Made by a program: the position numbers and the translations under genes
NCBI GenBank assembly: GCA_016208975.1
Contig: JACQXA010000004.1
Span: forward strand, 1,241,015 to 1,305,014
Direction: 5' to 3'
Origin: Nitrospinota bacterium
GTDB taxonomy: Bacteria; Nitrospinota_A; UBA7883; JACRLM01
DNA length: 64,000 nucleotides
Shown here: one piece after another, positions 1-64,000 of the stretch
Layout of the letters: each line of letters starts with the position of its first letter
Position numbering within the stretch: position 1 is the stretch's first letter
The notes under the pieces: generated by a model
Told to the model about the DNA's origin: nothing
The model's input: the letters and a program-made list of their open reading frames with translations, nothing else
Databases searched by the model: none

Positions 1-21
1 CTTCATATAGCGTTACAATAA

Positions 22-50
22 ATGGGCGAAACCAAGGGTTCCACGCCCAT
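22..50. other. Stem-loop of unknown role
   Basis: ATGGGCG at 22-28 pairs with CGCCCAT at 44-50, and AACC at 30-33 can pair with GGTT at 37-40. No U-tract follows. A second perfect palindrome, GAGCCTTAAGGCTC, lies at 85-98 and is followed by TTCT; it may be a weak terminator for a gene upstream of the window. TTGTAAG at 106-112 and CTTACAA at 123-129 form a third inverted repeat. I assign no function. Confidence 0.3.
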
Positions 51-209
51 GAAAGTATATAGCCAAAACTAACCAAACACCCTTGAGCCTTAAGGCTCTT
101 CTATATTGTAAGATAATAAAACCTTACAAGTTATTCAAATTTTAATATCCGGTTGCCCCGCTTGGTTATAAGGTCGTACATTAAACCAATAAGTTAAAGC
201 GGGGAAGTT

Positions 210-1025
210 ATGCTTACCAAGGAAGCTTTTAGGGAAGGGGTGTTGGGCCGGACAGGCCGGAAAGTATTAAGGCTTGGCTTGGCCGGGGGATACGGCGTGT
301 CGGCCGAAGGTGTTGAAATGGCGGTGGAAAGGGGGGTTAACTACCTGTATCATGGCTCCATCCGGCGGGACGGCATGACCCAGGCCATAAAGAACCTGAC
401 AGGCAAAGGCAAACGGGAGCAGTTGATCATTGTCGCCCAAATATACTGGCGGGAATGGGCTTGGCCGTTTAACAGGAGTTTCTATTCGTTCTTGAAAAAT
501 AACGGGTTGGAATATGTGGATGTGTTACTGTTGGGCTGGCACAACGGCCCTCCGTCCCAGAAGACGCTGGATATTTGTAGTGACTTAAAAGTTAAGGGGT
601 TATTCCGGCACCTGGCCATTTCGGGGCATAATAGGAAAGCTTTCCCTGAATTCGCCGCCTCTGGACTGTACGATGCAATGATGACCCGTTATAACGCCGT
701 CCACAGGGGTGCGGAAGACGAGATATTCCCTCATATAGACAAAGAAAGGTCTGTCCGCCCAGCAATCACCACATACACCACCACCTGCTGGGGACAGTTA
801 TTGAAATCTGGTAACACCCCCTCTGGCGAGGCGACACCTAAAGCCTCTGATTGTTATAGGTTTGTGATGAGCAACCCTACAGTTGACGTGTGCATGAGCG
901 GGCCTAAAAATATGGATGAGCTGAAAGAAGCCCTATCCGCGCTGGACAAGGGGGAAATGAGCGAGGCGGAAATGAAATGGATGAGAAAAGTTGGGGACTA
1001 TATCCATTCGGGTAAAGCTAAATAG
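210..1025 (+). CDS. Aldo/keto-reductase-fold protein lacking the catalytic tetrad
   Basis: This 271-residue protein has the aldo/keto reductase order of elements: an N-terminal GRTGRKVLRLGLAGG strand, the segment around N44 (RGVNYLYHGS), a strand ending VAQ77, and LLLGWH near 107-111. Against the intact reductase at 2703-3653, tetrad Asp56 aligns with Tyr47, Tyr61 with Arg52, Lys86 with Gln77 and His130 with Gly109; Trp131 keeps its counterpart, Trp110. All four catalytic positions are therefore changed. It is also shorter than the usual ~310-330 residues. It could be a binding or regulatory protein, or a decaying gene, though the frame is open. ATG start with GGGGAA upstream. It converges with the Fic-like gene and overlaps it by 8 bp. 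Confidence 0.75.
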   Translation: MLTKEAFREGVLGRTGRKVLRLGLAGGYGVSAEGVEMAVERGVNYLYHGSIRRDGMTQAIKNLTGKGKREQLIIVAQIYWREWAWPFNRSFYSFLKNNGLEYVDVLLLGWHNGPPSQKTLDICSDLKVKGLFRHLAISGHNRKAFPEFAASGLYDAMMTRYNAVHRGAEDEIFPHIDKERSVRPAITTYTTTCWGQLLKSGNTPSGEATPKASDCYRFVMSNPTVDVCMSGPKNMDELKEALSALDKGEMSEAEMKWMRKVGDYIHSGKAK

Positions 1026-2160
1026 ACCCGTATAACTCAATAAGTTGAGGAACCACATAGACCCGGTTGCGCCGTCTTCCCGTATGTTCCGCCAAAATCC
1101 CCAGCGACACCAGCTTCTCCACATTGAATTGCGCCGCCCGGAAAGTAACCCTGCAAACCCGGGCCGCCCGGTTCACCGTTATGGCGGGCAGGCTGAAAAG
1201 CTCGTCCAGTAGCTGGGGGAGCACGTTTGAGGCCCGCTCTGCCACCAAAAGCTTTGAATAATCATGATGAAGGGTATCCAGCCTGCCAGTGATATCCACA
1301 AGCCGGGCGCTTTGATCGGCAATCATGTCCAGAAACAAACCGGTCCACCCGGCCCAGTCTCCGTTTTGCATAATTTCATAAAAAGCTTTGGCCAGCTTTT
1401 CCTTATTTCTTTCAATATAAGGGGTTAAAGGTAATAGTGCCCCATCATGGCCTCCCTGCTTAGATGTCATGAGGCTAAATATCAGGCCCGCCATGATACC
1501 GGAGCCCATTTCAAAAGGTTGAAGGGCAACCAGCTGATAATAAACCAGTGTGGCAATTACCAGATCGGGCAAAGAAGGCGGGTGACGGAAGAATTTGTCC
1601 AAAGAATACAGGGCTGGCTTAAGGAAATCGACCGGAGGCGGGGTAAAAATATGGGTTGCAGACTCAACACCTAATAAATTAAAGGGTTCCAACTGGGTTT
1701 CCCGGAAATTTCCTGCCTCGGCACCCATCTGGCCGAACAGGATATTGTGCAAATCCAGGGTAAGCATAAGGTTTACCGGCAGACCTTTGGATAACTGAAA
1801 AGAACCTTGCTCCAAAGCCCGCTGATAATTATCAACCAGTTGATTTATCCGAGCATCGGCTTGATTGTCCATGGCGCGTGATAAAATGGCCGATTCAAAA
1901 CTGGTTGGCTGGCCATTTAAGCGTGAAAGCGCCGCAACCTCCGCTATCGGCAGGACGCTCCGCAAGAAGCCTAGCAGATTTGGGTGGGCGCCACGTCCAA
2001 GAAACATCCCAAAAGCCCGTTCCGCGTTGGCTAATTGGTGGGCAAGAGGCCAAGAAGCCTCCAATGCAGGGGGCAATGGCTCTGGACACCAAGCCCAAAC
2101 CCCACGCCTAAGGTTTACTAACTTGCCAGGGGAGTTTCTGGTTAGATCAATCCGCCTCAT
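1018..2160 (-). CDS. Fic-fold protein with degenerate active site and C-terminal winged helix
   Basis: This 380-residue protein has Fic-family layout: an N-terminal helical part with an alpha-inh-like segment (SRLNGQPTS near 79-87), a Fic core in the middle, and a C-terminal winged-helix-like segment (ITVNRAARVCRVTFRAAQF, then GRRRNRVY). Fic enzymes transfer AMP or other nucleotides using HPFxxGNGRxxR. Here the loop is Q214-P-F-E-M-G-S-G-I: His becomes Gln, Asn becomes Ser and the first Arg becomes Ile. The inhibitory motif (S/T)xxxE(G/N) also reads with Asn in place of Glu. I infer no AMPylation; the conserved wing suggests nucleic-acid binding. Paired tail to tail with another catalytically degenerate protein. 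Confidence 0.75.
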   Translation of the reverse strand: MRRIDLTRNSPGKLVNLRRGVWAWCPEPLPPALEASWPLAHQLANAERAFGMFLGRGAHPNLLGFLRSVLPIAEVAALSRLNGQPTSFESAILSRAMDNQADARINQLVDNYQRALEQGSFQLSKGLPVNLMLTLDLHNILFGQMGAEAGNFRETQLEPFNLLGVESATHIFTPPPVDFLKPALYSLDKFFRHPPSLPDLVIATLVYYQLVALQPFEMGSGIMAGLIFSLMTSKQGGHDGALLPLTPYIERNKEKLAKAFYEIMQNGDWAGWTGLFLDMIADQSARLVDITGRLDTLHHDYSKLLVAERASNVLPQLLDELFSLPAITVNRAARVCRVTFRAAQFNVEKLVSLGILAEHTGRRRNRVYVVPQLIELYGSI

Positions 2161-2620
2161 GGCCCTGTTATTATAGTAAATCGTTAATCAGTATATCTAA
2201 TATTTAATCCCCAAGTAAAGATAAAGGTGAAATGCACGCTATATGATGTATTAATGGCAAGTATTCTGTACTATTATTTTAGATAATAAGGGTTTTTTAT
2301 AGTATATGGTGTACCGCCCGTCGCGCAGAAATTGATATTCTTGGCCCATAAAGAAAACTGGAATTTCATCATTGCTGACATGGACGGCGGATTACCGGGA
2401 GAACCATGCGGCATCTAGTCTTGCGCTCCTCAGGGATGGCGTTTGCGGGGAAGCTGGTGGCGCAGAAGATATATCTGGTTGCGGGCATGGGGCAATAGGG
2501 TATATGGCTACCTTTGGCGGACACTCGTGCAATTGTTGATTATTATAAATATATCTATAATAGTATATTTACTTCTCTGATATATCGCTTGCTGGTGAAT
2601 ATAGTGCGACCTACTAATAG
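2161..2620. other. AT-rich non-coding stretch
   Basis: Between the Fic-like gene start and the terminator of the next gene there is no open frame I can support. Its part next to 2160 is very AT-rich and must hold the promoter of the Fic-like gene. Short open stretches around 2335-2420 and 2425-2510 have balanced composition and could be remnants of a gene, but I recognise no family in them. Confidence 0.4.
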
Positions 2621-2646
2621 AAAAGCCCCAGAGTCACCTCTGGGGC
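2621..2646 (-). terminator. Rho-independent terminator of the aldo/keto reductase gene
   Basis: A perfect 9-bp stem, GCCCCAGAG (2625-2633) and CTCTGGGGC (2638-2646), has a 4-base loop. On the minus strand it is followed by TTTTCTATT, the complement of the A run from 2621. It lies 57 bp past the stop of the minus-strand gene. Confidence 0.85.
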
Positions 2647-2702
2647 CGGAAAAGCAGTTATTTTAATTTTACAGCTATGGATATATTAACGCTAAAATGC
2701 CC

Positions 2703-3653
2703 CTACCCGGCCAGAGCGGTATCAATAGCGGTAAGGAACTGGCTGTCGATCCTGAGGCTGACAGCGGTGACGTTCTCTTCCACCTGCTCCGGGTTGTTGC
2801 ATCCCACAATGGCGGAGGTGACCCCTTTCTGTTCCACAAGCCACCGGATGGCAAGTTGGGGCAAGGTCATGCCGTAATCTTCCGCCACTTCCTTTAGCCG
2901 TTCCACCTGGTCCATGCCTTTTACGAACGTTTCCGGACGGAAGATGCCGAAGTTTTTCCCATCACGCCAGTCGTCGAACTTGGTGTCTTTCCCGTATTTG
3001 CCCGACAGCACGCCGGAAGCCAGTGGGCTATAAGCCAGCACCCCAATATGGTTCTGTGCGCAAAACGGAAGCAAATCCGCCTCAATTTCCCGCTCCAGCA
3101 CGTTATATTTGGGCTGGACGCAGGCTATTGGCGCTATGCCAATAGCCTCCTGCAGTTGCTCTAGAGTGAAATTGGAAACACCTATCTCCAAAATCTTCCC
3201 CTGTTCCTTCATTTTTATCAAAGCGTTCATGGTATCGGCTATGGGCGTTGCGGGGTCTGGCCAATGGATCTGGTATATCTCCACCCGGTCTGTACCAAGT
3301 CTTTTAAGGGAATCTTCCAGCTCCTGGGTGATGGACTGGGGGGTCAAATCTTTATAAATTCCGCCGATGGTTGCGTCTTTCCACTTTAAGCCGCACTTGG
3401 TGGCAAGAACCACTTTGTCGCGACGGCCCGCGATGGCTTTTCCGATCAACTCTTCGGCCAGCCCCATCCCGTAAACCGGGGCGGTATCTATGCAATTTAT
3501 CCCGGCGCCGATGGCTGTTTGGATGGCCTGGACGGATATCTCTGAATCCTGCGGCGCCCAGAAAGGGGCGCCCCCTATTCTCCATGTACCCAGGGTCAAT
3601 GGCGTTACAGATATTTTGGAACCGCCGGCCAGTTGTCTGGTTTCCATTTTCAT
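2703..3653 (-). CDS. Aldo/keto reductase
   Basis: A 316-residue NAD(P)H-dependent oxidoreductase of the aldo/keto reductase superfamily, full length. The catalytic tetrad is complete: Asp56 and Tyr61 in GINCIDTAPVYG, Lys86 in LATKCG, His130 in YQIHWPDP. Later family segments are present too (GVSNF, LAYSPLASGVLSGKY, and a C-terminal cofactor segment SAIVGCNNPEQVEENV). Substrate cannot be told. It is monocistronic with its own terminator, and divergent from the JAMM/metal-transport operon across a 120-bp spacer holding an inverted repeat. Confidence 0.93.
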   Translation of the reverse strand: MKMETRQLAGGSKISVTPLTLGTWRIGGAPFWAPQDSEISVQAIQTAIGAGINCIDTAPVYGMGLAEELIGKAIAGRRDKVVLATKCGLKWKDATIGGIYKDLTPQSITQELEDSLKRLGTDRVEIYQIHWPDPATPIADTMNALIKMKEQGKILEIGVSNFTLEQLQEAIGIAPIACVQPKYNVLEREIEADLLPFCAQNHIGVLAYSPLASGVLSGKYGKDTKFDDWRDGKNFGIFRPETFVKGMDQVERLKEVAEDYGMTLPQLAIRWLVEQKGVTSAIVGCNNPEQVEENVTAVSLRIDSQFLTAIDTALAG

Positions 3654-3690
3654 CCCACTTCAAAATTATTGAACTTCGGGTTTCATTGTA

Positions 3691-3723
3691 ATTTAATTTC
3701 GGGCCCGTTCACGAAAATTAAAT
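3691..3723. promoter_or_regulatory. Imperfect inverted repeat in divergent promoter region
   Basis: ATTTAATTTCG (3691-3701) and CGAAAATTAAAT (3712-3723) are complementary apart from one extra A, with a 10-base GC-rich centre. It lies between the divergent aldo/keto reductase and JAMM/metal-transport genes, where an operator would be expected. It does not match a Zur or Fur box well enough to name it. Confidence 0.35.
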
Positions 3724-3774
3724 CCCGCCGCCAAGTTTGCCGAATATAATAAACTTCTCGAAATTCAACGGTAA

Positions 3775-4242
3775 ATGGTGGAAATGTTTAAACTCAGGCC
3801 GGAAGACCTGGAGGTAATGTTCGCCCACGCAAGAAGGGAGTTTCCCAACGAATGTTGCGGGGTTATTTTGGGCGCTCTGGGGGATTATTCCAAGAACGAG
3901 GTGCGCCCATGCGCCAACATCCAGCATCAATTGAAAGAGAAATACCCCGAGCTTTACACCCGGGACGCGGATACAGGTTATTTCATGGATCCCAAGGATC
4001 TAAAACACGCGTTCGAGGATGCGATGAAGAATGGAAAAACGGTGATCGGTTTCTATCATTCCCATCCGGGCCACGAAGCTTATTGGTCCGGCGAGGACCA
4101 CCGGGCCGCCATGTGGGCTGGTAGTGACGAGCCATCTTTCCCGGACGCGTCCCACGTGGTCATCTCCGTCTATGAAGACGGCGTAAAAGGCCATGCGGTT
4201 TTCTCATGGAGCCCGGCGGAAGGAAGATTTGCGCGAAAATGA
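3775..4242 (+). CDS. JAMM (Mov34/MPN/PAD-1) metalloprotease
   Basis: A 155-residue stand-alone JAMM-domain protein, the family of zinc isopeptidases that cleave ubiquitin-like or sulfur-carrier tails and related amide bonds. The zinc motif is complete: a glutamate in FPNECCGVILG and HSHPGHEAYWSGED, which fits HxH-x7-S-x2-D. Bacterial single-domain members are often linked to sulfur-carrier or cysteine metabolism, but no ThiS/MoaD-like partner lies here. Instead it heads a metal-transport operon, and its stop overlaps the ATPase start as ATGA. The start is uncertain: ATG 3775 and ATG 3784 are both possible and neither has a strong ribosome site. Confidence 0.88.
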   Translation: MVEMFKLRPEDLEVMFAHARREFPNECCGVILGALGDYSKNEVRPCANIQHQLKEKYPELYTRDADTGYFMDPKDLKHAFEDAMKNGKTVIGFYHSHPGHEAYWSGEDHRAAMWAGSDEPSFPDASHVVISVYEDGVKGHAVFSWSPAEGRFARK

Positions 4243-5060
4243 AGCCTAACTCCGGAGCCGGGCCCTATGTGGTGGAGGTGGAGAACCTTGTGGTTCGCTA
4301 CAAGGGCAGGGTGGCCCTGGACGGGGTCACCTTACGCATCGCCGCCCAACGGTTCGCCGGTATCATTGGCCCCAACGGCGCGGGGAAAACCACGTTGTTG
4401 CGGGCCCTGTTAGGGTTGGTGAAACCCGAAAGCGGGATAATAAAAGTGTTCGGCCACCCGCCTGGCCACTCACACAATTTGATCGGGTATGTGCCCCAAT
4501 CCTCGGTATTCGAAAGCCGGTTCCCCATCAAATCCCGCGAGGTTGTGATGATGGGCCGTTACGGCAGGCTTGGGTGGGGTAAGGCGCCGGGTAAAGAAGA
4601 CCAGCTGGCCGTGGACGACGCCATCACCCGCGTGGGCATCCTGGATCTGGCGGATAAGCGGTTCGGCTCCCTTTCCGGGGGTGAGCGCCAAAAGGTTTTG
4701 ATAGCCCGCGCCCTGTGCGCCCAGCCGAAGTTATTGTTGCTGGACGAGCCCACCACCGGGGTGGATATCCTTTCGCAAGACTCTTTTTACACGCTTATAA
4801 AAGAGCTACTGCTCGATTTAAAAATGACCGTTGTCCTGGTGAGCCATGACGTGGGCGTGATCTCCAGCATTGTGGACGACCTTATATGCATCAACCAGCG
4901 GGTTTTCTGCCACGACTCGCCGGCCAATGTTATCGCCGGGGGTGTGATTGGGGATGCCTACGGGAGCCAGTGGGAGATTCTCATGCACGGCCACGCGGTG
5001 CCTCACAGGCTGGTAAGCCAGCACGGGCACAAGCATGAAGAGGACAAGGGCCATGATTGA
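4239..5060 (+). CDS. Metal ABC transporter, ATP-binding protein (ZnuC/MntB type)
   Basis: A 273-residue ATPase of the Mn/Zn/Fe-chelate ABC family. Walker A is GPNGAGKTT, the signature is LSGGERQKVLIARAL, Walker B is LLLLDEPTTGVD and the H-loop is VSHD. The C-terminus is His-rich (HGHAVPHRLVSQHGHKH), as in several zinc and manganese transport ATPases, and may bind metal; I infer that. I chose ATG 4239, which overlaps the JAMM stop as ATGA, rather than an ATG 33 bases upstream that would create a long overlap. The permease follows with an 8-bp overlap. No periplasmic binding protein gene is visible. Confidence 0.93.
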   Translation: MKPNSGAGPYVVEVENLVVRYKGRVALDGVTLRIAAQRFAGIIGPNGAGKTTLLRALLGLVKPESGIIKVFGHPPGHSHNLIGYVPQSSVFESRFPIKSREVVMMGRYGRLGWGKAPGKEDQLAVDDAITRVGILDLADKRFGSLSGGERQKVLIARALCAQPKLLLLDEPTTGVDILSQDSFYTLIKELLLDLKMTVVLVSHDVGVISSIVDDLICINQRVFCHDSPANVIAGGVIGDAYGSQWEILMHGHAVPHRLVSQHGHKHEEDKGHD

Positions 5061-5856
5061 GCTATTGTCCCAGGGGTTCATGGTTCGCGCCCTGGCGGCG
5101 GGGCTGATCATCGGTTCGCTCTGCGCGATATTGTCGGTGGTGGTGGTGCTAAAGAAAATGTCATTCATGGGGGCTGGTATATCCCACTCAGCTTTCGGCG
5201 GCGTGGCCTTAGGCGCATTGCTGGGGACGGATTTCATGTATTCGGCGCTGGGCTTTTCGGTGTTTGCGGCGCTTTGCATAGCGTGGATGTCCAGAAGAGG
5301 GGGCATTCACGAAGACACCGGCGTGGGAGTGATGTTCGCCGCCTCCATGGCTTTCGGCGTGTTGTGCCTTGGCCTGGCCAAGGGATATAACATAGACCTG
5401 TTCGCTTTTCTGTTCGGCTCAATCCTGGCGGTTTCCGAGGCGGATTTGATCCTGGCCATGGGGGCGCTTATTATCACCGCCGCGCTGATGATGGTGTTTT
5501 ACAAAGAAATTAAAGTCTATTGTTTCGACGAGGAATGGGCCAAAGTTTCCGGCGTGAACGTGGAACGGCTACAGGATATGCTGTTGGTGATGATAGCCGT
5601 GGCGGTAGTGGTGTCCATAAAACTTCTGGGTATCGTGCTGGTGTCGGCCCTGCTGGTAATCCCCGGCGCGGTGGGCTACATGCTGGCCAGCACTTACAAG
5701 TCACAATACATGATTTCCCTGGCCTGCGCCGTTATCTCGGTAATATGCGGGCTTGTCCTTTCTTACCATTTCGATATCGCCTCCGGCGCCACCATTGTGC
5801 TTTCCGCCACGGCGCTTTTCGGATTGACGGCCATTGTGGCCCCAGCGCGTGGATAA
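5053..5856 (+). CDS. Metal ABC transporter permease (ZnuB/MntC type)
   Basis: A 267-residue inner-membrane permease of the ABC-3 family (Mn2+, Zn2+ or iron chelates). Hydrophobic segments run through its length, and family segments are clear: SFMGAGISHSAFGGVALGAL near the N-terminus and KLLGIVLVSALLVIPGAVGYM near residue 190. The start chosen is ATG 5053, preceded by AAGGGCC and overlapping the ATPase stop by 8 bp; an in-frame ATG at 5035 is less likely. With the ATPase it forms the membrane part of an importer. The metal cannot be settled from sequence. Confidence 0.92.
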   Translation: MIELLSQGFMVRALAAGLIIGSLCAILSVVVVLKKMSFMGAGISHSAFGGVALGALLGTDFMYSALGFSVFAALCIAWMSRRGGIHEDTGVGVMFAASMAFGVLCLGLAKGYNIDLFAFLFGSILAVSEADLILAMGALIITAALMMVFYKEIKVYCFDEEWAKVSGVNVERLQDMLLVMIAVAVVVSIKLLGIVLVSALLVIPGAVGYMLASTYKSQYMISLACAVISVICGLVLSYHFDIASGATIVLSATALFGLTAIVAPARG

Positions 5857-6241
5857 CGGAAAAATAGTCCTGCCGGAATCTGGCGGAAAAGGGGTGGAGC
5901 TTTTCAACGCGGGCAAATATTTCCAATGCCACGACGTTTTCGAGGAGCTGTGGATAAGCGCCCGGGGCGAGGAAAAGATATATTACCAAGGGATCATCCA
6001 GCTCGCGGTGGCGTTATACAAAATAGTGGACGAACCGAACTGGCGCGGCGCCACAAGCCTTCTAACCACCGGCTCCAGCTTATTAAAAAGCGTCAACGGA
6101 GAGAGGGCCGGGATAGACATAAAAGACGCGGTGGATAAGGCTGAAACCCTGCTGGCGTCTCTGGAAAAGATGGGGCCTGAAAGAATGGGGGAGATAAAGC
6201 GGGAAGGGCTGTTTAAGCTGAATTACCGACAGCAGTTGTAA
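5849..6241 (+). CDS. DUF309 domain protein
   Basis: A short helical protein of about 130 residues matching DUF309: FNAGKYFQCHDVFEELW, then YYQGIIQLAVALYKI and the following GA..LL helix. Conserved His and Glu in CHDVFEELW suggest a binding site, but no function is established for the family. It overlaps the permease stop and is probably co-transcribed. The start is uncertain: GTG 5849 is used, and TTG 5834 is also in frame. Nothing in it explains the link with metal transport. Confidence 0.8.
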   Translation: MDNGKIVLPESGGKGVELFNAGKYFQCHDVFEELWISARGEEKIYYQGIIQLAVALYKIVDEPNWRGATSLLTTGSSLLKSVNGERAGIDIKDAVDKAETLLASLEKMGPERMGEIKREGLFKLNYRQQL

Positions 6242-6244
6242 AAC

Positions 6245-7015
6245 TCACTCGGCGAAGGCCACGCTGGTTTCCTCGTCGGAAAGCGCTTTAAGCTGTTTTA
6301 TCAGGCCGCTTAAATTCTCCATGGCCGTCTCGTCCAAATCCATAAATTTGAACGCGGCCAATATCAACAAATCGCTTTCCGGCTGGCTCTTGCAGTTTTC
6401 CACCCGCATAAGCTCCGCCTTCACGCTGAACACGCTATGGTTAAAATGGAAGGCCACGTTGGCTATGTCGTAGATACAACCGCTACCGGCGCGGAATACC
6501 GGGGCCAGCGTCAAGAAGCCGCCCATAGACAGGTTCACAAGGGAGCTTTGATATGCCCCGCCGGTGGAGAACCTGATTTCCACTTTAACGTTCGAAAGAC
6601 TCAAGTAACGCTCCATAGAGCGGCGCTCCTGCAAACTCAAGACACGCCGGATTTTTTGCACCAGGGCTGTGGCCGTGAAAGGTTTTACAAGGTAGTCGGT
6701 TACACCGGCCTCAATAGCGGCCATCAGCGACTCTTTGTCGTTCCTGCCGGTTATCATTATAAATGGGGTTTTGGCTGTTGCCGGATTTTGGCGGACTCTT
6801 TTTAAAAACTCGTCCCCACGGACACCGGGCATTTCCCAGTCGCTGAATATCCAGTCTATCCTTTGGGTCCCGCCTTCCACCATGCGGCACGCGTCCAGCC
6901 CGTTGCCCATGCTGATAATCTGGTGGCAATTCAAATGGGTTTTCAGGACGGACGACACATAACTTCTTATCGTGGCCGAATCCTCCACGATAAGCGCGAT
7001 GGTGTTGTGAAACAT
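6245..7015 (-). CDS. REC-PilZ response regulator
   Basis: A 256-residue two-domain protein. The receiver domain (about 1-125) has acidic residues E11/D12, phospho-acceptor D59 in FSDWEMPG, T89 and K111 in DYLVKPF. The following PilZ domain has RxxxR (R132-R136) and the N/DxSxxG motif N161-L-S-M-G-G, the two elements that bind cyclic di-GMP. It should couple phosphorylation from an unseen histidine kinase to c-di-GMP, perhaps acting on motility or surface polysaccharide. It is a single gene, converging on the DUF309 gene with 3 bp between stops. No kinase or diguanylate cyclase is nearby. Confidence 0.88.
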   Translation of the reverse strand: MFHNTIALIVEDSATIRSYVSSVLKTHLNCHQIISMGNGLDACRMVEGGTQRIDWIFSDWEMPGVRGDEFLKRVRQNPATAKTPFIMITGRNDKESLMAAIEAGVTDYLVKPFTATALVQKIRRVLSLQERRSMERYLSLSNVKVEIRFSTGGAYQSSLVNLSMGGFLTLAPVFRAGSGCIYDIANVAFHFNHSVFSVKAELMRVENCKSQPESDLLILAAFKFMDLDETAMENLSGLIKQLKALSDEETSVAFAE

Positions 7016-7141
7016 GCCTATCCCCTCACTATCCGGTTAGATGATAACAGATGAAGGGTGATGGATTCACTCTTATTTCAAGTCTATTCAGTGGGTTCAA
7101 TAAAACGCGCGAAAATGGGGGAAGAAAAGGCGCGATTGCCC

Positions 7142-7171
7142 TTGCAAGCTGTGACGGCTCTCTGATAAAGT
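7142..7171 (+). promoter_or_regulatory. Candidate sigma-70 promoter of the pyr operon
   Basis: TTGCAA (7142-7147) and TAAAGT (7166-7171) are separated by 18 bases. Transcription would begin near 7178, just before the PyrR-binding RNA, which supports the placement. Match to consensus only; not tested. Confidence 0.45.
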
Positions 7172-7182
7172 TTTTCAGGAAG

Positions 7183-7223
7183 GCGGAATCTTTAAAGTAG
7201 TCCGGTGAGGCTAAAAAGATCGC
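7183..7223 (+). promoter_or_regulatory. PyrR-binding RNA element in the pyr leader
   Basis: Bases 7199-7212 read AGTCCGGTGAGGCT, a 14/14 match to the PyrR-binding loop consensus ARUCCNGNGAGGYU. They are enclosed by the stem ATCTTT (7188-7193) with AAAGAT (7215-7220), extended by GCG and CGC after a two-base bulge. PyrR bound to UMP or UTP stabilises this loop and lowers pyr expression in Bacillus. It lies 173 bases before the pyrR start. Between it and pyrR (7224-7385) I see no gene and only a weak terminator candidate (CCCTT-CAAC-AAGGG near 7340-7355), so control could act on attenuation or on translation. Confidence 0.85.
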
Positions 7224-7385
7224 TCGGAAGGCGGTGGTTCGCCCACACGCTTAAGCCCGACAGACTAGAGATGTGACCCATGGCGTATGTGGTGGTTTCA
7301 ATCTCTCCTCCAATGCCGCTCCGGCTCTGGTTCCCTTTCAACAAGGGTTGGCTGTTTATTTAATCCCTAACAGGCAAGGTCATAA

Positions 7386-7976
7386 TTGTCCCAGGCTGAA
7401 GAGAAAAAAAACGACAAGCTGGCGGATTCCAGCGTAATCCTAACCCCGGTCAAGATGCGGCAGACCATAACCCGCATAGCCCACGAAATTGTGGAGCGGA
7501 ACCGGGACTTGAACGATTTGGCCATCGTTGGGATTGTCACCCGGGGCGCCGTATTGGCCGACAGGCTGGCCAGGGAATTGAAGAAAATAGCGGAAGTAAC
7601 CATTGCGACAGGATATTTGGACCCTACCTTCTACCGGGACGATTTCCACAGCCGGGGCCAGGAATTTGAGGCCAAGAAGACAGACATCCCTTTTTCGGTC
7701 ACCAATAAAACAGTCCTTCTGGTGGACGACGTGCTGTTCACCGGAAGGACCATCAACGCGGCCATAGCCCATCTTTTCGATTTGGGAAGGCCAAAGCAGG
7801 TCCAACTGGCCGTATTGATAGACCGGGGGCATAGGGAATTGCCCATCCGGCCGGACTATTGCGGCAAGAGCGTGCCTACCCAATATGTTGAAAAAATAAG
7901 GGTACGGTTCAAGGAATGTGACGGGAAAGATATCGTGGTGAGCGGCTTAACCGAAAAAATACCGGATCTGGATTGA
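7386..7976 (+). CDS. pyrR: PyrR: pyr operon regulator / uracil phosphoribosyltransferase
   Basis: A 196-residue protein of the PyrR family, which binds pyr leader RNA in response to uridine nucleotides and usually has uracil phosphoribosyltransferase activity. The PRPP motif is VLLVDDVLFTGRTINAAI; the N-terminal part (MRQTITRIAHEIVERN, then GIVTRGAVLADRLA) and DLGRPKQVQLAVLIDRGHRELPI are typical. The start is TTG 7386. It is the first gene of the pyr operon and lies directly behind a matching PyrR-binding RNA, so autoregulation is likely. Its stop overlaps the pyrB start. Confidence 0.95.
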   Translation: MSQAEEKKNDKLADSSVILTPVKMRQTITRIAHEIVERNRDLNDLAIVGIVTRGAVLADRLARELKKIAEVTIATGYLDPTFYRDDFHSRGQEFEAKKTDIPFSVTNKTVLLVDDVLFTGRTINAAIAHLFDLGRPKQVQLAVLIDRGHRELPIRPDYCGKSVPTQYVEKIRVRFKECDGKDIVVSGLTEKIPDLD

Positions 7977-8950
7977 TGTCGGAAAAAGGATTTACCCAGA
8001 AAAGGCGGCTACTTTCCGCGGCGGACCTTACCATCGAGGATGTGGAGAGGATTTTAAACACCGCCTCGGCCATGAAAGAGGTGTCCACCAGGGATGTAAA
8101 GAAAATACCTCCGCTCCGGGGCAAAACCATTATCAATTGCTTTCTGGAGCCCTCCACCCGGACTAAAACCAGCTTCGAGATAGCCGGAAAACGGCTCTCG
8201 GCGGACGTGATAAATATCAGCGCCACCGGCTCCTCCCTTTCCAAAGGAGAAACCATTAAGGACATGGCGAGGAACCTTTCCGCCATGAAACCAGACTTGG
8301 TGGTTGTCCGAAGCCAGTACTCCGGGATTCCCCTCAGAATCTCTGAATGGATAGACTGTGCTGTGGTAAACGCCGGGGATGGAAGGCATGAACACCCCAC
8401 CCAAAGTTTGCTGGACCTGTTTACCATCCGGGAGAAAAAAGGCCCCCTGGACAATTTGAATATTTCAATAATTGGAGATATTTTGAACAGCCGGGTAGCC
8501 CGGTCTAACATCATATTAATGAAGCTATTAGGCGCAAACATCACGCTCTGTGGCCCTGCCACTTTGCTACCTGTTTGCGATATATCCTGCGATAATAACA
8601 GGCCTGCCGGACTGGTTGTGGACAGGGTGACGAATTCACTTAAAGAAGCGGTGACCGGGGCCGATGTGGTGATGATGCTCCGCATCCAGACCGAACGCCT
8701 TAACGAGAAGAAATTTCCAAACCTGAGAGAATATTCTAAGCTGTACGGATTGTCCCCGGAAACCCTGAAACTGGCCGCCAAGGATCCGCTGGTTCTGCAC
8801 CCCGGCCCCATCAACCGGGGGGTGGAAATATCCCCTGAAGTGGCGGATGGGCCTTGGTGCGTGATGCTGGACCAAGTCACCAACGGTGTGGCTGTCAGGA
8901 TGGCGGTACTATATCTTCTCCTTGGGGGAGGTTCGGCTAGTAATGCTTGA
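7976..8950 (+). CDS. pyrB: Aspartate carbamoyltransferase catalytic subunit
   Basis: This 324-residue enzyme joins carbamoyl phosphate and aspartate, the first committed step of pyrimidine synthesis. Carbamoyl-phosphate residues are in EPSTRTKTSFE, the HPTQSLLDL motif is present, and the aspartate-domain loop HPGPINRGVE is near the C-terminus. ATG 7976 overlaps the pyrR stop (TGATG); a TTG just upstream is less likely. No pyrI regulatory gene is present, so it is probably the trimeric type without that subunit. A 45-bp AT-rich gap separates it from pyrC. Confidence 0.97.
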   Translation: MSEKGFTQKRRLLSAADLTIEDVERILNTASAMKEVSTRDVKKIPPLRGKTIINCFLEPSTRTKTSFEIAGKRLSADVINISATGSSLSKGETIKDMARNLSAMKPDLVVVRSQYSGIPLRISEWIDCAVVNAGDGRHEHPTQSLLDLFTIREKKGPLDNLNISIIGDILNSRVARSNIILMKLLGANITLCGPATLLPVCDISCDNNRPAGLVVDRVTNSLKEAVTGADVVMMLRIQTERLNEKKFPNLREYSKLYGLSPETLKLAAKDPLVLHPGPINRGVEISPEVADGPWCVMLDQVTNGVAVRMAVLYLLLGGGSASNA

Positions 8951-8995
8951 TTTATCACACTTTATAATTGTACATATTAGTTCTATATCTGCACT

Positions 8996-10279
8996 ATGAG
9001 CGTAAAAAGGTTATTGATAAAAGGCGGCAGGGTGATTGATCCCGCCAGCGGTGTGGATGGAATCCGAGATGTTCTCGTTGAGAAGGGTATTATTTCAATT
9101 ATTGATATATCTATCCAGACTGAGGACGCAAAAGTTCTAAGCGCCGAGGGCAAATGGGTGGTTCCTGGCTTGGTGGACATGCATGTCCATCTCAGGGAGC
9201 CGGGGTACGAATATAAAGAAACTATCGAAACTGGAACTAAGTCCGCCGCCGCTGGAGGGTTTACCTCGGTGGCATGCATGGCCAACACCAACCCGGTAAA
9301 CGATTGCGCCCAAGTTACGGAGTTCATCCGGAACATGGCCAAATCCAAAGGAGCCGTAAACGTATTCCCCATCGGCGCCATCACCAAAGGATTAAAGGGG
9401 GAAGCTTTGGCGGATATTGCGGAAATGGCCGAAGCCGGGGTGGTGGCATTGTCGGATGACGGCAAATGCGTGATGAACGCGGCGGTGATGCGGGCGGCCA
9501 TAGAATATGCAGGCATGTTTGGGCTTGCCATTATCGAGCATGCGGAAGATATTGATTTAAAACAGAATGGCGTTATGAACGAGGGGGTGGTATCCACCCG
9601 GCTTGGGCTGGTGGGTGCGCCAAGGATCTCGGAAGACACCATAACCGCAAGGGATATTAGCTTGGCGGAATATACCGGGGGGCATGTGCATTTCGCCCAT
9701 GTGTCCACCGCCGGAGCCGTGGAGCTTATCCGGTTCGCCAAGCAAAAAGGGGTTAAAGTGACGGCCGAAGCCGCGCCCCACCATTTCACCCTGACAGACG
9801 AGGCGGTGGGTGAGTACGACACCAACGCCAAAATGGCCCCTCCACTAAGGGAATCCAGGGATATTAATGCAATAATTCAAGGACTTGCCGATGGGACGAT
9901 AGACTGTATCGCCACCGATCACGCGCCCCACGGCATAGCGGAAAAAGAGGTGGAGTTCGATTCCGCCGCATTTGGTATCGTAGGGCTGGAAACGGCGGTT
10001 CCTTTAAGCTTGGGCCTGGTAAGGGATGGCAGGCTCACCCCCTTGCGGCTGGTGGAGGTGATGTCCTTTAACCCCTCTAAAATATTGAAGATAAACCGTG
10101 GGACCATCCAGCCCGGAGCCGTGGCGGACATAACTATAATAGACCCGGATAAAGAATGGGTTGTAGAACCCTCCCAGTTTAAATCCAAGGGGAGAAACAC
10201 CCCCTTCGCGGGCTGGAAAATGAAGGGAAAAGCGGTGGCAACGATTGTAAACGGAAATGTGGCCTACGAAGATAACTAA
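8996..10279 (+). CDS. pyrC: Dihydroorotase, class I
   Basis: This 427-residue zinc amidohydrolase cyclises carbamoyl aspartate to dihydroorotate. The HxH metal motif is DMHVHLREPGYEYKE, and later ligands are in IIEHAED, FAHVSTAG and CIATDHAPH; the C-terminal GRNTPFAGWKMKG segment is typical. Length and motifs fit the long class I enzymes, which can work alone or with PyrB. The metal ligands are present, so it is not the inactive PyrX form. It is third in the operon. Confidence 0.96.
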   Translation: MSVKRLLIKGGRVIDPASGVDGIRDVLVEKGIISIIDISIQTEDAKVLSAEGKWVVPGLVDMHVHLREPGYEYKETIETGTKSAAAGGFTSVACMANTNPVNDCAQVTEFIRNMAKSKGAVNVFPIGAITKGLKGEALADIAEMAEAGVVALSDDGKCVMNAAVMRAAIEYAGMFGLAIIEHAEDIDLKQNGVMNEGVVSTRLGLVGAPRISEDTITARDISLAEYTGGHVHFAHVSTAGAVELIRFAKQKGVKVTAEAAPHHFTLTDEAVGEYDTNAKMAPPLRESRDINAIIQGLADGTIDCIATDHAPHGIAEKEVEFDSAAFGIVGLETAVPLSLGLVRDGRLTPLRLVEVMSFNPSKILKINRGTIQPGAVADITIIDPDKEWVVEPSQFKSKGRNTPFAGWKMKGKAVATIVNGNVAYEDN

Positions 10280-10315
10280 TTAATAACATGATATATATTT
10301 ATTTCAGTATTTGAT

Positions 10316-11446
10316 ATGTTAAAAGAGAGAGCGTATCTGGCGTTATCTGATGGAAGGGTATTCACAGGCAGGCCATTAGGCATGCGCGGGGAGACTTCCG
10401 GCGAGGTTGTCTTCAACACTTCCATGATGGGGTATCAGGAGATACTTACCGATCCTTCTTATGAAGGGCAGATGGTTACCATGACATACCCTTTGATCGG
10501 CAATTATGGCGTGAACACGGAGGATGTGGAGTCGCGCCGGGTGTTCTCATCGGGTTTCATAATAAAAGAGGAGAGCGCCATGGCCTCCAATTTCCGCCAG
10601 TCCCAGAGTTTGGGTGATTATTTGCGGGAGATGGGGGTGGTGGGTATTCAGGGGATAGACACCCGGGCGCTCACCAAGCACATCAGGGAAAAAGGCTCCA
10701 TGCCGGGGGTGATAAGCTCCAGCGGTAACAATATGGACTTGGTGGTGGAGAAAGCCAAAATCCTTAAAAACCTGGACGGGATAGATTTGGCGGCCAAAGT
10801 TACCTGCTCGGCCCCATATAAATGGGATTCCGGGTTATGGAGGCTGGGAAAAGGGTTTGAGCCGTTGGCCAAACCGGCCAGGTTCAAGGTTGTGGCTGTG
10901 GATACTGGTATAAAGCACAACATCTTGCGCAACCTTGTGTCCGCCGGGTGTGATGTGACTGTCGTCCCGGCGAATATGAACGCCGAGGCGATCCTGGATT
11001 TTGCCCCGGATGGCGTATTTTTGAGCAACGGCCCGGGAGATCCGGCGGCGGTACCTTATTTGGCGAAAACCATCAAACAGTTGATGGGTAAAAAACCCAT
11101 TTTCGGTATATGCCTGGGTCATCAGATACTATCAATCGCCCTGGGCGCCAAAACTTACCGGTTGAAGTTCGGCCATCACGGGGGTAACCAGCCGGTGATG
11201 GATTTGACCACCGGGAAAGTGGAAATTACCGCCCAGAACCACAATTTCGCGGTGGATAAAGACTCTATCCCGGCGGATGTGGAAGTTACCCATGTCAATT
11301 TGAACGATGGAACCGTTGAGGGGATACGGTCAAAATCGGCTCCGGTGTTTTCGGTGCAATACCATCCGGAGGCGTCGCCGGGTCCGCACGACTCATCTTA
11401 TCTCTTCACGCGGTTCACGGATATGATGGAAAAATGGCCGCAGTAA
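10316..11446 (+). CDS. carA: Carbamoyl-phosphate synthase, small (glutaminase) subunit
   Basis: This 376-residue subunit hydrolyses glutamine and passes ammonia to CarB. The N-terminal half has the CPSase small-chain segment ([17 protein letters not shown]), and the C-terminal half is a class I glutamine amidotransferase with the nucleophile Cys in FGICLGHQ and the His/Glu pair in [10 protein letters not shown]. The last 13 bases overlap the following 221-codon gene, which separates it from carB. In many genomes carA and carB are directly adjacent. Confidence 0.97.
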
Positions 11447-12099
11447 AGATTTCATACGAAGCGCCAATCCGGGGATTGCTGGAGGATATTTCCCGGTTCG
11501 CCGCCACCGGACGGTTCGAGACCATGGCGCGCAACGCCCGTTCGGTTTATGACCGGCGCGTGGGAGTTATCCATTCAGACGACACTTGGTACGAGACGCG
11601 CATGGTTTCGTTTATGGAATGGTTTATCTTCGACTATGCGGAAGACCCGGCCAATGGAGGCAAAACCATTTTCCAGCTATTCCTGGAAGAAAACACCTTC
11701 GCGCTGGACACGCAGAACCGGGAAATAGCCGAAGCGCTGGCCAAACATGAGATGGACGTGTTCCGCGTAAAATGGAGCGCCGAAGGGGTGATGAAAGTCA
11801 CGGCGATATTCAAGGACGTGAACATTCTGTTCGCCGACGAGCGGAGCGGCACTTTTAAGAGTGGCGACCTGTTCAGCGGCCGGGCCCTTTTTTATAAAGA
11901 GCGGTGGTACTTGTCCAACGGCCTTTGCGTGCACCCATCCAAAGCCCGGCGGACGATTAAAAAAGAGATGAAAGGCTTTAGAAAAACCGCTGGCGCGGAC
12001 ATAAGGGATTACCTGCTCACCCTCACCGCCATGAGTTTGAAATGGGAACGTTCCCGGAACATAGACATAAACGACATTTACAAACCGGTGATCGTATAA
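11434..12099 (+). CDS. Conserved-looking protein of unknown function between carA and carB
   Basis: A 221-residue soluble protein that I cannot place in a family. It has no signal peptide or membrane segment and a mixed, charged composition with aromatic-rich stretches ([20 protein letters not shown] near 50-69; [14 protein letters not shown] near 147-160) and a basic segment near 165-180. It overlaps carA by 13 bases and its stop touches the carB ATG, so it is translated inside the operon. That tight fit suggests a role in the pathway or in CarAB assembly or control; this is inference from position only. Confidence 0.8.
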
Positions 12100-15000
12100 A
12101 TGCCAAAACGTACTGACATAAATAAAATCCTCATTATCGGCGCGGGGCCGATCGTGATAGGCCAGGCTTGCGAGTTCGACTATTCCGGCGCCCAGGCCTG
12201 CAAGGCGCTCAAGGAAGAGGGTTACACCGTTTGTCTCGTCAACTCCAATCCGGCCACGATTATGACCGACCCGGAGCTGGCCGACCGCACATATATAGAA
12301 CCCCTCACCGTGGACATGCTGGAGCGGATTATCGCGAGGGAACGGCCGGACGCCATCCTTCCCACAGTGGGAGGGCAGACGGCGCTGAACCTTGCCGTGG
12401 GACTCGCGGAGGCGGGCGTTCTGGACAAATACGGCGCGGAGCTTATCGGCGCCAAACTGCCAGCCATTAAAAAGGCGGAAGACCGCAACCTGTTCAAACA
12501 GGCCATGCTGGAGATAGGGCTTACGGTGCCATTGTCCGCCATGGCCCACAACATGGAAGAGGCTCGGTCTGCGTTGAAAACCGTGGGGCTTCCGGCAATC
12601 CTTCGCCCCGCGTTCACCCTGGGGGGCGCGGGCGGGGCCGTGGCCACCACCGAAGAGGAATACGAAAAATATTGCGCCTACGGGTTATCTGTAAGCCCTG
12701 TCTCCCAGCTCCTAATCGAGCAATCCATATCGGGCTGGAAAGAGTACGAGCTGGAGGTGATGCGCGACCTTAACGACAACGTGGTGATCATCTGCTCCAT
12801 CGAGAATTTCGACCCCATGGGCATCCACACCGGCGACTCCATCACCGTAGCCCCGGCCCAAACGTTGACGGACAGGGAATACCAGATTATGCGCGACGCG
12901 GCGCTGAAAATAATCCGCGAGATAGGGGTGGACACCGGCGGCTCCAACATCCAGTTCGCCGTGAATCCAAAGACCGGCGACCTGGTGATAATAGAGATGA
13001 ATCCGCGCGTGTCCCGCTCGTCGGCGCTGGCGTCGAAAGCCACGGGGTTCCCCATCGCAAAGATAGCGGCGAAACTGGCGGTGGGCTACACGCTGGACGA
13101 GATAAGGAACGACATTACCAAGGTCACACCCTCATCGTTCGAGCCTTCCATAGATTATTGCGTGGTAAAAGTCCCCAGGTTCGCGTTCGAAAAATTCCCG
13201 AAGGCGGACCGGCGGCTGACCACGCAGATGAAATCCGTGGGAGAGGTGATGAGCATCGGCCGCACCTTCAAGGAGGCGTTCCAGAAAGCCATCCGCTCGC
13301 TGGAGCTGGGCTCTTTCGGTTTCGAGGAGCATACATCGGCCACCATTGAAGAGGTTATCGAAAAGATGGCCGTGCCCTCATGGGACAGGCTATGGTACGT
13401 GGCGGAGGCCATGCGGCGCGGCCTGCCGATGGAAAAGGTGTGGGAAATAACGGCCATTGACCGCTGGTTTTTGCGAAACATAAAAGACATTCTGGACGCC
13501 GAGAGGGACATAAAAGAAAAAGGGCTGGAGGACGCCGACAACCTGCGGTGGTGGAAGGCCATGGGCTTTTCGGACCGGCGGCTGGCGGCGTTGACCGGGA
13601 AAACCGAAGACGAGGTGAGACACCTGAGGGGCGATACCGGCGTGAAACCGGTTTACAAACGGGTGGACACCTGCGCGGCGGAGTTCGAGGCCCATACGCC
13701 ATACCTTTATTCCACGTATGAAGAGGAATGCGAGGCGGAGCCGACAGACCGCAAAAAGGTGATGATATTGGGCGGCGGGCCCAACCGGATAGGGCAGGGG
13801 ATAGAGTTCGACTATTGCTGTGTCCACGCGGCGAAAGGGCTGAAGAAAGACGGTTACGAGACCATCATGGTCAACTGCAACCCGGAAACCGTATCCACGG
13901 ATTACGATACGTCCGACCGGCTCTACTTCGAGCCGCTGACGCTGGAAGACGTGCTTTCCATCATCGAGGTGGAAAAACCTTACGGCGTTATAGTCCAGTT
14001 CGGCGGGCAAACCCCGTTGAACCTGGCCAGGACGCTCAAAAAAGCCGGGGCGCCGATTATCGGAACCACGCCGGAATCCATCCATCGCGCCGAGGACCGG
14101 GAAAGTTTCAAGGAGATGCTTCACAAACTCGGCTTGAAACAGCCGGACAACGGCATCGCCACCAACCCGGAGCAGGCGCTTACCATAGCGCGGCGGATAG
14201 GTTACCCGGTGGTGGTGCGCCCTTCATACGTGCTGGGCGGTCGGGCCATGGAGATAGTTTACGACGATGAAGCGCTGGAATATTACATGGCCCATGCCGT
14301 GAAAGCCTCGCCGGACCATCCCGTGCTTATAGACAAGTTTTTGAGCGACGCCATCGAGATGGATGTGGACGCCATATCCGACGGCGAGATGGTGGTCATC
14401 GGCGGCGTGATGGAGCATATAGAAGAAGCGGGAGTGCATTCGGGAGACTCCGCCTGCTCCCTGCCTCCGCGCAACATAAGCAAAAAGCTGGTGGACGAAG
14501 TGAAACGCCAGACAAAAGCCATGGCCATAGAGCTGGGCACAGTGGGCCTGATAAACGTCCAGTTCGCCATAAAAGACGACCAGATATATGTGCTGGAGGT
14601 GAACCCAAGGGCCTCCCGCACCATACCATTCGTGTCGAAAACCATCGGCGTTCCGCTGGCCCAGCTGGCGGCGCGGGTGATGGCCGGAAAGAAACTTCCA
14701 GAGCTTGGATTCACCGAAGAAGTGGTTCACGAACATGTGGCGGTGAAAGAGTCGGTGTTCCCGTTCATAAAATTCCCGAACGTGGATACCATTTTAGGCC
14801 CCGAGATGAAATCCACCGGCGAGGTTATGGGGTTGGACAGGTCGTTCCCCCGTTCATTCGGCAAGGCCACGCTGGCCTCCGGCTCCACATTGCCGGAAGG
14901 GGGCACGGTGTTCATATCTGTGATGGACAAAGACAAAGCCCGCACCATGAGCATCGCCAAAACCCTGGGCGAATTTGGTTTTAAAATTCTGGCTACCAGG

Positions 15001-15321
15001 GGAACCGGCGGTAAGCTTAATGCGGCTGGGATAGCAGTGGAGGTCGTCCATAAAGTGGGGGAAGGCACCCCCACTTGCGTGGACCGTATAAAGGAAGGCG
15101 GAGTGGACCTGGTGATAAACACCACATCCGGCAAGAAATCCATTGAAGACTCTTATGAGATCCGGCGCATGGCGCTACACAAGAATATTCCGTACTTCAC
15201 AACCATCCAAGGGGCCGAAGCGGCGGTGCTGGCCATTACGGCCAGGTTCCGGCAGGACATGGAGGCGCGAACGCTTCAGGAGTATTTTGAGGATATGGCC
15301 CTGCGAGGCGCCGCCAGATAA
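12100..15321 (+). CDS. carB: Carbamoyl-phosphate synthase, large subunit
   Basis: This 1073-residue enzyme makes carbamoyl phosphate from ammonia, bicarbonate and two ATP. The two homologous halves are clear: [17 protein letters not shown] at the start of the first and [17 protein letters not shown] near residue 556, each followed by an ATP-grasp domain with [18 protein letters not shown] and [20 protein letters not shown]-terminal MGS-like allosteric domain (about 930-1073) is present. Full length and intact. Starts directly at the stop of the unknown gene; the next gene follows after 16 bases. Confidence 0.98.
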
Positions 15322-15337
15322 TTTTCAGGTATCGGCA

Positions 15338-16816
15338 TTGAACCATAAATTGGCCTGGGTTCTTGCGGCGTTATTCCTTGCCCTGCCGTTCAACGGCTAC
15401 GCCGCGGAGCCGATGAGGGAGTGGCAGAACCGGACATACGAGAAAACCCTGTCCGAAAACTGGATGAACATCTTCTTCCAGGGGCAGAAAATCGGTTTCT
15501 CCTTCGAAAAGGTTGAAACCGGCCCGAAGGGTTTTCGGGTTACAGGCCGGGCGGTGGTGAAGTTCGCCGTGGCGGACACCACGCAGGACATGTCTTTTTC
15601 CCAGACCTATTATCTCGAGCCCGATTACCGCATGAAAGGGTTCGTGTCGCTCCACACCATGCAGAACCAGCGTCAGCAAACCGTGGGCGAGGTGGCAGGT
15701 AAAGATCTGAACCTGGACATCACCGGGGCGGGCGGCTCCCGGCGGGTAACAAAAAAACTGGAAACCGGCGTATATTTCGCGGAGACGCTGGAGCTGATGC
15801 TGAAGGATAAACTGAAACCCGGATTCAAGGGCAAGTTCCCCATCTATCTGGCGGAAATGCGCGCCATGGATGAAATCGCTGTGGAGGTTATAGGCCGGCA
15901 AACCATTCAGCATGAGGGCAAACCGGTGGATACGCTGGTGACGCAAACCAGCATCCGTGGCATATCCACCAAAAGCTACATAGGCGCTAATGGTGAAAAA
16001 CTCCGGGAGGAAAGCCCCATGGGGTTCACCTCCATAAAAGTGTCAGAGCGGGAGGCCATTAGCATGCCCGCGGCCACCATACCTATAACAAGCCTTATCA
16101 CGTTCAGTCTTATAAAGCCGAGCAAACCAATTAAAGATCCGCTGGCGCTAAAAGAGCTTAAATTAACGGTGGGCGGGTTTGAGTCGCCGGTAATCCTTCC
16201 CTCCGACGAACGCCAGACCACGGGCAGGCCGGAGTGGAGAAAAGGCGCGGACGGGAAGAGCAAACTGAGCATACCGGTGACCATAAAGAAGCTGGCGCCA
16301 AAGCAGGATTTGCCGCTGGCGCGGGTTTCCCGGATGGAGGAGGGTTACTTGAAACCCACGCCGGAAATCCAGAGCGACAACAAGCTGATAGCCTCCGAGG
16401 CCAGAAAAATGGTGGGTCATGAGAAGGACGCTTACAAGGCGGCCATCCTTATCAACCGGTGGGTTTTTTCCAACGTGAAAAAAAAGCTGGTGGACTCCTT
16501 CACGGCCATTGACGTACTGTTGTCAAAAGAAGGAGAATGCCAGAGCCATACAAACCTGTTCGCCGCCTTGGCTAGAAGCGTGGGGATACCAACCCGCGTC
16601 GCGGCGGGGCTGGTGTATTCTGTGGAGCACCAGGGGTTTTTATTCCACGCCTGGCCCGAAGTTTACGTGGGCCAATGGATAAGCGTTGATCCTACATTGG
16701 GGCAAGACGTGGCGGACGCCACCCATATTAAACTAACAGACGGGGAATACGAAAACTTGATAAAGCTACTCCAGTTCCTCGTTAAGATAAATATTACTGT
16801 GGAACCGGCGGGTTAA
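15338..16816 (+). CDS. Exported transglutaminase-like (cysteine protease fold) protein
   Basis: A 492-residue protein with an N-terminal signal peptide (KLAWVLAALFLALPFNGYA) and a C-terminal transglutaminase-like domain. The triad is visible: Cys in GECQSHTNLFAALARSVGIPTR, His in FLFHAWPEVYVG and Asp in WISVDPTLGQ. Such domains usually act as peptidases or amidases in the envelope. I chose TTG 15338 because a signal peptide starts there and it lies beyond carB; the frame stays open upstream inside carB. It sits between carB and pyrK with gaps of 16 and 18 bases, so it is co-transcribed with pyrimidine genes though nothing links it to that pathway. Confidence 0.88.
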   Translation: MNHKLAWVLAALFLALPFNGYAAEPMREWQNRTYEKTLSENWMNIFFQGQKIGFSFEKVETGPKGFRVTGRAVVKFAVADTTQDMSFSQTYYLEPDYRMKGFVSLHTMQNQRQQTVGEVAGKDLNLDITGAGGSRRVTKKLETGVYFAETLELMLKDKLKPGFKGKFPIYLAEMRAMDEIAVEVIGRQTIQHEGKPVDTLVTQTSIRGISTKSYIGANGEKLREESPMGFTSIKVSEREAISMPAATIPITSLITFSLIKPSKPIKDPLALKELKLTVGGFESPVILPSDERQTTGRPEWRKGADGKSKLSIPVTIKKLAPKQDLPLARVSRMEEGYLKPTPEIQSDNKLIASEARKMVGHEKDAYKAAILINRWVFSNVKKKLVDSFTAIDVLLSKEGECQSHTNLFAALARSVGIPTRVAAGLVYSVEHQGFLFHAWPEVYVGQWISVDPTLGQDVADATHIKLTDGEYENLIKLLQFLVKINITVEPAG

Positions 16817-16834
16817 ACCGGGCCGGGAACCTAT

Positions 16835-17614
16835 ATGAATTATTCCATTGATTGCATCGTGAGAGCCTCGGACACCTTGTCCGACGGGTTCTTCCACCTT
16901 TCGCTGGAGCCGGTGCGGAAGATATCGAAAATCGTTCCGGGCCAGTTCGTGATGGTGCGGTGCGCGGCCCAGCTGGATCCTTTCCTGCGAAGGCCCATGA
17001 GCATAGCGGACTTTGAGCCGGACGGATCCCGGTTCGGTTTGCTGATAAAACAGGTGGGCAAAGGCACCCGTTATCTGGCGGGTCTTGCGCCCTGGAGCAG
17101 TCTGGACGTAATGGGCCCGTATGGCCAGGGTTTTACTGTTCCTGAGGGGGTAAGAAAAATATGGATAGTGGCGGGCGGCTCCGGCGTGGCTCCGTTTCTG
17201 GGTTTGCTTGCCAACAGCCCTAAAGGCGCCTATGAGCACACCGTTTTTCTTGGCGCCAAGAACGAAAGCGAGCTTTTATACCTTAACCGGCTGGAAAAAC
17301 ACGCCCGGGTTATCACGGCCACGGAAGATGGATCCCACGGCTTTTCAGGGTATGTAACGGAGCCGTTCTCCACGGAGATTTCCGGCGGAGCAAGACCCGA
17401 CATTATTTTCACCTGCGGCCCCACGCCCATGATGAAGAAAGTTGCCCAACTGGCCGAAGAGCTGGGCATCCCCTGCCAGGTGTCATTGGAGAACAGCATG
17501 GCCTGCGGGTTCGGGGCTTGCCTGGGGTGCGTGGTAAAAGCCAGGGGGCAGGACAAATATTTAACCGTGTGCAAGAACGGCCCCGTGTTCGACGCGCTGA
17601 GGATAGAGCTTTAG
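16835..17614 (+). CDS. pyrK: Dihydroorotate dehydrogenase electron-transfer subunit
   Basis: This 259-residue FAD and [2Fe-2S] protein links PyrD type 1B to NAD. The FAD-binding segment RRPMSIAD and the pyridine-nucleotide motif GGSGVAPFLGLL are present, and the C-terminal cluster CGFGACLGC plus a later Cys in LTVCKNGPVF supplies four cysteines for the iron-sulfur centre. Four bases before pyrD, which confirms the pairing. Confidence 0.96.
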   Translation: MNYSIDCIVRASDTLSDGFFHLSLEPVRKISKIVPGQFVMVRCAAQLDPFLRRPMSIADFEPDGSRFGLLIKQVGKGTRYLAGLAPWSSLDVMGPYGQGFTVPEGVRKIWIVAGGSGVAPFLGLLANSPKGAYEHTVFLGAKNESELLYLNRLEKHARVITATEDGSHGFSGYVTEPFSTEISGGARPDIIFTCGPTPMMKKVAQLAEELGIPCQVSLENSMACGFGACLGCVVKARGQDKYLTVCKNGPVFDALRIEL

Positions 17615-17618
17615 CCCC

Positions 17619-18539
17619 ATGGGGAATGTAAACCTTTCGGTGAACTTTGGCGGCGTGCCGCTGAAAAACCCAATAGTGGGGGCTTCGGGCACGTTCGGTT
17701 ACGGCATAATGTACAACCGGTTTTACGACCTGGAGGAGATCGGCGGGTTCGTAACCAAGGGTCTTTCCAATTTCCCCAGGGCGGGCAACAAGCCACCGAG
17801 GATTTTCGAGACCGCCTCCGGCATGCTTAACGCCATCGGTTTGCAGAACATCGGGTTTGAAAAGTTCGTTAAAGACAAAATGCCGGTTTTGCGGGGTGTG
17901 AACACCGCCGTGATAGCCAATTTTTTCGGCGCCACGGTGGAGGAATACGCCCAGATGGCCGAGAAACTGGGGAATGTGGACGGAGTGGCGGCGCTGGAGA
18001 TGAACATATCCTGCCCCAACATAAAAGAGGGTGGCATAGCTTTCGGCTCCGATGTAAAACTTACAGGAACCGTGGTGAAGGCATGCAGAAAGGCCACCAC
18101 CAAACCTTTGATAGTGAAACTTTCCCCCAACGTGGGGGATATTACGGAATTCGCCAAGGCCTGCGAGGCCAACGGGGCCGACGGGTTGAGCGTGATTAAC
18201 ACCATCGTGGGCATGGCCATAGACATCAGGAAAAGGGAGCCCGCCCTTTCAAACGTCACCGGCGGGCTTTCCGGCCCGGCCATAAAACCCATCGCGTTAC
18301 GGATGGTGTGGCAATGTTACAAATCCGTTAAAATACCTATCTTCGGCATCGGTGGCGTGGTGTCGGCGGAGGATGTGGTAGAGTTCATCATGGCCGGGGC
18401 CACGGCCGTGCAGGTGGGCTCCATGAACTTTGTGGACCCGTATATCTGCAAGCGCCTCAAAGATGAACTGCCCGAGGTTCTATCAGACCTTGGGGTTCAA
18501 GACATAAACGAAATAATCGGCGCCGCCCACAGCCTGTGA
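17619..18539 (+). CDS. pyrD: Dihydroorotate dehydrogenase, class 1B catalytic subunit
   Basis: A 306-residue FMN enzyme that oxidises dihydroorotate to orotate in the cytosol, using NAD through PyrK. The catalytic cysteine is in EMNISCPNIKEGG, the mark of class 1 rather than the membrane class 2 enzyme; FMN-phosphate segments GIGGVVSAEDVVEFIMAGA and VQVGS follow. pyrE and pyrF are not in the window, so the last two steps are encoded elsewhere. Confidence 0.97.
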   Translation: MGNVNLSVNFGGVPLKNPIVGASGTFGYGIMYNRFYDLEEIGGFVTKGLSNFPRAGNKPPRIFETASGMLNAIGLQNIGFEKFVKDKMPVLRGVNTAVIANFFGATVEEYAQMAEKLGNVDGVAALEMNISCPNIKEGGIAFGSDVKLTGTVVKACRKATTKPLIVKLSPNVGDITEFAKACEANGADGLSVINTIVGMAIDIRKREPALSNVTGGLSGPAIKPIALRMVWQCYKSVKIPIFGIGGVVSAEDVVEFIMAGATAVQVGSMNFVDPYICKRLKDELPEVLSDLGVQDINEIIGAAHSL

Positions 18540-18596
18540 TAAACAAGGCAACAGGGCCGGGAAACGCGCAAGTTTAACATTCTGGATAAATCAAAT

Positions 18597-18902
18597 ATGA
18601 AATCATTCAATCCCGGCAGAGGACGGGGCGGCGGAAAACCTGGCGGTGGGAAACCTGGTGGAGGAAGACCTGGCGGTGGAAAGCCCGGCCATGGGAAAAG
18701 GAGTTTCTCGAAAGCCAAACCCGGCAAATCCGGCAAACCGGAGGGCAAAAAAAGGTTCGGCCAGGCCCAGCGGGCTGATTTTAAAATGAGCCTGCCCAAG
18801 GATGACCGTTACAAGGATGTGAACCCCATGTCCATCGAGGAGCGTAAAGCGGCCCAGCTGGAGAAATGGCGTAAGGAGCTGGGACTGGACGAAGAAGAGT
18901 AA
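18597..18902 (+). CDS. Small basic Gly-rich repeat protein
   Basis: A 101-residue protein whose N-terminal third is low complexity: four tandem GGGKP-type pentads (residues 11-30), then a Lys/Arg/Ser/Gly-rich stretch to about 58, then a charged helical tail (MSIEERKAAQLEKWRKELGL). The 60 bases at 18627-18686 are four 15-base repeats. Glycine-arginine/lysine-rich tails are common in RNA-binding proteins, but no folded domain is visible. It follows pyrD by 57 bases and precedes the operon terminator. The ribosome site is weak, so its expression is less sure. Confidence 0.6.
   Translation: MKSFNPGRGRGGGKPGGGKPGGGRPGGGKPGHGKRSFSKAKPGKSGKPEGKKRFGQAQRADFKMSLPKDDRYKDVNPMSIEERKAAQLEKWRKELGLDEEE
18627..18686 (+). 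repeat. Four 15-bp tandem repeats within the Gly-rich gene
   Basis: Four successive 15-base units, each coding Gly-Gly-Gly-(Lys/Arg)-Pro, differ mainly at third codon positions. That pattern shows selection for the peptide repeat or an old expansion. Confidence 0.85.
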
Positions 18903-18911
18903 AAAAGCTTG

Positions 18912-18936
18912 AGCGCCCGGCCTGGCGCTACTTTTT
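18912..18936 (+). terminator. Terminator of the pyr operon, probably bidirectional
   Basis: AGCGCC (18912-18917) pairs with GGCGCT (18924-18929), followed by AC and five T. On the other strand the same stem is followed, after five bases, by a run of six T (complement of 18901-18906). It overlaps the stop codon of the minus-strand 73-codon gene. Confidence 0.75.
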
Positions 18937-19149
18937 GCAAAGGCTGGAGATCATTTTCTCCACATCTTCAGCGGACGCGGTGTTGTTCATTATCTTGTCC
19001 ACTATCTCATTGGGCGTCCTGCCGCGCAGATGCTCCATGGTGGCTTCCGCCACGGCGAAAAACTCTTCGGGGGTCATTCCTTTCTGGATAGCGGAAAGGA
19101 GAATTCCTATGAATTCGTTCTCAAGCTCGTCCTTAACGTTATGTGTCAC
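18928..19149 (-). CDS. Small helical protein of unknown function
   Basis: A 73-residue protein, probably all helical, with no membrane segment: an N-terminal amphipathic part (LENEFIGILLSAIQKG), a TPEEFFAVAEATMEHLRG segment and a Cys close to the C-terminus. I recognise no family. Its stop lies in the stem of the pyr terminator, and it converges with the pyr operon. Confidence 0.55.
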   Translation of the reverse strand: MTHNVKDELENEFIGILLSAIQKGMTPEEFFAVAEATMEHLRGRTPNEIVDKIMNNTASAEDVEKMISSLCKK

Positions 19150-19582
19150 AAAACCACCTTTGAATGACTGGGCGAAGAAGATGCCAGGCCGGAGCGGCCA
19201 GAAAGACTACCCTTTCCATCGTAATCCGGGTTCCGGCGGGTGTCAATCGTGTAAAAGATCCAGGTGGTCTCCCAGTTTGAATCTCAAATAACAGACAGAT
19301 TCTTCACTCCGCTTGCGCTTCGCCCAGGATGACAATGTTATCAACGGCTTTTAAATTGTCATTCTGGGCGTAAGTGAAGAATCTCCCCTGTACTTTCAAA
19401 CTGAGGCGCTACCAAGATCTATGAAACTCAACAACTCCGTTAGTTGCGAAATACTGCCGTTTGTCCTTTCCCGCCGCCGTCCATCGGAAAAGTGTGGAAC
19501 CGATAGATTCCACCGGTATAATTTTTTGAAAACATTAAGCGCGATTACAGTACAATTCATCGAAAACCAGCAGTGGAACACC
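19150..19582. other. Intergenic stretch holding a repeat element
   Basis: No gene. The middle (19263-19413) is copy 1 of the 151-bp element. From 19414 to 19582 an open frame runs into the amidohydrolase gene, but its peptide does not resemble the family, so I treat it as leader. No clear promoter is visible. Confidence 0.5.
19263..19413 (+). repeat. 151-bp MITE-like element, copy 1
   Basis: Ends carry inverted repeats: the left end GGTGGTCTCCCAGTTTGAA matches the complement of the right end. Inside lies a second inverted repeat, AGATTCTTCACT and AGTGAAGAATCT, around a core with GCCCAGGATGACAAT and ATTGTCATTCTGGGC. Copy 2 at 61949-62099 has the same length and orientation; by hand alignment 142 of 151 bases agree. 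No open frame and no transposase. The core resembles palindromic REP-like repeats scattered in many genomes, and the terminal repeats suggest a non-autonomous mobile element. Confidence 0.85.
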
Positions 19583-20758
19583 ATGAATCATAAAAACCTG
19601 GCCCTTACGGGGATGGATGTTGTCACCCCGGACGAAACCATAACAAAGGGATTAATACTCACCAAAAAAGGGCTCATAGAATACGTTGGCCCCGGCAGGG
19701 CGTTCGACAAGAACGCGTACGATACCATTGATCTATCGGGGCTTACCTTATGCCCTGGCCTTATAGACGCCCACACGCACCTGGGGGTGTATGCAGAGGG
19801 GGCCGGGGAGCCGGGGGAGGATGGCAACGAGATGAGCGACCCGGTTACCCCCCATGTCCGCGCCATAGACTCCATAGACGCCAACGACATGGCCATTATG
19901 GAGGCCAGGAATTCCGGCGTCACCACGGTGATGATAACCCCCGGCTCGGCGAACGTCATCGGCGGAATGGTTTGCGCCGCCAAAACCACCGGGAGGACCG
20001 CCGACGAGATGGTGATAAACACTTGTATCGGCCAAAAAATGGCCACCGGCGAAAATCCGAAACGGGTTTACGGCTCCAACAAAAAATCCCCCATGACGCG
20101 GATGGGCATAGCCGCCCTTATCCGGTCGGCGCTGGTGGACGCTGTGAATTACAAAGAGAAGCTGAAAAAGAAGAAAGCGGACACCGCGCGGGACTTGAAG
20201 ATGGAAGCCCTTGTGCCGGTGATAGAGGGTAAAACCATGGCCAGAGTCCACGCCCATAAGGCCGATGACATTATGACCGCCATCCGCATCGCAGAGGAGT
20301 TCAAACTGAAGGTAGTCATTGAACATGGCACCGAGGCTTACAAGATCGCCGATATCCTGGCTAAAAAGAAAATCCCCGTTAACATAGGCCCCACAACTTC
20401 CACCCGGAGCAAGGTGGAGCTTAAAGACCTGGCGCGGGACAACGCCGCAAGGTGCATCAAGGCGGGAGTCCATGTGTCGCTTATCACGGACCATCCCGTA
20501 ATCCCCCTGGAAGAGTTGAGGCAGGAAGCGGTGAAGCTGGCGCGGGACCATGGGGTTGCCCGGAGCGTGGCGCTGAAAACCGTCACCATAAACCCCGCCA
20601 TTACTTTGGGGATTGAAGGGCGCGTGGGCTCTTTGCGGAAAGGCAAGGACGCGGACATGGCCGTGTACACGGGCCACCCGATGGATCCGGCGGCCACATG
20701 CGTTATGACGGTGATAAACGGCTGTGTGGTGTTTGACGGCAGGATAAAGAACCCCTAG
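19583..20758 (+). CDS. Amidohydrolase (imidazolonepropionase-like)
   Basis: A 391-residue metal-dependent hydrolase of the amidohydrolase superfamily. The HxH motif is LIDAHTHLG; later metal and active-site segments are VHAHKADD, VIEHGTEAY and SLITDHPVIP, with the typical C-terminal GSLRKGKDADMAVYTG. It resembles the cytosolic imidazolonepropionase-like branch, whose substrates are mostly unknown. ATG 19583 follows GTGGAACACC and is the first start giving a proper family N-terminus. The next gene, exbB, begins 23 bases later and may be co-transcribed. Confidence 0.88.
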   Translation: MNHKNLALTGMDVVTPDETITKGLILTKKGLIEYVGPGRAFDKNAYDTIDLSGLTLCPGLIDAHTHLGVYAEGAGEPGEDGNEMSDPVTPHVRAIDSIDANDMAIMEARNSGVTTVMITPGSANVIGGMVCAAKTTGRTADEMVINTCIGQKMATGENPKRVYGSNKKSPMTRMGIAALIRSALVDAVNYKEKLKKKKADTARDLKMEALVPVIEGKTMARVHAHKADDIMTAIRIAEEFKLKVVIEHGTEAYKIADILAKKKIPVNIGPTTSTRSKVELKDLARDNAARCIKAGVHVSLITDHPVIPLEELRQEAVKLARDHGVARSVALKTVTINPAITLGIEGRVGSLRKGKDADMAVYTGHPMDPAATCVMTVINGCVVFDGRIKNP

Positions 20759-20781
20759 ACAGTTTACAAAGGAGGCGCGTT

Positions 20782-21423
20782 TTGGAGTTAATCGCGGAGC
20801 AGGCCGGTTCCATCACCCTCACGTTTCAGCAGGGTGGCATTGTCATGTGGCCCATCCTGTTCTTTTCAGTGTACGCGGTGGCCCTCATCGTGGAGCGGTG
20901 GCTCAAGTACAGAAAAGACGAACACGCCTTAAACGGTGAGCTGGCATGTATGCTGGAGCTTTCTGCCTATTCGGCGAAGGATCATGAAAGGTTCGCCGGA
21001 TCGGTGGTTACGGGCAAAATAGCCACGGCCATTTATAAAGGTCGTGATATGGACCACGAGCATCTAAAAGACAAGGCCCGCAACGCGTTCATGGACGAAA
21101 CGGCCGCCGTGGAGCGGCATCTTGGGGCCATCTCGGTTATAGCCACCCTCCTGCCGATGCTGGGCCTTTTGGGGACGGTGGTAGGGATGATAATTTCCTT
21201 TAACTCCATTGCCCTGCACGGCACGGGGGACCCGAAGGTGCTTGCCAACGGCATCTCCCAGGCGCTTATCACCACAGAGGCTGGGCTGGTGGCCTCCATA
21301 CCCTTAATTTACCTGCATCAAATACTTAGTGTACGGGCCGAAAGCATAATAAGGAAGCTGGACGAGTTCGCCACCCATCTGACGCACATCATCCGGAATG
21401 AGAATTCCGAGGTAGGCGAATAG
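20782..21423 (+). CDS. exbB: ExbB/TolQ proton-channel protein
   Basis: A 213-residue inner-membrane protein of the MotA/TolQ/ExbB family, with a membrane segment near residues 17-35 and two more in the C-terminal half (VIATLLPMLGLLGTVVGMI; LITTEAGLVASIPLIYL). With ExbD it turns proton flow into work on TonB. The TTG start at 20782 is supported by AAAGGAGG placed seven bases upstream. First of four transport genes in tight order. Confidence 0.93.
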   Translation: MELIAEQAGSITLTFQQGGIVMWPILFFSVYAVALIVERWLKYRKDEHALNGELACMLELSAYSAKDHERFAGSVVTGKIATAIYKGRDMDHEHLKDKARNAFMDETAAVERHLGAISVIATLLPMLGLLGTVVGMIISFNSIALHGTGDPKVLANGISQALITTEAGLVASIPLIYLHQILSVRAESIIRKLDEFATHLTHIIRNENSEVGE

Positions 21424-21435
21424 CGGGCGCCCGGC

Positions 21436-21843
21436 ATGTATTACCAGCGAACCCGCAAGAAGGGGCCGGAAATACAGATGGCCCCGCTCATAGACATGGT
21501 GTTTCTGCTTCTCATCTTTTTTATGGTGGCCACGGTTTTCCCGGAAGAAACCGGGGTGGAGGTGGAGAAACCCGAGGCAGACACATCCAAGCCTTTACAG
21601 AAGGGTAACCTTATATTCGCAATAACCCGGGACGGGCAACACTTCCATGCCGGAGAGAACATTTCTATGGGCCGGGCCAACGCCATAATCCGTGGCGCCA
21701 TGGCCGAAAATCCACAAACGATGATAATCGTGGAAGTGGACAAGAACGCAATTACAGATTATTTGATCCGGTTTCTGGACACCGCCAGGGAAGCTGGCGC
21801 TAAAAACATAGCCGTGGCTACAAAGCCGGGTTATGAAAAATGA
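21436..21843 (+). CDS. exbD: ExbD/TolR protein
   Basis: A 135-residue single-pass membrane protein. The N-terminal segment APLIDMVFLLLIFFMVATVF contains the conserved aspartate needed for proton movement, and a periplasmic domain follows. Its stop overlaps the tonB start as ATGA. Confidence 0.93.
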   Translation: MYYQRTRKKGPEIQMAPLIDMVFLLLIFFMVATVFPEETGVEVEKPEADTSKPLQKGNLIFAITRDGQHFHAGENISMGRANAIIRGAMAENPQTMIIVEVDKNAITDYLIRFLDTAREAGAKNIAVATKPGYEK

Positions 21844-22529
21844 ACAGCCAGGACCGCCGCTGGCAGGTAGCTTTCCTGTTATCTTTTCTCATAAACGGCG
21901 CCCTGCTATGGCTTTTGCCTCTGCTGACCTCCTTCAGGATATCGGATACGGATCGGTCCAAAATCATCCCCATCCAGGTGGTGCGGTTGGACAGCGTCCC
22001 CGGGCCGGAATCCATGACCATGAGCGGTTCCGCTCCTCCACCTCCGCCACCGGCGCCAGCGCCGAAAAAGGAAAAAATAATCCCGGTAAAAGAGGAGCGG
22101 GCCGTAAGCCCGGTGGCGCAAAAGGAGGTGATAGGGCTTAATGCGGAGGTAGCTCCCGTAGAGGAGGAATCAACTGTGGCGGGCGTGCCGGGCGGCGTGC
22201 CCGGAGGGGCGCCGGGCGGCGTTGTAAGCGACAGGCCATATTTTCAGCCGGTGTATTCCCTTACAAAGATCCCATCTTTTTCCAGAAGGGTGGACCCTAA
22301 ATATCCCGAGTCCGAACGTATGGCCGGCAAAGAGGGCAAAGTGCTGGCGGAGGTGGACCTGGACGAAAAGGGCATTATCGTAAATTTCCGGATAATTAAA
22401 AGTGGAGGTAAGAATTTCGATACCGCCGTGGAGACTGCTTTACGAAAAAGCGTGTTCCTGCCGGGATACATCCGTGAAACTCCGGTGCCGGTACGGGTGC
22501 AGATTCCGTTTGTGTTCAAGCTTAGATAA
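21840..22529 (+). CDS. tonB: TonB-family energy transducer
   Basis: A 229-residue protein with one N-terminal membrane segment (VAFLLSFLINGALLWLLPLL), a Pro-rich periplasmic spacer (APPPPPPAPAPKK, then a VPGGVPGGAPGG repeat) and a C-terminal TonB fold (DPKYPESERMAGKEGKVLAE, ending VRIQIPFVFKL-like strands). It carries ExbB/ExbD energy to the receptor encoded next. Start ATG 21840 overlaps exbD. Confidence 0.92.
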   Translation: MNSQDRRWQVAFLLSFLINGALLWLLPLLTSFRISDTDRSKIIPIQVVRLDSVPGPESMTMSGSAPPPPPPAPAPKKEKIIPVKEERAVSPVAQKEVIGLNAEVAPVEEESTVAGVPGGVPGGAPGGVVSDRPYFQPVYSLTKIPSFSRRVDPKYPESERMAGKEGKVLAEVDLDEKGIIVNFRIIKSGGKNFDTAVETALRKSVFLPGYIRETPVPVRVQIPFVFKLR

Positions 22530-22556
22530 TTATTACCAGATGTGGAGGTAAAGGCA

Positions 22557-24791
22557 TTGCGCAGGTTGTTTTACTTGTTGGTTTTCCCCCTCTTTTTCAT
22601 CAACGACCCAAACGCGTCGGCCGCCGGTTTCCTTGTTAAAGGGACAACTGTGGAACAGGCTACCGGCAAACCTGTGACAGGCGTGACAACCAGCGTTTCC
22701 GGCATGCCGGGCTTATCGGCGGTGTCGGATTCCTCAGGGAGTTTTACAATCCATCTACCCGGCGAGGGAAACTATGAGCTGACCTCCACGGGAGAGGGGT
22801 ATCAAAGCGCAAACCCTGTGCGCGTAACCTTGTCCGCTGAAAAACCCATGGCCCAGGTGACAATGAAAATATACCACTTGAGCGCCCTGGGCGAGGTGGT
22901 GGTGGCCGCCGAGCGTAGGAGAGAAGCGGGAGTTACAGTCACAAAAGCCCGGGAGATGGCCGCTTTGCCCGGCACCGGGGGCGACCCGTTAAGAGGCATC
23001 CAGAGCCTTCCCGGGTTCACCACCGTGTCCGATACCTCCGCCAATCCGGCGGTGCGCGGCTCCTCGCCGGGGGACAACCTGTACTATGTGGATTTCCTGC
23101 CGGTGGGTTACCTGTTCCATATGGGCGGCATGTCCAGCAACTTCAACTCCGGTGTCATCGAAGATTTCAACCTGCGCACCGCCGCGTTCGGCCCCCAGTA
23201 TGGCGACGTGATCGGGGCCGTGGTGGACGTGACCCTTCGGGAACCTAAGAGCGACAAGTTTGGCGGACAGGTGGGCATAAGCATGCTGGAGGCCGATTTC
23301 CTGGTGGAAGGGCCCGTCACCGCAAACCAGTCTTTTTACTTTGGAGCCCGGCGCAGTTACATAGACTTGTTTTTACCTAAAACCGGCAGTCTGGACGATG
23401 GGGTGGATTATGTGCAGTTTCCGCAATATTACGACTATCAGGGCAAGTACCTGTGGAAACCCGATGACCGCAACAGCGTGAGCCTTCAGCTAAGCGGCTC
23501 CCACGACGAGCTGATTTTTAATATAAAGGAGGATTCCGCCATTGGCCAGCGCGACCCTCTGGTGGTGGGGGAATATTCCCACCAGCTCCAATATCACGGG
23601 CAGGGGGTGGTTTGGGGTTACAGGGGCGATTCGTTCCAGAACCGGGCCGCGCTGGGCAGGCTTTTCACCGGACTGGAGGAGAAACCGCAAAACCTGGGAC
23701 ACGCCATCGCCAACATAACCTCCTACTATTTGCGGGACGAGGTGGTGTTCACGCCGGTATTGAACCATGAGGTGACAGTGGGCGGAAAAATCACTCACGA
23801 CGACGCCGATGTGAACCTGGATATCGTTAAGGAAATGCCTTCCGAGTTCGACCCGAACGTGGATTTCACCAGCGCGGAGCGCGCCGTTTATAAGGAAGTG
23901 GTCCGGGTGAACATTTGGGAGTTTTATTTGAACGACCGGTGGCGTATAGCCAATCCCTTCACGGTTTCGCTGGGCGCCCGCGTTGCCGGGGACGATTACG
24001 CCAACGAGAATTTCCTGGAGCCCAAGCTGGGGCTGGAATACCGGCTGACCGAGGACACGGCCATTACAGCCGCGTGGGGTAAATATCATCAATCACCCCC
24101 CGGGCCGGAGGTGGTGGCCGAGTTCGGCAACCCCAGCCTTTCCGCATTCAAGGCGGAGCATTACGTGGCCGGCGTGGAACAGAAAGTGGCCCCAGGCCTT
24201 ATGGTGAAAGTGGAGGGGTATTACAAGAAATTCGACGACCTCTCCGTCCCAGACGACGTTTTCAATTATCTCAGCCTCGGTAGCGGGCAGGCCTATGGCG
24301 CGGAGCTGTTGGTGAAAAAGGAGGTTTCGGAAGACATTCACGGATGGGTGTCCGTGGCATACGCCCACACGGAGAGGAAAAACGAAAGCACCGGCGAGGT
24401 GTTCGCCCCGGCTTATGACCAGCCGGTAATCGTTAACGCCACAGCCTCATACCGGTTCCGGGAACACTGGACATTTGGCGCCCGCTGGCGGTATCAGAGC
24501 GGGGCCCCATTCACCCCGGTGGCGGGGACTTACATCGGGGACGATGGCCGGTTGATGCCGGTTTACGGCGGGATAGGCTCGGAACGGTTGCCGGACTATC
24601 ACCGGCTGGATTTGCGGGTGGACAGGGAGTTCCAGTTTGACTCGTGGAAACTGGGAACGTTCTTTGAACTGATAAACGCCTATGGCCGGAATAACATTTC
24701 CGGTTACCAGTATGAGGCCGATTACGTGACACGCAAGGAGATTAAACAGTTGCCCATGCTGTTTTCGTTCGGCGTGAAGGCGGAGTTTTAG
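22557..24791 (+). CDS. TonB-dependent outer-membrane receptor
   Basis: A 744-residue receptor. A signal peptide is followed by a carboxypeptidase-regulatory-like beta domain (about 25-110), a plug domain (LRGIQSLPGFTTVSDTSANPAVRGSSPGDNLYYVD) and a beta-barrel ending in phenylalanine, as expected for outer-membrane insertion. GGAGG at 22544-22548 sits eight bases before TTG 22557, so I prefer it to GTG 22542. The substrate is unknown; no cobalamin riboswitch or iron box is visible upstream. Last gene of the transport unit. Confidence 0.92.
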   Translation: MRRLFYLLVFPLFFINDPNASAAGFLVKGTTVEQATGKPVTGVTTSVSGMPGLSAVSDSSGSFTIHLPGEGNYELTSTGEGYQSANPVRVTLSAEKPMAQVTMKIYHLSALGEVVVAAERRREAGVTVTKAREMAALPGTGGDPLRGIQSLPGFTTVSDTSANPAVRGSSPGDNLYYVDFLPVGYLFHMGGMSSNFNSGVIEDFNLRTAAFGPQYGDVIGAVVDVTLREPKSDKFGGQVGISMLEADFLVEGPVTANQSFYFGARRSYIDLFLPKTGSLDDGVDYVQFPQYYDYQGKYLWKPDDRNSVSLQLSGSHDELIFNIKEDSAIGQRDPLVVGEYSHQLQYHGQGVVWGYRGDSFQNRAALGRLFTGLEEKPQNLGHAIANITSYYLRDEVVFTPVLNHEVTVGGKITHDDADVNLDIVKEMPSEFDPNVDFTSAERAVYKEVVRVNIWEFYLNDRWRIANPFTVSLGARVAGDDYANENFLEPKLGLEYRLTEDTAITAAWGKYHQSPPGPEVVAEFGNPSLSAFKAEHYVAGVEQKVAPGLMVKVEGYYKKFDDLSVPDDVFNYLSLGSGQAYGAELLVKKEVSEDIHGWVSVAYAHTERKNESTGEVFAPAYDQPVIVNATASYRFREHWTFGARWRYQSGAPFTPVAGTYIGDDGRLMPVYGGIGSERLPDYHRLDLRVDREFQFDSWKLGTFFELINAYGRNNISGYQYEADYVTRKEIKQLPMLFSFGVKAEF

Positions 24792-24896
24792 GGGGTATGC
24801 ATTATCCGCGGACATGTTGGACATTGTCATTCCGGAAGGCGTGAAAAAGCCTATCCGGGTTCATCGCTTCCACGGCATAAAGGAATAGAGACCCTG

Positions 24897-24917
24897 ATGC
24901 CGGGTCAAGCCCGGCAT
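24897..24917. repeat. REP-like palindrome
   Basis: ATGCCGGG (24897-24904) and CCCGGCAT (24910-24917) flank TCAAG. This GCCGGG-TCAAG-CCCGGC form is a common dispersed palindrome in many genomes. It lies between the convergent receptor and GspE genes, where it could also end transcription. Confidence 0.6.
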
Positions 24918-24939
24918 GACATTTAATAGACGTTGAATC

Positions 24940-27252
24940 CTACACCGAGCAGACCTGGCGCACTTTCTCCATGTCCGTGTCCCCTTTCAGCACTTTCCAG
25001 ATGCCATCCATCTTTAGCGTGCGCATCCCATGCCGCAGGGCGGAGGCGCGGATGTCGTCCACCAGCGCCTTGCTCTGGATAAGGCGTTTGGTTTCCATAT
25101 CCATAACCAGAACTTCGTGCAAACCTGTCCGTCCTTTGTAGCCGGTCTTGTTGCACTTCTCGCACCCTTTGGGTTTGCACATGTTCAGCGTGTCGGGTTT
25201 CACGTTCAACTCACCCCAATACTCTTTTCCGTATTCCACGGACAGAAGCTCCAGCTCCTCACTGGTGGGAGTGTATTTCTCCTTGCAGAAGGGGCAAAGT
25301 GTGCGCACCAGCCGCTGGGCCAGAACGCCAAGCAGGGCGTCGGCGAAGTTGAACGGGTCTATCCCCAGGTCTATAAGCCGGGTGATTGTTTCCGGGGCGG
25401 AGTTTGTGTGCAACGTGGAGAACACCAGGTGGCCCGTGAGCGACGCCTCTATACCCATGTTGGCCGTTTCATGGTCGCGCATTTCGCCGATCATTATGAT
25501 GTCCGGATCGGCGCGGAGGAATGCCCGCAACGCCGTGGCGAATGTAAGGTCTATATCCGCCTGCATCTGAACCTGGCGCATGCCGGACTGGGTTATTTCC
25601 ACCGGGTCTTCGGCTGTCCATATCTTCGTGTCCACGGTGTTCAGGTGCCCCAGCACCGAGTGGAGCGTGGTGGTCTTACCGGAACCCGTGGGGCCCACCA
25701 CCAGGAATATGCCGTATGGTTTGGACACGGCGTCCAGGAAGAACTGGTGGTTGCGCGGGGAGAGGTTCAGCTTGTCCAGCGGCAAAGGCTCCGAGGCGGC
25801 CAGTATGCGCATGACCGCGTCTTCGTTCCCGCCGTAAGTGGGAACGGTGGCCACGCGAAGCTCGATGATTTTATTGGCGGAAAGTTTTAGCTGTATCTTG
25901 CCGTCCTGGGGCAGGCGTTTCTCCGCTATGTTCAGGTTGGACATGATCTTTATGCGGGCGATGATGGCCTTTTTCCAGTTGGCGGGTATCTGTTTGTACT
26001 CCACCAGGTCGCCGTCTATCCTCACGCGGATGATGGTGTTCTGCTTGCCGGGATATGTCTCCACATGGATGTCGGAGACGCCCCGGTTATACGCGTCGAG
26101 AATGATCTGGTTCACCAGTTTCACCACGCCGGAGTCGGACTCGCCCACGGACATGCCAGAGTCGTCTATTTCGCCCTCGCCACCCTCGTTTTGCGCTTCG
26201 ATGTCCGCCAGCACCGAGTCTATATCGCCGCTGGTCACGGTGACAGCCCTGCCGGAGAGCTTGCCGATAATCCGCAAAATGTCGTCTCGCAGACCAACGG
26301 CCAGCTCGTACTTGCCGTCTTTTACCAGCAACTGGATATCCGCCACCTTGGCCGGGTCGCCAGGGTCGTCACAAATAATGAGCAACTGGCCCCCTTCAAG
26401 CTGGCGGTAGGTGACCCACCCGTTGCGCTCCATGAACTTGAACGGGTTTTTCATTTTCAGCCGGTCGAGCAGTTCCAGAGGCGGGTTGTAGCTGTCTTCG
26501 TATTCCACAAAGCGGACGTTGTAGAAAGCGGAAAGGGATTTGCCGATATCCTGTTTGGAGATCTTCATCACCTTAAGAAGGACTTCGGTAATGTCCCACT
26601 TTCTCATCCTGGCCTCGTCCGCCGCCTTCTCCAGCTCCGCCCGGGAGATTATGTTTTGATGCACCAGATAGTCGAACTTGGTTTTGTACTTTACGGCCCG
26701 TTTCTGGTGGTTGTAGAACGCCAGGCCCAGCACGTCGGCGATTTCCTGGATGCCGGAGCGGTCCTGGGCGGAGAAGGGCCCGCCGGATTTCTTGTTTATA
26801 AGCTGGATGACCCCCATGAGATATTTTTCGTACATCACAGGATGGGCCAATATCTGCTTGGTGCGGTATCCGGTTTTCTGGTCCCAGGAGCGGTCGAACT
26901 TCAAATCCGGGAAAATGGCCAGAAGCTCCAGGTCGCTATACGCGTCGTTTATGGAAATGGTGGTGCCGGTGGCGGCCACATACCCGGCAACGGACTGTTT
27001 GTTGATGGGCACCCGGATTTCCTGGGGTACGTCGCCAACTTTGTATTTGGAGTATATCTCCCGCCGGATTTTGTCCACGGCGTAAATGGTTATCCGGTCG
27101 GCGTCGAATACGGAAGCTATGGAGTCTTTGAGGTGGATGAGGATTTCGTCGATATTCTCGGCGGAATGTATCTGGTGCGTTATGTTTTTCAACCGCTCCA
27201 GAAAAGCCAGCCGTGTTTCCGTGCTGGAGGCCTGTGTTTCCGCCATACCCAC
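24940..27252 (-). CDS. GspE/PilB-type ATPase with N-terminal GAF domain
   Basis: A 770-residue protein: a GAF domain at about 15-175, a GspE N-terminal domain at about 190-350, and a secretion ATPase after that. Walker A is GPTGSGKTTT near 520-528, the Walker B region is DPDIIMIGEMRD, and a four-cysteine zinc site is formed by CPFC near 653 and CKPKGCEKC near 691. Such ATPases drive type II secretion or type IV pilus extension; a GAF domain suggests control by a small ligand. No pilin, GspF or secretin gene is next to it, so its system is encoded elsewhere. ATG codons at 27252 and 27246 are both possible starts. Confidence 0.9.
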   Translation of the reverse strand: MGMAETQASSTETRLAFLERLKNITHQIHSAENIDEILIHLKDSIASVFDADRITIYAVDKIRREIYSKYKVGDVPQEIRVPINKQSVAGYVAATGTTISINDAYSDLELLAIFPDLKFDRSWDQKTGYRTKQILAHPVMYEKYLMGVIQLINKKSGGPFSAQDRSGIQEIADVLGLAFYNHQKRAVKYKTKFDYLVHQNIISRAELEKAADEARMRKWDITEVLLKVMKISKQDIGKSLSAFYNVRFVEYEDSYNPPLELLDRLKMKNPFKFMERNGWVTYRQLEGGQLLIICDDPGDPAKVADIQLLVKDGKYELAVGLRDDILRIIGKLSGRAVTVTSGDIDSVLADIEAQNEGGEGEIDDSGMSVGESDSGVVKLVNQIILDAYNRGVSDIHVETYPGKQNTIIRVRIDGDLVEYKQIPANWKKAIIARIKIMSNLNIAEKRLPQDGKIQLKLSANKIIELRVATVPTYGGNEDAVMRILAASEPLPLDKLNLSPRNHQFFLDAVSKPYGIFLVVGPTGSGKTTTLHSVLGHLNTVDTKIWTAEDPVEITQSGMRQVQMQADIDLTFATALRAFLRADPDIIMIGEMRDHETANMGIEASLTGHLVFSTLHTNSAPETITRLIDLGIDPFNFADALLGVLAQRLVRTLCPFCKEKYTPTSEELELLSVEYGKEYWGELNVKPDTLNMCKPKGCEKCNKTGYKGRTGLHEVLVMDMETKRLIQSKALVDDIRASALRHGMRTLKMDGIWKVLKGDTDMEKVRQVCSV

Positions 27253-27298
27253 CCTGTGCCCTCGCAGGTTAAATAAACGGTCCTGGAAAAATCCCCCA

Positions 27299-27313
27299 GC
27301 CCCATTCCGGGGC
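27299..27313 (-). terminator. Possible weak terminator of the YeeE/YedE gene
   Basis: GCCCC (27299-27303) and GGGGC (27309-27313) form a 5-bp stem; on the minus strand a T run follows after seven bases. It lies about 78 bases past the stop of the transporter gene. Spacing to the T run makes it doubtful. Confidence 0.3.
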
Positions 27314-27390
27314 GATTCACCCGAAGCATATTATATCAGAGGGTTTGAAATGGTGAATACGCCAAAAAATATGTTTCCGGGGCGCGGTGG

Positions 27391-28473
27391 CTAACTCATC
27401 ATCCGCTCCCTTATCCAGAGCGCCGTCCATGAACCCAAGATTATAAACACAACCGTTATGACGCCGCCCAGCCCGAGGATGGAGCATCCGGTCAACCCCT
27501 GACCAATGTTGCATCCCATGGAGATGATGGCGCCGTAACCCATCAACAACCCGCCGATAAGATGGCCCAAAAAGGCGCCCTTATGAGGGGGAACCACCCA
27601 GTTGAAACTTTTTGTGGCCAGCGCGGCGGTAAGCGAACCCAGAAGGACGCCGATGACCGAGGCCACGCCAAAATCCAGGGCAGAGCCGGAGGCGGTGGCT
27701 ATGTATGTGAAAAAGTCCGCGTTGGGTTTGGCGAAGGTTAGGCTTGTGGGGCGGAACTTGCCGGTGATGGAACTGTCCATGGCCAGAAACTCGTCGGCCA
27801 TGACCTTTGAGTGGGCGTCGCCGGTGATGTACCACCCGGCCAGCACCAGCAGGCCCACCGCCAGGCCGGTCAACGGCCATTTGGCGCCGATAAAATCATC
27901 TTCACTCCGCGATTTGTAAAACCACCCGGCCAGGAATACGGCGAACGCTCCGATGATTATCCAGGCGTTCACGCCGATTAAGTCCGGTATTGAGGATGAT
28001 GGGAGTTCCAGCTGGAAATTCCTGAAAACGTACTGGTTCGTATAGGCCAGATGCCCCCCCAGCGCCGAACCGGCGGTAAGGTTGAACGCGAAAACGCTCA
28101 CCAGCGCCCCCAGATTGCCCTCGCCCACCCGCACCAGTATCCGCGAGGCGCATCCCCCGGCGAACACTATACCGATACCGAATATGAACCCTCCGGCGAT
28201 GAAGCCTAAAACCGGAAGCTGGGTGGGAAGATAAATGGAAGCCGAGGGATCCAGGATTTTCATGTCCTTTAAAAACTGCGCCCCGGCCATGGCCACTAAA
28301 AGCGCTACCATGTAAGCCTTGAATTGCAGGAACGAGCCGTAAATCCTGATGCTTGTGAAACAGTTCGCCATGCAGAAGTTGGAGCGTTGCACCAGCGCCC
28401 CCAAAAGAAAGCCGATTGCAAGCCCGGCCCACATCAATTGGGACTGCAACTGAGGGACTATATTGTCTTCCAC
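27391..28473 (-). CDS. YeeE/YedE-family sulfur-compound transporter
   Basis: A 360-residue inner-membrane protein with about ten hydrophobic segments. The family's conserved cysteines are present: RSNFCMANC near the N-terminus, GGCASR near 110 and GCNIGQGLTGCS near 330. A characterised relative, TsuA, passes thiosulfate through such a cysteine relay; this protein may carry thiosulfate or another sulfur compound. Start GTG 28473 with AAGGGG upstream. No sulfurtransferase (TusA/rhodanese) gene is adjacent. It may feed the sulfur chemistry implied by the APS kinase at 47.8 kb, but they are far apart. Confidence 0.9.
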   Translation of the reverse strand: MEDNIVPQLQSQLMWAGLAIGFLLGALVQRSNFCMANCFTSIRIYGSFLQFKAYMVALLVAMAGAQFLKDMKILDPSASIYLPTQLPVLGFIAGGFIFGIGIVFAGGCASRILVRVGEGNLGALVSVFAFNLTAGSALGGHLAYTNQYVFRNFQLELPSSSIPDLIGVNAWIIIGAFAVFLAGWFYKSRSEDDFIGAKWPLTGLAVGLLVLAGWYITGDAHSKVMADEFLAMDSSITGKFRPTSLTFAKPNADFFTYIATASGSALDFGVASVIGVLLGSLTAALATKSFNWVVPPHKGAFLGHLIGGLLMGYGAIISMGCNIGQGLTGCSILGLGGVITVVFIILGSWTALWIRERMMS

Positions 28474-28563
28474 GCGAAGAACCCCTTGTTATATGAGAAT
28501 GATTTTGGAACACAAGATGTCCAAGCTTAGATGCGCGCCGGGGATTATAGTTTCAAACGGCAT

Positions 28564-28596
28564 AAAAAACCGGCAGGTTTTCAGGCCTGCCGGTTT
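28564..28596 (-). terminator. Rho-independent terminator of the lipoprotein gene
   Basis: AAACCGGCAGG (28567-28577) pairs with CCTGCCGGTTT (28586-28596) around an 8-base loop, followed on the minus strand by a T run (complement of 28564-28569). It sits 32 bp past the lipoprotein stop and separates that gene from the transporter. Confidence 0.9.
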
Positions 28597-28628
28597 GATA
28601 AGTTACGGTAATAACAGGTGTTGGAGAC

Positions 28629-29444
28629 CTACTCCATAACCGAGAACCTGAAATTGGTCATGGTCACGGGCATGTTGGTCTTCCTAAACTCCCCGCTGGA
28701 GTTGCCACCAGCGATAAAGAACCGCAGGGTGGGCAGAGGCCCGCTGGTAGGAACGGTTAGCGTGGTGATGTAAACCGGGTTCGCCGTATCTGTGACATCG
28801 GTGATGCTACAAGACACCAAGCCATCGCCAGTGCCGGTGGTTCCACTGTATTCCCCCAACATGCTGTCGGCGGAGGTGTCCCACGAACAGTCCCACTTAT
28901 AGCTTTTGGAGGAGTCGAACTTGGGATTGTCCATGGCATAGGTGCGTTTTTCACAATATTGGATGCTGTAAGGGATGCACACGCCATCGAACCGCTGGCT
29001 AACGATTCTGGTTTCGATCTGGCCGTCTCCCGAGTATCGGTTGCCAAGGATGTGCCAGTTCACCTCGCTACCGTTTACACCGTAGCCCATAAAGGCCATG
29101 AACACGATGTCGTCGGTGGGCCAGGGATACATGCTCCAGTCCAGGTTTGTCATGGTGTAAGTGACTCGCCCCTTGTTCATTGTGGTGATGCCAAGCATCC
29201 GGCCATAATCGTCCAGCGTGTCCTGGAGTATCTTAACCGTCTCGCCATTGGCGAGGGGGCCGCAATTGGACAAAGTCCACACCACGTTGCCCTCATGTTC
29301 CGGGGCGCAGGATGAAGCTGTGGATGTATCGGTGGATGCCGTATCGGACGATGAGGAGGAAGGGGATGAAGAGCCGCCGCTACATCCAGTCAGCGCAAGA
29401 AGGGCAAGAGCCATCGCTGGCAGATACGATTTGATATTGAACAC
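28629..29444 (-). CDS. Lipoprotein of unknown function
   Basis: A 271-residue lipoprotein: signal peptide with lipobox LTGC (Cys21), then a Ser/Thr/Asp linker to about residue 45, then a domain rich in Trp, Tyr and Gly with six further cysteines or more that could form disulfides (SSCAPEHEG, SNCGPL, GVCIPYSIQYCEKR, WDCSWD, VSCSI). The aromatic beta-rich look suggests a lectin or carbohydrate-binding type fold, but I recognise no family. GTG start with AAAGGAAAA upstream. Monocistronic with its own terminator. Confidence 0.8.
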   Translation of the reverse strand: MFNIKSYLPAMALALLALTGCSGGSSSPSSSSSDTASTDTSTASSCAPEHEGNVVWTLSNCGPLANGETVKILQDTLDDYGRMLGITTMNKGRVTYTMTNLDWSMYPWPTDDIVFMAFMGYGVNGSEVNWHILGNRYSGDGQIETRIVSQRFDGVCIPYSIQYCEKRTYAMDNPKFDSSKSYKWDCSWDTSADSMLGEYSGTTGTGDGLVSCSITDVTDTANPVYITTLTVPTSGPLPTLRFFIAGGNSSGEFRKTNMPVTMTNFRFSVME

Positions 29445-29572
29445 TACCGTTTTCCTTTACTTGGGTTTTGTTAGTGATGAGTTGACCGCTTAAAACCCTG
29501 CGGCTGGGTATATATATTATGAAACCGGCCAAAACACAAAGAATAACGGCCGCCGGGAATGGGTGGCGCGGT

Positions 29573-30724
29573 TCAGAACGACACCATGATTTTCCCATCC
29601 TTGCGGACGGTGGATGCTTTCAGCGCTTCGACGGTGGAGGTGAAAGGGTATCTTGAGGTAATCATGCCCTCCACATCCAATCTGCCCGTAGCCATCAGCC
29701 TTATAATCTTATCGAATATGCCATACCCCGCGTGGCCCCTGGCGCCAATGATGGATCCTGCGCTGGTGACCATCCGGTTGAGGTCCACAGACACGGTCCT
29801 TGCCGCCCGGCCCAAATAGATGAGCTTGCCATTGTTGGCCAATGCCTTTTCCATGACCGGCACGGTGTACTGCCCAGCTCCGGCGGCTTCCACGCAAACC
29901 TCGGCCCCCCGCCCGCCGGTAAGGCTTTTAATTTGGGTTACGGGATCCCCATCGTTAAAGTTGAAAACCTTATCAGCCCCAAGTTTGCGCGCAACCTCTA
30001 ACCGTTCTGGAATTACATCGAACCCTAACACTTGTGAGGCTCCCGCTATCCGGGCCAGCGCCACAGCGGCCAGCCCAATTGGCCCCAGGCCGAACACCGC
30101 CACCACCGAGCCGGGCATAAATCCGCCACCGGCCACGAACAGGCCGTTATAGGCGCACCCCACAGGCTCTATCAGCGCGCCCAATTCCATGGCGTTTTCA
30201 TCGCTATACCGCTGGCGGAGGCTGTTGAGGCTCCAGCAGTGCCATTCCTTAGCCTTGGCGTATTCGGCCAGGGCGCCGTCCGCCGTCAACCCGGCCAGTT
30301 CCACCCGCTCGCACTGGTTCACCGCGCCGCTCCGGCAGGCAAGACACCGGCCGCACCAGAGAACGCTTTCCACCGCCACCAGGTCGCCCGGTTTGAAGAA
30401 AACCACATCCTCCCCCACGTTCTCCACCACCCCTGCGTATTCATGGCCGATTACACAGGGCAGGCGGGTGGGGCCGGAGAATATGATGTATCCCTCATCG
30501 TCGGTTTCATACAGATGGGTGTCGCTCCCGCAAACGCCGCACCGTTTCACCTTTATCAGCAATTCATCCCGGCCCGTGTCAGGAACCGGCATGTCTTTCA
30601 TTTCGAACGAAGGGTTCCGCCACACGCGGTTGCCCACATTGGCCAGGGAGCTTTGTTTTTCTAACGGCGAGAGCTGGTAGTCTTTTCGGGGGGCCCATTG
30701 GGCGGAGGCCACGAAGGCTTTCAT
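29573..30724 (-). CDS. Zinc-binding medium-chain alcohol dehydrogenase
   Basis: A 383-residue MDR-family dehydrogenase. Catalytic zinc residues are in RCGVCGSDTHLY and GHEYAGVVE; the structural zinc lobe is CGRCLACRSGAVNQC; the Rossmann motif is VFGLGPIGLAAVALA. It resembles sorbitol/threonine-dehydrogenase-like members that oxidise polyols or amino-alcohols. It overlaps the AMP-ligase as ATGA and is last in a three-gene unit, so the substrate may be a product of that pathway. The first ~35 residues form an unusual extension. Confidence 0.9.
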   Translation of the reverse strand: MKAFVASAQWAPRKDYQLSPLEKQSSLANVGNRVWRNPSFEMKDMPVPDTGRDELLIKVKRCGVCGSDTHLYETDDEGYIIFSGPTRLPCVIGHEYAGVVENVGEDVVFFKPGDLVAVESVLWCGRCLACRSGAVNQCERVELAGLTADGALAEYAKAKEWHCWSLNSLRQRYSDENAMELGALIEPVGCAYNGLFVAGGGFMPGSVVAVFGLGPIGLAAVALARIAGASQVLGFDVIPERLEVARKLGADKVFNFNDGDPVTQIKSLTGGRGAEVCVEAAGAGQYTVPVMEKALANNGKLIYLGRAARTVSVDLNRMVTSAGSIIGARGHAGYGIFDKIIRLMATGRLDVEGMITSRYPFTSTVEALKASTVRKDGKIMVSF

Positions 30725-32241
30725 TGCGCCACCCCGATGGTTTTAAGGTAAGACTCCTTGAGTTTCATCTTGTTTACTTTACCACTGCCTATCCTGGGCA
30801 GGTCATCTACTATTTCCACTTTCCGGGGCGCCATGTAGGCCGCCATCCGGTTCCGCACAAAGGCTTTAATTTCGTCTTCCGTCACCGACCGGCCAGGCCG
30901 TATGGTTATAAAGGCCACCGGGGCCACGCCCCTCAGTTTGTCTTCCACCCCGATAACCGCCGCCAGGGCCACGGATGGGTGTTCCATCAAAGTTAGCTCT
31001 ATTTGAAGGGGATAGGCTTTCAACCCGGCGATCTTCAACATGCCGCTCTTGCGCTCTACGAAATAGAGGAACCCTTCATGGTCCCGCCGCACCAGGTCCC
31101 CCGTGCGGTACCAGCCACCTTCCGATATGGACGCGCCGCCGTTTTCGTAGTAACCGGAGATAACCGCGCCGCTTCTCACGGCCATTTCGCCCACTTCGCC
31201 ATCCACGATTGGCGCCCCGTCATGGTCCAAAACCGCCACCTCGTAATGGGGGCAGGGTTTACCCATGGAACCGTCCACCCTGTGGGCGCCGGGCGTATTG
31301 GCCACGGCGATGCCGGTGGTTTCGGTGCTTCCCCACACCGAATAAATGGGTACGCCGAAGCTGTCTATAAAATCCCGGTTGATGTCGGGCATGGTGTACA
31401 TGCCGCCGCTCTCGGCGATCCTCAGGGATGGAATTTTCAAACTGGCGCGGTGTTCCGTCATCATCCTGTACATGGGGGCAAGGCCCATGACGCAAGAGAC
31501 CGAATGGCCAGACACGGCCCGGGTGACGGCTTTGGGGCTTATTTCTTCCAATAGGACCATGGAGCCGCCAGTCCAGATGGGGCGGGCGAACAGCTCGTGA
31601 GGATGGGCGAAAGAAGCGAACATGCAAAGATGAACGTCGTTCTCGCCGATGCCGAAAGCCTCCACCGAAGCCAGGGTGTTCCAGTATATGTTGGCATGGG
31701 TGGCCAAAGCCCCCTTGGGGGAGCCGGTGGAGCCGGTGGTGTAGTTTAGATACGCCACGCTTTGCGGATCAGTCACCGTATCAAATGGGGCGCCCCCGCC
31801 CGCCACCGCGCTGGCCCAGGGAATGGCCCCGGGAACCTCAGCGCCCGTCACCACCACTTTTAAACCTTTTCGGGAGACCATATCGGCGCCCAAAATGGGG
31901 TAAAGCTTGTCTGTGGCCACAATCACCGCCGGGCCAACTTTGCCTATGAAGGCGTTTACCTCCGCCGGGCTTACAAGATAATTCACCGGGGCGGGCCAGA
32001 CGCCGATTTGCGAGGCGCCAATGAAAGCTATTAAAAGCTCCGGCGTTCTGGGCAGGAGCAGGCAAACCCTGTCGCCCGGTTTTACGCCCGAGGCCAGCAG
32101 GAATTGCGAGAACCCGTCCGCCAGGCGGACGATGTCTGAATAGGTGTATGAATCACCATGATGGTAGGCCAGAATCTTGCCGGGGCGTTTGGCGCTTTGG
32201 GCCCGCAACGCCTGGCCCGTGGTCATCAAGGGCAACATCAA
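30721..32241 (-). CDS. Acyl-CoA synthetase / AMP-forming ligase
   Basis: A 506-residue adenylate-forming enzyme. Motif A3 is NYTTGSTGSPKGALATH, A5 is VWGSTETTG, A7/A8 is WYRTGDLV with the hinge near KSGMLKIAG, and the C-terminal catalytic Lys is in GSGKVNKMKL. It activates a carboxylic acid as the adenylate and probably transfers it to CoA or a carrier protein. It overlaps both neighbours by four bases (sugar transferase before, dehydrogenase after). AMP-ligases of this kind occur in exosortase-linked polysaccharide loci, but no exosortase is visible here. The acid is unknown. Confidence 0.9.
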   Translation of the reverse strand: MMLPLMTTGQALRAQSAKRPGKILAYHHGDSYTYSDIVRLADGFSQFLLASGVKPGDRVCLLLPRTPELLIAFIGASQIGVWPAPVNYLVSPAEVNAFIGKVGPAVIVATDKLYPILGADMVSRKGLKVVVTGAEVPGAIPWASAVAGGGAPFDTVTDPQSVAYLNYTTGSTGSPKGALATHANIYWNTLASVEAFGIGENDVHLCMFASFAHPHELFARPIWTGGSMVLLEEISPKAVTRAVSGHSVSCVMGLAPMYRMMTEHRASLKIPSLRIAESGGMYTMPDINRDFIDSFGVPIYSVWGSTETTGIAVANTPGAHRVDGSMGKPCPHYEVAVLDHDGAPIVDGEVGEMAVRSGAVISGYYENGGASISEGGWYRTGDLVRRDHEGFLYFVERKSGMLKIAGLKAYPLQIELTLMEHPSVALAAVIGVEDKLRGVAPVAFITIRPGRSVTEDEIKAFVRNRMAAYMAPRKVEIVDDLPRIGSGKVNKMKLKESYLKTIGVAQ

Positions 32242-32885
32242 TGAGCGCCTTTTCTCCTTAACACCACCGAGAAGGTCGCGAGAAGTATTTGGACATCCAT
32301 GAGAGGGGACCAGTTATTGACATATTCCATGTCATAGGTCACCCAATCCTCAAACCGGCCGGAACCACGCCCGTTCACCTGCCACAATCCGGTTAGACCC
32401 GGTTTAACCATAAGGCGGGTGCGCCGCCACAGGTCGTTCCCCATCATCTCCTTTTTGGCCAGGGGCCGGGGACCTATTAGGCTCATCTCCCCGCGCATGA
32501 CATTGATGAGTTGCGGCAGTTCGTCCAGGCTTAACCGGCGCAGAGCCTTGCCGATGGCCGTAATGCGCGGGTCGTCCTTCTTCTTGAACATGGGGCCGTC
32601 GGTGTCGCTCTTAAGATTTTTCTTAAAAGCGCCAGAAGACCTGCTCATGGTGCGGAACTTTATCATTTTGAAGCGTTTACCGTGCAGGCCGCACCGTTTT
32701 TGATAGAAGAAGACAGGGCCGTCATCGGTAAGTTTAATGATTAACGCCACTAAAATGAAAAGCGGCAGGGAAAGCAAAAAGAAAAGGGGGGCCAATAACA
32801 GGTCGAACACCCGTTTGTAACGGCCCATAACTTCAGAACTACCCCCCTCGACCAGATCAATCCGTTCTTCAATGGCAGTACGCAT
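32238..32885 (-). CDS. Undecaprenyl-phosphate sugar phosphotransferase family protein
   Basis: A 215-residue bacterial sugar transferase (PglC/WbaP core). One N-terminal hydrophobic segment ([20 protein letters not shown]), then [19 protein letters not shown] and [19 protein letters not shown]-type segments with the catalytic Asp-Glu pair, then [11 protein letters not shown]. It moves a sugar-1-phosphate to undecaprenyl phosphate, starting a glycan chain at the inner membrane. I chose ATG 32885, preceded by AAAGGGGG at seven bases, over the upstream ATG 32918. First gene of its unit and divergent from the 33-58 kb locus, which it may serve. Confidence 0.92.
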
Positions 32886-33044
32886 AAAAAACCCCCTTTG
32901 CGCCAAATGCCATAACATTTTGGCCGTCTACCCGGCGGCCACACCAACCAACAACTATTTTACCCTTATCCCTTGGGCTGATAAAGGACATATGACCAGA
33001 TGTTTTAAGCTAATAAGGAAAAATCAGGCGGGCCGATTCTACTC

Positions 33045-33073
33045 TTGTAACCTCGTTCCTTCAACATTTATTA
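33045..33073 (+). promoter_or_regulatory. Candidate promoter of the phosphodiesterase/radical SAM genes
   Basis: TTGTAA (33045-33050) and TTATTA (33068-33073) are 17 bases apart, 79 bases before the first gene of the plus-strand locus. A moderate match to sigma-70 consensus in an AT-rich divergent spacer. Confidence 0.4.
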
Positions 33074-33151
33074 TTCGTAACACCAGCGGACGCAATGCCG
33101 TAGCTGATGAAGTTATGCTAAACTTGAAACTTGATATAAAGTGGTGAAGTC

Positions 33152-34777
33152 TTGGTAAGTAGCGCGCCCCGGCGTCTTGTTTTAATCGGGCTGGACGGTT
33201 GTGAATGGAGCCTGATAAACCCGTGGATAGCCGAAAAACGTCTGCCGAACCTGGGGAAAATAAAGGATAACGGCGTACACGCCGGAATGCTTTCCACCAT
33301 CCCCTCCATCACCGCCCCCGCGCTGGCCAGTTTCATGACCGGGTTAAAACCCGCCACCACTGGAATAACAGGATTTATTGGCCGGGGTGGCGGGTTGATC
33401 AGTTTTAAAGACATCCAAAACCCCTGTATCTGGGATTACCTGGGGACGGCGGGCATCCGCTCGCTGGTGGTGGGGTTGCGGCTTACCTACCCGCCCAGGG
33501 AGATAGACGGGATAATGGTTTCCGGCGGCCTGTTGCGCGCCCAGGGGGACGATTATGTCCTCCCGAAAGGGTATCTGGAAAAGGTCCGGGGCTATCACCC
33601 GGAAAAAGATACCCATCCGCAAATGTTTCTCACCATGACCAAAGGGGTTGTGGGCGATGCGGAGAAACTGACCGATGAGCTTTTAGCCCTCACGGCCCGG
33701 CAGTTTGAGGTGTTCAACACGCTGTCGGCGGAGGAAAACTTCCCATTCTCCCTTCTCTATATAGAGAACACCGATTTTGCCCAGCATTTCCTTTGGCACA
33801 GGCCGGACCTGCTCTTAAAACTGTACGAGTTGGTGGACAAAGCCATAGGCGAGGTGATGGACAAAAATCCCGGCGCCGATTTCATGGTTATGTCCGACCA
33901 TGGTTTCCACCCGGCGCCCAAAGCGGTGTTCCACGTCAATAAATGGTTGGAGCAGGCCGGATTTTTGACCGAGGCCAGGATAAACCCCATAAAAACTGTT
34001 TTAAGAAGCCTGAAAAGAAACGTGAAAAAAACTTTTTGGGATCCTCTGCCACAATTGACCAAACGCAACGTGAAGTCGTATTTGGCGCGGCCCCGGCCCA
34101 GCGGGATTAACGCCATAGAGAACGCCCCGTCGTTCACCCAGCCTCTGGGGCAAGCGGCTGTGCGCATAGGGTTCGATCCACAAAATACAAGCGTTTGCGC
34201 CGTGGAGCCTTGGGGGGTCAGGATTAACCTGCCGGAGAATTCATCGCGCCGCGCCGCCATAAAAAACGAGATTATGGAATTGATGCGGAGCCTTACGGAC
34301 ACCGAAGGTCGCCGGGTGTTCAAAGTTTTAAGGGACGGGGAATTGGAGCGGGGCTCCGGCCCCGTCAACAGCGCGCCGGACATTTTGTTCACGGTCAGCG
34401 AACAGTACCGGGTGGACGTGGGGCTGGGCGGCGCAGTTTTCGAACCCCATCATGGCGGTGAATCCATCACCGGCTCCCACGACCAGGCGGAGACCGGCGT
34501 GATGATGGCTTATGGGCGGTCGGCTCCCCAGGGGCTTACGCTTCCGGAATTTCCGATAGCCGATTTTCTGCCGACGATTCTGGAGTATTTCGGGCTGAAT
34601 CCGCCGGATAATATAGATGGCGTGTCCAGGGCCCGGCAAGTGTTCCCCGGCGCGCTTGGCCAAGGGGATTTAAAGAAGGCCGAGGCCAAAGCCTATGCCG
34701 ATGACGGGGCAGGGGCGTACAAGGAAGACGAAGAGGCCCAGATAATAGAAAGGCTGAAAAGCCTGGGGTATATGTGA
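33152..34777 (+). CDS. Alkaline-phosphatase-superfamily phosphodiesterase (type I nucleotide pyrophosphatase-like)
   Basis: A 541-residue metalloenzyme of the alkaline phosphatase superfamily. Metal ligand Asp15 is in LIGLDGCEW, candidate nucleophile Thr54 in IPSITAPALASFMTG, and further ligands in ENTDFAQHFLWH, MSDHGFH (D249/H250) and TGSHDQAETG. No signal peptide is seen, so it is probably cytosolic. It ends with an IIERLKSLGYM tail shared with the next gene product. TTG start preceded by GGTGA. The location suggests hydrolysis or transfer of a phospho-group on a lipid or sugar nucleotide; that is inference. Confidence 0.88.
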   Translation: MVSSAPRRLVLIGLDGCEWSLINPWIAEKRLPNLGKIKDNGVHAGMLSTIPSITAPALASFMTGLKPATTGITGFIGRGGGLISFKDIQNPCIWDYLGTAGIRSLVVGLRLTYPPREIDGIMVSGGLLRAQGDDYVLPKGYLEKVRGYHPEKDTHPQMFLTMTKGVVGDAEKLTDELLALTARQFEVFNTLSAEENFPFSLLYIENTDFAQHFLWHRPDLLLKLYELVDKAIGEVMDKNPGADFMVMSDHGFHPAPKAVFHVNKWLEQAGFLTEARINPIKTVLRSLKRNVKKTFWDPLPQLTKRNVKSYLARPRPSGINAIENAPSFTQPLGQAAVRIGFDPQNTSVCAVEPWGVRINLPENSSRRAAIKNEIMELMRSLTDTEGRRVFKVLRDGELERGSGPVNSAPDILFTVSEQYRVDVGLGGAVFEPHHGGESITGSHDQAETGVMMAYGRSAPQGLTLPEFPIADFLPTILEYFGLNPPDNIDGVSRARQVFPGALGQGDLKKAEAKAYADDGAGAYKEDEEAQIIERLKSLGYM

Positions 34778-34791
34778 AGAGGGACAACCTG

Positions 34792-36414
34792 ATGAGCGTT
34801 GAAAACAAAGAAGGCCGTGGCCGCGTTTACGTTGTAGGGCTGGACGGGGCCACGTTCGACATAATAAACCCCATGGTGGCCAGGGGTCTGCTTCCAAACC
34901 TGGCCGCTATCATGAAAGAAGGGGTGCACGCGCCGTTGCGCTCCACGGTTCCGGCCTTCAGCCCCGTGGCGTGGACATCCATAATGACCGGCGTAAATCC
35001 CGGCAGGCACGGCATAGCCGACGCGTTCATCCATCATCCCGATTACCGGATGAGTTTCGCCAACTCCACATACCGCAAATGCCGCCCAGTATGGGCCATC
35101 CTGAACGAAATGGGATACACCACAGGCGTAATGAACGTGCCGCTCACTTATCCCCCTGAACATGTGGACGGATTCATGATAACCGGCATGTTCACCCCCG
35201 AAACGGCCACGGATTTCACATGGCCCGTGGAATTGATGGGGGAGCTTCGCCACCGGTTCGGCAAATACCGGTTCGAGGCGGTGCAATCTGAAAACCTGGA
35301 CAAGGTGATAAGCACCACCTACGAGTCCATAGACCAGAAAGACCGCGTTCTGGAGCATTTGCTGGAGAAGAGCGACCCTGATTTTGTATTCATGGTTTTC
35401 GTGGAGACCGACAGGATCCAGCACCAGTTCTGGAAATTCATAGACCCGTTGCGGCCGGATGTGGACGATGCGGGCCGGGCTAAATACGGCTCTGTTATAA
35501 GCGACGTTTACGCCAGGCTGGACCGGTCGCTGGGCAAGATAATGGCCCGGCTTACGCCGAAAGATTCGGTGGTGATAGTGTCCGACCACGGGTTCGGCCC
35601 GTTGCGCCGGGCCTTCTCGCTTGGCAACTGGTTAATTGATAACGGTTACACGGCCTATTCAGGAAACAGCGAGCAGACGAAACCTTCATTCGCCAGTTCG
35701 TTGATAGACGTGTTCAAACGGAAAGCTTTGGGCGTGGGGCCGGACAAGGACAAACAGATAAACCGGTTCTTCAACGGGGTGGACTGGGCCTGCACAAAAG
35801 CCTTCACCGAGGGAGCCGCCGGGGGGATATTCATCAATTCGAAAGACGCGTATCCCAACGGATTGGTCAACCCCGGCGACGAATATGAGAACCTTCGGGA
35901 GGAGATAATAGACGGGCTGATGAAACTTCAGGACCCGGCCACGGGGAAGCTGGTGGTGGAAGCCGTCCACCGGCGGGAGGATGTTTATAAACCCATGCCA
36001 TCCACCCAGGGGATACCCGATTTGATAGTCACCTGCGCCGAGGGTTATCACACCATTTCGCCGTCCGAGGCCGCCTATTACAAGCTGGACATCGAGGGGA
36101 TGTTCTTCACCCATCGCTGGTCCGGCAGGCACGCGGATTATGGCGTTTTCATGATGAAAGGGCCATCGGCGCGCCAGGGGGTAAAGCTTGAGCGGGCGCA
36201 CGTGAACGACGTGACCCCAACGGTTATACATTTGATGGGCTCTCCGGTTAGCGGGGAGTTCGACGGCAGGCCGTTATACGAGGGGCTTACAGGCCCGGAA
36301 ATCGGGACTGATGCGGCATATTCCCTGGCTAACGCGGGAGTGGTGAGGGATTTCTCCAGCGACGAAGCGCGGCAGATAGAAGAAAAGCTAAAAGAGCTGG
36401 GGTATTTGGATTGA
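34792..36414 (+). CDS. Second alkaline-phosphatase-superfamily phosphodiesterase
   Basis: A 540-residue paralogue of the preceding protein. Metal ligand Asp18 is in VVGLDGATFD, candidate nucleophile Ser57 in VPAFSPVAWTSIMTG, with ETDRIQHQFW, VSDHGFGPL and THRWSGRHADYGVFM following, and the same C-terminal tail (IEEKLKELGYLD). The nucleophile differs between the two (Thr, Ser). ATG 34792 follows GAAGAGGG; a GTG at 34774 overlaps the previous stop and is an alternative. Adjacent paralogues with changed active sites may act on different bonds or one may be regulatory. Confidence 0.88.
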   Translation: MSVENKEGRGRVYVVGLDGATFDIINPMVARGLLPNLAAIMKEGVHAPLRSTVPAFSPVAWTSIMTGVNPGRHGIADAFIHHPDYRMSFANSTYRKCRPVWAILNEMGYTTGVMNVPLTYPPEHVDGFMITGMFTPETATDFTWPVELMGELRHRFGKYRFEAVQSENLDKVISTTYESIDQKDRVLEHLLEKSDPDFVFMVFVETDRIQHQFWKFIDPLRPDVDDAGRAKYGSVISDVYARLDRSLGKIMARLTPKDSVVIVSDHGFGPLRRAFSLGNWLIDNGYTAYSGNSEQTKPSFASSLIDVFKRKALGVGPDKDKQINRFFNGVDWACTKAFTEGAAGGIFINSKDAYPNGLVNPGDEYENLREEIIDGLMKLQDPATGKLVVEAVHRREDVYKPMPSTQGIPDLIVTCAEGYHTISPSEAAYYKLDIEGMFFTHRWSGRHADYGVFMMKGPSARQGVKLERAHVNDVTPTVIHLMGSPVSGEFDGRPLYEGLTGPEIGTDAAYSLANAGVVRDFSSDEARQIEEKLKELGYLD

Positions 36415-36445
36415 TGGCCGCAAGAGGTGACGCAGGGAGGTTAAC

Positions 36446-37972
36446 GTGAGGGTATTGCTGATAAGGCCGCCATACACGAGGATTCGCGGGGCGGGCCAGG
36501 TTCCATATTTCCCGCTGGGCATAGGCTATGTGGGCGCCATGCTGGAGAAGAACGGTTTCGAGGTGGGCATATACAACGCGGACGTGCCCGCTGGCCGCAG
36601 TGAAATGGTGTTCCACGACGAACGGGACGTGTTCTCCCAGCGCTCGGCGGCCCACGCCAGATATAAAGCGGCGCTGAATAACGACGAGCATCCGGTGTGG
36701 AACGAAGTGCGGGAAACCCTGCGGACGTTCAAACCGGACGTGGTGGGGCTTTCCATCCTTTCGGTGGAGTATCCTTCAGCGCTGAAGATAAGCAAAATAG
36801 CCAAACAGATGAATCCCTCCATAAAAGTTGTATGGGGCGGGTTCCATCCCACCTTCATGCCCGAGGGGAGCTTGAAGAACCCCGAGGTGGACGTGGTGGT
36901 GGCCGGCGAAGGGGAGCAGACCGCCGTGGAGCTTATGAAAGCCCTGGACACGGGCGGGGATCTCACAAAAATCCTGGGGCTGTACTTAAAATCCAACGGT
37001 GGCGTGATTTTCACCGGGCCCCGGCCCATCATGGACGATCTGGACTCCATCCCGTACCCCGCGCGGCATTTGAGGCTTTACCCGGAGCGGTACGACCCGC
37101 GCAACATGGGCAACATAATAACCTCCCGCGGGTGCCCGTTCCGTTGCACATTTTGCGGGTGCAGGAACCTGTGGGAGAAGAAGTTCCGCCGCCGGTCGCC
37201 GGAAAATGTCATCGCCGAGCTGAAAGATCTGGTGGGGACATACCGCGCAAACCATATCTTTTTCATGGACGACACCTTCAGCCTGAAGAAAAACTACGGC
37301 ATCGAAATGTGCCAGGCCATCATAGACTCTGGCCTCAACGTGGTGTGGACCACCGACACCCGGGTGGACAGGGTGGACGACGAGCTGATCGGTTACATGA
37401 AGAAGGCCGGATGCGTGTATCTGGACCTGGGGATAGAGACCGGTAGCGACCGGATGTCGAAGATAATCAAGAAAGACATCACCCGGGAGCAGGTTTTCAG
37501 CGCCGTGGACATAATCAACAAACACGACATGGCCACAGGCGCGTTCCTGATGGCAGGGTTTTTGGAAGAGACTATTGAGGATCTGGATGAGACCTTCTCG
37601 CTCATCAGGAAGCTGAAAGTCACCCATATCGCGCTGAACGTGTGGGATCCCATGCCCGGCAGTGAGCTTTACGACCAGTCGGTAACTATGGGTGTGGTGG
37701 CAAAAGACGCCGACTGGAACGATTTCCCCTTGTGGCCGGACACGCATTTCGCCGTGCAGATGAAACCAGACGAGTTCCTGGCCAAGTGCAACCAGATCGC
37801 CGAGCATGTGTACCAGCATAATAATTCGTTCATGGCCTATGTGCGCAAGATAAGGCCAAAAGTGATAGCCCTGGCCAAACGGGATCCGGTATATCTCATG
37901 TTCAGACTGTCGCTCTGGATCAGGGAGCGCTTTTTGCGCATGGTGGGTGGCTCCAGGGCAGAGCAGAGCTGA
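36446..37972 (+). CDS. Cobalamin-binding-domain radical SAM protein (A)
   Basis: A 508-residue B12-dependent-type radical SAM enzyme. The N-terminal Rossmann-like B12 domain (about 1-190) has PLGIGYVGAMLEKNGFEVGI and WGGFHPTFMPEG; the radical SAM core has C230, C234 and C237 in SRGCPFRCTFC, then FFMDDTFSLKK and LDLGIETGSD. These families methylate or rearrange unactivated carbon. Like many relatives it lacks a clear DxHxxG cobalt-ligand motif. GTG start with GGGAGG upstream. Followed after 9 bases by an LpxL-like acyltransferase gene, an order repeated at 49.9-52.1 kb. Confidence 0.92.
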   Translation: MRVLLIRPPYTRIRGAGQVPYFPLGIGYVGAMLEKNGFEVGIYNADVPAGRSEMVFHDERDVFSQRSAAHARYKAALNNDEHPVWNEVRETLRTFKPDVVGLSILSVEYPSALKISKIAKQMNPSIKVVWGGFHPTFMPEGSLKNPEVDVVVAGEGEQTAVELMKALDTGGDLTKILGLYLKSNGGVIFTGPRPIMDDLDSIPYPARHLRLYPERYDPRNMGNIITSRGCPFRCTFCGCRNLWEKKFRRRSPENVIAELKDLVGTYRANHIFFMDDTFSLKKNYGIEMCQAIIDSGLNVVWTTDTRVDRVDDELIGYMKKAGCVYLDLGIETGSDRMSKIIKKDITREQVFSAVDIINKHDMATGAFLMAGFLEETIEDLDETFSLIRKLKVTHIALNVWDPMPGSELYDQSVTMGVVAKDADWNDFPLWPDTHFAVQMKPDEFLAKCNQIAEHVYQHNNSFMAYVRKIRPKVIALAKRDPVYLMFRLSLWIRERFLRMVGGSRAEQS

Positions 37973-37981
37973 CAGGCTCCC

Positions 37982-38977
37982 ATGTCCAAAAAAGACATAG
38001 CCCTCTGGCTGTACTGGAAACCGTTCAGGAAAATCTTGCGGGCCTTGCCGCCAGGTTCCATATACCCTGTGGCCCGGATTGGCGCCCATGCGCTTTGCGC
38101 GATGGCCAAGGGGAAAAGAAGGGCCATAGAAGCGGTTTTTAACGAACTGGATGGCCGGTTCGGACCGGAAGCGGTGGCGGAGGCGTTCCGGTCGCTTATG
38201 TATAACGAGCTTGAGACGCTGTTGTTCCCGGACCTTCGTCCGGGGAACATTGACAGTTACGTTGTGTGTGACGACTTCGCCCGGCTGGGCGCGGCGCTGG
38301 CCCATGGCAAAGGGGTGATGCTGTTGTTCGCCCATTTCGGGGCCAACCAGATGGTGATGCCAGCCGTGGGGCACAAGGGTTACCGGATGTGCCAGCTTAG
38401 CGCGCCATCAACGGTGTGGGAAAACGTGCTTCCCGGCAGAAAGTTCTCCAACATGGAGAAAGAGGCCATGCGCCTGCGGTGGGAGTGTGAGCTTTCGTTG
38501 CCGGTGACGCATATAAACATTTTCGGGTCGCTGAAAAAGGCGTTCCAATGCCTTCGTGGCAACGAAATATTGGGCATAGCCATAGACGGAGGCGGGGGCA
38601 AGAACCGGGTGGCGGTGGAGTTTTTCGGGAAAACGGCCTATTTCTCCACGGGGGCTATGGACCTGGCATTGCGTTCCGGTTGCGTGGTTCTGCCAACGTT
38701 CATGACGCGCACGGAGAGCGGAGCCAGTAAAATGATATTTGAAGACCCAATGACCCTCGTTTCTGGTATGGAGCATGAGGAGGCGTTGAAAATAAACACC
38801 CAGGCGTTCGTGAAAAGGCTGGAGGATTATGTCCGCCGGTTTCCCGGGTTGTACGGCAATTTCCTGGCCCTGCGGAAATTCATGGAGACCCAGGGCGAAC
38901 TTCCATTTATCGAGTCCCGCCAAAACGCTCAAGACCGCCCGTCGCAGGGCGCGGGGGCGCTGGCGGAAGGGGTATAA
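37982..38977 (+). CDS. LpxL/HtrB-like acyltransferase with altered catalytic motif (1)
   Basis: A 331-residue protein of the lysophospholipid/lipid A acyltransferase type. Family segments include LLFAHFGANQM, LGIAIDGGGGKNRVAVEFFG and FSTGAMDLALRSG. In active LpxL enzymes the motif is Hx4(D/E), usually HFGNWE; here H118 is followed by Gln at position 123. It may use another residue, act on a different acceptor, or be non-catalytic. Six bases before the next radical SAM gene. Confidence 0.82.
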   Translation: MSKKDIALWLYWKPFRKILRALPPGSIYPVARIGAHALCAMAKGKRRAIEAVFNELDGRFGPEAVAEAFRSLMYNELETLLFPDLRPGNIDSYVVCDDFARLGAALAHGKGVMLLFAHFGANQMVMPAVGHKGYRMCQLSAPSTVWENVLPGRKFSNMEKEAMRLRWECELSLPVTHINIFGSLKKAFQCLRGNEILGIAIDGGGGKNRVAVEFFGKTAYFSTGAMDLALRSGCVVLPTFMTRTESGASKMIFEDPMTLVSGMEHEEALKINTQAFVKRLEDYVRRFPGLYGNFLALRKFMETQGELPFIESRQNAQDRPSQGAGALAEGV

Positions 38978-38982
38978 GTAAA

Positions 38983-40587
38983 ATGCGAGCCACATTAATA
39001 GCTCCGGCTCCGCCGGACATCAGCGCCTTTGGGGCGCGAAGCCTGTCTGCTTACCTGCGCTCCAACGGTTATGAAACCCGCGTTATCTTCCTGCCGGGAA
39101 GCATCGGCCTGTTAAAAGAGGGCGGGGACTACGTTTACAGCTACAACAAGGAGACCCTGTCGTCCATTGCCCGGCTTTGCGAGGGATCGGCGCTTGTGGG
39201 CGTTTCGTTCATGACCAGTTATTACGACCGGGCCTTGCAGATAACCGAGTATCTAAAATCGGCTTTGCCCGGTGTTCCGTTGATTTGGGGCGGCATCCAC
39301 CCTTCCAGCAAACCCGAGGAAGCCCTGCGCGTGGCGGACATGGTGTGCGTGGGGGAAGGGGAGGAGCCCCTTCTAAAACTCATGCGCCGGATCGAGGCCG
39401 GGGAAGAATTGGCCGGGGTGGAGGGCATTTGGACGAAGAAGAACGGGGCGGTGGTGAAAACCCCTCTTCATCCACTGGTGAAAGCGCTGGACGATTTGCC
39501 CTATTTCGATTTTAGCAACCACGAACATTATGTGCTGGACAGGTTAAGCGGACAGATGGAGCCGTTGACCGACGAACTGTTCAAGCATCACCTGCCCCTG
39601 CTTCCATATTTCGACGGGTCGCTCATAAGGGCGTTCCGCACCATGACAGACCGGGGATGCCCCCACATGTGCTCGTACTGCAACGTCACCAACATAAAAC
39701 AGATGTATAAGGATGATAACGCCGCGTATTTCCGCTCCCGGAGCGTGGAAAACGCAATGGCGGAACTGGTGGCCATCAAGACTCGATACCCCTTTGTGGA
39801 GGCTATACAGTTTTTCGACGACACCTTCTTCGCCCGGCCTTTAAAACAGATTGAGAGTTTCGCGGAACTGTATAAGGAAAAAGTGGGTTTGCCGTTCTAT
39901 TGCCAGGCCAGCCCCAACACCCTGTCGGAGGCAAAGCTTTCAGCGTTGGTGAATGCGGGGCTTGTATATGTGGAGATGGGGGTGCAGACCGGGAGCGACC
40001 GGATAAAGAAAATGTACCACCGGAACGAGTCCAACGAAAAAATCCTTGAAGCCACCAGGCTTCTAAAAGGGTATGTGGAAAACGGGAAGCTCATGCCACC
40101 CGATTACCACGTGATCATAGACAACCCGTGGGAAACGGAGGAAGACACATTGGCAACCGCCCGGCTTCTTTACGACATTCCGAAACCATACGGGCTGTGC
40201 ATATCCAGCCTGGTGTTCTTCCCCCAGACCGAGCTTTATAACAAGGCGCTGGAGGACGGGATAATCGAAGACGAGATGAAGGAGATTTACCGGAAACCCT
40301 TCTATGTCCCGCCCAAACGGACGTACATGAATTTCATCATCTACCTGCTCACCTTCCAGCGGTTCCCCAAATCGCTGGTGAAACTTTTAATGAGCGATGG
40401 CGCCCGGAGCCTTTTTGGTGGAATAAGGTCCGGCTTTCTCTATGGCGCGTTTTACGCGATGGGGGAGACAGCCCGGCTGGCGGCCAAAGGCCTATCCGCC
40501 CTGCGGCGGGGCGACCTGGGCAGGATAGCCGCGTTCTTGCGGAAACTTGTGATCCACGATCCGCTGGTGGCCGGACGCAAACAGTAG
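38983..40587 (+). CDS. Cobalamin-binding-domain radical SAM protein (B)
   Basis: A 534-residue B12-binding radical SAM protein. The N-terminal domain begins with ATLIAPAPPDISAFGARSLS and contains IWGGIHPSSKPEEA; cluster cysteines are C226, C230 and C233 in DRGCPHMCSYC; FFDDTFFARP and VYVEMGVQTGSD follow. It is clearly paralogous to protein C at 48390-49886 through most of its length. The C-terminal ~100 residues include hydrophobic or basic stretches that may touch the membrane. Substrate unknown; lipid context suggests a lipid or lipid-linked sugar. Confidence 0.92.
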   Translation: MRATLIAPAPPDISAFGARSLSAYLRSNGYETRVIFLPGSIGLLKEGGDYVYSYNKETLSSIARLCEGSALVGVSFMTSYYDRALQITEYLKSALPGVPLIWGGIHPSSKPEEALRVADMVCVGEGEEPLLKLMRRIEAGEELAGVEGIWTKKNGAVVKTPLHPLVKALDDLPYFDFSNHEHYVLDRLSGQMEPLTDELFKHHLPLLPYFDGSLIRAFRTMTDRGCPHMCSYCNVTNIKQMYKDDNAAYFRSRSVENAMAELVAIKTRYPFVEAIQFFDDTFFARPLKQIESFAELYKEKVGLPFYCQASPNTLSEAKLSALVNAGLVYVEMGVQTGSDRIKKMYHRNESNEKILEATRLLKGYVENGKLMPPDYHVIIDNPWETEEDTLATARLLYDIPKPYGLCISSLVFFPQTELYNKALEDGIIEDEMKEIYRKPFYVPPKRTYMNFIIYLLTFQRFPKSLVKLLMSDGARSLFGGIRSGFLYGAFYAMGETARLAAKGLSALRRGDLGRIAAFLRKLVIHDPLVAGRKQ

Positions 40588-40650
40588 GCCGGTTCGCGCT
40601 GTGGCTTGGCCGGGATGACAATCCTTGGCTGGCGTCACATTGCCCGCCCG

Positions 40651-43299
40651 TCACTTAATATAGCGGAATGACGGCCCTTTGACGCCCATCAACATCACCC
40701 GTTTATCATCCATACCTGGAGCTGGGGCCACAGGCGCGTCCACGGGGCGCAGGGTGATTACGTTTTTCCCGGCGGCCACTTTTAGTCTGGCGATGGAGTT
40801 TTTACCCGGAGCGAGGGTGATTTGAGTTTCCGCTCCGCCGGATGAAATTTTCAACCCGGCGCTGGCTCGGTTGGGGGCCGAGGCGCCTATTAGAATCTCC
40901 GCCGATAATTCCACCACGCCCGCCCGTTTGGCCAAAATTTCCATTTCAGCGCCGGTGGAGTTCAACCAGAAAGCCGTGGCGCCGTTCCACTCTTCCACGC
41001 CGTTCTCGTTGTTGATGGATGTGACTACCACGCCACTCTTTTCATTTTTCAGCCATGCTTGCGTGTCGAAGGAGTACAAGCGGGCCCCGCTGGCGGACTT
41101 GAACAACAAGCGCGGAGCCGGTGAGATAAGCGAAGCTATGGCGTCGCCATAACCGTCGAACTTGTTCCACGAAAGCAGTAACGAGCCATCCCGTGCGGAC
41201 TTTAAAATTTCCACCGCCGCGTCCTCGGGTTTTAAAGTGATAGCCATGGGGCGCAGGTTTTTGTGATGGGTTAATAAATCATGTGTGGGGGGCCATTGCC
41301 GGTAATAAATTGCGTGAGGTTTGCCCGATACCTCGCGCAAAACCTTTTCCAGCCCGGCGTCCGGTTCTGGCGCCCAAGGACGCGCGTCGGCAACTCCTCG
41401 CAGAACCCTTGCGCCCAATATCATGGGGCGGGTGTCGGCAATGTTCGGATTGCGGGTGTTGGGCTTGTCCAGCGGCTCTAAAGTGTATGCCCCGCCAGTT
41501 TTGTAGTAGAAAGTGGCCGGGCCTTGGCGTGGGGCCAGAACCGCCTCGCCCGATACCGATAATTTTGTGGCCGCCCTTCCGGAAACCCCCGGCGCCGGGA
41601 AAAGCTCCAGCGTTATTGGGATAATTTCGGCGCCCGACGCGATGGCCGAGAATTTTGTGGCTTCGCCACCAATCCAGAAATTTTCCACTCCGTTCACGTA
41701 TTCCACGCCGTTGGGGGATTCCACGCTGGTAACCACGGAAGTTGAATCGCCGAACCGGAACGATTCCACTTGAGAAATGTCGAATATCTTGTAGCCCCGT
41801 TTCTGCTCGAAAATAAGTTTAGGCATGGGGACGAGGGTGACGCTGGCGTTGAACGTTTTGATGCTGTCGTTATTGGCCAGCAGAAACCGTTTGCCGGATG
41901 CGGTTGCAATGCGTTCAAGGGCGGCGGCGGCGTCCCTCTGGCAGGTGACCGGCTCCACGCTCCAGACGATGTTGTTAATATCCCGCGTCATTAACGGGAA
42001 TATACGGGTGGCGTACCCGCCATCGATCACGGTGACGGAAATTTTCTCCGGAACGGCGGCAAGTTGTTTGAGCCTCTCCAGCGTTTCCATGGAGCCAACG
42101 CCGCTGGGCCATCCGTGATGGTATTGGAACTTGTCGTCATCGGGCACGTTCAAAGGATGGGGGGACCGGGAGAAATCCAGCCCGGAACTTATCCATTGAT
42201 AGCCTGTTCCGGCCAGCAATATAGCTATCAAGGATGACGCCGTGACGGTTTTAAGGCGGTTCGCATTGACCCAATTTGCGCGTATGGCGGCGAGCCATTC
42301 CGCAAGCGCGACTCCCATAAGCATCGCCAAAGGCAGAAGACCCGGAAGGTAATAACGGGAATACCAGCCCTTGAAAATCACGATATACGCCGATGCGGAA
42401 ACGGCGAAGGCCAGCCACAGGCAGGTTTTAATGCGAGTGGGTTTAGCTACCGACCAGATACCCGTCAACGCCATAAGCCCAATGAACGCGCCGCCATTAA
42501 AAATGCTCAAGCGGGAATAGAGCAGGGATGAGTTTAGAATAAGCCGCTCCTCCCAAAACCGTTTAAGCGTCAGGGGCTCGGCGGAGCCTGAATCATCCCC
42601 GCCGCCGATGAACATGTGCAGGAAATCCATATAAACATCGGCGTTAGCCAGCGCCTTTGGGAGAACAATTAGAAGCGGAACCATGGCCGAGGGTATGGCA
42701 ATTAACGCCAATCGCAAGACCCGGCGCGGTTGTGCCCTTTGGGCCATGAGAATAAAGAAGATGAAGAACAGCCCCACCATGGCGGTGACCTTTGTGATCA
42801 CGGCCAGGCCCAGGGCCACCCCCCCCGCGACAGCTGGAACGGGAGTTTTTGCGCTACCAGATATGGAAAAGAAGAAAAGCGCCCAAGCCAGGAAGAAACA
42901 GATTATAGGGTCATGAATGGCAAGCCGGTCGTGGAACACAACAAAAGGCATGAGGGCCCATATGATTCCGGCTACCATGCCAGAGGCGGTTCCGGCCAGG
43001 CTCCTGGTGGCGAAGAATATCCCGATGGCCGTTCCCGCCCCCAGAAGGGCGATGAACATCCGGGTGGCGGTAAGGGCGTTATCGGCGAAATGGGCAGTGG
43101 GGTAAAAAAGGGCGTATCCCAGCACCTTGAACCCCACGGTTACTTCGGAGGTGAAGTTGGCCATGGCGGCCCGCTCGATATAAATGGACTCATCAATAAA
43201 CGGCCCCAAAATCCCCAGGTTGAAAACCCGGAAAGATATGGCGAGGGCGGCTATCAAAAAGACAGCCGCCAAGGTTTTCGAATTGGCCTCTTTAATCAT
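40651..43299 (-). CDS. GT-C membrane glycosyltransferase-like protein (ArnT/PMT, GT39 type)
   Basis: An 882-residue protein. The N-terminal ~360 residues carry about ten membrane segments with an acidic first loop (GPFIDESIY) and WALMPFVVFHDRLAIHDP, typical of GT39/GT83 enzymes that use polyprenyl-phosphate sugars on the periplasmic side. A long C-terminal part (about 400-882) is soluble and beta-rich, with repeated VESPNGVEYVNGVENFW and INNENGVEEWNGATAFW units, probably two carbohydrate-binding-like modules. It overlaps the upstream gene by ATGA and converges with the radical SAM gene. Confidence 0.85.
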   Translation of the reverse strand: MIKEANSKTLAAVFLIAALAISFRVFNLGILGPFIDESIYIERAAMANFTSEVTVGFKVLGYALFYPTAHFADNALTATRMFIALLGAGTAIGIFFATRSLAGTASGMVAGIIWALMPFVVFHDRLAIHDPIICFFLAWALFFFSISGSAKTPVPAVAGGVALGLAVITKVTAMVGLFFIFFILMAQRAQPRRVLRLALIAIPSAMVPLLIVLPKALANADVYMDFLHMFIGGGDDSGSAEPLTLKRFWEERLILNSSLLYSRLSIFNGGAFIGLMALTGIWSVAKPTRIKTCLWLAFAVSASAYIVIFKGWYSRYYLPGLLPLAMLMGVALAEWLAAIRANWVNANRLKTVTASSLIAILLAGTGYQWISSGLDFSRSPHPLNVPDDDKFQYHHGWPSGVGSMETLERLKQLAAVPEKISVTVIDGGYATRIFPLMTRDINNIVWSVEPVTCQRDAAAALERIATASGKRFLLANNDSIKTFNASVTLVPMPKLIFEQKRGYKIFDISQVESFRFGDSTSVVTSVESPNGVEYVNGVENFWIGGEATKFSAIASGAEIIPITLELFPAPGVSGRAATKLSVSGEAVLAPRQGPATFYYKTGGAYTLEPLDKPNTRNPNIADTRPMILGARVLRGVADARPWAPEPDAGLEKVLREVSGKPHAIYYRQWPPTHDLLTHHKNLRPMAITLKPEDAAVEILKSARDGSLLLSWNKFDGYGDAIASLISPAPRLLFKSASGARLYSFDTQAWLKNEKSGVVVTSINNENGVEEWNGATAFWLNSTGAEMEILAKRAGVVELSAEILIGASAPNRASAGLKISSGGAETQITLAPGKNSIARLKVAAGKNVITLRPVDAPVAPAPGMDDKRVMLMGVKGPSFRYIK

Positions 43300-46070
43300 G
43301 TTTGCGATTTTTCAGGCTGGTGGTTTTCGCGCCGCTTGGCGAAAAGGAAGAAAAAGCCCAATATCCACAACGGGAACAGAGGTATGCCCCAGCGCACGGC
43401 GTAGCCCGCGTTAATGTTGTAAAAGAAAAAATGGAGAATACACCCGCCCCAGGCGAAGGCCGATAGCCCCAGGGGGATTTTCGATAACGGCCCGATTCTA
43501 ACAACGCTTCCCGCCAATAATGCCAGGAATCCGGTTGCCATTATTGCGGCCATGACGCCCCCCACCTTGTCGGTATCGGCAAACCGGCCATAGGGGAGCC
43601 CCGTGGCCATGGCCATTACCGAGTTAACCCTTTCGCCAATTGTTCCCATCCTGTACATGTCTTTAACCGCCGGGGCGATATATCCAAAATAATCACATTC
43701 GGCGTAGTTGCGGAACGAGAAAATCAAGACCCACAGGAACATGGCCCCGCCAATTGCTAGAAACACTTTCTTTCTATTCCAGGCGGATTTTAGAAAAACC
43801 TTTATTCCCCGGTTCTCCGGGTAACTTAACGCCGCCTGCCCCGCCATGAGCGCCCACGGAAGAAAATTGGGCCGCCATCCGGCCAGCAGGAACGCAAGCG
43901 CGGCGCATATCGCAAGGCTCCATCTTCCGCCCGCGCCGGAGACCAGCAGGATGATAATCGAATATATGATCAGCGAGCTGGGGTGTTCCGTAAGTCCGGC
44001 GCCCATGTAATTGTAATAGCCCAGCGCGAAATGGGCGTACAGGAAGAACAGCCCCGCGCACAACGCCCCGCGCGGGCCAAGCCCCCACCGGCGGCCCAGC
44101 GTGAGCATCCCCGTTGCCATGGCCGCCAGCGCATAAATGTCGAACATCTCCTGGGCGAACAGCGATTGGCCGAAAATAAGGTGTAACGCCGCCACAAAAT
44201 AGGCGAAAGGCAGGTTCCACGTGGGCGGACATTCCACGCCGGACAGGGTGGAGTTGCCGGACATGATAACGTTAGCCCACCGCTGGAACGTGCGCCAGTC
44301 GTTCCCATCGGCGAGGATTTTAAATTTGCCGATGTCGTCTAAAAAGATGGGGCCGTAAAAGGCGAACAGCGCCAGAAACGCCGTAACGAAAACCTCCCTG
44401 CTTTTTAACCGGGATGAGCGCACCATCAACCCCACGGCCAGAAGCGCCAGGAATTTTATTGAAGAGGCCAATTTGACGGGAATCAGCGATATAAGCCAGG
44501 AGCCTTCCAGCGCGCCTTCAGGGAGGCAATTGAAACCCAGCCAGATGGCCATCATCAAAGTCCAAGCGGCAAGCGCCCGGGACGATGACATAGCCAAGGC
44601 CGTTAGCGCCCCGATGGTGAGAATGAGCGTTATAGCGGTGTCGGCAATAACACCGATACTCCAATTAAGCGCTCTGGCTGTCAGGCTGGCGGAAGGGGGT
44701 TCCGCAAAAAAAGCCCCGCTGGCCGGTTCATGGATCATCAATCCCATGTTGTCCAGAAAATATGGCGCCAGCCGCCAGCCGGGGGTCCCCCAACTGTATA
44801 TTACCGACCCCCCCACAAATCCAGGGGCCGATACACCTGCAACGTCGAAAACCACGCCCCCGTCCGGGCCGGGCCGCCGGGAGGATTTATCCACTCCGGT
44901 GATACTCGAAAATTCCGGGGTGGAGCCCGCCGTGTCTAACACCAGAGATCTGGCCCCGGCGGGGGGTATGAAATAAAACCTGAAACTCAATTTAGGGTCT
45001 GGTTTATCCGTCAGACGGTTGTAATGCTCCAGGGGAAATTGGTTATGGTCAAAAATCCCTGCGCCAGCCTGGTAACAGCCCTTGCTCCAGACCCCCTCGT
45101 AAGTTTTAACCGGTTGGCCCTTTTCATCCAATGGCTGGACGCATATCCCCGAGGTAGCGGAAAATATGGAAAGGATTATTTTGCAAACCAGCGCCAGAGC
45201 TATTAATGGTTTAACGAAAGGCGCCTGCAAAAATTTCAATCCCGCCAGCGAGACAATCAACACACCGCCCACAAGCACAGCAAGGGTTTCCACATGGTTG
45301 GAGAGTGGCAGCCCATCAAAAATGTTCACGCCGCCGGAAGGGATAAGAAGGGCGCTAATGATTAAACCGGGCCAAAGCCAATCCACCCTGGCCGGAGGAG
45401 AGGACTCAAGCCGGTGTGCGAACTCCTGTCGGGCCAGGCGGATGGTTTTGATGTACCCGTTCAACACGCCAATGGATGTAAGGTAAAGAGCCGCCAACAG
45501 GATGAACACCGGCCATCCGAACATAACCAGCGGTTTAAGATATATAGGGAGAGCCGGTTTTATGGTGATGGTATCTATGGTTACCCACGAACCGCTCACG
45601 CTCTGGATGGAAACATCAATGCCGGGCGACGGGGCGACGGTTTCCGGAACTGTGAATGAGAAACCGGCTTTGCCCCACCGGTGCGCATGCCCCAGGTTAG
45701 CTGGCGACTGGAAAGTGTCGAGCAGTTTGTCGTCCACCCGGATTTCGATAACCGGCGGCTGGTCGGGATGGCTGTCGGCCAGGGTTATTTCAATGTCGAA
45801 AGGCCCAGCCACCGGGGATATTAACCTGATGGATTTTTTTTGAGGCCCGGCCCAGCTGTCCAGCGGACCCGGAAGCTGAGCCGGTATGGTGTTTAACAGG
45901 GGATGGGCTTGTACGCGCTCCCTGTCTCTCCAGAACCCCTCGCCGGCCAGTTGAGACTCCCCGCGGATTGAAAGGCTTTCATGGCAATTGAAGGCCAGGC
46001 GCGCCGTGGCCACAGCCAACAAGACAAACGCCAGCCCCACAACCAGAAGGCCCGTTTTTCTACGCCGCAT
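43296..46070 (-). CDS. Large polytopic membrane protein, possible GT-C glycosyltransferase
   Basis: A 924-residue membrane protein. It starts with one membrane segment and a periplasmic beta domain (about 60-190), then has many hydrophobic segments, a second soluble loop (about 320-460) and about ten further segments. FLDDIGKFKILADGNDW resembles the acidic first loop of GT-C enzymes, but I recognise no named family. ATG 46070 is chosen; an upstream in-frame ATG at 46139 gives an odd Cys-rich leader. It is transcribed with the GT39-like gene, opposite to the rest of the locus, and divergent from the flippase. Confidence 0.75.
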   Translation of the reverse strand: MRRRKTGLLVVGLAFVLLAVATARLAFNCHESLSIRGESQLAGEGFWRDRERVQAHPLLNTIPAQLPGPLDSWAGPQKKSIRLISPVAGPFDIEITLADSHPDQPPVIEIRVDDKLLDTFQSPANLGHAHRWGKAGFSFTVPETVAPSPGIDVSIQSVSGSWVTIDTITIKPALPIYLKPLVMFGWPVFILLAALYLTSIGVLNGYIKTIRLARQEFAHRLESSPPARVDWLWPGLIISALLIPSGGVNIFDGLPLSNHVETLAVLVGGVLIVSLAGLKFLQAPFVKPLIALALVCKIILSIFSATSGICVQPLDEKGQPVKTYEGVWSKGCYQAGAGIFDHNQFPLEHYNRLTDKPDPKLSFRFYFIPPAGARSLVLDTAGSTPEFSSITGVDKSSRRPGPDGGVVFDVAGVSAPGFVGGSVIYSWGTPGWRLAPYFLDNMGLMIHEPASGAFFAEPPSASLTARALNWSIGVIADTAITLILTIGALTALAMSSSRALAAWTLMMAIWLGFNCLPEGALEGSWLISLIPVKLASSIKFLALLAVGLMVRSSRLKSREVFVTAFLALFAFYGPIFLDDIGKFKILADGNDWRTFQRWANVIMSGNSTLSGVECPPTWNLPFAYFVAALHLIFGQSLFAQEMFDIYALAAMATGMLTLGRRWGLGPRGALCAGLFFLYAHFALGYYNYMGAGLTEHPSSLIIYSIIILLVSGAGGRWSLAICAALAFLLAGWRPNFLPWALMAGQAALSYPENRGIKVFLKSAWNRKKVFLAIGGAMFLWVLIFSFRNYAECDYFGYIAPAVKDMYRMGTIGERVNSVMAMATGLPYGRFADTDKVGGVMAAIMATGFLALLAGSVVRIGPLSKIPLGLSAFAWGGCILHFFFYNINAGYAVRWGIPLFPLWILGFFFLFAKRRENHQPEKSQT

Positions 46071-46219
46071 GGCGGATAATCTGCACGCCGGTGTTTGACA
46101 TTTAACGATATTTTTATCACACCCTGCCCGGCGGGACAAAACCGCTCTGTGCCAATGGGGGCTTTTACAGTATCCTTATGTACTCGTTAACCAGACGATG
46201 AAGGTGTTTTGGGGAGCCG

Positions 46220-47677
46220 ATGAGGGGAAATATAGTAAGAAACATGGTTTTCGCCCTGATATCCAGGGGGATGCAGATCACCGTGTCTTTCGTCATGGTG
46301 ATCGCCGTGGCCAGATACCTTTCGGTGGAAGGTTACGGGACTTATTCTTATGTGTTGGCGTTCGCGGCCTCCATCATGACCCTTTCCTATTTCGGCATCC
46401 AGAATATCCTGGCCCGGGAAATAGCCAAAGATAACTCCAAAGCCTCCATCCATTACGGCGCCGCCACCATGTTGCGGGGGATGATGTCCGCCTGCGCGGT
46501 GACGGCCCTGCTTATAGCCATATTTTTCACCGAAAAAGGGGAAATACCTTTCTGGATATTTCTCGTGGCCGCCGTTTCCGAGGCCATGATGGGGTTCACC
46601 CTGCTTCAGCGTTCGGTGTTCCAGGGGCTGGAGCGGATGAAAAGCGTGCCCATACTCACGTTCATCCAGTCCACGGGGCTGGCGGTGGCGGTGACGCTGG
46701 TGATAGTGGCCGGGCTGGACTATTACTGGTTTTTCGTGGCCACCATGGTCTCGTACATTCTGCAACTATTCGCGGGGTCGCGGGCGCTCAGCCAAATCGG
46801 CGTATCCGCGCTGGGGCGAGGGTTGGACCGGGGTTATCTGAAGAAATTCCTGGGCGACTCGCTGGTAGTAGGCGTCGGCGTGATTCTTTATAAAAACCTT
46901 TTTCTGATAAACGTTCTGGCCATCAAGTGGTTCAGCGGCCTGTCGAACCTGGCTTTTTTCCAGGCGGCCCATGGGCTTGTTCTCCAGTCGCAAATCCTGC
47001 CCATGTCCCTCTCGATGGCGGTGTTCCCGGTGGTGGCGCGGCTGGCGAAAGATGATTTGCAACAGGCCTCGTTCATTCTTGGCAGGGCCGTTAAATATTC
47101 ATTGTTGTTGAGCGCCGGGGGGGCCGTATTATGCTCCGCTTTTGCCGGCGAACTTATGCCGTTAATCTATGGCGCTAAATATGTGGAATCGGCCAACGCC
47201 TTCCAGGTGCTGGCCTGGGCCATGCCGGCCCTTTGGCTGGACCTGTTGTTAAACGGCGCCCTGATGGCCATTAACCAGCAGAAATACAGCGTCATATACG
47301 CCGGGCTGGCCTTGGCGATAAACGCGGGGCTTGCCCCCATATTTATACCTGATGGAGGGCATGTGGCCGCCGCCTGGCTGGCCACAGGTTCTTACACTTT
47401 CACCAGCGCGTGTTCGCTTTATTTTCTCCGTAAAGCGGGGATGGTTTTTCCCGCCGGGCGCTGGATAGCGCAGGTCGCCCTGATGGCGGCCGTCACATGG
47501 GTAACCATATTGGTCATCAAACCCCTATCCCTTCCGGCGGCGGTTTTAGCGGGCGCCATGGTTTATTTAACAGCGTTGTTCGCCACCCGGGCTATTTCAA
47601 TGGATGAAATAAAAAAACTTAGGGCCGTTTTGCGGGACAGGCCGAAGAAGGACGATAAAACGGCGCCCGGGTTATGA
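46220..47677 (+). CDS. Polysaccharide flippase (Wzx/MATE-like)
   Basis: A 485-residue protein with about 14 hydrophobic segments, of the oligosaccharide flippase type. The N-terminus FALISRGMQITVSFVMVIAV and ARYLSVEGYGTYSYVLAFAAS is typical. It would move a lipid-linked glycan across the inner membrane, which supports reading this locus as a glycan or glycolipid pathway. ATG 46220 has GGGGAGC upstream. The chromosome then has a promoter-like sequence before the APS kinase. Confidence 0.9.
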   Translation: MRGNIVRNMVFALISRGMQITVSFVMVIAVARYLSVEGYGTYSYVLAFAASIMTLSYFGIQNILAREIAKDNSKASIHYGAATMLRGMMSACAVTALLIAIFFTEKGEIPFWIFLVAAVSEAMMGFTLLQRSVFQGLERMKSVPILTFIQSTGLAVAVTLVIVAGLDYYWFFVATMVSYILQLFAGSRALSQIGVSALGRGLDRGYLKKFLGDSLVVGVGVILYKNLFLINVLAIKWFSGLSNLAFFQAAHGLVLQSQILPMSLSMAVFPVVARLAKDDLQQASFILGRAVKYSLLLSAGGAVLCSAFAGELMPLIYGAKYVESANAFQVLAWAMPALWLDLLLNGALMAINQQKYSVIYAGLALAINAGLAPIFIPDGGHVAAAWLATGSYTFTSACSLYFLRKAGMVFPAGRWIAQVALMAAVTWVTILVIKPLSLPAAVLAGAMVYLTALFATRAISMDEIKKLRAVLRDRPKKDDKTAPGL

Positions 47678-47692
47678 GGTGGCGCTTCTTTT

Positions 47693-47721
47693 TTGAACTC
47701 ACCCGCCAATTGCATTAAAAT
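47693..47721 (+). promoter_or_regulatory. Candidate sigma-70 promoter of the APS kinase gene
   Basis: TTGAAC (47693-47698) and TAAAAT (47716-47721) are separated by exactly 17 bases, 37 bases before the cysC start. GGGGG lies just upstream of the ATG. Confidence 0.6.
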
Positions 47722-47758
47722 TGAATGATATATATATCGTAGTGGGTTAAGGGGGCTA

Positions 47759-48379
47759 ATGACTAAAAAGAACGTGGTTTGGCATCATGCTACTGTCACC
47801 AGGGACAAACGAGAGAAGCAAAACGGCCATAGAAGCGTCGTAATCTGGTTTACCGGGTTATCCGGCGCCGGGAAATCCACCCTTGCCCATGCTGTTGAAG
47901 AACGGTTGCATAACATAGGATGCAGGACGTTTGTTCTGGATGGTGACAATGTGCGCCATGGCCTTTGTTCCGACTTGGGGTTCTCGAAAAAAGACCGGGA
48001 AGAGAATATAAGGAGGATAGGAGAGACCTCCAAGCTTTTCATCGAAGCTGGGGTTATCGCCATTACGGCGTTCATATCCCCTTTCCGGGCAGACCGGGAG
48101 AGGGTGCGGAACCTGATGATGCATGGCGACTTCCTTGAGATATATTGCAAATGTTCCCTGGAGACCTGTGAAAAACGGGACGTAAAAGGGATGTACAAAC
48201 GCGCCAAGGCTGGCGAGATTCCAGAGTTTACCGGCATTTCCTCCCCATATGAGGAACCGGTAGATCCTGAACTGACTGTGGATACCGATGGGTTCACGGT
48301 GGATCAGTCGGTGGACCAGGTTATGGATATGCTGGCCACCAGAGGAGTAGTGAACGGCGTGACCGCCAACCGCCGCTAG
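47759..48379 (+). CDS. cysC: Adenylylsulfate (APS) kinase
   Basis: A 206-residue cytosolic kinase that phosphorylates APS to PAPS. The P-loop is GLSGAGKST, the DGDN motif is [11 protein letters not shown], and the family segments [32 protein letters not shown] and [16 protein letters not shown] are all present. No ATP sulfurylase or PAPS reductase gene is near, so PAPS here may serve a sulfotransferase rather than assimilation; no sulfotransferase is visible in the window either. It has its own promoter-like sequence and starts the second plus-strand block of the locus. Confidence 0.95.
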
Positions 48380-48389
48380 AAGTATTTGT

Positions 48390-49886
48390 ATGAAAGTAAC
48401 TTTGATCTCGCCGTACCCGGATATTACCGCGTTTGGCCTAAGGACGTTATCCGCCCATCTGCGCGCCGCCGGATTTAAGACCCGCCTGCTGTTCCTGCCA
48501 GATCCATTCGGCGACGATTTTGTGGACGACCCGGAAAACCGCTATCCCGCAAGCGTTATGAATCAGTTGGTGGCGTTATGCGAAGGCTCCCAGCTAATCG
48601 GCGTAACGCTGATGACCAACTTTTTCGATGGCGCCTCGCAGATAACCAGGTCCATCAAAGGCGGTCTGGGCTCTGTCCCCGTGATATGGGGAGGCGTGCA
48701 TCCCACCATCCGGCCTGACGAATGTATGGAAATAGCGGACATGGTGTGCGTGGGAGATGGCGAGGACGCCTTGCTTGAGCTTACAAAGAAGATGGCCGCA
48801 GGCCAGGATTACAGCGGCACGCCGAACCTGTGGGTGAAACGGGGCGGGGAGGTAATTAAAAACCCATTGAGTCCCCTGCCCAGGGACCTAGACATATATC
48901 CCGCGCCCGATTACAGCATGGAAGACCATTTTGTATTGGTGGATGGCGACATCAAACCGCTGGACCATGACATCATGGAGCGGTTTCTCAAAAAGGGCAC
49001 CGTTTCGGGGATGTTGGGCAAAACAGGCTACCAGACCATGACCAGCCGGGGTTGCCCATACGCCTGCACATACTGCATTAACGATACCGTCAACGAAATG
49101 TACGGCGGCAAGGGGAAGCTTAGGTGGCGGTCGGTGGGGCATGTGATGGAAGAGCTTTCATGGGCGCGACAAAACATGCCATATGTGGATTTCATCTGGA
49201 TATCCGACGACGAGTTTTTCGCCCGGAAACTGGAGGATATCCGTGAATTCTGCGTGCAGTATAAAGAGAAGATAGGCGTTCCTTTCTCATGCCTTGTGAG
49301 CCCTCTTACGGTGTCCGAGGACAAAATGGGCCTTCTGGTGGACGCGGGGCTTGTGTATGTGCAGATGGGGGTGGAGTCCGGCTCGGCGCGGATGCAGGAG
49401 CTTTACCGCAGGAAGAACATGAACAACACCCGCATGATAAAAGCCATGCGGATAATAAATTCGTTCAAGGATAAAATGGCGCCCCCCAGCTACGACTTTC
49501 TGCTGGACGCCCCGGAAGAAACCGACGCGGACAGGATTGAAAGCCTGCGGCTGATAGCCGACATCCCAAAGCCGTTCCGCCTGCAACCGTTCAGGCTGAT
49601 ACTTTACCCCGGCACCCAGCTTCATAAAGAGGCGATGGATCAAGGCCTGATCAAGGACGAACGCGCAGAGATATACCGCAAAACCTACACCATGCGGGAG
49701 CCAACATATTTAAACCTGCTCATAACCCTGGCCAAGGGGGGCAAGATGCCTGGACCTTTGCTTAAGGCGTTGGTGAGCAAACCCGTGGCCGGAACGCTGA
49801 ACAGCCAGATCATGCGGCCCTTCATCAAGTGGCTCTACATCCTTTTAAGGGGCGGGTACCACCTGGCCAAGGCCACCCTGGGGTAA
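48390..49886 (+). CDS. Cobalamin-binding-domain radical SAM protein (C)
   Basis: A 498-residue paralogue of protein B. The B12-like N-terminal domain starts with VTLISPYPDITAFGLRTLS and has VIWGGVHPTIRPDE; cysteines C222, C226 and C229 lie in SRGCPYACTYC; DDEFFARKL and VYVQMGVESGSA follow. Ten bases after cysC and six before the start of protein D. Same reaction class as B is likely; substrates unknown. Confidence 0.92.
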   Translation: MKVTLISPYPDITAFGLRTLSAHLRAAGFKTRLLFLPDPFGDDFVDDPENRYPASVMNQLVALCEGSQLIGVTLMTNFFDGASQITRSIKGGLGSVPVIWGGVHPTIRPDECMEIADMVCVGDGEDALLELTKKMAAGQDYSGTPNLWVKRGGEVIKNPLSPLPRDLDIYPAPDYSMEDHFVLVDGDIKPLDHDIMERFLKKGTVSGMLGKTGYQTMTSRGCPYACTYCINDTVNEMYGGKGKLRWRSVGHVMEELSWARQNMPYVDFIWISDDEFFARKLEDIREFCVQYKEKIGVPFSCLVSPLTVSEDKMGLLVDAGLVYVQMGVESGSARMQELYRRKNMNNTRMIKAMRIINSFKDKMAPPSYDFLLDAPEETDADRIESLRLIADIPKPFRLQPFRLILYPGTQLHKEAMDQGLIKDERAEIYRKTYTMREPTYLNLLITLAKGGKMPGPLLKALVSKPVAGTLNSQIMRPFIKWLYILLRGGYHLAKATLG

Positions 49887-49891
49887 AAAAG

Positions 49892-51169
49892 ATGAAGGTT
49901 CTTCTGGTTCAGGCCTGGCTGGGCGGGGCGGAGTCCCCCGTTTACCCCATTGGGTTGGCCAGCATCGCCGCAACCCTCAACGGACATGATGTAAAGGTCT
50001 TCGACCCGAACGTGTCGGCCCGTCCATACGAAGATCTGAAAGAGATCACGCAAAGTTTCGCGCCGGACGTGGCGGGAGTCTCCTTGAGGAACATAGATTC
50101 CACCAACAAACGGGTGGTGGTGTTCTATTACGAACGGCTCCGGGAGATGATAGACGTCATCAAGTCCGCCGCGCCTCATACTAAAATCGCGGTGGGCGGC
50201 GCCGGGTTCTCCATGTACGCCGAAGAGATCATGAGAGACGAGCCCCGCATTGATTACGGCGTATATCTGGAAGGGGAGGAGGTTTTCAACCGTCTGTTGG
50301 ACAGATTAGCCGAACCGGAGAAAACCGCTTCTGTCTATTACCGCGCCAACGGCTCCGTGGCTTTCTCTGGCCCCGGGGTTCCGCCGAGCTTCAATCGCCT
50401 GCCCGCGCCGGCCATGGATTTGGTCCCGGTAGAAAGCTACGCGCCGTTCCGAGACTCCATAGGGGTGGAGACTAAACGGGGTTGCGCGTTGAATTGCATC
50501 TATTGCATATACGGATTCCTCAATGGCAGGGAATACCGCTTAAAGGATCCCTCACGGATAGTGGACGAGATAGAGATCCTTGTGAACCGCCACGGCGCGC
50601 AAAAATTCACCTTCGTGGATTCAGTGTTCAACATACCTAAAAGCCACGCCGAGGCCATAATGAGGGAGATGATAAAACGCCGCGTTCAGGCGAAATGGTC
50701 GGCATGGTTCAACGAAAAGGGATTCACGCGGGAGTTCGCCGAACTGGCAAAGGAAGCCGGATGCTCTAATTTCATCATGTCGCCCGACGGGTTTTCGAAC
50801 GAGTCTTTGAAAGCCCTGGGAAAGAACATCTCGCGCAAAGACATACTGGAGGCATACAGCGTTTTAAGGGATATGGACGGGGTGGAGGTTAGCTATAATT
50901 TCTTCAAGAACCCGCCCGGGCAGACCCTGCCGAATTTCATCGCCATGGCGCTGTTCTGCGTCCGCGCCAAGAGGGCCATGGGCAGGCGCGTCCATTTCGA
51001 GTTCAACTCCATCCGGGTGGAGCCTCACACCAGGCTACACAAGATAGCTCTGGACGAAGGATTGGTGAGCCCTGCGGACAGCCTGCTGAAACCCTGCTAT
51101 TACACAAACCGCAAAACGAAGTATATAGAGACGGCGTTAAACTTCCTGCTGTCGCTCAAAGGCAAATAA
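49892..51169 (+). CDS. Cobalamin-binding-domain radical SAM protein (D)
   Basis: A 425-residue radical SAM protein, the shortest of the five. The N-terminal domain begins KVLLVQAWLGGAESPVYPIG and includes VAGVSLRNIDSTN and VGGAGFSMYAEE; the cluster cysteines C198, C202 and C205 are in KRGCALNCIYC. Its C-terminal domain is short. I chose ATG 49892, just after the stop of C, instead of an ATG inside C at 49829. Followed by the second LpxL-like gene. Confidence 0.9.
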   Translation: MKVLLVQAWLGGAESPVYPIGLASIAATLNGHDVKVFDPNVSARPYEDLKEITQSFAPDVAGVSLRNIDSTNKRVVVFYYERLREMIDVIKSAAPHTKIAVGGAGFSMYAEEIMRDEPRIDYGVYLEGEEVFNRLLDRLAEPEKTASVYYRANGSVAFSGPGVPPSFNRLPAPAMDLVPVESYAPFRDSIGVETKRGCALNCIYCIYGFLNGREYRLKDPSRIVDEIEILVNRHGAQKFTFVDSVFNIPKSHAEAIMREMIKRRVQAKWSAWFNEKGFTREFAELAKEAGCSNFIMSPDGFSNESLKALGKNISRKDILEAYSVLRDMDGVEVSYNFFKNPPGQTLPNFIAMALFCVRAKRAMGRRVHFEFNSIRVEPHTRLHKIALDEGLVSPADSLLKPCYYTNRKTKYIETALNFLLSLKGK

Positions 51170-51176
51170 ACGCTCC

Positions 51177-52118
51177 ATGCAAATCCGCGAAAGTCTTGGC
51201 CGGGACGTAATACGGCTCATCTTCTGGTATCCGGCGCGGTGGCTGATACTGGCCCTGCCGCTGGAATGGGGAATTGGCGTGATGCGGATGATGGGGGACA
51301 TGCATTATCTTGCGGGCCGGGGTCTGCCGGGCTTGTTGAGGAACAACCTTGCGCGGATCAAGGGTGATAGCGCTTATGGCCCGGAGGGCTCAAAAACCGC
51401 CAGGGAATACCTGCAAATGCATTATGTGGACAGGCTTTCGATACTCCTTTTCCCGCGAATGGGAGCGCGGGAGGTGGAACGGCTGATAGAGTTTGAAGGT
51501 CTGGAACGGCTGAAAGCCGGATTGGACAAGGGTAAAGGCGTGGTGCTGGTGCATGGCCATTTCGGCCCCGCGCTGGTTCCGCTGGTGGCGCTGGCGCGGC
51601 TGGGATTCCCCATGAAACAGGTGGGATTCCCCAGTGACGAAGGGCTGAGCTGGATCGGCAGGAACGTGGCGTTCCGGTTAAGGATGAAATACGAGGCCAT
51701 GATGCCCGCCCAGGTGGTAATGGCGGACGCTTTCATGCGGCCGGTTTTCAAATGGCTTTCCGGCAACGGGGTGATAATGATCACCGGCGACGGGAGCGGC
51801 ACGGAGAAGAAGCTTGGCAAGCAGGAGACGTTAACGTTTCACGGCCAGCCGGTGATGTTCCCGCTTGGGCCAGCAATTCTGGCCGCCAAGACCGGGGCGG
51901 AGCTTATCCCCATGTTCATTACGCCGGGGGAGAAGAAGCCATTCAAAATCGTTATGGAAGATCCCATACGCATAGAAGGCAATGGCGATGAAACCTTTAG
52001 CGCCGCAATGAAAAATTTCGCGCGGTTGCTGGAACAGTACACGGCCCGTTATCCAGCGTATATGCGGTTTCTGGACAGGTTCAGCCCCGGCGCCCTCATA
52101 GAGGAGCCGGACCGGTGA
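51177..52118 (+). CDS. LpxL/HtrB-like acyltransferase with altered catalytic motif (2)
   Basis: A 313-residue acyltransferase-like protein related to the one at 37982-38977. VLVHGHFGPALVP holds H128, but the acidic residue of Hx4(D/E) is Leu133. The later segments MITGDGSGTEKKL, GQPVMFPLGPAILAAKTG and LIPMFITPGEKKPFKI match the family. An N-terminal hydrophobic stretch (LIFWYPARWLILALPL) could anchor it. The stop overlaps the hydrolase start as GTGA. Confidence 0.82.
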   Translation: MQIRESLGRDVIRLIFWYPARWLILALPLEWGIGVMRMMGDMHYLAGRGLPGLLRNNLARIKGDSAYGPEGSKTAREYLQMHYVDRLSILLFPRMGAREVERLIEFEGLERLKAGLDKGKGVVLVHGHFGPALVPLVALARLGFPMKQVGFPSDEGLSWIGRNVAFRLRMKYEAMMPAQVVMADAFMRPVFKWLSGNGVIMITGDGSGTEKKLGKQETLTFHGQPVMFPLGPAILAAKTGAELIPMFITPGEKKPFKIVMEDPIRIEGNGDETFSAAMKNFARLLEQYTARYPAYMRFLDRFSPGALIEEPDR

Positions 52119-52969
52119 GTTTCTTCACATCCGTTTTCAAACGGCGCAACCGGCGAAAGATAGAGCGGTTTCTGGGGCGAAAACTTGTGGAAACCCATAT
52201 GCGGGAAGTTTGGATAAACACCTTGGCGGGTGTGAAATTGTGCGCCCATCTTCATACACCCTTGGAACCTCGGAGCAAACTGCCCGGCGTGGTGTTCGTG
52301 CCGGGCGGGGAGAGCGCCGGGCTGGACTATGACGAGAAAGGGGAAATGAGCGCCCACGAGGTGGCGGGGCTGGGTTACGCCGTTCTGACGTATGATCCTT
52401 CGGGCCGTGGGAAATCCGGGGGGAAAGAAAATTTCTGGGGCGCCAGCCACCAGCGGGAGTTGAAAGAGGTCATCGAATGGTTTGGCGCCCAGCCGGAGGT
52501 GGATGCGGACGACATGGGAGTGCTGTCGTTCTCAATTGGGGTGGTAATCGCCACGGGCGCATTGGCGATGGGGCCTTCGGTGAAGGTGCGTTACTTGTAC
52601 GACTGGGAAGGCCCATCTAACAGCAAGGTCATAACGAAAAACGACACCCATAGGCCGCTTCTGCGGTTTCCTTCCGCCGATAGGGAGTTTTGGGACGAGC
52701 GGGAGGCTTCCAGATACATTGGGCGGATAAACTGCGGATATTTCCGTTACCAGGCGGACATGGACCATGTTCAGGGCAAGTTCAAGGGACACGCCATAGA
52801 ACTTGTAAACGGCGCCGTGAATGGCCGGGCGACATGGGTTAGGCTCAACGACAATCAACCCGATATCACTTTGGACGGGAACCGGCCGGATGAATACCGC
52901 TGGATACCGGAGGAGCGAAACCACCGGGGGCAGATGTTAAAGTTTCTGCTGGAATTGCGTCATGTATAA
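52115..52969 (+). CDS. Alpha/beta hydrolase
   Basis: A 284-residue serine hydrolase-like protein. The core has VVFVPGGESAG (oxyanion region), LTYDPSGRGKSGG and a nucleophile elbow VLSFSIG with candidate Ser140; the first Gly of GxSxG is Ser138. A C-terminal His in EERNHRGQ is a candidate for the triad. It resembles dienelactone-hydrolase or acyl-hydrolase types and could remove an acyl group. GTG start overlapping the acyltransferase stop; overlaps the GT9 gene by 8 bases. Confidence 0.82.
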   Translation: MSFFTSVFKRRNRRKIERFLGRKLVETHMREVWINTLAGVKLCAHLHTPLEPRSKLPGVVFVPGGESAGLDYDEKGEMSAHEVAGLGYAVLTYDPSGRGKSGGKENFWGASHQRELKEVIEWFGAQPEVDADDMGVLSFSIGVVIATGALAMGPSVKVRYLYDWEGPSNSKVITKNDTHRPLLRFPSADREFWDEREASRYIGRINCGYFRYQADMDHVQGKFKGHAIELVNGAVNGRATWVRLNDNQPDITLDGNRPDEYRWIPEERNHRGQMLKFLLELRHV

Positions 52970-54101
52970 AATAATCAACCGGAAGAAGCTGGTGGTGACG
53001 GCTGTGGCGGATACGCTGGGGAAAGCCATGTCCCTGCCCTGGCGGATGTTTCAAGGCGACGTTTCCATAGCGCCGGATAAAATAAAATCCATCTTGGTCA
53101 TCCGCACAGCTTACATGGGGGACGTTATTATGACCCTCCCCATGCTCAAACCGCTCAAAGGACAGTTCAACAACGCGTCCATAACCTTTCTGGCGCCCAA
53201 CGCCGCAGGGGAGTTGTTCGCGAACAACCCCTACGTGGACGAGGTGATGACATACAGCCCTTTCTGGTTCTATAAAGGATCGTCCATTTCTGATTATTTC
53301 CGATTCCTGGGCGGCTTGAGGGCGAAAAGTTTCGACCTGGTTATAGAGGCCCGGGCGGACATCCGGGACATCATGGCCATAGTGGCCCCGGCCCGCTCTA
53401 AACACAAGGTTAGCTACGATGTGGGTGGCGGCGGATGGATGCTAACCCATGTAACGCCTTACGCCGGGCTTAAACATAAAGTAGAATATCATTTAGATAT
53501 AGCGCGCGACCTTGGTTGCTCCATGGATGGGTTGGATTGGGGCATAAGGTTCACAGGGCAAGAGCGGCAAAGGGTAAACGCCATTCTTGAAAATAGGGGT
53601 GTATCCAAACCGTTCGCCCTGGTTCATCCCGGCTCCCGGTTACCTCTTAAAATGTGGGCTCCGGAGAAATACGGGGAGTTGATAGGGAGAATGACGGCGG
53701 AGCTGGGCATGCGGGTGGCCGTGCTAGGCCATCCCGCCGAGAAGATGGCAACGGAGATCACGCTGGCTTCCGCCAAGGGAGCCGCCATAGACCTGTCGGG
53801 CGCATTTTCGGCGAGGGAGCTGATGGGCGTTATCGCCGAAGCGTCCGGCCTTGTGTGCAACGACAGCGCCCCGATGCACATGGCCAGCGCAGTGGGCACA
53901 AAGGTGGCGGCCCTGTTCGGCCCATCCAAGAGCGTGGAGACGGGGCCGTATGGCGTGAAGAGTAAAGTGGTGGAGCGGGATTTTCCGTGCAGGTTCACCT
54001 GTGACGAAAACAGATGCCTGTTCGCCAGGCATAACGCGTGCATGAAAGACATCACCGTGGAAGAGACATTCGCGGCGGTTAGGGAGTTGGTGGAGGCTTA
54101 G
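52962..54101 (+). CDS. Glycosyltransferase family 9 (heptosyltransferase-like)
   Basis: A 379-residue GT-B protein of the ADP-heptose:LPS heptosyltransferase family. The N-terminal lobe has SILVIRTAYMGDVIMTLPML; the C-terminal nucleotide-sugar lobe has FALVHPGSRLPLKMWAPEKY and VCNDSAPMHMASAVGTKVAALFG. A Cys-rich tail (FPCRFTCDENRCLFARHNAC) is common in this family. It would add a sugar to a lipid or core at the inner face of the membrane. Confidence 0.92.
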   Translation: MYKIINRKKLVVTAVADTLGKAMSLPWRMFQGDVSIAPDKIKSILVIRTAYMGDVIMTLPMLKPLKGQFNNASITFLAPNAAGELFANNPYVDEVMTYSPFWFYKGSSISDYFRFLGGLRAKSFDLVIEARADIRDIMAIVAPARSKHKVSYDVGGGGWMLTHVTPYAGLKHKVEYHLDIARDLGCSMDGLDWGIRFTGQERQRVNAILENRGVSKPFALVHPGSRLPLKMWAPEKYGELIGRMTAELGMRVAVLGHPAEKMATEITLASAKGAAIDLSGAFSARELMGVIAEASGLVCNDSAPMHMASAVGTKVAALFGPSKSVETGPYGVKSKVVERDFPCRFTCDENRCLFARHNACMKDITVEETFAAVRELVEA

Positions 54102-54109
54102 GTAGCAAG

Positions 54110-55351
54110 ATGTTCAGGTTCGACGCGGTGAAAGCCGATGGTGTTACGGCCATAAAGGCCGCGGTTAAAAACACCCTGCGGGAAAAATACGCCGATAAAC
54201 TGCCCAAGGACAAATCCGCGCCCATACTGATAAAGCCCAACCTCAACAGCAATATGAACGCCCTTACCGGCAACACCACGGACCTGCGCCTGCTGGCCGC
54301 GGTCCTGGAGTTTTTAAAGGAGACCGGATATACAAACATCGCCATGGGGGAAGGCACCAACAGCGGGTTCTACCGGAGCGGAATAAACGTGATTTCCCGG
54401 CTGAAGGTGGACTCGCTGGCGCGCCATTACGGCGTGAAGGCGCTGGATTTGAATTACTCGGAGAGGGTGGAAATACCTTTCGAGAATGGCGTGAAAGCCT
54501 CGGTGGCCAAAGAGGTTTTAGAGGCGGCGCTTTTGATAAACATGCCCAAGATGAAAACCCATTTCGAGGTGGGCATGAGCGTGTGTCTCAAAAACCTCAT
54601 TGGGACGCTGGTGGGGCAGGAGAACAAGAAAAAGACGCACCTCTCCCTTTCATCCAACATTCTCAACATTAACAAGGCGGTTAAACCCCATCTGCATATC
54701 GTGGACGGGTTGATGGCCATGGAAGGGCTTGGGCCAACCCGGGGAACGCCCCTTAAGACCGGTGTCATCCTTTTCGGTGACGACCCGTACCTGATAGACA
54801 TGATGGTGGCGAAGCTGGCCACCTTCGATTACGCCAAGGTTAAAACCCTGGCCGAGGCTGAACGGCGGGGGATAATCACCGGGGCGCACAAAAAATTCCA
54901 TGACGAGTACCAGTTCGGCGACCTGTTCCGGTTCGAGCCGCCAAAACCCGGCCCCATCGCCGCGTTCATCCACAATCCCAAACGGCAAAAATATTTTTTG
55001 GCCATCCGTAACACGGCCTTCTTCAACGCCGTATGCTCCACGAACATTGTGGGCAAGCTGTTGTTCCTCACGGGATTGAGGCAGGACGTTTTTATAGACG
55101 ACGAGCTGGAACTGGAAAAACTTGCCGCCGACACCTCAAAATGCGGCGATTGCCCTAAAAAATGCGCCGATTATTGCCCGGTGGATCTGGATTTGCCGGC
55201 GGCGCTTAATGCGGAAGCCGCCACGAAATGTATAAACTGCATGTATTGTTATTGTGTCTGCCCCAATGGCGCTATCGAGTTCTCCGGCAAGGCGGGGTTT
55301 CTTGATGAACAGATGCGCCAGTATGGCCAGATAATTAGAAGGATCGCTTGA
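54110..55351 (+). CDS. DUF362 domain protein with two iron-sulfur clusters
   Basis: A 413-residue protein: an N-terminal DUF362 domain (about 25-270; PILIKPNLN, LINMPKMKTHFEVGMS, LKNLIGTLVG) and a C-terminal ferredoxin-like part with cysteines in CGDCPKKCADYCPVD and CINCMYCYCVCPNGAI, enough for two [4Fe-4S] clusters. It could deliver electrons or act as an oxidoreductase. It is followed directly by a radical SAM gene, so it may reduce the cluster or cobalamin of the five radical SAM enzymes; that is inference. Confidence 0.9.
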   Translation: MFRFDAVKADGVTAIKAAVKNTLREKYADKLPKDKSAPILIKPNLNSNMNALTGNTTDLRLLAAVLEFLKETGYTNIAMGEGTNSGFYRSGINVISRLKVDSLARHYGVKALDLNYSERVEIPFENGVKASVAKEVLEAALLINMPKMKTHFEVGMSVCLKNLIGTLVGQENKKKTHLSLSSNILNINKAVKPHLHIVDGLMAMEGLGPTRGTPLKTGVILFGDDPYLIDMMVAKLATFDYAKVKTLAEAERRGIITGAHKKFHDEYQFGDLFRFEPPKPGPIAAFIHNPKRQKYFLAIRNTAFFNAVCSTNIVGKLLFLTGLRQDVFIDDELELEKLAADTSKCGDCPKKCADYCPVDLDLPAALNAEAATKCINCMYCYCVCPNGAIEFSGKAGFLDEQMRQYGQIIRRIA

Positions 55352-55353
55352 TA

Positions 55354-56820
55354 ATGGGCAGACTGAAAATCACGTTTTTAAATCCGCCGTTCCTCAAAAG
55401 TTTCTCGCGGCCCCAAAGAAGCCCGGCGGTAACCAAGAGCGGCACCCTGTATTTTCCCATGTGGCTGGCGTACGCCTGCGGCGCGGCGGACAAGGCCGGG
55501 TTCGAGGTGGACTTCATGGACGCCCCGGCGGACGGGTTCGACCTGGATTATGTAAAAAAACGGGTGGCGGATTTTGCGCCGGGTCTCATAGTGGCCGACA
55601 CATCCACCCCCAGCGTTTATAACGACGCGGCGGTTTGCCAGACCTTGAAGGATCTGGTTCCCGGAGCCTTTGTCCTGCTGGTAGGGACACATGTGACAGC
55701 CCTTCCGGAAGAGTCGTTAAAGCTTAACGGCTCGGTGGGCGCCGTGGCAGTGGGGGAGTACGACCAAACGGTGACGGACCTGGCCCAAACGCTGGAGAGC
55801 GGCGGGTCTTTAAAAGACGTGGCGGGAATATGCTGGCGGGACGGGGATAAAACCGTAAACAATCCCCGCCGGGAATTTATCGAGGATCTGGACAGCTTGC
55901 CCTTTGTAAGCTCCATTTACCGGCGGTTCCTTCGTATCGAAAACTACTTCAACCCCAACGCCATCCCGCCGATGGTGACTATCACCACAAGCCGGGGATG
56001 CCCCTACCCATGTTCGTTCTGCGTCTATCCGCAAACGCTCATGAGCAGGAAAGTGCGTTACAGGAGCGTGGCCAACGTGGTGGACGAGATAGAGTACATC
56101 ACCAAATCGTTCCCCGAGGCCAAGTCCATATTCTTCGAGGATGACACTTTCACCATAAACCGCAAACGGTGCGTGGAAATATCCGAGGAGATGATGCGGC
56201 GCGGGATAAACATATCGTGGACCATTAACGCCCGGGCGGACCTGGACTACGAAACGTTGCGTGTAATGAAACGGGCCGGGTTGAAGCTTATGTGCGTGGG
56301 GTTTGAAAGCGGGAGCCAGCAACTGCTGGACAACATCGCCAAGAAGACCAGCGTGGAGAAGATGGAATCTTTCATGGCAGACGCGCGCAAGGCCGGGGTG
56401 CTGGTGCACGGCTGTTTCATGGTGGGCCTGCCCGGCGAGACAAAAGAGACCATGCAGGGCACGCTGGATATGGCCAAACGGCTTAACCCGGACACGGCCC
56501 AGTTCTACCCCATAATGGTGTATCCGGGCACCGACGCTTACCAGTGGTACAGCGAAAAGGGGTACCTTACCACCAAGGATTTCTCGCAGTGGCTCACCCC
56601 CGGCGGCCTGCATAACACCATCGTGAGAACCGAACAGCTCACCTCTGAGGAGATGGTGCAGTTTTGCGACCACGCCCGGCGGGAGTTTTACCTGCGCCCC
56701 CAATACATAGCCCGGAAGATGCTTAACGTGGCCGTGAACCCGGACGAGATGCGCAGAACGCTCCGCTCCGCCCGCACGTTCATAAAGTACCTGGTTAAAG
56801 GCTCCGACGTGGCCCGGTGA
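55354..56820 (+). CDS. Cobalamin-binding-domain radical SAM protein (E)
   Basis: A 488-residue B12-binding radical SAM protein. The N-terminal domain contains LYFPMWLAYACGAADKAGFE and VGTHVTALPEES; cysteines C216, C220 and C223 are in SRGCPYPCSFC; FFEDDTFTINRKR and MCVGFESGSQQ follow. It is closer to protein A than to B or C. ATG 55354 is chosen, three bases after the DUF362 stop. Its stop overlaps the GT2 start as GTGA. Confidence 0.92.
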   Translation: MGRLKITFLNPPFLKSFSRPQRSPAVTKSGTLYFPMWLAYACGAADKAGFEVDFMDAPADGFDLDYVKKRVADFAPGLIVADTSTPSVYNDAAVCQTLKDLVPGAFVLLVGTHVTALPEESLKLNGSVGAVAVGEYDQTVTDLAQTLESGGSLKDVAGICWRDGDKTVNNPRREFIEDLDSLPFVSSIYRRFLRIENYFNPNAIPPMVTITTSRGCPYPCSFCVYPQTLMSRKVRYRSVANVVDEIEYITKSFPEAKSIFFEDDTFTINRKRCVEISEEMMRRGINISWTINARADLDYETLRVMKRAGLKLMCVGFESGSQQLLDNIAKKTSVEKMESFMADARKAGVLVHGCFMVGLPGETKETMQGTLDMAKRLNPDTAQFYPIMVYPGTDAYQWYSEKGYLTTKDFSQWLTPGGLHNTIVRTEQLTSEEMVQFCDHARREFYLRPQYIARKMLNVAVNPDEMRRTLRSARTFIKYLVKGSDVAR

Positions 56821-57815
56821 ACAAAACCGTTTCTGTGGTGGTGCCCGCCTACAACGCGCAAAAAACCATCACCGCCTGCCTGGCGGGGCTGTTCAGCCAA
56901 TCGTACCCGGAGGAGCTTTACGAGGTGATAGTGGTGGACGACGGCTCCACCGACAACACCGGGGCCTTCGCCAAAAATTTCCCGGTCCGCTACATAAGGC
57001 AGGAAAACAGCGGACCGGCCACGGCAAGGAACGCAGGGGCTAAAGAGAGCCGGGGCGGGTTGATAATGTTCACCGATTCGGACTGCGTTCCCACCAACAA
57101 ATGGATTGAGGAAATGGCCAGGCCCTTCGGCGACCCGCAGGTGGCCGCGGTGAAAGGAGCCTACAAGACCACGCAAGGATCACTCACGGCCAGGTTCGCC
57201 CAGGTGGAGTTCGAGGAACGGTTTGAGATGTTGAAAGCCGCGGACTCCATAGACATGGTGGACACATATTCCGCCGCGTTCCGGGCGGAGGTGTTTTGGG
57301 GCGCCGGGGGTTTCGACGAGTCTTTCCCTGCGGCCAACAATGAAGACACGGACCTTTCATACAAACTTTCATCCGCCGGGAAACGCATGGTGTTCAACCC
57401 TTCGGCCATCGTGTTTCATATGGGCCATCCGGCAACCCCCTGCCGCTACGCCAGGGTGAAATTCTGGCGGGGATACTGGCGCATGGTGGTATATGGCCGC
57501 TATCCGGAAAAAATGGTGAAAGACACCTATACGCCCCAAACCCTGAAGCTCCAGATAGCCTTCGTCTTCGGCGGACTTGGTTTGCTATCGCTTGCGCCGT
57601 TTTCAGACATGGCGGCCAAGGGGGCCATAATAATGGCGCTGGCTTTTTTAGGCGTGGCGGCGCCTTTTACATCGTTCGCCCTGATGCGGGATCCGGCGGT
57701 TGGGTTGTTGGCCCCGCTGTTTTTAGCCTGGCGGGCGCTGGTGATAGGTTCTGGCGTCGCCTATTATCTGGCCAAAAAGAAAAGGAGGGCCACCCAACCG
57801 GGCGAACCCTCCTGA
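56817..57815 (+). CDS. Glycosyltransferase family 2 with C-terminal membrane segments
   Basis: A 332-residue GT-A protein. VVVPAYNAQKTITACL, VVDDGSTDNTGAF and the DxD motif TDSDCVP are present, then ANNEDTDLSYKL and a C-terminal part with about two to three hydrophobic segments (LQIAFVFGGLGLLSL, IIMALAFLGVAAPFTSF). Last gene of the plus-strand locus. Its 3' end contains the terminator of the convergent EF-hand gene. Confidence 0.93.
   Translation: MNKTVSVVVPAYNAQKTITACLAGLFSQSYPEELYEVIVVDDGSTDNTGAFAKNFPVRYIRQENSGPATARNAGAKESRGGLIMFTDSDCVPTNKWIEEMARPFGDPQVAAVKGAYKTTQGSLTARFAQVEFEERFEMLKAADSIDMVDTYSAAFRAEVFWGAGGFDESFPAANNEDTDLSYKLSSAGKRMVFNPSAIVFHMGHPATPCRYARVKFWRGYWRMVVYGRYPEKMVKDTYTPQTLKLQIAFVFGGLGLLSLAPFSDMAAKGAIIMALAFLGVAAPFTSFALMRDPAVGLLAPLFLAWRALVIGSGVAYYLAKKKRRATQPGEPS
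57774..57813 (-). terminator. Terminator of the EF-hand gene, inside the GT2 coding end
   Basis: AGGAGGG (57783-57789) pairs with CCCTCCT (57807-57813), with an inner CCC/GGG stem (57793-57795 and 57800-57802). On the minus strand it is followed by TTTCTTTTTGG. It lies 18 bases past the EF-hand stop. The stem overlaps the last 33 bases of the plus-strand GT2 gene. Confidence 0.75.
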
Positions 57816-57830
57816 ACTTGAATTGTCTAA

Positions 57831-58733
57831 TCAGGCCGTGACTGAAACCGACTGTTCCGCCGTGGCGGTTGAACCGGCGGTGGAAGATGCCACCGAGGCG
57901 TACTGCCTGAAACTCTTGTAAGACGCGAAGGCCTCTTTGCTGTCCACACTACCGTCCCCATTGGCGTCGGCTGTAGAGAAATCGGCGCTGGCCTGGCCGG
58001 TTTCATCCTGGGTCAACAGGCCGTCCCCGTTGGCGTCCATCTGGGCGAACAGGTCGGTTATGGCTTTGTCCCGCTCGCTCTTGGCGTTCATCAACTCTGT
58101 GGCGTCGGCTTTGCCATCTCCGTTAGTGTCTATGGCGGAAAAGATGCTCTGGTCCAGCCCCAGTTCCCCGGCGGACAACGCGCCGTCACCGTCCGCGTCC
58201 CGGCTGGATATAAAAGATTCCGAACCGGCGGTGGTGGAGGCGGATGATTCCGAAGAAGGAACAGAAGCGGTTGAAGCTTCCGTAGTGGAGGCTGTGGATG
58301 TAGAAGAATCCGTGGCGGATGTGGAACCGGCGCTGGCTCCGGCGTGGTTGTTCATGGCCGCCATGAGCACCGGGGAGAGCAACTCACCAGAAGAAAGCGC
58401 GCCGTTGCCGTCGCTATCCATTTTGGAGAACGCGGAGGAGGAAACCCCCATCTCCGATTCGTTGAGTTCCCCGTCGCCGTCAGTGTCCTTCTTGGAAATG
58501 CGGTTATCTATCTGACGGTTGAAATAAGCGCCCGAAAGTTCTTTAGAGGTTAAAGAGCTGTCGGCGTTACTGTCCGCTTTGGAAAATATATCGGCGAATA
58601 AAGCCGATTCGCCCGACGACACACCGCCGTCGGCATTGCTGTCTTTTCTGGATACTGCGCCAGAAATGGAGCTGTAAACTTGTTTAAGGGCGGCAAAAGC
58701 AGTGCCCACCCCCTGCGCCGATATGGGATCCAT
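57831..58733 (-). CDS. Protein with eight EF-hand calcium loops
   Basis: A 300-residue acidic protein with no signal peptide. Eight 12-residue EF-hand-type loops are readable: DSNADGGVSSGE, DSNADSSLTSKE, DTDGDGELNESE, DSDGNGALSSGE, then after a Ser/Thr/Ala linker (about 130-170) DADGDGALSAGE, DTNGDGKADATE, DANGDGLLTQDE and DANGDGSVDSKE. The first two loops lack Gly or Asp at some positions and may bind weakly. Symmetric 4+4 design suggests two calmodulin-like lobes. AGGAG nine bases before the ATG. Its partner is unknown. Confidence 0.9.
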   Translation of the reverse strand: MDPISAQGVGTAFAALKQVYSSISGAVSRKDSNADGGVSSGESALFADIFSKADSNADSSLTSKELSGAYFNRQIDNRISKKDTDGDGELNESEMGVSSSAFSKMDSDGNGALSSGELLSPVLMAAMNNHAGASAGSTSATDSSTSTASTTEASTASVPSSESSASTTAGSESFISSRDADGDGALSAGELGLDQSIFSAIDTNGDGKADATELMNAKSERDKAITDLFAQMDANGDGLLTQDETGQASADFSTADANGDGSVDSKEAFASYKSFRQYASVASSTAGSTATAEQSVSVTA

Positions 58734-58836
58734 CTCCGCTGTCTCCTTGCTTTAATCGTTCTTTACGCAGATATAAAGCAATGGCCGTGCCAGTTTATAT
58801 GCTATTGATATTGCAGGCTCTCAATGTGAGAATGGC

Positions 58837-58871
58837 GGGGCAAAAGATGCCTTGGGGGCAAGAAATGCCTT
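58837..58871. repeat. Two tandem 17-bp hairpin-forming repeats
   Basis: GGGGCAAAAGATGCCTT (58837-58853) and GGGGCAAGAAATGCCTT (58855-58871) differ at two bases and are one base apart. Each can form a small GGCA/TGCC hairpin. They lie just after the stop of the molybdopterin enzyme gene and before the EF-hand gene on the minus strand. No U-tract, so not a standard terminator. Confidence 0.5.
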
Positions 58872-58872
58872 T

Positions 58873-60975
58873 TCAGGCCTTCCTTATTTCACACAGAATG
58901 CCCCGTAACCGGCAGGAGCCAAAGGCCGGGTCGTATGGGGGTTCATCGGACACCAACACATTGGCGTTGGAGTCAAACACTCCAAAAAGGTTGGTCTCGG
59001 ACTGTTCAGGGAACCACCACCCATGCTCCACGCTGACAGTGTCGGGCCGGATATTTTCCGTGACTTCCGCCTTCATCCGCGCCTGACCCCGGGGGGAGGT
59101 GACGATGACCCAATCCCCATCGGCGATACCCCGGGCTTGGGCTGTGCCCGGATTCAGCTGGGCCATGGGGTTGGGGTGGAGCTTTCTTAAAGACTCCACC
59201 TGGCGGTTGTCGCTATGGAAAAACTCCCGGGTCCGGGCGCCGGTGATGAGAATCAGCGGGAATTCTTTTGCGACCTCCGGTGAGCCTGTGGGGCTTTCCG
59301 GCGGTTCGGTGAAAGAGGGAAGGGGATCGTACCCCATCCGTTTCAAACCGGAGCAGGATAGCTCCACCTTCCGCGATGGAGTTCTAAACCCTTTCTCCGC
59401 ATATTTTTCGTATCGAATGGAGGGGGTGAGCCCGCCACCGCTCTTTAAAAGCCCGTCGAAAGTCATGCCCGTGGGGGCCAGCTGGTAATCGAAAATCTGG
59501 CGGTACGTCATGTCCGCGCCGGGCAGGTTAAGCCGGGCCATCAGCTGGTCCATTATCCATTCATCCTGACGGCACTCGCCGGTCTGGGTGATCTTGGCGT
59601 GGGCGAAGGCGTAGTTTTCCGTGACCAGCGGGAAACCCATGAGGCCCTCGAACTCCGTCCAGAAGGCGGCCGGCAGGACGTAATCGGCCATGGCCGCCGA
59701 AGGGGTCATGAAATGGTCGGTGGCCACCAGCATGTCCAGCTTTTTCATGGCCTCGTAAACCCCTCTGGAGTTTGCCACGGTGGTCAAAGGATTATTGCCG
59801 AACAACATCAACGCCCGTACTCTATACGGGTCCCCCTCCCGCATGGCGTGGAACAGGCCGGGGATGTGGGCCGACGGCATGTATGCCCGCCAGCCACCCA
59901 AAAGTTTAAAAGCGCCGGAGCCAATCCTTTTCTTGCCCGCGTCGGGGGGCAGTTTATCTTTCAGGGTGGGGTAGGGGTTTAAAATGTTCATCCCCAAAAT
60001 GTCGCCCCCCGGCTTGTCCAGGTTGCCGGTGATGGCCCGCAATATGGCTATGGCGCGGACGGTTTGGGTAGAGTTGGCGTTTTGCTCCAGCCCCAGCCCC
60101 CATTCTATGACCCCCGGTTTTACCGTGGCGTAAAGGGTGGCGACGCGGATAATGTCTTCCACCGGCAATCCGGTGATTTGCGAGGCCCATTCCGGCGTGC
60201 AATCGGCCACCCGCTCCGAAAGCCCGGCGAACCCGGATGTCCAGTTTTCCACGAATGGTTTGTCATATAAGCCCCGGGTGATGATCACGTTAATCATGGC
60301 CAACGCAAGGGCCGCGTCTGTCCCGGCGCGGATAGGCAACCACATGCCGCACTTCTCACCGGTTTCAGAGCGGCGCGGGTCTATGGCCACGGTCTTGGAC
60401 CCATTGGCCATGGCGCGAAGAACGGCGGGGGCCAGCTCCCCGTCCGCGCAGGTTATCAATGGATTGTGGGCCCAGAAGATTATCAGCGCCGGATTGGTTT
60501 CCCCGTAATAATCGGGAGTAATGAACCCGCCATAGGTAAGGTTGCTTATGGTCACCCGGGGTATGAAACACTGGGCCAGCCCCGGCTCGTACCAGTTGGG
60601 GGTTCCCAAGGCGTTGGCGAACCGGACGGTGTGCATGTAATGATGACGTCCGGTGCCTTGGCCTATGGCTATGGATTCCGGCCCGGTCTCACTTTTTATC
60701 CGGGCCAGATGACCGGCTATCTCATCCAGCGCCGTTTCCCAGGACAGGGGCGACCACTTGCCTTCGCCACGCCCGCCAGTCCTTTTCAACGGAGTGGTGA
60801 GCCGGGCGGGGTGGTTGGCCACGTCCGCCGCCTTGGCCCCTTTTACGCACAGCCAGCCCCGGCTTACGGGTGATTGGGGGTTGCCCTTGACCTTTTCCAC
60901 CCGGCCGTTTTTCACATGAACAAGGGTTCCGCATCCGCCGTGGCAGGAGCGGCAGACGCTATTAAAAATGTTCAT
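58873..60975 (-). CDS. Molybdopterin-dependent oxidoreductase (DMSO reductase family)
   Basis: A 700-residue catalytic subunit. The N-terminal [4Fe-4S] site is C8-x2-C11-x3-C15-x27-C43 with K45; Cys136 (EPGLAQC) is placed where the Mo/W ligand Cys or Sec sits in this family. The C-terminal MGD-binding domain has LILITGARTREFFHSDNRQ and QLNPGTAQARGIADGDWV. There is no twin-arginine signal, so it is probably cytosolic. The residue after Cys136 is Phe, not the His of formate dehydrogenase, so the substrate is unclear (acetylene-hydratase- or thiosulfate-reductase-like enzymes are relatives). No electron-transfer subunit gene is adjacent. It follows a sulfatase-like gene by 12 bases. Confidence 0.9.
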   Translation of the reverse strand: MNIFNSVCRSCHGGCGTLVHVKNGRVEKVKGNPQSPVSRGWLCVKGAKAADVANHPARLTTPLKRTGGRGEGKWSPLSWETALDEIAGHLARIKSETGPESIAIGQGTGRHHYMHTVRFANALGTPNWYEPGLAQCFIPRVTISNLTYGGFITPDYYGETNPALIIFWAHNPLITCADGELAPAVLRAMANGSKTVAIDPRRSETGEKCGMWLPIRAGTDAALALAMINVIITRGLYDKPFVENWTSGFAGLSERVADCTPEWASQITGLPVEDIIRVATLYATVKPGVIEWGLGLEQNANSTQTVRAIAILRAITGNLDKPGGDILGMNILNPYPTLKDKLPPDAGKKRIGSGAFKLLGGWRAYMPSAHIPGLFHAMREGDPYRVRALMLFGNNPLTTVANSRGVYEAMKKLDMLVATDHFMTPSAAMADYVLPAAFWTEFEGLMGFPLVTENYAFAHAKITQTGECRQDEWIMDQLMARLNLPGADMTYRQIFDYQLAPTGMTFDGLLKSGGGLTPSIRYEKYAEKGFRTPSRKVELSCSGLKRMGYDPLPSFTEPPESPTGSPEVAKEFPLILITGARTREFFHSDNRQVESLRKLHPNPMAQLNPGTAQARGIADGDWVIVTSPRGQARMKAEVTENIRPDTVSVEHGWWFPEQSETNLFGVFDSNANVLVSDEPPYDPAFGSCRLRGILCEIRKA

Positions 60976-60987
60976 GGGATTATCGGG

Positions 60988-61809
60988 TTAATTCCCGCTG
61001 GCGGGAACGGGCCCCTCCAGAAACGGCACCTCGAAAACTTTTTCGTGGAAAATGGGGCCGTGGCCGAAATATCCCCCCTCGCCGAAAAGCTCCCCATGGT
61101 CGGCGGTGATGATGATGTGGGTGCCAGGCGGGCATTTCTTGTAGAGTTTGTCCATAAGCCCATCCAGGTATTCCACGCAATACACCTGCCTGGCGCGGAG
61201 GAACTCCATTTTATCCTCGTTGAAGAACTCCACGGCTTCATTGCTCTCGCCGTCCATGTGTTTGAACACGCCATGAACGCCGTGGAGAACCGGTATCTCC
61301 TCTTTGGTGAGCATGTAGGGGTAATGGGTTTCGCCCAGGTTGAGGAAGTAGAACGTGGGCTTTTCGGGGTCGAAGGATATCTCCTCTATCATCCCGGCGA
61401 AATCGTTATGGCTGTCCATAAGCTTGTATTCGTCGAAATGGGCTGAAAAGCCGGTGAACCGGTTCAGCACCGGCAGGGAAACCTTACCCACGGTTTTGTA
61501 GCCGAGTTTCCTCAGCTTGCAAGGCAGGGAAAGCTCCGGCACGAAGGATTTGAACTCCAGGTCGGGTATGCCAAGCCGGTCCCGCCATTTGGTGAAATCT
61601 TCCTTATACACTTCGGAGGCGAACACCCCGGTGGGGGAGGTGTGGGGGCTAATGCCCATCAGCAGGACGAAATGGGAGGGTGAAGTCCACGAGGCGAAAC
61701 TGTACCGACTGTCCGCCTGGCCCAGCCTGTCCATATTCGGCGTGGCGGCGGAGGCGAAAGAGTCGTACCTGCAAGAGTCCATTACGATGTAAACAAGGTT
61801 ATTGGGCAT
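60988..61809 (-). CDS. Short sulfatase-fold protein without the formylglycine cysteine
   Basis: A 273-residue alkaline-phosphatase-superfamily protein, shorter than most sulfatases (~450). Metal site segments are YIVMDSCRYD (D11) and ITADHGELFGEGG; FLNLGETHYPY is present. In place of the sulfatase CxPxR motif it has T42-S-P-S-H46, so it cannot form formylglycine and Thr42 would be the nucleophile, as in phosphatases and phosphotransferases. It ends shortly after HGPIFHEKVFEVPFLEG, which suggests a minimal enzyme or loss of the C-terminal subdomain. First gene of a two-gene unit with the molybdopterin enzyme. Confidence 0.82.
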   Translation of the reverse strand: MPNNLVYIVMDSCRYDSFASAATPNMDRLGQADSRYSFASWTSPSHFVLLMGISPHTSPTGVFASEVYKEDFTKWRDRLGIPDLEFKSFVPELSLPCKLRKLGYKTVGKVSLPVLNRFTGFSAHFDEYKLMDSHNDFAGMIEEISFDPEKPTFYFLNLGETHYPYMLTKEEIPVLHGVHGVFKHMDGESNEAVEFFNEDKMEFLRARQVYCVEYLDGLMDKLYKKCPPGTHIIITADHGELFGEGGYFGHGPIFHEKVFEVPFLEGPVPASGN

Positions 61810-62189
61810 GTCACGCTTTCAAAAAATCGTTGTAATAACATCCGGCCCGGCGCGGGAGAGGTTTTTATATACTACCCACCAAGCTTAAAGGACGGTCACC
61901 TATCCATTATATTTTATGGAAGCGATGGGTTCAAATAAACGCTGAACGGGTGGTGTCCCAGTTTGAATCTCAAATAACAGACAGATCCTTCACTCCGCTT
62001 GCGCTTCGCCCAGGATGACAACGTTATCAACGGCTTTTATATTGTCATTCTGGGCGTAAGTGAAGAATCTCCCATGTACTTTCAAACTGGGATACTACCC
62101 TGTAACGGCGTGGATAGAGATTCGCTCTTCGCCGTGGCCGCAGACCACGGTTTTCCATTGGCGGTTGGAAGACTGGGGCCGGGCGACCC
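61810..62189. other. Intergenic stretch holding a repeat element
   Basis: No gene is seen. It contains the second 151-bp element (61949-62099). The 139 bases before it hold the promoter region of the sulfatase-like gene, AT-rich with no clear consensus. The 90 bases after it show nothing I recognise. Confidence 0.5.
61949..62099 (+). repeat. 151-bp MITE-like element, copy 2
   Basis: Same length and orientation as copy 1 (19263-19413), about nine differences. Here the terminal inverted repeats are better kept: the left end GGTGGTGTCCCAGTTTGAA and the complement of the right end GGTAGTATCCCAGTTTGAA agree at 17 of 19 bases. No transposase frame. No obvious target duplication was found by eye. 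Confidence 0.85.
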
Positions 62190-63830
62190 CTACCTTACCG
62201 TTGGCCACATGAAATAGAAGGGTTTCCCGTCTTTCATCACCCGGTAACATTCCGCCGATGGGCCCACCTCCACCCGTTCGGCGGTGGCAAGGTTGGCCCC
62301 GGCCAGCGTCCGGGCCATCAGGGCGTAGGTATGATAGGCTGGTTTTAGATCCGCCCGGCCATCGTTGGCTGGGTTGTGGATGATACCAGCGGAATCGAAA
62401 AATCCATGCCTCCCGCCGAACATGTAATGGTCGGTCACCGCCGCCCAGAAAACCTTTTTCACTCCCGCCGCGTAGGCCGTAACATAGCGTCTCACCACAT
62501 CCGCCGCCTGCGCCGCGTCGGAGGTGTTAGGGTCGCCGCTCATGGCGGAGGGGGAGGCGGTCTCGGTCATCCATATTTCCGCGTCCCTGTACCCGTACCG
62601 GTCTAGCATGTTCCGCGCGGCGCGGTATTCCTCTTTAATCCGGCGATACTCGCCGTAATAGCCGAACACATGCCGCATGTCGAAATGGTCGAAAGCCCGT
62701 TTGCCTTTCAGGGCGGCGAGCGCCTGCTCGAAATACGCGGCGCCGTTATCGTTCAGATAGCCGCTGGTGACAAGGGAACAGGCCGGGCACGACTCTTTCA
62801 GCGTGTCGTAGGTCACCTTCAACGCCCGGGCGTAATCCTCGGCGGCCATGTAATTGTCCGCCTCGTTGCCCAGCGAATAATATTTCACCATGGGCAGTTT
62901 GGCGAATAGCTTCCGCAGGAAATTTGTGTACTCCTCGCTCTGATGGTCCTGGAACGCCACCCGCCGGGTTTTCATGTCTATGGAGGTAGCTACTTTCGTG
63001 CGTTTTTTCTCCTGCATCGGTTCTATGATGAGCAGGACGTTCAAACCGGCTTGGGCCGCTTTTTCCGCGTTTCTGCGGATGGACTCCAGATACGCCTCGC
63101 CGGTTTCCATTCCCGGCGCGCCATGCAGGTAAACGGACCAGTTGGCCCCTTTCAGCCCGGAAAGTTTCACCCATCCGAAATTCAGCTCCGGAGTGTGGCG
63201 CGTGGCGGCGTCCAGATCATCCGCCAAGAACCCGAAGGACTGGTTGCGAAGGGCCGGGTCTTTGCTTTTCTCCAACGGGTCCTGTGTGACTATCGCCGGG
63301 GAACCGTGAAGGGTCACGGTGAGGATACCCCTGTTAAGCCCCGCCATTATGGCCCCATCGGCGGGGTCGTTCACCAAGGGCATTATGTAATACCCGGCGT
63401 AAGGATATGGGATGGACAGGGTAACGGGCGCCGTGGGATATTGCCTGCCCATGGCGGATTGCCCCAGCCCCGGACCAGCAGGGGTTGAAACACCCGCTAC
63501 GCCCGCAAGGCGTTTTATGGAAGCGTCGATTTCCTTGACGGCCATGGCCCGGTCGCTTTGTAACAGGCCCCGGATGCGCATCATGTCGTTCTGGTCGAAT
63601 ACCTCCCGCAGGTGAACACCCTTTTCCCGAAGGCTGAACGCCCAGTTGGAGACAGCCTGAAAACGCTCATCGGCGTTTTCCATTGTGGTGGGGGAGGAGA
63701 GCAGATAGTCGTAATTCACGTTCCCGCCCCGCGCCATACCCCCTCTGCCCCTGCCCATGGGTTGTGCCAAGGAATCCACGGCGCACAAGGCGATAAACGC
63801 GGCCAATAACGGGAAAACGGCTTTTTTCAT
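62190..63830 (-). CDS. Exported clan GH-A glycoside hydrolase-like protein (PslG-like)
   Basis: A 546-residue secreted protein: signal peptide (AVFPLLAAFIALCAVDSLA), a Gly/Arg-rich segment, an N-terminal helical/beta region to about 200, then a TIM-barrel. Acid/base Glu323 lies in YSLGNEADNY (the Asn-Glu pair of clan GH-A) and candidate nucleophile Glu423 in IWMTETASPS, 100 residues on, as the clan requires. It resembles GH39-type polysaccharide hydrolases such as PslG, which cut exopolysaccharide in the periplasm. GAGGG just before the ATG. Ten bases separate it from the stop of the upstream membrane-protein gene, so they are probably co-transcribed. Confidence 0.85.
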   Translation of the reverse strand: MKKAVFPLLAAFIALCAVDSLAQPMGRGRGGMARGGNVNYDYLLSSPTTMENADERFQAVSNWAFSLREKGVHLREVFDQNDMMRIRGLLQSDRAMAVKEIDASIKRLAGVAGVSTPAGPGLGQSAMGRQYPTAPVTLSIPYPYAGYYIMPLVNDPADGAIMAGLNRGILTVTLHGSPAIVTQDPLEKSKDPALRNQSFGFLADDLDAATRHTPELNFGWVKLSGLKGANWSVYLHGAPGMETGEAYLESIRRNAEKAAQAGLNVLLIIEPMQEKKRTKVATSIDMKTRRVAFQDHQSEEYTNFLRKLFAKLPMVKYYSLGNEADNYMAAEDYARALKVTYDTLKESCPACSLVTSGYLNDNGAAYFEQALAALKGKRAFDHFDMRHVFGYYGEYRRIKEEYRAARNMLDRYGYRDAEIWMTETASPSAMSGDPNTSDAAQAADVVRRYVTAYAAGVKKVFWAAVTDHYMFGGRHGFFDSAGIIHNPANDGRADLKPAYHTYALMARTLAGANLATAERVEVGPSAECYRVMKDGKPFYFMWPTVR

Positions 63831-63840
63831 GGAACCCTCA

Positions 63841-64000
63841 TTAATTGACGGCTTTTTTATTAGCGCCGCGCAGTTTGAAAATAATGTTCACCATGGCCAC
63901 GTTCATGGCCAGGTACAGCAGGGGATACCTGCCCAGCATGGAGGTGTACTCATATTCGATAAGCCCATGCACATACACCTCGCCGATGGTAACAGCCAGC
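63841..64000 (-). CDS. Membrane protein, C-terminal part only (cut by window edge)
   Basis: An open frame runs from the window edge to a TAA at 63841. The 52 residues seen include VYVHGLIEYEYTSMLGRY, a hydrophobic segment (PLLYLAMNVAMVNIIFKL) and a short basic tail. The short spacing to the glycosidase gene indicates an operon. The family cannot be told from this part; a polysaccharide-export or polymerase protein would fit the neighbour. Confidence 0.65.
   Translation of the reverse strand, partial: LAVTIGEVYVHGLIEYEYTSMLGRYPLLYLAMNVAMVNIIFKLRGANKKAVN

Follow-up and report, generated by a model that had tools for sequence, protein, structure and literature searches.

We analysed a window of 64,000 nucleotides from a Nitrospinota bacterium with a genome of 2.97 Mb. 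The window encodes a pyrimidine operon on the plus strand in the order pyrR-pyrB-pyrC-carA-orf221-carB-TG-pyrK-pyrD, where TG denotes the transglutaminase-like gene, or its protein, of the ORF at 15338-16816; a leader with a PyrR loop lies ahead of the operon, and orf101 and a terminator-like stem lie behind it. L-numbers and G-numbers below denote loci and genomes, respectively. The leader with the PyrR-binding-loop motif spans 7185-7359. The gene pyrR (7386-7976; NCBIfam NF003549, 228.8 bits against a cut-off of 138) is taken as a member of the operon since it passes that cut-off and overlaps pyrB (7973-8950; NF002032, 378.3 bits, cut-off 263). They are followed by pyrC, encoding dihydroorotase (8996-10279), carA (10316-11446; TIGR01368, 511 bits), orf221 (11434-12099) and carB (12100-15321, an ORF of 1073 aa). 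Downstream of TG are pyrK, the gene of the dihydroorotate dehydrogenase electron transfer subunit (16835-17614; PF10418, PF00175 and PF00970, all over their cut-offs), and pyrD (17619-18539; NF005574, 418.3 bits, cut-off 269). The names of pyrR, pyrB, carA, the PyrK-type FAD/NAD/Fe-S protein and PyrD come from Pfam and NCBIfam, while carB and pyrC were named from their own sequences and tblastn against relatives rather than from a family model; relatives of both are found in the same position, those of carB in the class loci.

TG is translated into 492 residues from a TTG start. The original prediction had placed it between carB and pyrK with gaps below 20 bases, and the coordinates bear this out: 16 bases separate the end of carB at 15321 from TG at 15338, and 18 bases separate its end at 16816 from pyrK at 16835. 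The genome encodes no paralogue of TG, as our search of it returned a single match. A second accessory gene, the uncharacterised orf221, has homologues between carA and carB in most loci of the class and in L106, but is absent from some, e.g. L048 and L053. It has no Pfam family over cut-off and no NCBIfam match, and its predicted model is confident (pLDDT 89.6) but resembles no PDB structure clearly (best Z 4.4). The possible last gene of the operon, orf101 (18597-18902), is a small Gly/Lys/Pro-rich ORF 3' of pyrD, a C-terminal stretch of which is kept in two relatives (2 of 20 class loci). The terminator-like stem beyond it (18912-18929) is a consensus match only.

TG appears to combine two folds, and this architecture is supported by a predicted model. 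The AlphaFold2 model, made from 60 sequences, has a mean pLDDT of 92.5 and a pTM of 0.89. Its residues 36-238, approximately (15443-16051), resemble the periplasmic EipB/DUF1849 beta-barrel of Brucella (6ntr, Z 16.8, rmsd 3.0, 196 residues aligned), with 11% sequence identity in the fold match and no match of TG to the Pfam DUF1849 profile at E up to 0.01. EipB is not known to have a catalytic domain. A DUF3108 identity (PF11306) was considered and rejected, as its 17.8 bits are below the curated cut-off of 26. The transglutaminase-like domain covers residues 327-492, approximately (16316-16813), and matches PF01841 Transglut_core at residues 355-452 (E 9.8e-19, 68.1 bits against a curated cut-off of 23). 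The best sequence and fold match to this C-terminal half is 3isr, a putative transglutaminase-like cysteine protease of Cytophaga hutchinsonii with a solved structure and a putative function (Z 19.2, rmsd 4.0, 211 aligned). It aligns to residues 271-492 of the model only, and the EipB-like barrel is outside the match.

TG is probably an exported and catalytic envelope protein, judging from its residues. The triad Cys401 (16538-16540), His437 (16646-16648) and Asp451 (16688-16690) is kept in full in 60 of 60 aligned relatives in our alignment A3, and a signal-like hydrophobic stretch is predicted at residues 1-22 (15338-15403); some relatives have lipobox-like N-termini. The complete Cys-His-Asp triad of an envelope protein, as originally predicted, is thus present, with the export predicted from the N-terminus. 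In alignment A1 the catalytic His is found in 20 of 21 TG copies, and the L054 copy has Leu. This triad loss coincides in one genome (G009) with an insertion of 2.3 kb between carB and TG. Proteins with a transglutaminase-like fold may cleave amide bonds, transfer them or lack activity, and the peptidase function named in the original prediction is one possibility among these.

The leader carries the PyrR-binding-loop motif without a mismatch, and none of 300 shuffles was as good. It scores 29.1 bits against the Rfam PyrR family RF00515, below the gathering score of 54. Across the class, 11 of 13 leaders have the motif with at most two mismatches, and at most one of 300 shuffles was as good in each; L059 has three mismatches and L058 four. 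The RF00515 cut-off was reached by none of the 11 class loci searched. The leader of L106, from another phylum, does pass it with 56.9 bits, and the motif was not found in L202 and L204, where 212 and 184 of 300 shuffles were as good. As a PyrR-type leader precedes the operon, expression of TG should follow pyrimidine demand, as the original prediction proposed from the position of the gene. A strong separate promoter and terminator around TG, named in the original prediction as a refutation, were rejected, because promoter-like sites occur at chance level (12 found against 9.9 expected over the whole stretch) and no plus-strand terminator-like site was found between carB and pyrK. Two plus-strand promoter-like sites lie inside the TG ORF, so a weak internal promoter is possible. 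PyrR control and co-transcription of TG are likely, given the conserved loop motif, the lack of a terminator-like site from carB to pyrK and the chance level of promoters. A c-di-GMP riboswitch match inside TG (15907-16000; E 1.5) is under its cut-off and was taken as chance.

The position of TG is conserved across its class, a check that the original prediction itself had suggested. The nearest named relative of the source is the Nitrospinota MAG nNGHbin12, which a passage of PMC10839748 assigns to class UBA7883; the class of the source is named through this relative. TG was found in 22 of the 23 genomes of this class, and in 22 of the 24 genomes of the phylum, including all 15 that are at least 90% complete; the two without it are G010 and G023. 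It directly follows carB in 20 of the 22 genomes that have it and directly precedes pyrK in 21 of the 21 where the contig allows a view. G001 has no carB within 9 kb before TG, and in G009 carB is 2.3 kb away. In 11 of 18 loci with both genes read, a candidate start codon of TG overlaps the stop codon of carB. The flanking genes are kept far less: of the 12 loci that extend 3 kb or more upstream of pyrR, 2 contain a zntABC-like gene, and of the 15 that extend 2.3 kb or more beyond pyrD, none contains the amidohydrolase gene. Therefore it is the operon and not the region that is conserved, and we rejected general regional conservation as the cause of TG's position.

TG is linked to pyrimidine genes in distant relatives too. 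We scanned named genomes with a profile and sorted the resulting 80 TG loci by context. In the Nitrospinota branch outside Nitrospinia, pyr genes lie beside TG in 13 of 13 loci; nine of these are genomes of the class census and the other four are L076, L082, L085 and L086. In Nitrospinia dnaE is downstream of TG in 23 of 24 loci, 14 of these with a divergent guaB upstream. The Nitrospinia loci are among L071-L098, L109, L113 and L115, and the divergent genes opposite dnaE are often guaB-guaA. In other phyla, TG adjoins the gene of an ABC ATPase, of a PF16949 exporter or of both in 32 of 43 loci (25 with both, five with the ATPase only and two with PF16949 only); two loci have pyr genes (L102 and L106), and the other nine, several of which lie close to contig ends, have none of these. 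The TG-ABC ATPase-PF16949 cassettes (among L099-L144, e.g. L104, 6110-10239) are often closely packed, have an M50 peptidase upstream in some cases and are apparently uncharacterised. They belong to the same protein family as TG, with exporter linkage instead of pyr genes. Copies with neither ABC nor pyr neighbours adjoin glyA, a class-III aminotransferase gene (hemL-like), nadA or a pseudouridine synthase gene; rnc and dnaE are likewise found as neighbours of TG relatives. In the phylum of L106, 44 of 118 sampled genomes encode TG, and it is pyr-linked in five of the 40 that we inspected (all but G073, G109, G126 and G164). The orders in these five are carB-greA-TG in L102 and in L106, the latter with recG after TG, and, in L202, L203 and L204, pyrC-TG followed by a sigma54-type response regulator gene and a type IV pilin gene. 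The order rnc-TG-pyrK-pyrD is a further pyr-linked arrangement observed among TG relatives.

The pyr linkage of TG looks ancient and of single origin, as the pyr-linked copies fall into one clade with those of Nitrospinia in our sequence trees. In a tree of 51 TG proteins, which left out 22 of 73 rows with the longest branches among them, the pyr-linked copies, the Nitrospinia copies and L201, whose upstream contig is cut, are separated from the rest by a single branch (support 99/93). A larger quick tree of all 73 rows gives the same branch with support 94. The simplest account is one entry into a pyr operon, later reshuffling of the neighbours and a departure in Nitrospinia, with the linked operon passed on either vertically or by transfer. 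Repeated independent insertions into pyr operons are not needed, since the tree gives one clade.

Such a single origin could mean that TG was inserted by chance long ago and has been kept since the pyr genes would suffer if it were excised. How it is expressed would then be inconsequential. The widely varying neighbours across the TG family are in line with such a hitchhiker. However, the linkage has outlived several operon rearrangements, and 22 of 24 genomes retain TG while the accessory orf221 is missing from some loci; we consider this explanation unlikely.

TG may instead be the periplasmic piece of the TG-ABC ATPase-PF16949 cassette that still works with its exporter, the pyr operon being only its address. 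The cassette is the context of most TG loci in other phyla, and PF16949 is found in 18 of the 24 genomes of the window's phylum. The window's genome has one PF16949 gene and an ATPase 51% identical to that of the cassette (the next best match is 39% identical), with TG, this ATPase and PF16949 in three separate places. We fetched 12 PF16949 loci in the phylum and read 11 with their neighbours, none of which has TG beside it. Against a detached exporter part, two genomes with a completeness of 90% or more, G006 and G020, have TG but no PF16949 hit, and Nitrospina sp. LS_NOB keeps TG while only a remnant of PF16949 was found. It is possible that TG has retained a partnership with the PF16949 exporter in this phylum, though we regard the reading as a whole as rather doubtful.

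A further explanation is specific to pyrimidines. TG would act in a process of the envelope that draws on UTP or CTP, such as the making of surface polysaccharide, lipopolysaccharide or peptidoglycan precursors, and its production at pyrimidine shortage would be the purpose of the arrangement. The linkage has been kept through the rearrangements that gave carB-TG-pyrK and the other pyr-linked orders above, and the nearest studied analogue, HvyA, restrains the capsule according to a passage of PMC4241560. However, TG of Nitrospinia is away from pyr genes, most homologues elsewhere sit with the ABC exporter, and the pyr linkage arose once by the tree, so it counts as one event and not repeated ones. 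We think this quite unlikely.

Our analysis suggests, with middling confidence, that TG is an enzyme of the envelope acting on amide bonds, and that the PyrR-controlled operon couples its dose to growth. The EipB/LolA-LolB-like barrel would probably hold an envelope ligand, i.e. a lipid, a lipoprotein or a peptide, and the Cys-His-Asp transglutaminase-like domain would hydrolyse or transfer an amide bond in that ligand. TG would be translated from the PyrR-attenuated pyr mRNA, and therefore its dose would follow the demand for new nucleotides, that is, growth. Its entry into a pyr operon would have been a single event in the common ancestor of the clade that comprises Nitrospinota plus a few genomes from a further phylum, and the gene would have remained pyr-linked since then, with changes of its immediate neighbour. 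We infer the growth coupling also from the other copies, which adjoin dnaE, glyA, the aminotransferase gene, nadA and rnc. As relatives lie beside these genes and the ABC exporter, a housekeeping berth tied to growth accounts for the placement no less well than one specific to pyrimidines, and the remaining contexts of the family favour an envelope enzyme using a growth-linked operon. We count against the growth-coupled reading the two genomes with carB distant from TG or not seen, the class leaders under the RF00515 cut-off, the promoter-like sites inside the ORF, the exporter-linked loci of other phyla and the copy with Leu for the catalytic His. The original prediction had interpreted the locus as an unexpected link between nucleotide synthesis and an exported peptidase. 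This is supported in part: operon membership, conserved position, the PyrR-type leader and the triad agree with it, while the peptidase activity and a functional link to nucleotide synthesis are putative, and the family contexts argue against a berth that is purely pyrimidine-specific.

Known systems tie both halves of TG to the envelope. Brucella requires EipB for the integrity of its envelope, deletion of EipB makes the cells sensitive to envelope-damaging compounds, and its precise role is described as unknown in a passage of PMC10787603. HvyA of Caulobacter is a periplasmic transglutaminase homologue encoded in a capsule export locus, and its triad residues are needed for function, as stated in part of PMC4241560. 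The BTLCP-type proteins HvyA and LapG are like TG in being exported with a Cys-His-Asp triad, HvyA acting on envelope structure according to the same source, and the LapG fold matches the TG model with Z 8.6. They differ in that BTLCP is absent from the two Pfam families that match TG at E up to 0.01. Among the titles and abstracts that our searches of open-licence PubMed Central listed, none describes a pyr operon containing a transglutaminase-like gene; DUF3108 and transglutaminase are both named, in separate passages, in the part of PMC3597751 that we consulted.

We speculate, as a very improbable case by analogy with HvyA, that TG could be an output arm of PyrR. With falling UTP, TG would be made together with the biosynthetic enzymes and would throttle or remodel a surface polymer with UDP- or CDP-linked precursors, as HvyA does with the capsule. 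If true, the pyrimidine pool would be wired directly to the cell surface. The TG family combines an EipB-like barrel with a transglutaminase-like enzyme, both of which are associated with the envelope in other systems. The triad of TG is a clear target for mutation, and the family's contexts in other phyla suggest that an uncharacterised ABC exporter is its partner there. An envelope protein in a nucleotide operon across a whole class, and pyr-linked in at least one further phylum, offers a test of how envelope and biosynthesis are matched.
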